Source: Dehalococcoidales bacterium
GTDB lineage: Bacteria > Chloroflexota > Dehalococcoidia > Dehalococcoidales > BS750m-G39
Length of the DNA: 34,684 nt
Reading direction: 5' to 3'
Assembly (NCBI GenBank): GCA_022865485.1
Contig: JALHSZ010000036.1
Location: forward strand, 1 to 34,684
Part shown: positions 1 to 34,684 of the stretch, piece after piece
Layout of the letters: every line of letters begins with the position of its first letter
Numbering within the stretch: the first letter of the stretch is position 1
The notes under the pieces: generated by a model
What the model was told of the DNA's origin: nothing
The model's database searches: none
The model's input: the letters and a program-made list of their open reading frames with translations, nothing else
Translations under genes and position numbers: made by a program

Positions 1-61
1 GGACACGCTGGAGTTGGTAACTGTTAAAGACCTGGAAAAACTGCTAAAATCCACGGGATAG
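1..61 (+). CDS. 3' end of an unidentified protein gene (partial)
   Basis: The last 19 codons of a frame entering from the left edge are visible, ending in TAG at 59-61. The encoded tail is DTLELVTVKDLEKLLKSTG. The stop codon abuts the AGGAG ribosome binding site of ndk (60-64), so the two genes are probably cotranscribed. The charged amphipathic tail would suit the C-terminus of an aminoacyl-tRNA synthetase such as HisS, but it is too short to identify. Confidence 0.5.
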   Translation, partial: DTLELVTVKDLEKLLKSTG

Positions 62-70
62 GAGCTTACG

Positions 71-490
71 ATGGAACGTTCTTTAGTCCTGGTCAAGCCC
101 GACGCCATGGAAAGAGAACTGGCGGGCGCCATCATCGCCCGCCTGCAAAAGCTGGGCTTAAAGCTGGTGGCAATGAAAATGCTCCACGCCGATAAAGCCT
201 TAGCCCGAAAACACTACGCCGTCCACAAAGACAAGCCCTTCTACGGCGACCTGGTCAACTACATCACCTCCGCCCCAATCGTCGCCTGCGTCTTCGAGGG
301 CAAGAACGCAGTAGAAACCATCAGAAAGGCGATGGGTGCCACCGACCCGGCAAAAGCCGAAAAAGGCACGATACGGGGCGATTACGGGGAAAGCCTGGAA
401 CGCAACAGCGTCCACGGCTCGGACTCGCCCGACAACGCCGAGATAGAGATAAATCTCTTCTTCTCGCCCGAGGAAATATTCGGCTACTGA
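71..490 (+). CDS. ndk: Nucleoside diphosphate kinase
   Basis: NDK transfers the gamma-phosphate of ATP to other (d)NDPs through a phosphohistidine and so balances cytosolic NTP pools. The 139-residue product has the usual family length. It starts with the family pattern ERSLVLVKPDA and has the active-site segment NSVHGSDSP, in which the His is the phosphorylated residue. The ATG at 71 has AGGAG at 60-64 with a 6-nt spacer. The partial gene upstream ends inside this ribosome binding site, which suggests cotranscription. The 3' end overlaps the 3' end of the convergent rsfS gene by 7 nt (484-490), so no independent terminator fits between them. Confidence 0.97.
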   Translation: MERSLVLVKPDAMERELAGAIIARLQKLGLKLVAMKMLHADKALARKHYAVHKDKPFYGDLVNYITSAPIVACVFEGKNAVETIRKAMGATDPAKAEKGTIRGDYGESLERNSVHGSDSPDNAEIEINLFFSPEEIFGY

Positions 491-828
491 ATCCGCAGCA
501 CCGGTTTCGCCTGGCTCCAGAGCTCGTCGAGCTGGTAGTACTCGCGCTCAAAGGGGGCAAAGATGTGGACGATAACAGCGCCGAAGTCGAGCAATAGCCA
601 CCCCGAATCTATCGTCCCCTCGCGGTGGTCGGGCAAAATACCCGCCTGCTTTAGCCGGTGCCCCACCTCATCGTAGATGGTCGAAAGCTGCCTCTCGGAA
701 TCGCCGCTGCATATCACGAAATAATCGGCGAAGCTGCAAACCTCGCGGGTGTCCAGCAAAACAACGTCAATCGCCTGCTTGTCGGCGGCAGCCTCCACCG
801 CCTGGCGCGCCAGTTCTATCGATTCCAG
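484..828 (-). CDS. rsfS: Ribosomal silencing factor RsfS (Iojap/DUF143 family)
   Basis: RsfS binds ribosomal protein uL14 on the 50S subunit and blocks subunit joining when nutrients are scarce. Diagnostic segments are DVVLLDTREVCSFADYFVICSG, GxxDSGWLLLDFG and VIVHIFAPFEREYYQLDELW. The first standard start codon in frame is a GTG at 798, but this would remove the conserved N-terminal helix. The frame stays open upstream to a TGA at 832-834 and encodes LLESIELARQAVEAA, which matches the family N-terminus. Two CTG codons (829-831 and 826-828) lie 4 and 7 nt after GGAGG (836-840). A CTG start is therefore inferred; the coordinates use the one at 828. The product is about 114 residues, normal for the family. 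Confidence 0.92.
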   Translation of the reverse strand: MESIELARQAVEAAADKQAIDVVLLDTREVCSFADYFVICSGDSERQLSTIYDEVGHRLKQAGILPDHREGTIDSGWLLLDFGAVIVHIFAPFEREYYQLDELWSQAKPVLRIQ

Positions 829-854
829 CAGTCAGCCTCCATATACCCAATAAT

Positions 855-863
855 ATTATAACA
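855..863 (-). promoter_or_regulatory. Extended -10 promoter of rsfS
   Basis: The minus strand reads TGTTATAAT, a perfect TATAAT (855-860) with the extended TGn. The predicted transcript start is near 848, giving a leader of about 20 nt that includes GGAGG at 836-840. This fits a start at the CTG codons. No good -35 box is seen at normal spacing. Confidence 0.6.
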
Positions 864-880
864 CAGATAGCCGATTCTAC

Positions 881-926
881 TGTCATTGCGAGGAACTCCT
901 GCGTAGGCAGGAGGACGAAGCAATCT
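881..926. repeat. Dispersed palindromic repeat, TCATTGCGAGG...GAAGCAATCT class
   Basis: The element begins TGTCATTGCGAGG and ends ACGAAGCAATCT. Its outer arms ATTGC and GCAAT are complementary, and a 7-bp hairpin CTCCTGC/GCAGGAG (896-902 with 907-913, loop GTAG) lies inside. Similar elements beginning TCATTGCGAGG occur in many copies in intergenic regions of several bacterial phyla (from memory). It is the first of three TGTCATT-initiated elements in this spacer. Confidence 0.7.
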
Positions 927-971
927 CTCCTTCCCCCACCCCCGTTTTATATCTATTCCCACGTTCCACTT

Positions 972-1026
972 TGTCATTCCCGCCCCGTATCGGTGTACGG
1001 GGTAAACTCCAGCGGGAATCCAGTCT
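972..1026. repeat. Dispersed palindromic repeat, TCATTCCCGC...GCGGGAATCCAG class
   Basis: The outer arms ATTCCCGC (976-983) and GCGGGAAT (1012-1019) are exact complements. An inner stem CCCCGTA (983-989) with TACGGGG (996-1002) gives a branched hairpin. The element starts TGTCATT like the one 90 nt before it, but its core belongs to a different repeat class. No coding potential is seen. Confidence 0.7.
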
Positions 1027-1039
1027 CTCTTTTCCCTTC

Positions 1040-1086
1040 TGTCATTCTGAAGGAGTCCTTCCCAGAAGGACGACTGAAGAATCTCA
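1040..1086. repeat. Dispersed palindromic repeat, TCATTCTGA...GAAGAATCTC class
   Basis: The element begins TGTCATTCTGAAGG and ends GAAGAATCTCAA. A perfect 7-bp stem GTCCTTC (1055-1061) with GAAGGAC (1065-1071) closes over a 3-nt loop. It is the third TGTCATT-initiated element in the spacer. The rest of the spacer, 1087-1219, holds only G-rich sequence with a small hairpin, AGGGGT/ACCCCT at 1121-1135, and no gene. Confidence 0.65.
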
Positions 1087-1224
1087 AGGGGGAGGCCGTA
1101 TCCCCAAATAAGGGGCTAATAGGGGTCTAACCCCTGTAGGGCGGGCTGGGTGGGACAGAAAGACCTTCGCACAACAAGGTGGGGTGGGTTTTGGGTGAGA
1201 AGAAACGACGCCCGTTTAATTGTA

Positions 1225-1233
1225 TGTTATAAT
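1225..1233 (+). promoter_or_regulatory. Extended -10 promoter of the endonuclease IV-like gene
   Basis: TGTTATAAT is a perfect extended -10 (TATAAT at 1228-1233) and is identical to the element upstream of rsfS. A transcript start near 1240 would leave a 19-nt leader containing the ribosome binding site GGGGAGGTG (1248-1256). Confidence 0.6.
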
Positions 1234-1258
1234 TATGTTAACCATTCGGGGAGGTGAA

Positions 1259-2086
1259 ATGGAAAAGCTCCTCTTCGGCACGGGCGGCACCCCCCACACC
1301 GCCAGGACCCCGTCGGCAATAGACGGAATCAAGCGCATCGCCGAGCTGGGACTGGGCTGTATGGAGCTTGAGTTCGTCTACGGCGTCAGGATGGCGGAAA
1401 CCAGCGCCCGGCTGGTGGCGGAAACGGCGCAAGGTCTGGGAGTAAAGCTCTCGGCTCACGGCCCCTACTACATCAACCTCAACGCCCGCGAGCCGGAAAA
1501 GGTAGCCGCCAGCCAGGAAAGAATCCTCCAGACCGCCCGCATCGGCGCTTTATGCGGTGCCGAAAGCATAGCCTTCCACGCCGCCTTCTACCTGGGCGAC
1601 CCCCCGGAAAAAACCTACCAGGCGGTCAAGAAAAACCTGGCCGAGGTCATGAACCAGCTCAAAAAAGAGGAAAACCGGGTCTGGGTCAGGCCCGAGGTCA
1701 TGGGCAAGACCAGCCAGTTCGGCGATATCGACGAAATCATTACACTATGCAACGAGCTGGATAGAGTCGGCATCTGCATGGACTTCGCCCACTGGCACGC
1801 CCGCAGCGGGCAGGCCAACTCCTACCCCGAATTCGTCGCCGTGCTGGAGCAGATAAAAAACGGCCTGGGGGATGAGGCAATAGCCAACATGCACATCCAC
1901 GTCTCCGGCATCGCCTACGGCCAAAAGGGGGAACGAAAACACCTCGACCTCAAAGAGTCCGACCTTAACTACACCGAACTACTCCAGGCGCTCAAGGACT
2001 ACGGGGCTAAAGGCTTGGTAATCTGCGAAAGCCCCAGCCTGGAAGCCGACGCCCTCCTCCTCCAGGAAAGCTACCACCGCCTCTAA
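1259..2086 (+). CDS. Endonuclease IV-like TIM barrel protein (AP endonuclease family 2)
   Basis: The product has 275 residues. It belongs to the xylose isomerase-like TIM barrel superfamily and is closest in layout to endonuclease IV, the zinc enzyme that cleaves DNA at abasic sites. Metal-ligand motifs appear in the expected order: SAHGPYYINL (His), ESIAFHAAFY (His), VRPEVMGK (Glu), CMDFAHWHAR (Asp and His), NMHIHVSG (His) and VICESPSL (Glu). The full trinuclear zinc ligand set therefore appears intact. The frame extends upstream to a TTG at 1220, but that codon lies within the promoter region. The ATG at 1259 has GGGGAGGTG just upstream and is the start. It stands alone between the repeat spacer and ftsH. 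AP endonuclease activity is likely, but a sugar isomerase-like role cannot be excluded from sequence. Confidence 0.85.
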   Translation: MEKLLFGTGGTPHTARTPSAIDGIKRIAELGLGCMELEFVYGVRMAETSARLVAETAQGLGVKLSAHGPYYINLNAREPEKVAASQERILQTARIGALCGAESIAFHAAFYLGDPPEKTYQAVKKNLAEVMNQLKKEENRVWVRPEVMGKTSQFGDIDEIITLCNELDRVGICMDFAHWHARSGQANSYPEFVAVLEQIKNGLGDEAIANMHIHVSGIAYGQKGERKHLDLKESDLNYTELLQALKDYGAKGLVICESPSLEADALLLQESYHRL

Positions 2087-2104
2087 AGCAGCCCGATTTT
2101 CCTA

Positions 2105-2132
2105 TTGACACCGCCTTCTGTTATAATATTAT
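2105..2132 (+). promoter_or_regulatory. Promoter of ftsH
   Basis: TTGACA (2105-2110) is followed after 16 nt by TATTAT (2127-2132). An overlapping TGTTATAAT (2119-2127) could act as an extended -10 without the -35. Either choice gives a leader of only about 10-16 nt before the ATG at 2150, with no strong Shine-Dalgarno sequence. Confidence 0.7.
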
Positions 2133-2149
2133 AGGGTACGAGTCTAAAA

Positions 2150-4075
<1,926 letters not shown>

Positions 4076-4084
4076 GGAACAGCC

Positions 4085-4492
4085 GTGATTGAGATTACCA
4101 CCAAGCCCATCTCCCCCGAGTCCGTCGTCAACCGCGTCAAGACCTCCGGCAGCGGCTGCGTGGCAACCTATGTCGGGCTGATCCGCGATAACTCCCACGG
4201 CAAACGGGTCGTCTCCGTGGAATACACCGACCCCAGGGGCACGGCCAAGGCCGGCCTGGAGAGAATAGCCGGCGAAATTCGGCGCCAATGGCAGGTGGAG
4301 GGCATCGCCATCTGCCACCGCATCGGCAAGCTCGAGGTGGGCGATATCAACTTCCTGGTCGCGGTAGCCAGTGCCCACCGCCAGGAGAGCTTCGCCGCCG
4401 CCCAGTACGCCGTCGACCGCTTCAAAGAGCTGATGCCTACCCGTAAGAAGGAGACATACCGCGACGGCAGCACCCATATCGAAGGGGAATAG
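4085..4492 (+). CDS. moaE: Molybdopterin synthase catalytic subunit MoaE
   Basis: MoaE is the large subunit of molybdopterin synthase. It takes sulfur from thiocarboxylated MoaD to convert cPMP to molybdopterin. The 135-residue product has the family pattern GCVATYVGLIRDN, then HRIGKLEVGDINFLVAVASAHRQ, then a Lys pair in TRKKE at the position of the usual PIWKKE, where the active-site Lys is kept but the usual Trp is Arg. The start is GTG at 4085, only 9 nt after ftsH, so it is probably read from the ftsH promoter. No moaD or other cofactor gene is present nearby. It converges on the polyprenyl synthase gene with an 18-nt gap. Confidence 0.93.
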   Translation: MIEITTKPISPESVVNRVKTSGSGCVATYVGLIRDNSHGKRVVSVEYTDPRGTAKAGLERIAGEIRRQWQVEGIAICHRIGKLEVGDINFLVAVASAHRQESFAAAQYAVDRFKELMPTRKKETYRDGSTHIEGE

Positions 4493-4510
4493 CGGGAGAC
4501 GAGCGTCCCC

Positions 4511-5488
4511 CTACTTCTTGCGGTTTATCACTAAATCGGCCAAATCCCTTAGCGCCTGTCGGCTGGGCTTAGCCGGCAGCTTCCCCAGGTCGCGACAGGC
4601 CTGGGCGCAGTAGTCCGAGGCAAGCTCGTAACACTGCTTGACGATAGGCGAACGCCCCACCATCCCTATCGCCCGCCTGATTTTATCCCGCTTATCCTTT
4701 TCCGGCATATCTGGATTACGGAACAATTCCTTTACCGGATTGTCTTCGGGGTACTGCTCCAGCAGCAGCATGGCCGGCAGGGTCAGCGTCCCTTGCGACA
4801 GGTCGGAGCCGATGGGCTTGCCCATCTCCTGCTCGGTGCCCACGAAATCGAGGATGTCGTCCACAATCTGAAAGGCGACGCCTAGCTTAAATCCGTAGTC
4901 CTGCAAAATCTTTATCGAATCTTCGGGCGCCCCGCTCAATATAGCCCCGGAAACGATAGCCAGCGAAAAAAGCGAAGCGGTCTTGCTGGCGATTCTATCC
5001 AGGTAGTGCTGGCGGGTCTGCTCCAGCTTAAAGGCGTCGTCGGTCTGCACAATCTCCCCGCTGGATATGGTCTGCAGCGTCTGGCTGAAGAGTATAATCA
5101 CCCGCAGGTTGCCGGTGTCGGCGGCGAACTCCCCCGCTTTGGCGAACAGGTAGTCCCCCAAGAGCACCGCCCTTTCCTCCCCCCACACCTCGTTGACCGT
5201 CGGTTTCCCCCGCCGCACCGATGACTTGTCGATGGCGTCGTCGTGCACCAGGGTAGCGGTGTGCATCAGCTCGACGGCGGTAGCCATGGGCAGCAGCAGG
5301 TCGAGGTTGTATTTGTAAAACTTCCCCGCCAGCAGGATCAGCGCGGGCCTAATCCCTTTGCCTCCCCCCAATACGTGCCGCAGCATCTCGGCGAGGTGAG
5401 GGGAATCGACCTCGGTCACCGAATCTATCTGGCGCCTTACCTTAGCCAGGTCCTCCTCCACCAGTTGGTAGATTTCTTCCAGCTCCAA
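4511..5488 (-). CDS. Polyprenyl (heptaprenyl/octaprenyl) diphosphate synthase
   Basis: This is a long-chain trans-isoprenyl diphosphate synthase that condenses IPP onto an allylic primer to make the side chain of quinones or a related lipid. The 325-residue all-helical product has GGGKGIRP (41-48), the first Asp-rich motif in VHDDAIDKSSVRRGKP (DDAID 83-87) and the second in FQIVDDILDF (DDILD 210-214). The size and motif spacing fit the IspB/HepT/SdsA group; chain length cannot be read from sequence with confidence. It is the last gene of the minus-strand operon and starts 11 nt after the tatD stop. Confidence 0.93.
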   Translation of the reverse strand: MELEEIYQLVEEDLAKVRRQIDSVTEVDSPHLAEMLRHVLGGGKGIRPALILLAGKFYKYNLDLLLPMATAVELMHTATLVHDDAIDKSSVRRGKPTVNEVWGEERAVLLGDYLFAKAGEFAADTGNLRVIILFSQTLQTISSGEIVQTDDAFKLEQTRQHYLDRIASKTASLFSLAIVSGAILSGAPEDSIKILQDYGFKLGVAFQIVDDILDFVGTEQEMGKPIGSDLSQGTLTLPAMLLLEQYPEDNPVKELFRNPDMPEKDKRDKIRRAIGMVGRSPIVKQCYELASDYCAQACRDLGKLPAKPSRQALRDLADLVINRKK

Positions 5489-5499
5489 CCCTCTCTCCT

Positions 5500-6291
5500 T
5501 TAGCTAATGGGCAGTCGGAACAGGCTTATCGTATTCTTAGCCGCCGCCTCCGCCACCACCTCCCTCGGCACTCCCCTCACCTGGGCGACCTTCTCAGCGA
5601 TAAGGGCGACGTAGGCAGGCTCGTTGCGCTTCCCCCGGTAGGCCTGCGGTGCCAAAAAAGGCGCGTCCGTCTCCAAAAGCAGCCTGTCCAGCGGTATCTC
5701 CCTAGCCACCCGCAACAACTCCCCAGCCGAGGGGTAGGTCACCGAACCCGCCAGCGAGATGTAAAAACCGATTTCGATATAGCGCTGCGCCAGTTCGATA
5801 TCCCCGCTGAAGCAGTGGATAACCCCCCGCCGCAGCCTCCCCGCCGAAAGCGTGGCTCTCACCCAGTCGCTCAGTATGTTGAAGACCTCTCTATGTGCCT
5901 GCCGGCAGTGCACCACCACCGGCAATCCCAGCTCCACGGCCAGGTTGAGCTGCTTCTTAAAGGCTTCTTCCTGGCTCCTGCGCGGGGAAAGGTTGCGGTA
6001 GAAATCGAGCCCGATTTCGCCTACCGCCACCACTTTTTCATCTTGAGCCAGCTCGGCAAGGGCTTTAAGGTCATCCTCGCCCAGCTTGGCAGCCTCGTGG
6101 GGGTGAAAGCCGACGGTACTGAAAACGTCGTCGTAGTTCTTAGCCATCTCCAGCGAGGCGCGGCTCGACTTTACGTCCAGCCCGATGTTTACCACCACCC
6201 TCACGCCCCCCTGTCGGGCGCGCGTGAATACCTGCTCGCGGTCTTTATCGAAGTTGGGCAAATCGATATGGGCGTGCGAATCTATCAGCAT
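5500..6291 (-). CDS. tatD: TatD family metal-dependent deoxyribonuclease
   Basis: TatD enzymes are TIM barrel metallohydrolases with 3'-5' exonuclease activity, linked to DNA repair and quality control. The 263-residue product has the full ligand series: DSHAHIDL (His6, His8), GEIGLDFY (Glu), VVHCRQAH (His), VIHCFSGD (His) and LLETDAPFL (Asp). Its ATG (6289-6291) overlaps the metG stop by one base (TGATG), so translation is probably coupled. The metG-tatD pairing is frequent in bacteria. Confidence 0.95.
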   Translation of the reverse strand: MLIDSHAHIDLPNFDKDREQVFTRARQGGVRVVVNIGLDVKSSRASLEMAKNYDDVFSTVGFHPHEAAKLGEDDLKALAELAQDEKVVAVGEIGLDFYRNLSPRRSQEEAFKKQLNLAVELGLPVVVHCRQAHREVFNILSDWVRATLSAGRLRRGVIHCFSGDIELAQRYIEIGFYISLAGSVTYPSAGELLRVAREIPLDRLLLETDAPFLAPQAYRGKRNEPAYVALIAEKVAQVRGVPREVVAEAAAKNTISLFRLPIS

Positions 6292-7958
6292 CAGGCCTGC
6301 CCCAACCGCGCCGTCTCCTCATCGACCAGATTCTCGTCCAGCTTGGTGAACAGGGGTTCAGGCTCGCCCAGTTTTTGCCCCCCGGTCGGCAACATCAGCT
6401 TCCAGCCGTCGCTCTCGATAGTGCCCCCGAAACCCATCATCCGGTGTAATTTCTGCGAACTAAAGGGTAGGAAGGGGTAGAGCGCCGTTTTCAGCGCCGA
6501 GATTACGCCCAGCGCCACATATAATGATGTGGCGGCGGTTTCCTTATCCTCTTTTATTATCTTCCAGGGCGACTTGTCGTCGAGGTAGCGGTTGGCTTCC
6601 TGCGCCAGCGCCATAGCCGCCATCGCCCCCTGCTTGAAGTGGCATTGAGAGATGAGCTCGCCGACATTCTTAAGCGTCTCCTCGGCTTTATCCAGCAGCT
6701 TTTGGCTCTGGTCGTCCAGCTTACCGGATTGAGGCACTCCGCCCTCGAAATTGCGGTAGACGAAGGTAAGCACCCGGTTGACCAGGTTGCCGTAGGTCGC
6801 CACCAGTTCGTCGTTGTTACGGCGGAAGAACTCCCGCCAAGAAAAGTCGGTGTCCCCGGTATCGGGCATGTTTATCGATAGCAGGTAGCGCAGCGGGTCG
6901 GGGTCATATCGCGATAGATAATCGGGCAGCCAGACCGCCCAGTTGCGGCTGGTGGAAAGCTTCTTGCCCTCGATGGTCAAAAACTCGTTGGCGGGCACGT
7001 CGTAGGGCAGATTCAACCCCCCGTAGCCCATCAGCATTGCCGGCCAGATGATGGTGTGAAAGGGAATATTATCCTTGCCGATGAAGTAATAGCTTTTGGT
7101 ATCCTTATCCTGCCAGAAGGGACGCCACCCCTCCCCGTCTCCCCTGGATTTCGCCCATTCCTTGGTCGCCGATAGATAACCGATAACCGCCTCGAACCAG
7201 ACGTAGATGCGCTTACCCTCGTAGCCCTCCAGCGGCACGGCCACCCCCCAGCCTATATCGCGGGTTATGGCTCTGTCTTTCAGCCCCTCTTTCAGGTAGC
7301 GCTGGGTAAGGGCATAGACGTTGGGCCGCCACTGGCCCTGCTCACCCGCCCAGGCAGCAAGTTTGTCCTGGAAAGCGGAAAGCTTCAGGAAGAAGTGCTC
7401 CGAGTCCTGGAACTGGGGAGCGGTGCCGCAGAGACGGCAGCGGGGACTGACCAGCTCAGCCGGGTTCATCGGCTTACCGCAGTCGTCGCACTGGTCGCCC
7501 CGGGCACCGGTAGAATGGCAAAAGGGGCAGGTGCCCTCGATGTAGCGGTCGGGCAGAAAGCGCTTACACTGAGGGCAGTAGGGCTGAGACATGCTGCCTT
7601 TATAGATATAGCCCTTCTTGAGCAGGGTAAGAAAGATATCCTGGGTCACCTGGGCGTGGTTGGCCGTGCCCGTGGTGGTAAAAAGGTCAAAGGAAATACC
7701 CAGCCCCTGCCAGGATTCGAGGAAATCGCGGTGATAGCGGCCGGCAATCTCGGCGGGCGTCTTGCCTTCCTGCTCCGCCTTGATGGTGATGGGCGTGCCG
7801 TGCTGGTCCGAGCCCGAAACCATCAGCACCTCGTTCCCCTTGAGGCGGTGGTAGCGGGCGAATATGTCCGCGGGCAGATAGGCGCCGGCAATATGCCCCA
7901 GGTGCAAAGGCCCGTTGGCATAAGGCCAGGCGACGGCAACCAGGATTTTCTCAGCCAT
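6291..7958 (-). CDS. metG: Methionyl-tRNA synthetase
   Basis: This class I synthetase charges tRNA-Met. The 555-residue product has the HIGH signature as HLGH (19-22) and the KMSKS loop as KLSTS (333-337). Between them are two four-Cys zinc knuckles (Cys128, 131, 144, 147 and Cys157, 160, 174, 177), the two-knuckle form of the enzyme. The C-terminal anticodon domain ends near residue 555, so the optional dimerising tRNA-binding (EMAP-like) domain is absent. The start is ATG at 7958, 11 nt after the small zinc-ribbon gene. Confidence 0.98.
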   Translation of the reverse strand: MAEKILVAVAWPYANGPLHLGHIAGAYLPADIFARYHRLKGNEVLMVSGSDQHGTPITIKAEQEGKTPAEIAGRYHRDFLESWQGLGISFDLFTTTGTANHAQVTQDIFLTLLKKGYIYKGSMSQPYCPQCKRFLPDRYIEGTCPFCHSTGARGDQCDDCGKPMNPAELVSPRCRLCGTAPQFQDSEHFFLKLSAFQDKLAAWAGEQGQWRPNVYALTQRYLKEGLKDRAITRDIGWGVAVPLEGYEGKRIYVWFEAVIGYLSATKEWAKSRGDGEGWRPFWQDKDTKSYYFIGKDNIPFHTIIWPAMLMGYGGLNLPYDVPANEFLTIEGKKLSTSRNWAVWLPDYLSRYDPDPLRYLLSINMPDTGDTDFSWREFFRRNNDELVATYGNLVNRVLTFVYRNFEGGVPQSGKLDDQSQKLLDKAEETLKNVGELISQCHFKQGAMAAMALAQEANRYLDDKSPWKIIKEDKETAATSLYVALGVISALKTALYPFLPFSSQKLHRMMGFGGTIESDGWKLMLPTGGQKLGEPEPLFTKLDENLVDEETARLGQA

Positions 7959-7969
7959 TCTGGTTCTCT

Positions 7970-8185
7970 CTATAAAGACCCGGGCTTTTCAGGGAAAAAG
8001 GTCAACACCTGTTGCCCCTTCTCCTCGGTATAACGAGCGTAGCCCTTAGTCAAACAGCAATCGACACAGATACGCGATATAGTGCCTTTCTCATCGTCGA
8101 TGACCATATAGCGCTCGGGATATGGCATCGGGCGCTGGCACTCATCGCACTGGACATCCCCCAAAGATGTACAACCACGGCGCAT
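7970..8185 (-). CDS. Small zinc-ribbon protein of unknown function
   Basis: The 71-residue product has two CxxC pairs (QCDECQRPM and ICVDCCLTKG), about 25 residues apart, which suggests one zinc-binding ribbon. The middle is charged, with no membrane segment. ATG at 8185 is preceded by GGAGGTGAG; an in-frame TTG two codons earlier is an alternative start. It lies between rsmI (27 nt) and metG (11 nt) in the same operon. The family was not recognised. A role in translation or RNA binding would fit the neighbours but is only a guess. Confidence 0.75.
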   Translation of the reverse strand: MRRGCTSLGDVQCDECQRPMPYPERYMVIDDEKGTISRICVDCCLTKGYARYTEEKGQQVLTFFPEKPGSL

Positions 8186-8212
8186 TGTCAACTCACCTCC
8201 ATACCCAAAGCT

Positions 8213-9022
8213 TTAGCCCGACTTCAGCCAGGCGCGATATAACTCTTTCTTGGCCAGACCCGTCTCCTCGGCCAACTTGGCCACCGCCTCTTTCGCCCCC
8301 ACCCCCCTCCGCCGCATCTCTTGCAATTTTTTCTCGATGGCTTCGGTAAGCTGCGGCTTCTCCGCCTCTTTCTGGCCCGCGATAACCAGGGTAAACTCCC
8401 CCCTCGGCTCGGCGAAGTGCTCCATCGCCTGGCTCACCCTCCCCCGGAAGACCTCCTCGTGGAGCTTGGTCAGCTCGCGGCAGACGGCAATCTCCCTGTC
8501 CCCCAGCACCTCCAGTATATCATTAAGCGCCGCCGTTAAGCGGTGCGGAGTTTCCAGGACGACGATGGTGGCTGGGTCACCGGCAATTGACTTCAGCAGT
8601 TTTTTGCGGGCGCTCGCCTTGGGCAGAAAGCCCAGGTAGCGGAACTGCCTCGTATCCAGCCCCGAGACCACCAGCGCCGTAACCACCACCGAGGCACCGG
8701 GAATGGGTATAATGGGAATGCCCCGCCCGCTGGCGGCGACGATAAGCTCATGCCCCGGGTCGGAAATGCCCGGCATCCCCGCGTCCGAAACCAGCGCCAC
8801 GTCCCCCTCGCTTAAGCAATCAAGGATATAGTCCAATTTGGTCAGCTTGTTGCGCTCATGATAGCTGGTGGTCGGTGTCTTGATGTCATAGCTCGCCAGG
8901 AGTTGCTTGGTGCGGCGGGTATCCTCAGCCGCGATAAGTTTCACCTCACGCAGAGTCCGCAGGGCACGCAAGGAGATATCTTCCAGGTTGCCAATCGGGG
9001 TCGCCACAATATAAAGAGGCAT
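8213..9022 (-). CDS. rsmI: 16S rRNA (cytidine1402-2'-O)-methyltransferase RsmI
   Basis: RsmI uses SAM to 2'-O-methylate C1402 in the ribosomal P-site region. The 269-residue product starts LYIVATPIGNLEDISLRA, followed by AAEDTRRTKQLL, the SAM-site segment ALVSDAGMPGISDPG, PGASVVVTAL and the ETPHR motif. All are typical of the RsmI branch of the tetrapyrrole methylase fold. It is the first gene of a five-gene minus-strand operon (rsmI, zinc ribbon, metG, tatD, polyprenyl synthase) read from the promoter at 9048-9076. Confidence 0.97.
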   Translation of the reverse strand: MPLYIVATPIGNLEDISLRALRTLREVKLIAAEDTRRTKQLLASYDIKTPTTSYHERNKLTKLDYILDCLSEGDVALVSDAGMPGISDPGHELIVAASGRGIPIIPIPGASVVVTALVVSGLDTRQFRYLGFLPKASARKKLLKSIAGDPATIVVLETPHRLTAALNDILEVLGDREIAVCRELTKLHEEVFRGRVSQAMEHFAEPRGEFTLVIAGQKEAEKPQLTEAIEKKLQEMRRRGVGAKEAVAKLAEETGLAKKELYRAWLKSG

Positions 9023-9047
9023 GGTTTTTATCCGCCCGATTTTTGCT

Positions 9048-9076
9048 ATTATAACCTATGGCTAGCTTCCCGTCCA
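9048..9076 (-). promoter_or_regulatory. Promoter of the rsmI operon
   Basis: On the minus strand a weak -35 TGGACG (9071-9076) is followed after 17 nt by a perfect TATAAT (9048-9053). The -35 lies inside an inverted repeat (9072-9084) shared with the facing guaB3 promoter region. Confidence 0.6.
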
Positions 9077-9084
9077 CTGTGGAC
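9072..9084. promoter_or_regulatory. Perfect 6-bp inverted repeat between divergent promoters
   Basis: GTCCAC-T-GTGGAC is a perfect dyad between the rsmI and guaB3 promoters. It covers the rsmI -35 and ends 10 nt before the guaB3 -35. Its place fits an operator for a dimeric repressor. No terminator-like U run follows on either strand. Confidence 0.4.
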
Positions 9085-9094
9085 TTCGAATTCC

Positions 9095-9124
9095 TTGACT
9101 TTGCCGAACCCCTTTTGTTATAGT
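9095..9124 (+). promoter_or_regulatory. Promoter of guaB3
   Basis: TTGACT (9095-9100), an 18-nt spacer and TATAGT (9119-9124) with an upstream TGn form a good sigma-A-type promoter. The transcript would start near 9131 with a leader of about 15 nt before the ATG at 9146. Confidence 0.7.
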
Positions 9125-9145
9125 TTTGGTTTAAGAAGGTGCGAG

Positions 9146-10291
9146 ATGGCTAAACCCAAATTCAGAGAACTGCGGCGCTCATACGGATTCGACGAGGTGG
9201 CCATCGTCCCCGGAGACGTAACCGTCAACCCCGAACAGACCGACATCGAGCTCAAGATAGAGGGCTTCACCTTCAAAATTCCTATCCTGGCCTCGGCGAT
9301 GGACGCCGTGATTGACGTCAGGACGGCAACCCTGATGAGCCAGCTGGGAGGCTTGGGCGTGCTCAACCTGGAAGGCGTCCAGACCCGCTACGATGACCCC
9401 GCCGAAGTCCTGGCCGAAATCGCCCGCGCCCCCGCCGCCAGGGTCACCACCCTGCTGCAAAAGGTATACTCCGCCCCGATTAAGGAAAACCTCATCGGCG
9501 AGCGCATCAAGGCGATAAGGAAATCGAAAGTAACCTGCGCCGTCTCGGTCACCCCGGCCAACACCAAGCGCCTGGCTCCGCTGACCGCCGAAGCCGGTGC
9601 CGATATTCTGGTCGTCCAGTCCACGGTAACCACCGCCCGCCACACCTCCAAGAGCTACGAAGGGCTCATCTTCCCCAAGCTGCGCAAGCTGGTGTCCATG
9701 CCCGTCATCGTCGGCAACTGCGTCAGCTACAACGCCTGTCTGGAGATTATGCGGACGGGAATCTCGGCTGTTTTAGTCGGCGTCGGTCCCGGCGCCGCCT
9801 GCACCACGCGGCAGGTATTGGGCGTCGGCGTCCCCCAGGTAACGGCCACTATGGACTGCGCTTTAGCCAGGGATGACTACTTCCGCGAATCGGGAAGGTA
9901 CGTGCCCATCATCACCGACGGCGGCTTCCGCAACGGCGGCGACATCTGTAAGGCTATTGCCGCTGGCGCCGATGCCGTCATGATCGGCTCCGTCTTCGCC
10001 CAGGCTGAAGAAGCCCCCGGGCACGGCTATCACTGGGGCATGTCCCACCCCCACCCCGCCCTGCCCCGCGGGACGAGGATAAAGGTCGGCACCACGGCGC
10101 CGCTCAAGCAGATTCTCTTCGGCCCCACCTCGGTCACCGACGGCAGCCAGAACCTGGTGGGAGCGCTGCGCACCGCTCTCGGCGTCTGCGGCGCGCTCAA
10201 CATCGAGGAGATGCATAAAGCGGAGATAATTATCGCCCCCGCCATCACCACCGAGGGCAAGTCCTGGCAGATGGCTCAGGGCGGCCCCTAA
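9146..10291 (+). CDS. guaB3: GuaB3-type IMP dehydrogenase
   Basis: IMP dehydrogenase oxidises IMP to XMP with NAD+, the first committed step to GMP. The 381-residue TIM barrel product has the catalytic loop [18 protein letters not shown] (catalytic Cys219), preceded by the IMP-binding core and followed by [26 protein letters not shown]. Canonical GuaB is about 480-500 residues with two inserted CBS domains; here the barrel runs on without them, as in the GuaB3 family of actinobacteria, cyanobacteria and Chloroflexota. The frame is open further upstream, but the ATG at 9146 follows the promoter and begins the conserved [22 protein letters not shown]. The stop abuts the stop of the convergent gene with no gap. 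Confidence 0.9.
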
Positions 10292-11032
10292 CTAGTCTTC
10301 CTCGTCGTCCTCTTCCTCTTCGGATACAGTTACCGTCTCACTGCTAATTCGCGGCACCAGCGGCTCGATTCTACGGCGCCTACCCGCTTTCGGGGAAGGC
10401 AGCTTGTCTATCATCTGGCGCAACTCGGCCCATTTACCCCCCGCCACCACCCCACCCACGCCGGCCTCGCATAGTGCCTGCAGCTCGCTGGCGGTGATAT
10501 CGGGCGACACCGCCACCAGCAGCGGTTTAGTCAGGACATTAGCGCCGCGCCGGAAGAGCATGAGGTCCTGCCAGCTCAGGGAGGGCTTTTCCTCGGCGAT
10601 AAGCACCGCGTCCACGGGCAGGTCGTCGATGGCCTTGAATAACCCGGCATCGATCGCCGCCTCGACCTCCACTATCTTGCCCAGCTTCTCCTCTTCCAGT
10701 ACGGCCTGGGAGACGCTGGCGGCAGGAAAGACGACGAAGTCGGCGCCCCCCTCCCCCAGCTTTTTGATTGCCGGGCCGGTGACCTCCTCGAGCCAGCCCC
10801 CCCAGGGGATATCGGGTGCGGCTTTAACCAATGTCTGCGGGGACTTCGCCCCCGCCTTGGGGATTGACACCAATACCGCGTCGGCGCCGGCAACGGTGGG
10901 TTTAGTGCCAACCCCGACTACACGCGCCACCAGTATCATCTTGGGCTTGGGCTTGCCTCCCACCGCCCGAAAGCCCATGGGCGCCAGCCCACCCGAAGAT
11001 ACTGAATTCAACTTATCGATAAATTTGCTCAT
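10292..11032 (-). CDS. Conserved-looking protein with beta/alpha pattern and acidic tail, function unknown
   Basis: The 246-residue soluble protein was not recognised. Its Val/Ala/Gly-rich strands alternate with helices in a TIM barrel-like rhythm, e.g. ADAVLVSIPKAG, GGADFVVFPAAS, VDAVLIAEEKP, KPLLVAVSPDI and AGVGGVVAGGKWAE. The last resembles a phosphate-binding strand-loop, but no complete catalytic motif is visible. A basic stretch (GRRRRIEP) precedes a strongly acidic C-terminus (EEEEDDEED), probably disordered. No clear Shine-Dalgarno sequence precedes the ATG at 11032. It lies 62 nt after the lipoprotein gene and may be its operon partner. Its codon use resembles that of its neighbours. 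Confidence 0.75.
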   Translation of the reverse strand: MSKFIDKLNSVSSGGLAPMGFRAVGGKPKPKMILVARVVGVGTKPTVAGADAVLVSIPKAGAKSPQTLVKAAPDIPWGGWLEEVTGPAIKKLGEGGADFVVFPAASVSQAVLEEEKLGKIVEVEAAIDAGLFKAIDDLPVDAVLIAEEKPSLSWQDLMLFRRGANVLTKPLLVAVSPDITASELQALCEAGVGGVVAGGKWAELRQMIDKLPSPKAGRRRRIEPLVPRISSETVTVSEEEEDDEED

Positions 11033-11094
11033 ATTTAGATAAAGGCTTATCCGTGAAGATAGAGCTCAAGCGGGAGCGTCAAGCCCCCGGAAGG

Positions 11095-11781
11095 TCAGCC
11101 CCTCATTATCTGGACGCCCGCTGGCAACTCGAACATGTTGTCGTCGATGTCGCCGAAATCTATGTCCTTATAGACGATTACCGTCGTGCCTTCGGCGGTT
11201 GTTGTCTCCACGCGGATGGGGAAGCCGTGCTCCTCCCATATCCAGCTCTTTACCGTCGCCCCGCCGTAGCTATATTCCACCACCAGGCAGATCTTCCCGT
11301 CTTTAGTTTCGGTGCCGATAACATTGTAGTTATAGTCGGGTATGTCCTGGACATCTTCGTAGTCGGGTGGGGTTGCCTGACTGATGTCCATCTCTATGGC
11401 CATGTTCTGGTCGGGCATGTACATGTACGCCTTACCGGTGTCATAGTTCGCCAGATAGATCACGGTCTGTCCCTGCTCGCTCATCTCGGTCCTAAACTTG
11501 TTCTCCTCCATCCATACCTGCGTGGTCACCTTCTGCATCCCGGGAGCGGTTATCTCCATAACGTAACTAACCGAGTCTATGCCCGTCCCGTGCCCCAGGA
11601 TGTCGCCCAAATCTTCCCCATCACCGTTACCACCCCCATTCCCATCCCCGTTGCCGTTGGCGGCCTCAGCCCCGCCGTTATCTGTCGTTACCGCCCCGCC
11701 GCCCCCGCCGCCGCAGGCGGCTAGCCCCACGCAGCCCAGCACCACCACCAATACCAGCAACAGTGCAATAACCTTTTTCAT
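11095..11781 (-). CDS. Lipoprotein with LolA/LppX-like domain
   Basis: The 228-residue product is an exported lipoprotein. It has a KK start, a hydrophobic core and the lipobox LAAC with Cys23 as the acylated residue. Residues 24-57 are a Gly/Asn/Asp linker. The rest is beta-rich (SVSYVMEITAPGMQKVTTQVWMEENKFR, then an ending with DIDFGDIDDNMFELPAGVQI), a pattern seen in LolA-like and DUF4412-like lipid or ligand-binding folds. This is a fold-level guess. The ATG at 11781 has GGAGGTG at 11787-11793. It is preceded by two DUF4870 genes on the same strand with a 23-nt gap. Confidence 0.85.
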   Translation of the reverse strand: MKKVIALLLVLVVVLGCVGLAACGGGGGGAVTTDNGGAEAANGNGDGNGGGNGDGEDLGDILGHGTGIDSVSYVMEITAPGMQKVTTQVWMEENKFRTEMSEQGQTVIYLANYDTGKAYMYMPDQNMAIEMDISQATPPDYEDVQDIPDYNYNVIGTETKDGKICLVVEYSYGGATVKSWIWEEHGFPIRVETTTAEGTTVIVYKDIDFGDIDDNMFELPAGVQIMRG

Positions 11782-11804
11782 TCCTTCACCTCCTCGCCCG
11801 CGAT

Positions 11805-12137
11805 TTAAGCCTGTTTTTCGGCGAAGTCGCCTGCTATGGGCATCTTGTACTTAGCACCCTGGTAGGCTTTAATCATCAACACTACCCAGAGGACAAAAAC
11901 GAGCGCCCAGAGAATCCAGCCGAACACCCAGCCGACAATCGGTATGAACACGAGGGCAAAGACCACGGTAATGGCACCAAAGGTGACTACTGACTGCATC
12001 GCATGAAAGCGCACGAATTTATCTTCCTTCTCCAGGAGAAGGAAGAGCAGCCCGCCTACCCAAAAGAACGCGTAGCACAGTAACCCAGCAAGGTTTGGCT
12101 CCCGCACCGTGCTTGCTTTACCCCTCGTTGGCCCCAT
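11805..12137 (-). CDS. DUF4870-like small membrane protein (copy 2)
   Basis: The 110-residue integral membrane protein has three hydrophobic segments and the conserved DKFVRFHAMQS between the first two, typical of DUF4870 (Tic20-like) proteins. It ends AYQGAKYKMPIAGDFAEKQA. It is a clear paralogue of the gene immediately upstream, which ends AYAGKKYKLPIAGDIAAKNA, with the same helix layout and an N-terminal EPNLAGLLCY. The two are tandem with a 13-nt gap. The family's function is not established. Confidence 0.88.
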   Translation of the reverse strand: MGPTRGKASTVREPNLAGLLCYAFFWVGGLLFLLLEKEDKFVRFHAMQSVVTFGAITVVFALVFIPIVGWVFGWILWALVFVLWVVLMIKAYQGAKYKMPIAGDFAEKQA

Positions 12138-12150
12138 TGTTCCACCCTTC

Positions 12151-12504
12151 TTAAGCGTTCTTCGCGGCGATGTCGCCCGCTATGGGGAGCTTATATTTCT
12201 TCCCCGCATAAGCTTTAAGCATCAGCACTATCCACAGGATCAACGCGAACAGCCCGATGATATAGACGAGTACAAGGAAGAAGATCCACACAAAGGGAAT
12301 CCAAGTAAATATCCACAATATAACGAAGACGATGTTAAAGGCGCCGAAGACGATTATCGACTGTATGGCGTGAAAGCGCACGAACTTGTCCTTCTTCTCC
12401 ATGAGCAGAAAAACCAGCCCGGTTACCCAGCCCAGCACGTAGCACAGTAAGCCGGCAACATTCGGCTCCAGGCCGGTCTCTGTCTTACCCTTTTTCTTAG
12501 CCAT
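12151..12504 (-). CDS. DUF4870-like small membrane protein (copy 1)
   Basis: The 117-residue membrane protein has the same architecture as its downstream neighbour: a basic N-terminus (MAKKKGKTETG), EPNVAGLLCYVLGW, a first helix, DKFVRFHAIQS, then two long hydrophobic segments and the tail YKLPIAGDIAAKN. The His/Gln-containing linker is the family hallmark. ATG at 12504 follows an AAGGAGGG site. It is the first gene of a probable four-gene minus-strand operon that also includes copy 2, the lipoprotein and the acidic-tailed protein. Confidence 0.88.
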   Translation of the reverse strand: MAKKKGKTETGLEPNVAGLLCYVLGWVTGLVFLLMEKKDKFVRFHAIQSIIVFGAFNIVFVILWIFTWIPFVWIFFLVLVYIIGLFALILWIVLMLKAYAGKKYKLPIAGDIAAKNA

Positions 12505-12538
12505 AACTTTATAGCCCTCCTTATTTGACTTTGAGCTA

Positions 12539-12567
12539 GATATATCATTATTTCAGCCGAAAGTCAA
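12539..12567 (-). promoter_or_regulatory. Promoter of the DUF4870-lipoprotein operon
   Basis: On the minus strand TTGACT (12562-12567) is followed after 17 nt by TATATC (12539-12544), with TGn in front of the -10. It is divergent from the trp promoter, whose -35 begins 14 nt to the right. Confidence 0.6.
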
Positions 12568-12580
12568 TGATTTTGCCCGC

Positions 12581-12609
12581 TTGACAAAAAGCGGACAATA
12601 GGCTACACT
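12581..12609 (+). promoter_or_regulatory. Promoter of the trp-aro supraoperon
   Basis: TTGACA (12581-12586), a 17-nt spacer and TACACT (12604-12609) form a strong sigma-A-type promoter. Transcription would begin near 12616, just before the T-box leader. Confidence 0.8.
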
Positions 12610-12629
12610 CCCCCTAATTAAATATAGTT

Positions 12630-12936
12630 AAAGGCTGGGAACGAGATTAGTAGGCCCCCAGCGAGGCTAGCAGAGAGCCGGGACGGGTGAAAACCGGCGC
12701 TGGCGCGGGGGTTGAATGGCCTCGGGAGCTGCAAACCGAAAGCCCTTCAGCGGAAGGGGGAGTAGGCTTTGCCGGAGAGGGTACCGTTATTAAAGCCCAG
12801 GGTATCGTCCTTCACAGAGGGACTGTACCTGACTAAAGACGGTTCTTCAGCCGAATCCTTCGGTTGAAGGACTAACTAGGGTGGCACCGCGAAGCATTAA
12901 CCTCTCGCCCCTATCGGGCGAGAGGTTTTATTTTTG
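12630..12936 (+). ncRNA. T-box riboswitch, tryptophan-specific (UGG specifier)
   Basis: The leader of trpE senses uncharged tRNA-Trp. The conserved T-box AGGGTGGCACCGCG is at 12878-12891. Stem I features are visible: GAGATTAGTAGG near its base (about 12643-12654), the distal AGAGAGCCGGG...GGTGAAAACCGGC region (about 12672-12698), and a 3'-side specifier loop GAATGGCC in which TGG (12717-12719) reads as a Trp codon. The T-box AGGG can pair with CCCT (12909-12912), which also lies in the 5' arm of the terminator. Antitermination and termination are therefore mutually exclusive. By family rule, uncharged tRNA-Trp stabilises the antiterminator and lets transcription enter trpE. Confidence 0.95.
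12901..12935 (+). terminator. Regulated intrinsic terminator of the T-box
   Basis: CCTCTCGCCC (12901-12910) pairs perfectly with GGGCGAGAGG (12916-12925) over a 5-nt loop and is followed by TTTTATTTTT (12926-12935). It lies 9 nt before the trpE ATG and is the OFF state of the riboswitch. Confidence 0.95.
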
Positions 12937-12944
12937 GAGAAAAT

Positions 12945-14381
12945 ATGTACCATCCCGACTTAAAAGAATACGGAAGACTCAAAAGAGAGGGCAGGCTGGT
13001 GCCCGTCTACCGCGAGATAGCCGCTGGCGGCGAGACTCCGCTCTCTGCGCTCTTAAAGATAAAGCGCGGCGATTACGCCTTTCTTTTAGAGAGCGCCGAG
13101 GGCAGCCGCGGCACGGCTGGCTACAGCTTTATCGGCACCGAGCCCTACCGCGTGCTCAGCACAAGACAGAAAGACAGGGTCAACCCCCTATCCCCCCTCG
13201 CCGCCGAGCTGGCTGAACACAGGCTGGTTGAGATAGATGGCTTGCCCGATTTCTGCGGCGGCGCGGTCGGCTACCTCGGTTATGAGACCATACGCCATCT
13301 GGAGGAATTGCCCTCGCCGGACTCCGACCCGCTGGCTCTGCCCGAATCGCTCTTCATGCTCGTGGACACCTTGCTCATCTTCGACCACGCCCAGAGTAAA
13401 ATAAAAATCGTCAGCCTGGCTTCCCCCGACGGCGATGACGCCTATCGGGCGGCGGTGGCGAAGATAGACGAACTGGCGGCGAGGCTCCGGCAACCCTTAG
13501 AGCCACCCCACCCCACGCCGCCACCCCGCAAGTCTAGCGGGACTCCAGAAACCCTCTCAAACCTCACCAGAGCCGAATTTGAGGCTAATGTGGCAAAAGC
13601 CAGGGAATACATCACCGAGGGCGAAGCCATCCAGATTGTGCTCTCCCAGCGCCTCAGTCGGCGCACCGTTGCCCAACCCTTAGCCATTTATCGGGCGCTG
13701 CGGCGCATCAACCCCTCCCCCTATATGTTCTTTCTGGATTTTAAGGGCTTCCAGCTCATCGGCTCGTCTCCGGAGATTTTAGTCCGGGCGCTCAACGGCA
13801 AGGTCACCACCCGCCCGTTAGCCGGGACGAGGCCTCGGGGCAAGACGCCGGCTGAGGACAAACGACTGGAAAAAGAGCTGCGCGCCGACGAAAAGGAGCG
13901 CGCCGAGCACATCATGCTCGTCGACCTGGGGCGCAACGACATCGGGCGGGTGAGCCTGCCGGGCACGGTCAGGGTCAGCGAGCTTATGGATGTGGAGCGC
14001 TACTCCCACGTCATGCATCTGGTCACCAACGTCGAGGGCAAACTGCGCCCCGACCTCACCCCGATTGACGCTCTCGCCGCCTGTTTCCCCGCGGGCACGG
14101 TATCGGGGGCGCCCAAGATACGGGCGATGGAGGTCATCGCCGAGCTTGAGCCCGACAGGAGAGGCCCCTACGCGGGCTGCGTCGGCTACTTCAGCTTCTC
14201 CGGGGCTATGGACACCGCCATCACCATCAGTACGATTGTCATGGCTGACGGAGTAGCCCACGTCCAGGCGGGGGCGGGCATCGTCTATGACAGCCAGCCC
14301 GCGCGGGAATACGAGGAAACCATGAACAAGGCTCGCGCCTTACTCAACGCCATTGAGGAAGCCGAGGCTTCAGAGGAATAG
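12945..14381 (+). CDS. trpE: Anthranilate synthase component I
   Basis: TrpE converts chorismate and ammonia to anthranilate; TrpG supplies the ammonia from glutamine. The 478-residue product has LLES (47-50), the motif of the Trp feedback-inhibition site, then the chorismate-enzyme core with EGEAIQIVLSQRL, GSSPEILVR, DEKERAEHIMLVDLGRND, and the C-terminal GAPKIRAMEVIAELEPDRRGPYAGCVGYF. ATG at 12945 follows GGAGA (12936-12940), which sits just after the T-box terminator. Control is thus doubled: T-box readthrough and, by inference, allosteric inhibition by tryptophan. Confidence 0.98.
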   Translation: MYHPDLKEYGRLKREGRLVPVYREIAAGGETPLSALLKIKRGDYAFLLESAEGSRGTAGYSFIGTEPYRVLSTRQKDRVNPLSPLAAELAEHRLVEIDGLPDFCGGAVGYLGYETIRHLEELPSPDSDPLALPESLFMLVDTLLIFDHAQSKIKIVSLASPDGDDAYRAAVAKIDELAARLRQPLEPPHPTPPPRKSSGTPETLSNLTRAEFEANVAKAREYITEGEAIQIVLSQRLSRRTVAQPLAIYRALRRINPSPYMFFLDFKGFQLIGSSPEILVRALNGKVTTRPLAGTRPRGKTPAEDKRLEKELRADEKERAEHIMLVDLGRNDIGRVSLPGTVRVSELMDVERYSHVMHLVTNVEGKLRPDLTPIDALAACFPAGTVSGAPKIRAMEVIAELEPDRRGPYAGCVGYFSFSGAMDTAITISTIVMADGVAHVQAGAGIVYDSQPAREYEETMNKARALLNAIEEAEASEE

Positions 14382-14382
14382 A

Positions 14383-14955
14383 ATGCTTTTAATCATTGAT
14401 AACTACGATAGCTTTACCTACAACCTCTTCCAGTATTTGAGCGAGCTGGGCCAGGAGGTGCGGGTAGCGCGCAACGATAAGATAACGCTTAAGGAGATTG
14501 AAGAGCTGGCTCCGGAGCGCATCGTCATCTCCCCCGGCCCCTCCACCCCCCTCCACGCCGGCATCTCGAATGATGTCATATTGCATTTTGGAGACAGGCT
14601 ACCCATACTCGGCGTCTGCCTGGGCCACCAGTGCATCGGCCACAGCTACGGGGGCGTCGTCGGCCCCGCGGGAAAGATTATGCACGGCAAGTCCTCGCTG
14701 ATTTACCACAATAACACGGGCGTCTTTAGCGGCCTGCCCAACCCCTTCCCCGCCATCCGCTACCACTCTTTGATGGTGTCCCGCGAAGGCCTCCCCGACT
14801 GTCTGGAAATAACCGCCTGGACTGAGGACGAGACCATCATGGGCATGCGCCACCGCCAGCACCCGGTGGAGGGCGTCCAGTTCCACCCCGAGTCCTTCAT
14901 GACCCACAATGGGAAGGACATATTAAGAAACTTTTTGAGGGGAGGCAGGGCATGA
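14383..14955 (+). CDS. trpG: Anthranilate synthase component II (glutamine amidotransferase)
   Basis: TrpG is a class I glutaminase that passes ammonia to TrpE. The 190-residue product begins MLLIIDNYDSFTYNLFQYL and has the nucleophile elbow GVCLGHQ (Cys79) and the catalytic His/Glu in VQFHPES. The oxyanion segment reads ISPGPSTP. An in-frame upstream extension lies inside trpE; ATG at 14383 is chosen because it gives the normal N-terminus, 1 nt after the trpE stop, with GAGGAA just upstream. It is a free-standing amidotransferase, not fused to trpD or trpE. Confidence 0.98.
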   Translation: MLLIIDNYDSFTYNLFQYLSELGQEVRVARNDKITLKEIEELAPERIVISPGPSTPLHAGISNDVILHFGDRLPILGVCLGHQCIGHSYGGVVGPAGKIMHGKSSLIYHNNTGVFSGLPNPFPAIRYHSLMVSREGLPDCLEITAWTEDETIMGMRHRQHPVEGVQFHPESFMTHNGKDILRNFLRGGRA

Positions 14956-15974
14956 TTAAAGAAGCCATTAGTTTATTGATAGACAGCAAGTCGCTGACTA
15001 TGCCGCAGGCGTCCGAAGTCATGGAGGAGATAACCACTGGCAACGTGACCCCCGCCCAGTTCGGCGCCTTCGTCACCGCCCTGAGAATCAAGGGCGAGAC
15101 CGCCGACGAGATTGCCGGTTTGGCTAGCGTCATGCGGGCTAAATCGGTTCGCGTGGAAACGTCCGCCCCTGTGATTGACATCGTCGGCACCGGGGGCGAT
15201 AACTCCCGCAGCTTTAACATCTCCACCGCCGCCGCCTTCGTCGCCGCCGGCGCGGGCATCAAGGTAGCCAAACACAACAACCGCGCCATGACCAGCCAGT
15301 GCGGTAGCGCCGATGTCCTGGAGGCGCTGGGGGTGAAGATTGAGCTTGACGCCGCTCAGGTCAAAGACTGCATCGAAAAGGTCGGCATCGGCTTCATGTT
15401 CGCCCCCCTCTTCCACCCCTCGATGAAGTTCGCCGCCGCCCCCCGCCGCGAGCTCGGCGTGCGCACCGTCTTCAACATCCTCGGCCCCCTCACCAACCCC
15501 GCGCTGGTAGAGGCGCAGGTCTTAGGGGTAGCCAGCGCGAACTTGGGCGAAAAGATGGTGCGGGTATTACAGCGCCTGGGGACGAAGCGGGCGCTGGTCG
15601 TCCACGGCCTCAACGGCATGGACGAAATCACGGTGGCGGGAAAGTCCCGCGTCTGGGAACTCAGCGACGGCGAAATAACCCAGTACGACATATCACCAGA
15701 GGACTTCGGGATGGCGGAGGCATCAGTGGAGACATTGGTCGGCGGGACATCGGAGGAAAACGCCGCCATAATGCGCTCGGTGCTGGAAGGCGAAAAAGGG
15801 CCGAGGAGAGACGCGGTGGTGATGAACGCCGCCGCCGGCATCGCCCTGGTAAATAACGCTAAAGGCATCCCCGCCCTGAAAGAGGGCGTGGAGATAGCCA
15901 TAGAGACGATAGACAGCGGCAAAGCTATGGAAAAACTGGAAAAGCTGGTTAGCTTAAGCCGGAGCTACGGATAA
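14952..15974 (+). CDS. trpD: Anthranilate phosphoribosyltransferase
   Basis: TrpD joins anthranilate to PRPP to give phosphoribosylanthranilate. The 340-residue product has the PRPP-binding GTGGD (79-83), the segment KHNNRAMTSQCGSAD (107-121, where KHGNR is more usual), and the Asp-Glu magnesium pair in NGMDEITVAG. Its ATG overlaps the trpG stop in an ATGA, indicating translational coupling. Confidence 0.98.
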   Translation: MIKEAISLLIDSKSLTMPQASEVMEEITTGNVTPAQFGAFVTALRIKGETADEIAGLASVMRAKSVRVETSAPVIDIVGTGGDNSRSFNISTAAAFVAAGAGIKVAKHNNRAMTSQCGSADVLEALGVKIELDAAQVKDCIEKVGIGFMFAPLFHPSMKFAAAPRRELGVRTVFNILGPLTNPALVEAQVLGVASANLGEKMVRVLQRLGTKRALVVHGLNGMDEITVAGKSRVWELSDGEITQYDISPEDFGMAEASVETLVGGTSEENAAIMRSVLEGEKGPRRDAVVMNAAAGIALVNNAKGIPALKEGVEIAIETIDSGKAMEKLEKLVSLSRSYG

Positions 15975-15977
15975 GAA

Positions 15978-16748
15978 ATGTTTTTAGATAAAATTGTCGC
16001 CGAAAAACGAAAAGAGCTGGAGCAGAGGCAAAAGACCATCCCCCTGTCCGAGCTTGAAGCCGCTATTGATAAGAAGCCAGCGCCGCTTGATTTAGCCTCG
16101 GCGCTAAGCGGCGACGGCATCAGCCTCATCGCCGAGGTCAAGCGGGCATCCCCCTCGCGGGGAGACCTAAACCTTGATTTGGACGCCGTCGCGTTGGCTA
16201 AAACCTACGCCCGTTGCGGGGCGGCGGCAATATCGGTGCTCACCGAGGAGCGCTATTTCAAGGGCAGCGGCTCGGACTTCGAAGCCGTTAAGAGCGCCCT
16301 CCCCGACGTCCCCATATTGCGGAAGGACTTTATCCTGGAACCCTATCAACTATTCGAAGCCCGCGCCTGGGGCGCCGACGCTGTACTCCTGATTATCGCC
16401 ATCCTGGACGACGCCGCGCTTAAAAACCTGATCACCATAAGCCACAAGCTGGGCATGCACTGTCTGCTTGAGGTGCACGACGAGGCAGAGCTAAAAAGAG
16501 CGCTCGTCTGCGACGCCCACCTCATCGGCATTAACAACCGTAATTTGCAGACTTTAGAGGTTGATATAAACGTTACCAAAGAACTGCGCCCCCACATCCC
16601 CCCCGGGCGCATTGTCGTCAGCGAAAGCGGCATCAAGGGTCGAGACGATATCCAGAAACTAAAGGACTGGGGAGTCGATGCGGTGCTCATCGGCGAAGCG
16701 CTGGTCACCGCCAGCGACATCCCCGCCAGGATAAAGGAGCTGTTATGA
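15978..16748 (+). CDS. trpC: Indole-3-glycerol phosphate synthase
   Basis: This enzyme closes and decarboxylates CdRP to indole-3-glycerol phosphate. The 256-residue TIM barrel product has LIAEVKRASPSRG (catalytic Lys), the ISVLTEERYFKGS loop, LRKDFILEPYQ, HCLLEVHDEAEL, GINNRNLQTLEV and SESGIKGRDD, all in family order. It is monofunctional, since trpF is a separate gene overlapping by 4 nt. It begins 3 nt after trpD. Confidence 0.98.
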   Translation: MFLDKIVAEKRKELEQRQKTIPLSELEAAIDKKPAPLDLASALSGDGISLIAEVKRASPSRGDLNLDLDAVALAKTYARCGAAAISVLTEERYFKGSGSDFEAVKSALPDVPILRKDFILEPYQLFEARAWGADAVLLIIAILDDAALKNLITISHKLGMHCLLEVHDEAELKRALVCDAHLIGINNRNLQTLEVDINVTKELRPHIPPGRIVVSESGIKGRDDIQKLKDWGVDAVLIGEALVTASDIPARIKELL

Positions 16749-17386
16749 CGCAGGTCAAGATTTGCGGCATCACCGATGTCTCTTACGTCGAGGCACTAGC
16801 CAAGGCGGGTGCCGACCTTATCGGCCTCGTCTTCGCCCCCAGCCCGCGGCAGCTAACCCCCGAGAAAGCAGCCGAGATAGCGGCAGTGGCTAAAGAAAAT
16901 AGCCTGTCGGTGGTCGGCGTCTTCGTCAACACGCCCCCCGCCAAGGTCAACAGTCTGGCGGCTAGCTGCGGGCTGGACTGGGTTCAGCTCAGCGGCGACG
17001 AGAACTGGGAGTACTGTCGGCAAATGCAAAAACCGGTGATAAAGACAGTGCATATATCTCTGGAGTGGGACGAGGAGAAGCTTTTGGCCCATCTGGAGAG
17101 TGGTCAAAGGGAGCTGCGTTATCGCTACCCTATTTATCTGCTGGACACCCTCGTCGAGGAGAAATACGGGGGCACCGGTCAGGTTTTTGCCTGGGAGATA
17201 GCCCGTCGGGCGGCGGAAAAATACCCGGTGATTATTGCTGGCGGGCTAAACCCGGAAAACGTGGGTCGGGTGGTCGCCGAGCTCAAGCCCTGGGGGGTCG
17301 ATGTCTCCAGCGGCGTGGAAAGCGAAGGGGTCAAAGACATTGCCAAAATCAAGGCTTTTGTCCGGGCGGCGAGGTCGGCAGGCTAA
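16745..17386 (+). CDS. trpF: Phosphoribosylanthranilate isomerase
   Basis: TrpF isomerises phosphoribosylanthranilate to CdRP. The 213-residue barrel has VKICGITD with the catalytic Cys, VFAPSPRQLTPEKA, the catalytic Asp in YLLDT, the GGTGQVFAWEIA loop and IIAGGLNPENV, then GVDVSSGVES with the phosphate-binding Gly/Ser. The ATG overlaps the trpC stop by 4 nt. It is followed by a 35-nt gap before aroF, the only real gap in the operon. Confidence 0.97.
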   Translation: MTQVKICGITDVSYVEALAKAGADLIGLVFAPSPRQLTPEKAAEIAAVAKENSLSVVGVFVNTPPAKVNSLAASCGLDWVQLSGDENWEYCRQMQKPVIKTVHISLEWDEEKLLAHLESGQRELRYRYPIYLLDTLVEEKYGGTGQVFAWEIARRAAEKYPVIIAGGLNPENVGRVVAELKPWGVDVSSGVESEGVKDIAKIKAFVRAARSAG

Positions 17387-17391
17387 AGCTA

Positions 17392-17414
17392 TGTTATATC
17401 TAACCGAAGGAGGG
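17392..17414 (+). promoter_or_regulatory. trpF-aroF gap with ribosome binding site and possible weak internal promoter
   Basis: The 35-nt gap carries AAGGAGGG (17407-17414), the ribosome binding site of aroF. It also holds TGTTATATC (17392-17400), a possible extended -10. No matching -35 is seen at 17-nt spacing, so promoter activity is uncertain. Confidence 0.35.
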
Positions 17415-17421
17415 TCTTAAG

Positions 17422-18417
17422 ATGTTAGTGGTAATGAAAAACGATGCTACCGAAGCCCAGGTGAAAGCGGTCATTAAGGAGATAGAAAAGATGGGCTACC
17501 GCGGCGTGCCCATGCCCGGTGCCCAGCGCACGGCGATTTGCATCGTGGGCAACACCGGCCCCGTCGACGATTCGGGGCTGCTGGTCCTGGCAGGCGTCAA
17601 GGAGGCGGTCAGGGTAACCAAGCAATACAAGCTGGTCAGCCGCGAAACGCACCCCCAACCCACCACCATAACCATCGGCGACATCAAGATTGGCGAAGGC
17701 AAGCCGGTGATTATGGCCGGCCCCTGCGCCGTGGAAAGCGAGGAGCAGGCGCTCACCATCGCCCGCCTGGTCAAGAAAAGCGGTGCCCAGGTCTTCCGCG
17801 GCGGCGCCTTCAAGCCCCGCACCTCCCCCTACAGCTTCCAGGGACTGGGGGAGGAAGGCTTAAAGATTTTAGCCAAAGTCCGCGATGAAACCGGTTTGCC
17901 TATCGTCACCGAAGCCATCGACAACAGCAGCCTGGAACTGGTGGATAAATACGCCGACATCATTCAAATCGGCGCCCGCAACATGCATAACTACTCCCTG
18001 CTGCGCCAGGCCGGCCACGCCTCGAAGCCCGTCCTGCTCAAGCGCAGCTTTGCGGCAACTATCGAAGAGTGGCTCATGGCGGCGGAATACATCAGCTCGG
18101 AGGGCAACAGCCGGGTCATCCTGTGCGAGCGCGGCATACGCACCTTCTCCGACAACACCCGCAACACCCTGGACTTAAGCGCCATCCCCTCGGTCAAGCA
18201 GGTCAGCCACCTGCCCATCATCGTTGACCCCAGCCACGCCGCGGGCAAGCGAGACTACGTCATCCCCCTCTCCAAGGGCGCTATTGCCGTCGGCGCCGAC
18301 GGCTTACTGGTCGAGGTGCACCACGACCCGCCCCACGCCCTCTCCGACGGGATGCAGTCCCTATATCCCGAGCAGTTCGACGAGCTGATGAAAGAGATAA
18401 AGGGGTTAATGCCATGA
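17422..18417 (+). CDS. aroF: 3-deoxy-7-phosphoheptulonate (DAHP) synthase
   Basis: This is the first enzyme of the shikimate pathway; it condenses PEP with erythrose 4-phosphate. The 331-residue product has an N-terminal ferredoxin-like regulatory domain (about 1-70, MLVVMKNDATEAQVKAVI) and then a type I beta (KDO8PS-like) barrel with GPCAVES, RGGAFKPRTSPYSFQG, IGARNMHN, LCERGIRTF, DPSHAAGKRDYV and GLLVEVHHDP. The N-terminal domain is the type that confers feedback inhibition in the Thermotoga enzyme, so allosteric control by an aromatic amino acid is plausible. It has its own strong ribosome binding site at 17407-17414 and overlaps aroB by 4 nt. Confidence 0.97.
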   Translation: MLVVMKNDATEAQVKAVIKEIEKMGYRGVPMPGAQRTAICIVGNTGPVDDSGLLVLAGVKEAVRVTKQYKLVSRETHPQPTTITIGDIKIGEGKPVIMAGPCAVESEEQALTIARLVKKSGAQVFRGGAFKPRTSPYSFQGLGEEGLKILAKVRDETGLPIVTEAIDNSSLELVDKYADIIQIGARNMHNYSLLRQAGHASKPVLLKRSFAATIEEWLMAAEYISSEGNSRVILCERGIRTFSDNTRNTLDLSAIPSVKQVSHLPIIVDPSHAAGKRDYVIPLSKGAIAVGADGLLVEVHHDPPHALSDGMQSLYPEQFDELMKEIKGLMP

Positions 18418-19496
18418 AAACCGGCCATACTATCAAACTGGAGTCGTCCCGGCAGTGCCCGGTTAGTGTCGGCGAAGGCTTAATCGAGCGGTTGGAGAAG
18501 CACTTCGATTTCAGCGGCTACTCCGGGCTGGTGCTCATCACCGACACCACCGTCCATCGCCTCTACGGGCAGGGCGTTCTGGCCAGGCTCAGGACGATGG
18601 GCAAGAAGGTTTCGCTTTTCACCCTGCCCACGGGAGAGAGGGCCAAGTCGCTGAGCACGGTCGAGCGCGGCTACAACTTCCTGCTGGCGAACAGGGTTGA
18701 CCGCAAGGGCTTGATCTGCGCCCTCGGCGGCGGTGTCGTCGGCGACACGGCCGGCTTTATCGCCGCCAGCTACCTGCGCGGCATCGACTACCTCCAGCTG
18801 CCCACCACCCTCCTCGCCCAGGTGGACAGCAGCCTCGGCGGCAAGGTCGGCGTCAACTTCGAGGGCAAGAAGAACATGGTCGGCAGCTTCTACCAGCCCG
18901 CGGCAATTATCGCCGATGTCGCCCTCCTGCAATCCCTGCCCCCCGCCGAGATGCGCCACGGCCTGGCCGAGGTCATAAAATACGCTATAGCCATGGACGA
19001 GGGGCTATACCGTATACTTGAGCAGAAGCAGAACAAGGATTTCAGCACTACTGAGCTGAAGGAAATAGTTATGCGCTGCTGCCGCCTCAAGTCGGCTATC
19101 GTAGAGATTGACGAAACGGAGCGGACGGGCAAGCGGGCTATCCTGAACTTCGGGCACACCGTCGGCCACGCCCTGGAAGCGGCTTCCAGCTTTAAGGGAA
19201 GCCACGGCGAGGCGGTGGCGGTGGGCATGGTCGCCGCCGCCGGAATAAGCCAGCAACTGGGTATGCTCGCCCCCGACAGCGTTCAGGGCATCCGGAGCCT
19301 GCTGCTGAAGTTCGAGCTACCCACTTCCTGCCCGGGGGTAAGCCCCGACGCTTTAATCAACGCCATCCGCTTCGACAAGAAAACGATGCTGGGCCAGACC
19401 CGCTGGGTTTTAGTCAAAGGGATAGGCAAAGGGGTAACTAATCAGCTGGTAGAGGAGGCGGTGGTCACAAAGGTGCTGAAGGAGCTATGCCGATGA
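18414..19496 (+). CDS. aroB: 3-dehydroquinate synthase
   Basis: AroB uses NAD+ and a divalent metal to cyclise DAHP to 3-dehydroquinate. The 360-residue product has ALGGGVVGDTAGFIAASYLRG, the LPTTLLAQVDSSLGGKVGVN core, and metal-ligand segments EMRHGLAEVIKYA and NFGHTVGHALEAA with GEAVAVGM. The length is normal. The ATG overlaps the aroF stop (ATGA). Confidence 0.98.
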   Translation: MKTGHTIKLESSRQCPVSVGEGLIERLEKHFDFSGYSGLVLITDTTVHRLYGQGVLARLRTMGKKVSLFTLPTGERAKSLSTVERGYNFLLANRVDRKGLICALGGGVVGDTAGFIAASYLRGIDYLQLPTTLLAQVDSSLGGKVGVNFEGKKNMVGSFYQPAAIIADVALLQSLPPAEMRHGLAEVIKYAIAMDEGLYRILEQKQNKDFSTTELKEIVMRCCRLKSAIVEIDETERTGKRAILNFGHTVGHALEAASSFKGSHGEAVAVGMVAAAGISQQLGMLAPDSVQGIRSLLLKFELPTSCPGVSPDALINAIRFDKKTMLGQTRWVLVKGIGKGVTNQLVEEAVVTKVLKELCR

Positions 19497-19939
19497 AAAT
19501 ACTGGTCATTAACGGTCCCAACCTCAACCTGCTGGGCAGGAGAGACGCCGAGCACTACGGCTCCGATACCCTGCCCGCTATAGGGCAGGCGCTTATCGAA
19601 AAGAGCAAGGCGCTGGGCTGCGAGCTTATCTTCTACCAGTCCAACCACGAAGGCGCCATCATCGACTTTATCCAGGGGAAAACAGACGAAGCCGACGGCA
19701 TCCTGATTAACCCCGGTGCCCTCACCCACTACGGCTATTCCCTCCACGACGCTTTAGTGGACGCTGGCTTGCCCGTGGTCGAGGTGCACCTCTCGGATAT
19801 TCACACCCGCGAAGAATGGCGTAAGCTCTCGGTCATATCAGACATAGCTATAAAGCAGATTAGCGGGCTGAAAAAACAGAGCTATATCCTGGGGCTGGAA
19901 GCCCTGGTGGAACATATCAGGAGCGGAAAGAAAAAGTGA
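19493..19939 (+). CDS. aroQ: 3-dehydroquinate dehydratase, type II
   Basis: AroQ dehydrates 3-dehydroquinate to 3-dehydroshikimate. The 148-residue product matches type II enzymes: NGPNLNLLGRRDAEHYG (catalytic Arg and Tyr loop), QSNHEGAIIDFIQ, INPGALTHYGYSLHDAL and EVHLSDIHTREEW, where the common LSN is LSD. An ATG at 19487 is also in frame, but AAGGAG (19479-19484) is only 2 nt before it. The ATG at 19493 has an 8-nt spacer, gives the usual MKILVINGPN start and forms an ATGA overlap with aroB, so it is preferred. Confidence 0.96.
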   Translation: MKILVINGPNLNLLGRRDAEHYGSDTLPAIGQALIEKSKALGCELIFYQSNHEGAIIDFIQGKTDEADGILINPGALTHYGYSLHDALVDAGLPVVEVHLSDIHTREEWRKLSVISDIAIKQISGLKKQSYILGLEALVEHIRSGKKK

Positions 19940-21222
19940 GACTGAAGATAACGCCGTCATCGGTTAGCGGCAAGCTATTGGCCCCGCCCTCCAAGAGCTA
20001 CGCCCATCGGGCGGTAATCCTGGCTTCGCTGGCAGAGGGAGTAAGCATCATCGAAAACCCCCTGCTGTCGGATGATACCCGTTACACTATCGAAGCCTGC
20101 CGCGCCCTGGGCGCCGAAATCGCTGTCGAGAGCGATAGCCTGAAGATTATCGGCACTGGTGGTAGCATCAAGGTCGCCGATAAACGAAAGATATTCGCCG
20201 GCAACTCGGGCAGCACCATCCGCATGATTGCCCCGCTGGCGGCGCTGGCGCAGACGAAGGTTATTTTAGACGGCGACAGCCGCCTGCGCCAGCGCCCGGT
20301 GGGCGAGCTGCTCTCGGCTCTGGTGAGTCTGGGGATTAACGCCCGTTCCCTGAATAACAACGGCTGCCCCCCGATTGAGATAGATGGCGGCGAGTTCAAG
20401 GCGAACCAGGTCTCCCTCTCCGGGGAAACCAGCTCCCAGCCCGTCAGCGCCCTGCTCATGGCCGCCCCTTATACTAAGGAAGGTCTAAGCATTAAGATTG
20501 ACGGCGGGCTTCGTTCCCGCCCCTATATAGATATAACCCTCGATATTATGCGGGCTTTCGGCGTCGAGGCGGTTAATCGGGACTATAAGGAATTTCTGGT
20601 CGAAGGCGGTCAGCATTATAAAGCCCGCCGCTACCGCATCGAGGGCGACTATTCTTCCGCCGCCTGCTTTTTAGCTGCGGGCGCTATCGGCGGTGGCCCC
20701 GTTAGCGTAACCAGCCTGAAAAACGATTCCGTGCAGGGTGACCGCCACCTTTTGACCATCCTCGCCGAAATGGGCGCCTCGGTTGAATATCAAAAGGAGC
20801 AGGTGAAAGTCCATCGCACTGGTGGACTCAAAGGCGTTAACATCGATTTGGGCGACTACCCCGACCTTGTCCCCACCCTGGCGGTGGTCGCCGCCTGCGC
20901 CAGCGGCAAGACTAAGATTACCAATATCGCCCACCTGCGTTTTAAGGAAAGCGACCGCATCAACGACACGGCCGCTGAACTGGTTAAGATGGGTATTAAA
21001 ACCGAGGTCGGCGGTGATACAATGGTGATATACGGCGGCAAACCCCAGGGCGCCGAAATCGATGCCCACCGCGACCACCGCCTGGCCATGAGCCTTGCCG
21101 TCGCGGCCCTCTTCGCCGACGGCAGCTCTATCATTAACGGCGCCGAGGCCGTCACCAAGTCCTACCCCCGATTCTTCGCCGACCTGCTAAAACTAGGGGC
21201 AGAGGTCGAGGAGCTGTCATGA
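19936..21222 (+). CDS. aroA: 3-phosphoshikimate 1-carboxyvinyltransferase (EPSP synthase)
   Basis: EPSP synthase transfers the enolpyruvyl group of PEP to shikimate 3-phosphate. The 428-residue product has PPSKSYAHRAV (catalytic Lys), GNSGSTIRMIAPLAAL at the PEP/glyphosate loop, RLRQRPVGELLSAL, SGETSSQPVSALLMA and HLRFKESDRI. The start is GTG at 19936, overlapping the aroQ stop as GTGA. It is the only GTG start in the supraoperon. Confidence 0.97.
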   Translation: MRLKITPSSVSGKLLAPPSKSYAHRAVILASLAEGVSIIENPLLSDDTRYTIEACRALGAEIAVESDSLKIIGTGGSIKVADKRKIFAGNSGSTIRMIAPLAALAQTKVILDGDSRLRQRPVGELLSALVSLGINARSLNNNGCPPIEIDGGEFKANQVSLSGETSSQPVSALLMAAPYTKEGLSIKIDGGLRSRPYIDITLDIMRAFGVEAVNRDYKEFLVEGGQHYKARRYRIEGDYSSAACFLAAGAIGGGPVSVTSLKNDSVQGDRHLLTILAEMGASVEYQKEQVKVHRTGGLKGVNIDLGDYPDLVPTLAVVAACASGKTKITNIAHLRFKESDRINDTAAELVKMGIKTEVGGDTMVIYGGKPQGAEIDAHRDHRLAMSLAVAALFADGSSIINGAEAVTKSYPRFFADLLKLGAEVEELS

Positions 21223-22514
21223 ACATCGTCCTTATCGGCATGAGGGGTTCGGGCAAGACGGCGGTGGGCAGGATTCTAGCCCAAAAACTGGGCCGGGAGC
21301 TTATCGAGATGGATGAGCTTATCGTCGGCAAAGCGGGACTGAGCATCCCCGAAATCGTGGCTCGACACGGCTGGGAAAGATTCCGCGACCTTGAGGAAGA
21401 GGTAGTTGCCAAACTGTCCAAGCGCGACAACATCGTCAACGCCACGGGCGGCGGCGTGGTCGTTAGAGAGCCGAATATCACCAGGCTCAAGCAAAACGGA
21501 TTACTGGTCTGGCTCACCGCCAATGTTGACACCTTACTCCAACGTATTGGTGAGGACGACAGCCGACCGCTGCTCAAAGGCAAAACACGGCGAGAGGACA
21601 TGGAAATAACCTTAGCCGAACGTCAGTCCCTCTACCGAAAGGCTGCCGACATCGCCATCGACACCGAGGGCAAGACGCCGGAGGCAATAGCCGAGACCAT
21701 CGCCAGCGTCAAAATCTGCTGCCTTATCGGCGACCCTGTCGAGCACTCGCTATCCCCCCTCATCCACAACGCCGCCTATAAAGCGCTGGGCATCAACTAC
21801 AGCTATATTACCCTGCAGGTCAAGGACATCGAGCGGGCGATAGAGACCATCAGGGCGCGGGGTATCAGAGGAGCCAGCGTCACCACCCCCCACAAGGTCA
21901 GCGTCCTGAAATACCTCGACCGCCTCGACCCCCCCGCCCAGGCCATCGGCGCCGTCAACACCATCGTCAACGACGACGGCGTGCTCACCGGTTATAACAC
22001 CGATGGCGACGCCGCCCTCAAGGCATTAGAGGAAGTCACCGTCCTCGGCGGCAAGAGAGTAGTTCTTATCGGCAGCGGCGGGGCGGCGCTGGCTATCGCC
22101 GCCGCCCTCAAAGAGAAAAACGTCAATATGATAATCCTAAACCGCACCGAATCCAAAGCCCGGCAGCTGGCCGACAAGGTCAAGGCTGAAGACGCCGGGG
22201 ACTTAAGCAAAATCTCGCTGGTCGCCTCGGCTGACATCTTAATAAACGCCACCACGGTGGGGATAGCGCCCGGGACCAGGGCCACCATCGTTCCCCGGGA
22301 ATTCCTGCACGACCGTCTCACCGTCTTCGACATCGTCTATAACCCCAGAGAAACCAGGCTGCTCCGGGAAGCCAAGGAGAGGGGATGCGCCGTCGTCTAC
22401 GGCTACAGGATGCTGCTCTACCAGGCAGCCCAACAGTTCGAGCTCTTTACCGGCCACCCCGCCCCGCTAAGGGTAATGGAATCGGCGCTGGTTCAAGCTC
22501 TGGAAGGAGGCTAG
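21219..22514 (+). CDS. Fused shikimate kinase - shikimate dehydrogenase
   Basis: One 431-residue frame holds two enzymes. Residues 1 to about 165 are shikimate kinase: Walker A GMRGSGKTAVGR, EMDELI where the usual DxD is E-M-D, RFRDLEEEVV, NATGGGVV, RPLLKG and LAERQSLYRKAADIAIDT. From about 168 follows shikimate dehydrogenase: GDPVEHSLSPLIHNAAY, VTTPHKVSVL (catalytic Lys), GAVNTIVNDDGVLTGYNTDG, the NADP-binding GSGGAALAIAAAL and NRTESKARQLA, INATTVGI and GYRMLLYQAAQQFELFTG. Both halves look complete with a very short linker, so a true bifunctional enzyme is likely. Domain order is reversed relative to reaction order. The start overlaps aroA by 4 nt and aroC follows after 2 nt. Confidence 0.96.
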   Translation: MNIVLIGMRGSGKTAVGRILAQKLGRELIEMDELIVGKAGLSIPEIVARHGWERFRDLEEEVVAKLSKRDNIVNATGGGVVVREPNITRLKQNGLLVWLTANVDTLLQRIGEDDSRPLLKGKTRREDMEITLAERQSLYRKAADIAIDTEGKTPEAIAETIASVKICCLIGDPVEHSLSPLIHNAAYKALGINYSYITLQVKDIERAIETIRARGIRGASVTTPHKVSVLKYLDRLDPPAQAIGAVNTIVNDDGVLTGYNTDGDAALKALEEVTVLGGKRVVLIGSGGAALAIAAALKEKNVNMIILNRTESKARQLADKVKAEDAGDLSKISLVASADILINATTVGIAPGTRATIVPREFLHDRLTVFDIVYNPRETRLLREAKERGCAVVYGYRMLLYQAAQQFELFTGHPAPLRVMESALVQALEGG

Positions 22515-22516
22515 TC

Positions 22517-23667
22517 ATGCTGCGTATTCTAACCGCAGGAGAATCTCACGGCCCCGCCTGTCTGGCCGTCATCGAGGGCATGCCCGCCGGGGTCAGGCTC
22601 GGCGTCGAGGACATCAATGAAGACCTCGAGCGCCGCCACGCCGATTTTGGACGTGGAGGACGGAAACTGATTGAGGAAGATAAGGCTGAAATCCTCTCCG
22701 GCATCAGGTACGGCCGGACGCTGGGCAGCCCCATCGCCCTGATGGTCAGGAATCTGGACTTCGCCAACTGGGGGGAGGCGATGAGCCTTGAGGAGACGAA
22801 AAAGCCGTCGCCCAAAGTAACCACCCCCCGCCCCGGCCACGCCGACCTGGCGGGCGCCATAAAATACGGCCAGGACGATATCAGGAACGTCTCGGAAAGA
22901 GCCAGCGCCCGGGAGACGGTAGCCAGAGTTATGGCGGGCGCGGTGGTCAGGCAAATGCTGGCTGAGTTCGCTATAAGCATCGCCAGCCACACCGTCCAGA
23001 TAGGCAAGGTGACTCTGGACAAAAACGACTATTCTTTTGACGAGGTGGCTAAGGTATTCGATTCCGACCCCGATATCCGCTGTATTGACTCGGCGACCTC
23101 GAAGAAGATGAAGCAGGCTATCGAGGCAGCCGCCGCCAGAAAAGACACGCTGGGCGGTGTCGTCGAGGTCATCGCCACTGGCGTCCCCGTCGGCCTGGGC
23201 AGCGTTATGCACCACGACCGCCGCCTCGACGGCAGAATCGCCCAGGCATTGATGAGCATCCCCTCGGCCAAGGCGGTTGAAATCGGCAACGCTATTCAGG
23301 GAGCCGCCATGTTCGGCTCCGCGTTTCAGGATAGAATTAGCTATAAGGACGGGCGTTTCACCCGTCAGACCAACAACAGCGGCGGCATAGAAGGCGGCAT
23401 GAGCAACGGCGAAAACATCGTCTGCCGCGTCTACCACAAGCCCCTCTCCACCCTCGGCGAGCCGCTGGAGACGGTGGATATGGCGACGCATAAGTCGGCG
23501 ACGGCGACGGTGGAGAGGTCCGATATCTGCGCCGTCCCCAGGGCGGGCGTCATCGCCGAAGCCATGCTGGCGCTGGTCTTAGGCGAAGCCATGATAGAAA
23601 AGTTCGGCGGCGACCACATCAAAGAAATGAAGCGCAACTTCAGCGCCTATCTTAAGGAGAAAGGCTT

Positions 23668-23671
<4 letters not shown>
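22517..23671 (+). CDS. aroC: Chorismate synthase
   Basis: AroC makes chorismate from EPSP with reduced FMN as cofactor. The 384-residue product begins [21 protein letters not shown] and has [53 protein letters not shown] and [14 protein letters not shown], the flavin and substrate signatures of the family. The frame is open upstream into aroKE, but ATG at 22517 has AAGGAGG at 22504-22510 and gives the conserved N-terminus. It overlaps trpB by 4 nt. Confidence 0.98.
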
Positions 23672-24848
<1,177 letters not shown>

Positions 24849-24852
<4 letters not shown>

Positions 24853-25619
24853 GCCGAATCGCCTCTGTATTTAGCCAATCGGGACGCAAAGCCCTCATCC
24901 CTTACATTACCGTGGGCTATCCCACTATTGAAGCCACCCTGAAAGTCGTCCCCCTGCTGGCTCAGAACGGCGCCGATATCGTCGAGCTGGGCATACCCTT
25001 CTCCGACCCCCTCGCCGACGGCGTCACCATCCAGCGCTCCAGCTTCCACGCCCTGAAAAATGGCGTTAGCCCCCAGCTCTGTCTTGATGTCGCCAAAAAG
25101 CTGAGGGAGAAAGTAGATATACCCCTCGTCTTTATGACATACTACAACCCCGTGTTTCACTACGGGCTGGAGCCGTTTTGCTCCGCCTGCGTCGGCGCTG
25201 GCATCGATGGCTTAATCATTCCCGACCTCCCCCCCCAGGAAGGCGGCAGCCTGGAGGCAATCGCCCGAAAAAAGGACATCGACCTCATCTATCTTTTAGC
25301 CCCCACCAGCACCGAGGAGCGCATCAAACTGGTGGCGGAGAGGTCGCGCGGCTTCATCTACCTGGTCTCGGTGACGGGCGTTACCGGAGCCAGGGACAGG
25401 CTGCCCGCCGACTGGGAGGTCTTCGTCAGCCGGGTCAAAGAGCTGGTCAGCCAGCCCCTCTGTGTCGGCTTCGGCATATCGACACCATCGCAGGCAAAGC
25501 GGGTCGCCCGCCTGGCCGACGGGGTCATTGTGGGCAGCCGCATCATCCAGCTCATGGAGTCCGGGGACATACAGCCGGTGGGAGAGTTTATAAAAGGACT
25601 GCGGGAAGCCCTCGACTGA
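24849..25619 (+). CDS. trpA: Tryptophan synthase alpha chain
   Basis: TrpA cleaves indole-3-glycerol phosphate and channels indole to TrpB. The 256-residue barrel has the catalytic Glu46 and Asp57 in [13 protein letters not shown], the [11 protein letters not shown] segment, the SVTGVTGAR loop and [10 protein letters not shown] with the phosphate site. It is the last gene of the supraoperon. No convincing intrinsic terminator follows in the 24 nt before the convergent cupin gene. Confidence 0.98.
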
Positions 25620-25643
25620 ATAAGACTTTTAGTTTCGTGAAGG

Positions 25644-26117
25644 TCACTCTTCGTTCCCGGATGTCCTTCCGTACAAAGCTCCATTTCCGCCGGTAAAAAA
25701 GAAAACGGGGCTATCAATTCTCCGGAACAAGAGGGGAAGATGTTTCATGCCCCGGGGAACAAAGATGAGACTACTTTCAGTGATGATATACTGTTCATCC
25801 TCGAGCCAGAGCTCGATTTCGGCATTCAAATCACGCGGATTTTCCTTTCGACTGCCAACGAATCCCAGAATTTCATCGAAATCATGGGTATGGGCTATCT
25901 CCATCTGTACTGGTTCAGAGCCGTGCTTATTCCAGAGCCAGACACAATCGAAGTAAAAGGATCCCTTGAGTATACTCTCGTCCAGCGATAACATACGGGT
26001 GGCTTCGAAATAATTACCGGCCTGCCTCTGCTCCTCCATCCTTTTGAGAAATCCCGGGGGAGGTGGCTCAGAAAAACATTCTGTTGTGATGTATTTGGCA
26101 TACTTCTTTGGGGACAT
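25644..26117 (-). CDS. Single-domain cupin protein
   Basis: The 157-residue protein has the metal-binding cupin pattern: HTHDFDE (His76, His78, Glu82) in the first motif and PRGMKH (His126) in the second, followed by FFFTGGN. About 55 N-terminal residues precede the barrel. The metal site looks complete, but the substrate is unknown. ATG at 26117 follows AAGGAGG (26128-26134). Base use is visibly more AT-rich than in the trp genes, and the gene stands alone between two unrelated units, which suggests separate acquisition. The family is functionally diverse (oxygenases, isomerases, sensors). Confidence 0.8.
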   Translation of the reverse strand: MSPKKYAKYITTECFSEPPPPGFLKRMEEQRQAGNYFEATRMLSLDESILKGSFYFDCVWLWNKHGSEPVQMEIAHTHDFDEILGFVGSRKENPRDLNAEIELWLEDEQYIITESSLIFVPRGMKHLPLLFRRIDSPVFFFTGGNGALYGRTSGNEE

Positions 26118-26224
26118 TTTCTCATTTCCTCCTTCTTAGTCTATCGTTTCAGAAAAGTCCGATAATTTCAAGGGCTTTTCACAGATTTTAAGGCTAACTT
26201 AACCCGAAGACTAAAACAAAATCC

Positions 26225-26268
26225 ACCGAAGCCTTCGGTCGCTGGTTCGAACCCGCCTCCATCGCCCT
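26225..26268. other. Hairpin and tRNA T-arm-like remnant in an otherwise empty spacer
   Basis: The hairpin ACCGAA-GCC-TTCGGT (26225-26239) is followed by GCTGGTTCGAACCCGCC, which resembles a tRNA T arm with the TTCGAAC loop (four of five stem pairs, one G-U). No full tRNA can be built around it. Read on the minus strand, the same hairpin followed by GGATTTTGTTTT could be a weak terminator of the histidine kinase operon. The rest of 26135-26224 shows no feature. Confidence 0.3.
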
Positions 26269-27738
26269 CTAGCCCGGCACTTCCACTATCAGGGTCGTCC
26301 CCTTGCCTGGCGTCGTCTGCACCTCGAGCGTTCCGCCTAATAGTCTGGCTCTCTCCTGCATCCCCACCAGCCCCAGCTTGCCGATACGCGGCAGGTCGTC
26401 CACCCTCCCCGCCAGCTCGAAGCCCCGCCCGTTGTCGCTGATGGTCACCCTCACCCTGTCCTTGGTGAAGTCGATAATCACGCTGGCTTCCGAGGCCTGC
26501 GCGTGTCGCCGGATATTGTTCAGCGCCTCCTGGACGATGCGGAAAAGCGAAGACTCGAACTCGGGCGCAAAACGCTTCTCGTCGCCGAGCACCTCCAGCT
26601 TGCTGCCGATGCCGTCGTACTCCTGCAGGTCTTTCACCAGCGAACGCAGCGCGGGAATCAAGCCCAGGTCGTCGAGCAGCGAGGGGCGCAAATCCTGCAC
26701 GAAGCGGTGCACCCCCTGCACCCCCCGGTTGAGCTGCGCCTGCAAATCTTTTAAGAACAGGACCTCGTTGGGGGCCAGCCCCGACTTCTTGCGCACGAAG
26801 TTGTCCAGCTGCCGGGAGAGGGAGCCGAGGAGTTGGGCAGTATCATCGTGCAGCTCGCGGGCGATGCGCTTGCGCTCTTCTTCCTGCGCCCGGGTAATCT
26901 CCTGCAGGTAGTAGCGCAGGTTCTCCTGCATCCGCTTCTCCTGGGTGACGTCGCGGGCGATATTGTGAAAGCCCCTGGCTTCGCCGTCGCCGCTAATCAG
27001 GTTGGTGGAGACCATGCATATCGCCTCCGAGCCGTTCTTCTTTATCAGCCTCAGCTCGTAGGGCAACTCCACATAGAGGTTCTGCTCCAGCCTCCGCCCC
27101 ACCTCCCGCGCCAGGGCCAGGCTCTCCTCGCCCAGAAAAGACTTCACGTTCATCATCAGCAGCTCCTCCACCGGGTAGCCGCTCAAGGTAGCGGCGGCTT
27201 TATTGGCCGTCTGGATGTTGCCCTCGAGGTCGTGCGACCAGATGGCGTCGTAGGCCCCCTCGAACAAGGCCCGGAAGCTCTTCTCCGACTCGTGCAGCGA
27301 TTCCTCGGCGTGCTTGCGCTCGGTAATATCCTCCAGTGTCTCGATGGCGCCGATGATTTCCCCGTTGTTGTCCCGGATGGGGCTGGCGGTAAAGTGGAGC
27401 CACTTCCCCTCCTCCGCCATTTCGGGGAAAAAGTCCTCGGCTTCAAAGGCGCCCTCGATGAGGCTCGACTTTCCGTGTCGCCCCGGGTAATAGCCGGCAA
27501 TCTCGCTCAAGGGCGCGCCGTCCACGATTAAATCAGCCATGGCCGGCCTCTTCTCGGAATAGAACGGCCGCCACTGCTGGTCGGTGCCGATAACCTTGTC
27601 CCGCTTTATGCCCGAAAGCGCTTCGAGGGCGGTGTTCCAGTAGATGACGCGGTGCTGCTTATTGATAACGAAAGAGGGTATGGAAGAGCCGTCGATAATC
27701 TTGGCCAGCATCTCCGAACCCGGTAAACTTTGTGGCAT
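26269..27738 (-). CDS. Cytosolic histidine kinase with two PAS domains (NarX/DegS-type)
   Basis: The 489-residue sensor kinase has no transmembrane segment. PAS domains span about 10-140 (ending in the PAC-like ITERKHAEESL) and 153-268 (ending ITRAQEEERKR after a short coil). The HisKA_3 dimerisation domain carries the phosphoacceptor His297 in RIARELHDDTAQLL. The HATPase domain has the N box IVQEALNNIRRH (401-412), DNGRGF (435-440) and GLVGMQERARLLGG. It lies 19 nt downstream of its probable partner regulator. The signal must be intracellular (redox, gas or small molecule), but no heme or flavin ligand can be named from sequence. Confidence 0.94.
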   Translation of the reverse strand: MPQSLPGSEMLAKIIDGSSIPSFVINKQHRVIYWNTALEALSGIKRDKVIGTDQQWRPFYSEKRPAMADLIVDGAPLSEIAGYYPGRHGKSSLIEGAFEAEDFFPEMAEEGKWLHFTASPIRDNNGEIIGAIETLEDITERKHAEESLHESEKSFRALFEGAYDAIWSHDLEGNIQTANKAAATLSGYPVEELLMMNVKSFLGEESLALAREVGRRLEQNLYVELPYELRLIKKNGSEAICMVSTNLISGDGEARGFHNIARDVTQEKRMQENLRYYLQEITRAQEEERKRIARELHDDTAQLLGSLSRQLDNFVRKKSGLAPNEVLFLKDLQAQLNRGVQGVHRFVQDLRPSLLDDLGLIPALRSLVKDLQEYDGIGSKLEVLGDEKRFAPEFESSLFRIVQEALNNIRRHAQASEASVIIDFTKDRVRVTISDNGRGFELAGRVDDLPRIGKLGLVGMQERARLLGGTLEVQTTPGKGTTLIVEVPG

Positions 27739-27757
27739 AGCTAACCCCCAGGTGGAC

Positions 27758-28423
27758 TTAAGGCAGCTCTTCCAGGGTGAGCCAGCCCTTTCTCAGCCCG
27801 TAGAGCACGGCCTCGGTGCGGGAGCCGACCCCCAGCTTATTGAAGATAGTCCTCAGGTGCCCCTCGACGGTGCGGTTGCTCAGGTGCAGCTTATCGGCGA
27901 TGTCCTTGTTGGTCATCCCCCTGGCCGCCAGCTTGATGATGCCCGTCTCCCGCTCGCTGAGGTGCTCGGAGGACCTCTCCATCCCCTTCGCCTTGCCCGG
28001 TATGCGGAAATAGTTGACCACCTTGCGTGCCACCACCGGGTCGAGGACGGGCTCGCCCTTATAGACCGCCCGGATGGCGCGGGTCAGCTCGTCGCCGCTG
28101 ACGCTCTTTAGCAGATAACCGGCCGCCCCCGCTTTGAGCAGGGCGAAGACGTATTCGTCGTCGTCGTAGGCGCTCAAGATAAGCACGGCGATGCGGGGGT
28201 TATTCAGCTTTATCTGCCGCGTGGCTTCGATGCCGTTCAGCTTGGGCATGGCGATATCCATGATAATCACGTCGGGCTTCAGCTCGCCGGCCTTCTGTAC
28301 CGCCTCCTCCCCGTCACCCGCCTCCCACACCACCATTATCCCCTTCTCCGCTTCCAGCAGCCTGCGGATACCCTCCCGCGTGATGACATGGTCCTCGGCA
28401 AGAAGAACGCTGATAGTGCTCAT
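27758..28423 (-). CDS. NarL/LuxR family response regulator
   Basis: The 221-residue protein has a receiver domain with acidic residues Glu10 and Asp11, phosphoacceptor Asp56 in VIIMDIAMP, and the switch residues (LSAYDDD, then Lys in YLLKS). The C-terminal GerE/LuxR helix-turn-helix reads LSERETGIIKLAARGMTNKDIADKLHLSNRTVEGHLRTIFNKLGV. It is cotranscribed with the downstream HisKA_3 kinase. It is divergent from the NADH module at 28676 and may regulate it through the repeats at 28500-28528. Confidence 0.95.
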   Translation of the reverse strand: MSTISVLLAEDHVITREGIRRLLEAEKGIMVVWEAGDGEEAVQKAGELKPDVIIMDIAMPKLNGIEATRQIKLNNPRIAVLILSAYDDDEYVFALLKAGAAGYLLKSVSGDELTRAIRAVYKGEPVLDPVVARKVVNYFRIPGKAKGMERSSEHLSERETGIIKLAARGMTNKDIADKLHLSNRTVEGHLRTIFNKLGVGSRTEAVLYGLRKGWLTLEELP

Positions 28424-28499
28424 AAGGTTAATACCTCCGCTTAATCATAACAGAGCCCGCCATCCCCCTTCAAGCGTGAAGCAGCCAATATAAGGTGGA

Positions 28500-28528
28500 T
28501 AGGTATTATTACCTAAGTATTATCACCT
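28500..28528. promoter_or_regulatory. Palindrome plus direct repeat, possible response-regulator operator
   Basis: TAGGTA-TTAT-TACCTA (28500-28515) is a perfect 6-bp inverted repeat. The element TATTATTACCT (28504-28514) recurs as TATTATCACCT (28518-28528) with a 14-bp period. It lies in the 252-nt spacer between the response regulator and the NADH module. The rest of 28424-28675 shows no gene; GATAAGGAGGT at 28659-28669 holds the ribosome binding site of the first module gene. Confidence 0.45.
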
Positions 28529-28675
28529 GACATCCTCTATAGAGCCAGGGGAAACCCTGCTGGAAAACACCCGCCGAAAGGGGGCAAATACCGACGAAAA
28601 AACGGGCGTGATAACGGATGGAAACGGGCTTCAAGGCGAGTAACATAAAGCTAGAGTTGATAAGGAGGTCGCCTG

Positions 28676-29173
28676 ATGGAGGTTACACTCGATTTTAGCA
28701 AGGTCAAGGCTATCGTCGAAGACTATACGGAAAAGGTCGATTCCCTTATCGACAGCTACGCCGACAAGAAAGAGCAGATAATATCCCTGCTCCAGGATAT
28801 CCAGGCCGAATTCAACTATTTACCCCAGGACGTTCTGGTCAAAATCAGCCAGAAGCTGGATATCCCCTTGAGCCAGGTCTTCAGCGTCGCCACCTTCTTC
28901 CGCGCCTTCAGCCTCAAGCCCAGGGGCCGCCACCTGGTGACCGTCTGCCTGGGCACCGCCTGCCACGTCAAGGGCGGCCAGAGGCTGGTGGACAAGGTAT
29001 CAAGGGACTACGGCATCAAGCCCGGTGAAACCACCGAAGACATGAGGTTCACCCTGGAAACAGTCAACTGCCTGGGTTGCTGCGCCCTCGGCCCCGTGGT
29101 CGTTGTCGACGGCAAGTACCAGAGCAAGGTGACCTCGGATAAGCTCAACCGCGTCTTGAAGCAATACAAGTAA
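28676..29173 (+). CDS. NuoE/HymA-like [2Fe-2S] subunit of an NADH-linked complex
   Basis: The 165-residue product is a thioredoxin-like [2Fe-2S] protein. Its ligands are CLGTAC (Cys91, Cys96) and CLGCC (Cys132, Cys136), with the helical N-terminal domain (LLQDIQAEFNYLP) seen in NuoE, HymA and HndA. Such subunits relay electrons from the FMN subunit. ATG at 28676 follows AAGGAGGT. It is the first gene of a three-gene operon, 16 nt before the NuoF-like gene. The sequence alone does not say whether the final partner is a hydrogenase, formate dehydrogenase or another enzyme. Confidence 0.94.
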   Translation: MEVTLDFSKVKAIVEDYTEKVDSLIDSYADKKEQIISLLQDIQAEFNYLPQDVLVKISQKLDIPLSQVFSVATFFRAFSLKPRGRHLVTVCLGTACHVKGGQRLVDKVSRDYGIKPGETTEDMRFTLETVNCLGCCALGPVVVVDGKYQSKVTSDKLNRVLKQYK

Positions 29174-29189
29174 AGGCGAGAGGGATGAC

Positions 29190-31070
29190 ATGGTAGAGCA
29201 GGTCAGGAAACTACTGGAGAAAAAAGTGGAAAGCCCCGAAGGGCTGGAAAGCCTGCGCCAATCCATAGTGGCTAAAAGAGACCCCCAGCGCACCTGCATA
29301 TCGGTCTGCGGCGGCACCGCCTGCCGTGCCTCCGGTGCCGAGGCGGTGGTCGATGCCTTTCTGGATGAAATCGAAAGGCGCGAGCTCCAGGTGCAGGTGT
29401 CGCTCAAGGAAACAGGCTGCCACGGCTTCTGCGAAAGAGGCCCCCTGGTGGTCATCGAACCCAAGAAGATTTTCTACCAGCAGGTCAAGCCCGAGGACGT
29501 CGAGGAGATTATCGACGAGACCATCGTGGCGGGCAAAATCGTCGAGCGCCTGCTCTATACCGACCCGACGACCAGCGAAACCATCACCTACGAGCCCGAT
29601 GTCCCCTTCTACAAGAAGCAAACAAGGAATATCTTCGGCGCCAACGGCACGATTGACCCGACCAATATTGAAGACTATATCGCCAGCGGCGGCTACTCCG
29701 CCCTGACTAAAGTCCTTACCGGCATGAAGCCCCAACAGATTGTCGACGAGGTCAAGAAGTCGGGGCTGCGGGGCCGGGGCGGCGGCGGCTTCCCTACCGG
29801 TAGAAAATGGCAGTCCTGCCTTGAGGCTAAGGGCAAGGTCAAATACGTCATCTGCAACGCCGATGAGGGCGACCCTGGCGCCTACCAGGATAGAAGCCTG
29901 CTTGAAGGCAACCCCCACAGCATCCTGGAAGGCATGATTATCGGCGCCCGCGCCATCGGCTCCCACCAGGGCTACATCTACGTCCGCAACGAATACCCCC
30001 TGGCGGTAAGGCACGCCCGCATCGCCATAGAGCAGGCGATGGACTACGGGCTGCTGGGCAAGAATATTCTGGGCTCCGGCTTCGACTTCAACATAACCAT
30101 AAACAAGGGCGGCGGCGCCTTCGTCTGCGGCGAATCCAGCGCCCTCATGGCATCTCTGGAAGGCAAGGTGGGCGAACCCAAGGCAAAATACGTCCACATG
30201 GCGGAAAAAGGCCTCTGGGAACACCCCAGCCTGCTCAATAACGTCAAGACCTGGGCTAACGTCCCCCTGATAATAAACAAAGGCGCCGACTGGTACGCTA
30301 AAATCGGCACCGCGGGCAGCAAGGGCACGATGATATTCTCCCTGGTGGGCAATATCGTCAACACCGGGCTGGTCGAGGTGCCCATGGGGATAACCCTGCG
30401 CCAGATGATATTTGATATCGGCGGCGGCATCCCCGATGGCAAGAAGTTCAAGGCGGTGCAAACGGGCGGCCCCTCGGGCGGCTGTATCCCCGAAAAGTTC
30501 CTGGATACGCCCGTGGACTTCGACGAGCTGACCAAGCTCGGCTCGATGATGGGCTCGGGCGGCATGATCGTCATGGACGAAGACACCTGCATGGTCGACG
30601 TCGCCCGCTACTTTATCGAGTTCCTCAAGGGCGAGTCCTGCGGCAAGTGCACCCCCTGCCGCGAGGGCATCAACCGCATGAGCGAAATCTTAAGCAACAT
30701 TACCCAGGGCAAGGGCAAGCCCGAAGATTTGGATACCCTGGAAGACCTGTCTGAGGTCTTGAGCGCGGGCGCCCTCTGCGCGCTGGGCCAGACGGCGGCA
30801 AATCCGGTGTTAAGCACCATCCGCTACTTCAAGGACGAATATCTGGCCCATATAACCGATAAGAAATGCCCCGCGGGCGTCTGCCGCGAGCTAATTCGCC
30901 TCTCCATCGACCCCGAAAAGTGCGAAGGCTGCCTCAGGTGCCTCAGGGAATGCCCTACCGGGGCTGTCACTGGCGAGAAAAAGCAGGCACACACCATCAA
31001 CCAGGATATGTGTATCCACTGCGGCGCCTGCTATGACGTCTGCAAGTTCAACGCGGTAATAAAGCGGTAA
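29190..31070 (+). CDS. NuoF/HymB-like NADH-binding flavoprotein with extra Fe-S domains
   Basis: The 626-residue subunit would oxidise NADH (or reduce NAD+) at FMN. An N-terminal thioredoxin-like [2Fe-2S] domain has Cys40, Cys45, Cys77 and Cys81. The core has the NADH/FMN motifs GLRGRGGGGFPTGRKW and NADEGDPGAYQDR, an SLBB region, and the [4Fe-4S] site ESCGKCTPCREG with a later Cys in GALCALGQ. The C-terminus adds a 2[4Fe-4S] ferredoxin, CEGCLRCLRECP and CIHCGACYDVCK. This layout is that of HymB/HndC-type subunits of electron-bifurcating or NAD-linked hydrogenases and formate dehydrogenases, and not of respiratory NuoF, which lacks the extra domains. Confidence 0.95.
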   Translation: MVEQVRKLLEKKVESPEGLESLRQSIVAKRDPQRTCISVCGGTACRASGAEAVVDAFLDEIERRELQVQVSLKETGCHGFCERGPLVVIEPKKIFYQQVKPEDVEEIIDETIVAGKIVERLLYTDPTTSETITYEPDVPFYKKQTRNIFGANGTIDPTNIEDYIASGGYSALTKVLTGMKPQQIVDEVKKSGLRGRGGGGFPTGRKWQSCLEAKGKVKYVICNADEGDPGAYQDRSLLEGNPHSILEGMIIGARAIGSHQGYIYVRNEYPLAVRHARIAIEQAMDYGLLGKNILGSGFDFNITINKGGGAFVCGESSALMASLEGKVGEPKAKYVHMAEKGLWEHPSLLNNVKTWANVPLIINKGADWYAKIGTAGSKGTMIFSLVGNIVNTGLVEVPMGITLRQMIFDIGGGIPDGKKFKAVQTGGPSGGCIPEKFLDTPVDFDELTKLGSMMGSGGMIVMDEDTCMVDVARYFIEFLKGESCGKCTPCREGINRMSEILSNITQGKGKPEDLDTLEDLSEVLSAGALCALGQTAANPVLSTIRYFKDEYLAHITDKKCPAGVCRELIRLSIDPEKCEGCLRCLRECPTGAVTGEKKQAHTINQDMCIHCGACYDVCKFNAVIKR

Positions 31071-31082
31071 AAGGAGGTAGTT

Positions 31083-31799
31083 ATGGCCAAGGTATGGATT
31101 GACGGTAAGACTTCGATAGAGGTGGAACACGCCGAAGGCATCAATGTCGTCCACCTCACCGTAGACGATAAAGAGATTGCCGTATCGAACGGCAAGACAA
31201 TTCTGGAAGCGGTAGAGCGCGCCCCCGGCATCGGTAATATCCCCGCCCTCTGCCACCACCCCGCGGTCAAGCCCTACGGCGCCTGCCGCATCTGCACCGT
31301 CGAGGTCAGCGAGGACGGCGGCTCTAAGTTCAAGTTCGTCGCCGCCTGCCTCTACCCGGTCAAAGAGGGCTTGATAGTCAAGACCCAGACCGAAAAGATA
31401 AAGAAACTGCGCAAGGGCATAATCGAGCTGCTCTCGGCCCGCTGCCCCAACGTAAAAAGGATACAGGAGCTGGCTGACGAGTACGGCGTGGAGAAACCCA
31501 GCTTCGTCCTCGGCGACCAGGACTGCATCCTCTGCGGCCTGTGCGTCCGGGCCTGCCAGGAGATTATCGGCAAGTCGGCGATAAGCCTGGTCAACCGCGG
31601 AATTTATAAAGAGGTGGCGGCGCCCTTCTACGCCTACGAACTGAGCGGCGACTGCATCGGCTGCGGCGACTGCGCCTTCGTCTGCCCCACTGGCGCTATC
31701 GAGATGGGCGCCGACGGCAGACCCACCCTGCCCAAGGTCAAGATACCCTACGCCGAAATCGAAGCCATGATGAAAAAGGAGACGGTATCCCCCTCTTAA
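31083..31799 (+). CDS. HoxU/NuoG N-terminal-like iron-sulfur subunit
   Basis: The 238-residue electron-transfer subunit has a plant-type [2Fe-2S] site (Cys57, Cys68, Cys71, Cys89) and two [4Fe-4S] sites (Cys148, 151, 154, 158 and Cys191, 194, 197, 201). The additional His/Cys cluster found between them in NuoG and HoxU is missing: that region reads ELLSARCPNVKRIQEL with a single Cys. A strand-rich N-terminal stretch of about 25 residues precedes the ferredoxin domain. It corresponds to the iron-sulfur arm of HydA/HymC or FdhA but without any catalytic domain. It is the last gene before the terminator at 31824. Confidence 0.92.
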   Translation: MAKVWIDGKTSIEVEHAEGINVVHLTVDDKEIAVSNGKTILEAVERAPGIGNIPALCHHPAVKPYGACRICTVEVSEDGGSKFKFVAACLYPVKEGLIVKTQTEKIKKLRKGIIELLSARCPNVKRIQELADEYGVEKPSFVLGDQDCILCGLCVRACQEIIGKSAISLVNRGIYKEVAAPFYAYELSGDCIGCGDCAFVCPTGAIEMGADGRPTLPKVKIPYAEIEAMMKKETVSPS

Positions 31800-31823
31800 A
31801 AGATAGACGCATACCAGAAACAA

Positions 31824-31858
31824 AAGGGTGTCGGTTATGCCGACACCCTTGCTTTTTT
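31824..31858 (+). terminator. Intrinsic terminator of the NADH-module operon
   Basis: AAGGGTGTCGG (31824-31834) and CCGACACCCTT (31840-31850) form a perfect 11-bp stem over the loop TTATG, followed by GCTTTTTT. It ends the three-gene operon. The stem could also serve the convergent MATE gene less well. Confidence 0.93.
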
Positions 31859-31879
31859 ACAATCTCCCCACCACCCCCA

Positions 31880-33259
31880 TCACCCCACCGCTAAAGAACC
31901 GTCGGACCATCCACCGCTTTTTCGTTGCTTTCTGTATTCCCGGTAGATAACCAGAGACGTCACCATAAAGCTGAGGACATCCGAAGCCGGTAACGACAAC
32001 CAGACTCCGTTCAGCCCCAGAAGATAGTGTAAAAGGTATAATAGCGGAACGAAGAAGATAAACTGGCGAACCAGTGACAGAATCAGAGCCATCGTGCCTT
32101 TGGACAAACCCTGAAACGCGGTAATAAACATAACGCTCGGCCCTATTAAAAGCATTGTGGACAACATTATGCGCATTGCCGGTACGGTTACCGCCAGCAA
32201 TTCGGGATTATCGCTGAAGATAGCCACAAGCTGAGGGGCAAAAATCTCGATAACTAGTGTGCTTGCGCCGAGCAACAACATAATTCCTACCGAAGCCAGC
32301 TTTACCGCTTTCCATAAGCGCTTGAGGTAACCGGCACCGAAATTGAAGCCGACGATAGGCAGCAGCCCGTCGGAAAGCCCGAAGACAGGCATAAAAGCAA
32401 GGTCGGAGATGCGCGCCACCATGCCGACGGCGGCAATAGCTATCGACCCGAAAGAGGACACCACTATATTAAACAGGATAAAGCTCAGGCTCTCCGTTAT
32501 TTGCAGTATGGTTGACGGCGCGCCGACACGGTAAATATTTCTCAATATGGACATATTGGGCTTGAGATGACTGAGTCTTAGCCGGTAAGCCGTTTTACGG
32601 GCCAGAAGGAAATAAAGGCCGATTATAGCCCCGAACGACTGAGCAATAATCGTAGCCAGGGCCGCGCCACGGACGCCCATCTCCGGGAAGGGCCCCAGAC
32701 CGAGAATCATCATTGGGTCCAGGATAATGTTGATGACGGCGCCGGTTATCATCATAATCATTGGTTTTACGGCATCGCCCGACCCGCGGATGAGGCTGCC
32801 GGCCAGCATGGCAAAAATTATCTGGGGGGCTCCGCAAGCCACGATAACCAGGTACTGGGTGCCGTATTCCATGATATCCGGTGTGGCGCCGAATGTGGTC
32901 AGGATAGTCTCCGGGAAGAAAACGGCAACCATCATGAAGATGAGACCCCAGAAGGCGCCCAAAAAGAATGTCTGTCCAGCGACGTGATTGGTGGCTTCGG
33001 GATTATTCTCGCCGAACCGTCGGGAAACAAGAGCCCCGATACCCATGCCGGTGCCAACCCCCATAGCCGAAATAAGAATCTGGTAGGGCAACACTATCGT
33101 CAGTGCGGCGATGGCCTCGTGCCCCAGCCTGGCCACCCAGAAAGTGTCGACGATGTTATAAAGACTGAAGGTTACGGTGGCGGCTATGCTAGGCAGACTC
33201 AAACGGAGCAGCAGCCTGCCCAGAGGCGCATAACCCAATCGCTCGGTGTACTCTTGCAA
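31880..33259 (-). CDS. MATE family efflux transporter
   Basis: The 459-residue inner-membrane protein has about 12 hydrophobic segments arranged as two MatE repeats. Typical segments are LSLPSIAATVTFSLYNIVDTFWVARLG at the start, ALVSRRFGENN, and AGSLIRGSGDAVKPMIMMITGAVINIILDP. It would export cationic drugs or metabolites by Na+ or H+ antiport; the substrate is unknown. The start is TTG at 33259 with AGGAG (33266-33270) 6 nt upstream. It is close to NorM/DinF-like members. It faces the NADH operon tail-to-tail and is preceded by tRNA-Ala on the same strand. Confidence 0.95.
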   Translation of the reverse strand: MQEYTERLGYAPLGRLLLRLSLPSIAATVTFSLYNIVDTFWVARLGHEAIAALTIVLPYQILISAMGVGTGMGIGALVSRRFGENNPEATNHVAGQTFFLGAFWGLIFMMVAVFFPETILTTFGATPDIMEYGTQYLVIVACGAPQIIFAMLAGSLIRGSGDAVKPMIMMITGAVINIILDPMMILGLGPFPEMGVRGAALATIIAQSFGAIIGLYFLLARKTAYRLRLSHLKPNMSILRNIYRVGAPSTILQITESLSFILFNIVVSSFGSIAIAAVGMVARISDLAFMPVFGLSDGLLPIVGFNFGAGYLKRLWKAVKLASVGIMLLLGASTLVIEIFAPQLVAIFSDNPELLAVTVPAMRIMLSTMLLIGPSVMFITAFQGLSKGTMALILSLVRQFIFFVPLLYLLHYLLGLNGVWLSLPASDVLSFMVTSLVIYREYRKQRKSGGWSDGSLAVG

Positions 33260-33304
33260 TGAATTCTCCTAAAACAGTTGAGAGAACGAATAACGCAAAA
33301 AAAG

Positions 33305-33377
33305 TGGAGCTGAGGGGACTCGAACCCCTGACTTCCTCCTTGCAAAGGAGGCGCTCTCCCAGCTGAGCTACAGCCCC
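33305..33377 (-). tRNA. tRNA-Ala (anticodon UGC)
   Basis: The minus strand folds into a complete 73-nt cloverleaf. The acceptor stem GGGGCTG/CAGCTCC has one G-U pair, the D arm is GCTCAGCTGGGAGAGC, the anticodon stem CCTCC/GGAGG carries TTTGCAA with anticodon TGC, and the T arm is AGGGGTTCGAGTCCCCT. The discriminator is A and CCA is not encoded. Confidence 0.97.
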
Positions 33378-33390
33378 GCCTGACAGCGGT

Positions 33391-33419
33391 ATTATAGCAA
33401 CAAGCCGCCCCATCCGCAA
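33391..33419 (-). promoter_or_regulatory. Promoter of tRNA-Ala
   Basis: The minus strand has TTGCGG (33414-33419), a 17-nt spacer and a perfect TATAAT (33391-33396). The transcript would start about 7 nt before the tRNA 5' end. Confidence 0.65.
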
Positions 33420-33448
33420 TTGGCGCAGCCCCCCCGACGTGTTAAAAT
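33420..33448 (+). promoter_or_regulatory. Promoter of the TauE/SafE-like gene
   Basis: TTGGCG (33420-33425), a 17-nt spacer and TAAAAT (33443-33448). Its -35 directly abuts the -35 of the tRNA-Ala promoter on the other strand. The transcript would have only a short leader, about 8 nt, before GTG at 33463. Confidence 0.55.
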
Positions 33449-33462
33449 AGGGGCGATTACCC

Positions 33463-34284
33463 GTGACCACAGCTCATATATTAATCCTGCTGGCAACCGG
33501 CATCGGCGGCGGCTTCGCTGGCGGCCTCCTCGGCCTCAGCGGCGCCATTATCATGACCCCGGTTCAATACCTGGTCTTCACCGACATGGGACTGCCCACC
33601 GACCTCGCCGTCAAACTCGCCTTCGGCACCAGCCTGCTCGTCATTCTCCCCCTCGCCGCCAGCGGCGCCTGGCGGCACAGCCTCAAGGGTGTGGTGCGCT
33701 GGCGGGTCGCCTTAATTATGGGCAGCTGCGGCCTGGTCTTTGCCTTCGGCGGGGCCACGCTGGCGGCTCACCTCCCCGGAGCGGGCTTGAAAGTCGCCTT
33801 CGGCGCCGTCATCATGCTCAGCGCCCTCAGGATGCTCACCGCCCCGTCCCCCGATGTGGAAGCCTCACCCCGGGAAAACCCCTGGCTCCTGGCCGCCTGG
33901 GCTGTTCCTGTAGGCTTTGTCTGCGGCATCTTCGGCATCGGCGGCATAGTGATGATTCCGGTCCTGGTGCTGGCGCTCCGCTTCAGGATGCTTAACGCCG
34001 TGGGCACCTCCCTGGCTTTAATGCTCTTCACCGCCGCCGGCGGCGCTATCGGCTACCTCGTCAACGGCATCGGCGTTTCCGGACTGCCCGCCCATTCTAT
34101 AGGCTACGTCAATCTGGAGTCCTGGGGGCTGCTGGCGGTCGCCAGCGTCGGCACCGCCCAGCTCGGCGCCATCGCCGCCCACAAGCTCCCCGCCCACCTG
34201 TTGAGGTACATCTTCATTGCCGTCATGTTCTACATGGGCTTAAAGATGCTCGGCGTCTTCGACTGGCTGGGCTGGCCGCTATAA
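33463..34284 (+). CDS. TauE/SafE family (sulfite exporter-like) membrane transporter
   Basis: The 273-residue product has about eight hydrophobic segments in two repeats. Each repeat starts with the family's Gly-rich pattern, GIGGGFAGGLLGLSGAIIMTP (residues 13-33) and VGFVCGIFGIGGIVMIPVL. The family (DUF81) exports sulfite, sulfoacetate or related organic anions; the substrate here is not known. The start is GTG at 33463 with no strong Shine-Dalgarno sequence, consistent with the short leader predicted from its promoter. It converges on the BtuF-like gene with an 8-nt gap. Confidence 0.92.
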   Translation: MTTAHILILLATGIGGGFAGGLLGLSGAIIMTPVQYLVFTDMGLPTDLAVKLAFGTSLLVILPLAASGAWRHSLKGVVRWRVALIMGSCGLVFAFGGATLAAHLPGAGLKVAFGAVIMLSALRMLTAPSPDVEASPRENPWLLAAWAVPVGFVCGIFGIGGIVMIPVLVLALRFRMLNAVGTSLALMLFTAAGGAIGYLVNGIGVSGLPAHSIGYVNLESWGLLAVASVGTAQLGAIAAHKLPAHLLRYIFIAVMFYMGLKMLGVFDWLGWPL

Positions 34285-34292
34285 AACGCGCT

Positions 34293-34684
34293 CTAGTCGA
34301 AAAGCTCGGGATGAATAACCCTGGCCAGCGCCTCCAACCCCTCCACGATTCTCGGCCCCGAGCGGCTCACCAGGTCGCCGTCGACAAGAAAAACTTTGCC
34401 CTGGCTCACGGCGCTCATCGCCCCCCAGATAGGGTGCGCCTCCAGCGCCGCTATCTCGATTGTAGGCACGTCCCCGAACATGGTCTGGACGATAATAACA
34501 TCCGGGTCGGCTCTCACCACCTCCTCGATGCTGAACTGCGGCCAGGCGTAAGGCGCGTCATGAGCCACATTCTCCCCCCCCGCCATGGTAATCAGGGCGT
34601 CGATAAACGAGCCCGGCCCCGCCGTCCAGGGCAGGGTCGGGTCGGTGGCATCGACGATGTAGAAGACGCTGACCGGGGAAACAC
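34293..34684 (-). CDS. ABC transporter substrate-binding protein, BtuF-like (C-terminal part)
   Basis: The frame is open from the right edge to TAG at 34293-34295, giving the last 129 residues. FYIVDATDPTLPW, FIDALITMAGGENV, WPQFSIEEVVRADPDVIIV, WGAMSAVSQGKVFLVDGDLVSRSGPRIVEGLEALARVIHPE match the C-terminal lobe of class III periplasmic-binding proteins for cobalamin, heme or Fe-siderophores. A cobalamin role is plausible for this type of organism but not shown. The N-terminus, signal peptide and any permease or ATPase genes lie outside the window. Confidence 0.88.
   Translation of the reverse strand, partial: VSPVSVFYIVDATDPTLPWTAGPGSFIDALITMAGGENVAHDAPYAWPQFSIEEVVRADPDVIIVQTMFGDVPTIEIAALEAHPIWGAMSAVSQGKVFLVDGDLVSRSGPRIVEGLEALARVIHPELFD

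Follow-up and report, generated by a model that had tools for sequence, protein, structure and literature searches.

The element at 28500-28529 of the window (the whole 34,684-nucleotide stretch of Dehalococcoidales DNA analysed here) is very probably the DNA site of the two-component regulator encoded next to it. From sequence comparisons we consider it likely that the element is a tandem operator of this NarL-type regulator, through which the regulator would control its own gene and activate an NADH module, complex I and acetyl-CoA synthesis. There are hints that a single switch acts on these three parts of energy metabolism. The conservation of the element, its fixed spacing, its recurrence before other operons and its absence from one genome that also lacks the regulator point to the regulator as the binder and suggest an activating sign.

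A two-component system faces an NADH module

The element lies in a 252-bp spacer (28424-28675) between a leftward regulator/kinase pair and the rightward genes NuoE-NuoF-HoxU (28676-31799). The features of the region are as follows.

26269-27738, minus strand: soluble PAS-PAS-HisKA_3-HATPase sensor kinase (HisKA_3 5e-9, HATPase_c 4e-14, two PAS stretches)
27758-28423, minus strand: NarL/LuxR-type response regulator with receiver and GerE domain (Pfam Response_reg 1e-29, GerE 1e-18)
28444-28449, minus strand: predicted regulator promoter -10, TATGAT, with extended TGT
28468-28473, minus strand: predicted regulator promoter -35, TTGAAG, 18-nt spacer
28500-28515, no strand: box 1, unit 1, near-palindrome TAGGTA-TTAT-TACCTA (TAGGTATTATTACCTA)
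28514-28529, no strand: box 1, unit 2, TAAGTATTATCACCTG, 14 bp downstream of unit 1 and in register
28597-28622, plus strand: box 2, AAAAAACGGGCGTGATAACGGATGGA, proposed activator site abutting or overlapping the NuoE -35; most conserved block of the spacer
28618-28623, plus strand: predicted NuoE promoter -35, weak, ATGGAA, 17-nt spacer
28641-28646, plus strand: predicted NuoE promoter -10, TAACAT; TANNNT at equal offset in 9 of 10 orthologues
28676-29173, plus strand: NuoE/HoxE-like 2Fe-2S subunit
29190-31070, plus strand: NuoF/HoxF-like NADH-binding subunit
31083-31799, plus strand: HoxU-like Fe-S subunit

The regulator carries receiver and GerE domain in one protein and has a HisKA_3/HATPase kinase as its neighbour. 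The parts are of a known kind, a NarL-type two-component system. The nearest solved relatives of such NarL/FixJ (LuxR-type) regulators with a HisKA_3 kinase are VraR, DevR and NarL, and the divergent target and the dyad or tandem sites upstream of promoters are likewise shared with NarL/FixJ systems. The kinase has a single cysteine and lacks a membrane segment, its highest 19-residue hydropathy being 0.84. The preliminary description of this DNA had credited the regulator with a NarL-type DNA-binding domain and the kinase with cytosolic PAS domains, and the profile matches and hydropathy bear out both.

Box 1 is a tandem of near-palindromes

The preliminary description had also reported a perfect dyad and a 14-bp direct repeat. 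The coordinates and sequence of the dyad stand but its perfection does not: the arms of TAGGTATTATTACCTA are TAGGTA and TACCTA, and 7 of the 8 pairs match, pair 7/10 being T/T. The recurrence of TATTATYACCT is real, with copies at 28504-28514 (TATTATTACCT) and 28518-28528 (TATTATCACCT) that have one difference between them, although the repeated unit is 11 bp long and 14 bp is its period. The lone dyad was rejected as the finding, since 33% of 1000 dinucleotide shuffles of the 252-bp spacer contain a dyad with 6-bp arms and a loop of at most 8; an 11-bp direct repeat occurs in 1.4% of them.

Searched with up to three mismatches, the repeat pair occurs at one place in the window's own genome and at none in the reversed control, and exact TAGGTRN4YACCTA occurs once across that genome. 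With one mismatch allowed, this palindrome has 39 places in five genomes against 27 in the control, so single palindromes of that level carry no weight. Similarly, GGCGTGATAACGGATGG at up to three mismatches gave 18 extra places in the five genomes with similar control counts, and six of the seven places examined lie inside coding frames.

The tandem is conserved in orthologous spacers

With NuoE as query we collected 49 loci in named genomes. The nine nearest (L032-L040) belong to Dehalococcoidia/Chloroflexi MAGs and are 73-89% identical by NuoE. In 156 genomes of the order, no locus other than these nine and the window reaches E 1e-68. The arrangement of leftward kinase and regulator, spacer and rightward NuoE-NuoF is found in all nine, and HoxU is present in the eight loci that are long enough, L032 ending before it. 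Two records (L033 and L035) are titled Deltaproteobacteria; both the regulator and NuoE there share 83-89% identity with the Dehalococcoidia proteins, and the records are probably mislabelled MAGs.

The tandem pattern is kept in five family-level spacers, the window included, for example as TGGGTATTACTACC.TAAGTTATATCACC and TAGGTATAATCACC.TGAGTTAAATCACC. A search with this pattern, which was drawn from these same sequences, finds one place per genome in all five family genomes and none with the reversed control. The spacing toward NuoE is identical in these five spacers: from the tandem it is 98 bp to TAACGG in the conserved box 2 block and 127 bp to the NuoE -10. In all five the centre of box 1 lies 64-70 nt from the regulator -10, and the regulator promoter is kept as TTGAA(G/C/T)-17/18-TATGAT. 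Conservation of the motif in relatives, which the preliminary description had named as a check, is thus found where the regulator is kept, at a fixed distance from the promoter of the NADH module.

In the second family (L036-L040) the tandem as such is not kept. Here GTATTACACCTG stands at -160/-161 from NuoE in L036, L037 and L040 and with one mismatch in L039; it was not found in the L038 spacer. The conserved copy in L037, L039 and L040 sits within a longer inverted repeat (GCGTATTACACCTG...CAGGTGTWTTTACGC in L039 and L040), unlike the 14-bp tandem of the window.

The same tandem precedes the nuoA and cooC operons

An exact palindrome lies 109 nt before nuoA in one family genome (G006), and in all five family genomes the tandem is found upstream of nuoA, 109 to 114 nt from it; in the window's own genome (G000:C45:17681) it reads AGCGTAAAAATACTTAAGTCAAAACC. 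The two sets of sites identify each other. A matrix built from the nuoA sites has its top match inside box 1 in four of the five spacers and its second in L034 (0-2 of 100 shuffles reach these scores), and a matrix built from the spacer sites has the nuoA site as its top match in all five (0-7 of 100 shuffles, the weakest, 7, in the window's own genome). The own-genome operon encodes nuoA, B, C, D, H, I, J, L, M and N with a 102-residue ORF in the K position; no NuoE, F or G was found among the ten ORFs scanned.

We then combined the ten spacer and nuoA sites, which score 21-24.5 bits, into one model and scanned six genomes. Eight places outside the training set were returned, of which four were examined. 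The best two, G000:C14:52960 in the own genome (13.9 bits) and G003:C36:15453 (13.5 bits), are orthologous, and both precede CooC (PDB 3kje, 5e-50) and formate-tetrahydrofolate ligase; two in G007 (C6 and C44) look unrelated. In the own genome these two genes open a Wood-Ljungdahl operon whose further products are FolD, AcsD, CODH, ACS, AcsC, one methyltransferase and a protein resembling MetF. Including those of G006 and G007, which were absent from the scan list and were found by reading the orthologous upstream regions, the cooC site lies at -167 to -169 in all four regulator-bearing genomes with cooC (0-1 of 100 shuffles), and it scores 12.2-24.3 bits with a matrix trained without any cooC site. 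No cooC was found in the fifth regulator-bearing genome (G009).

A further family member, G010, has no regulator match, and its NuoE is only 59% identical. The site is absent there at both nuoA and cooC despite the kept nuoA -35/-10 and a cooC that is 84% identical. Co-occurrence together with this one regulator-less genome, which is 86% complete, suggests that regulator and operator belong together. In two genomes of the second family, G083 and G101, neither cooC nor nuoA is preceded by the site.

These results change the circuit that the preliminary description had envisaged. A purely local circuit does not agree with the tandem before nuoA and cooC. Control of the NADH module keeps its footing in the fixed distance of the element from that promoter, but NuoE is more likely driven via the block at 28597-28622, which had gone unmentioned.

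Box 2 and the regulator family across the class

Within 28599-28622, 15-bp windows are fully conserved across four genera, a level reached by none of 5000 column permutations. Downstream of this block comes TANNNT, at a constant offset behind GATGG: 9 of the 10 orthologues have it, as do 12 of the 21 distant loci and 8 of the 9 newly found places, against a background of 1.9%.

The regulator as query has matches in 72 of 393 genomes of the class (E 1e-72). NuoE lies within 1.5 kb of the regulator in 15 of 30 loci (L086-L115); four of these are the window or its orthologues, and the other 11 NuoEs are 37-43% identical. Of the 26 distant regulators, 14 are preceded by the palindrome TAGGYRN4YRCCTA with at most two mismatches, a number that none of 300 shuffles reaches (shuffle mean 2.7), compared with 4 of 64 NuoE upstream regions that lack this regulator next door; the tally for the orthologues, 6 of 10, counts L036, whose match is away from box 1. 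The palindrome thus precedes the regulator family class-wide, even where the divergent genes differ, and its position is tied to the regulator start. L102 has a clean tandem, TAGGTGAAAATACC.TAGGTAAAAATGCC.TA. A class-wide search for the tandem with three mismatches stayed at background level (the reversed-pattern controls gave at least as many places, judged by eye), and the looser matches L218-L223 fall in coding or unrelated places. Within one mismatch this search returned the window and G039:C33 alone.

A box 2 matrix built from 25 of 30 distant upstream regions (the 26 plus L144 and L146-L148) has the window block as its best match (1 of 300 shuffles reaches it), and likewise that of L032-L035 (0-6 of 300). 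For L036-L040, the second family, it performs poorly (8-184 of 300). Over the 393 genomes the box 2 consensus has 127 places, including 13 exact ones, against about 45 in the controls (a hand count). Eight exact places lie outside the training set, mostly in genomes of one family, and hence are not independent. Of the seven examined, six stand immediately before genes that encode a small Cys-rich protein (PCWE..CP..I..ECP), and the seventh precedes an ORF followed by a Cys-rich gene, NuoE and NuoF.

These Cys-rich proteins of about 112 residues (PCWE...CP..I..ECP..KY.FLPCWEIEGTYCKL; L209-L217) are encoded behind box 2 promoters, in some cases as tandem copies, and elsewhere between regulator and NuoE; the two tested had no Pfam match. 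At L209-L214, L216 and L217, trans-regulated copies of one family, a hairpin-like repeat such as TGCGC-TTTT-GCGCA immediately precedes box 2.

A matrix of the orthologues' box 2 was not reliable in locating box 1 in these spacers (p 0.015-0.40, with the best matches often elsewhere). The boxes resemble each other loosely, and box 2 may be a second site of the protein that binds box 1. The recognition helix of the window type reads VEGHLR and that of most distant regulators VQ(A/T)H(L/M)(G/R), and box 2 differs in step. With Q in the helix (VQ.H), box 2 reaches at least 14 bits in 21 of 24 distant loci, and with E, as in the window, in 0 of 6, by a matrix trained on the same set and with phylogeny uncorrected. 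None of the 64 NuoE upstream regions without this regulator reaches 14 bits, many of them having a gene directly upstream; L048, for which the slice was wrong, falls just under the cut at 13.9. The paired differences look like a natural change of specificity. We take the E/Q position to be a base-contact residue; the literature searched gave no confirmation for the contact residues of NarL.

The closest regulator outside the order (73%; L145, G305:C1, regulator start 3242) has a spacer with a window-like box 2. There the first 22 or so NuoE codons remain and are followed by an acyl-CoA synthetase ORF; the operon seems to have been replaced, or the contig misassembled.

Other readings of the tandem

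The window's own genome holds a paralogous regulator at G000:C24 (L144), 65% identical, and in distant loci the palindrome keeps its position relative to the start of the regulator gene even though the divergent gene varies. Box 1 could accordingly serve the regulator promoter only, with box 2 alone driving NuoE and the paralogue reading the nuoA and cooC sites. We regard this as unlikely: box 1 is missing upstream of the paralogue itself, and the paralogue's recognition helix is VQVHLGN rather than VEGHLRT. The paralogous kinase has a hydrophobic N-terminus, and its first PAS segment is 68% identical to that of the soluble window kinase; the two may therefore sense the same kind of signal in different locations. 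The gene divergent from L144 is a TPR/Cys-rich ORF. In L239 (G006:C91:6000-9409) HoxU is closely followed by a second regulator pair, which carries TAGGCATTAATACCTA of its own as well as an element like box 2; opposite this pair lie a small membrane ORF and the gene for a protein similar to formate dehydrogenase beta.

A different regulator, such as a redox-sensing one-component protein of the Rex or CRP/FNR kind, might own a tandem that merely adjoins the two-component genes. An NADH module, complex I and the acetyl-CoA pathway would suit a global redox regulator, which could count the regulator gene among its targets. Such an owner is improbable given the palindrome before this regulator family throughout the class and the loss of the site in G010. 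Rex sites are of the type TTGTGAA-N4-TTCACAA, and the arms of box 1 differ by eye from these and from the Rex and CRP/FNR half-sites TTGTG, TTGAT and TGTGA. Box 1 is also not a NarL site as known from Escherichia coli, where TACYNMT heptamers are inverted in a 7-2-7 arrangement: by eye, TAC faces inward, the spacing is 4 bp and TACCTAA lacks the last T. TAGGTR-N4-YACCTA in a 14-bp tandem differs from the NarL heptamer pattern.

The placement of the site bears on its sign. From its centre to the -10 the distance is 57-58 at nuoA (5 of 5 genomes) and 56-57 at cooC (4 of 4), and at these and at the regulator promoter it lies wholly upstream of an intact -35/-10 at a fixed distance, the usual place of a class I-like activator site. 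Repressor sites are often found in divergent spacers and tandem sites suit oligomers, so the repeat might instead be an operator from which the regulator shuts both promoters; this placement and the poor -35 of NuoE make repression a poor prospect. A chance repeat in an AT-rich stretch, for which one could cite the commonness of the dyad by itself, is hardly credible when five spacers conserve the repeat at fixed spacing and it turns up again at orthologous promoters.

A model for the regulon

For the tandem operator of the adjacent regulator we propose the following scheme. The soluble PAS kinase would phosphorylate the regulator, which would then bind two copies of TAGGTR-N4-YACCTA set at a 14-bp step. 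Lying upstream of the -35, the bound tandem would activate the promoter of the regulator gene, at a distance some 7-13 bp greater than at nuoA and cooC. At NuoE-NuoF-HoxU, with its poor -35, regulator at box 2 (28597-28622) together with the distal tandem would activate transcription. In trans, regulator bound to a tandem whose centre lies about 69 nt ahead of the expected transcription start would aid polymerase at the complex I operon without NuoEFG and at cooC-fhs-folD-CODH/ACS-metF.

Discussion

In the Arc system the regulator, ArcA, is of the OmpR type and the kinase, ArcB, is membrane-bound, whereas the system described here pairs a NarL-type regulator with a soluble PAS kinase. ArcAB of E. 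coli is described as a two-component system that sets redox and energy operons globally, with a variable binding-site architecture (PMC3798270). A three-subunit NADH module alongside a complex I without E, F and G resembles the situation in Synechocystis, for which a HoxEFU diaphorase and an NDH-1 without NuoEFG are described (PMC9414918). Unlike there, no hydrogenase subunits come next in the operon, and the link is a shared operator rather than biochemistry. According to three further papers, Dehalococcoidia have an 11-subunit complex I without the NADH-input subunits NuoEFG (PMC6005880), the function of orphan NuoEF is called unclear (PMC3971608), and coupling of the 11-subunit complex to another one, encoded at a different place, is considered possible (PMC5736913). 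No report of this regulator, operator or regulon of complex I, NADH module and Wood-Ljungdahl pathway was found in the open-licence literature searched.

The own genome has several NuoE paralogues, and the shared operator ties one NuoEF-HoxU among them to complex I and the Wood-Ljungdahl operon. NuoEF-HoxU may thus be physiologically coupled to complex I, a claim that the shared operator makes testable and that bears on the electron source of the 11-subunit complex I of Dehalococcoidia. The sites also provide a usable binding-site model for a regulator family common in the class. More tentatively, and with doubt still outweighing belief, this one soluble PAS two-component system might act as master switch for the autotrophic energy metabolism of the Dehalococcoidia family studied here; its regulon would then mark NuoEF-HoxU as the detachable NADH-input module of a complex I that has none otherwise.
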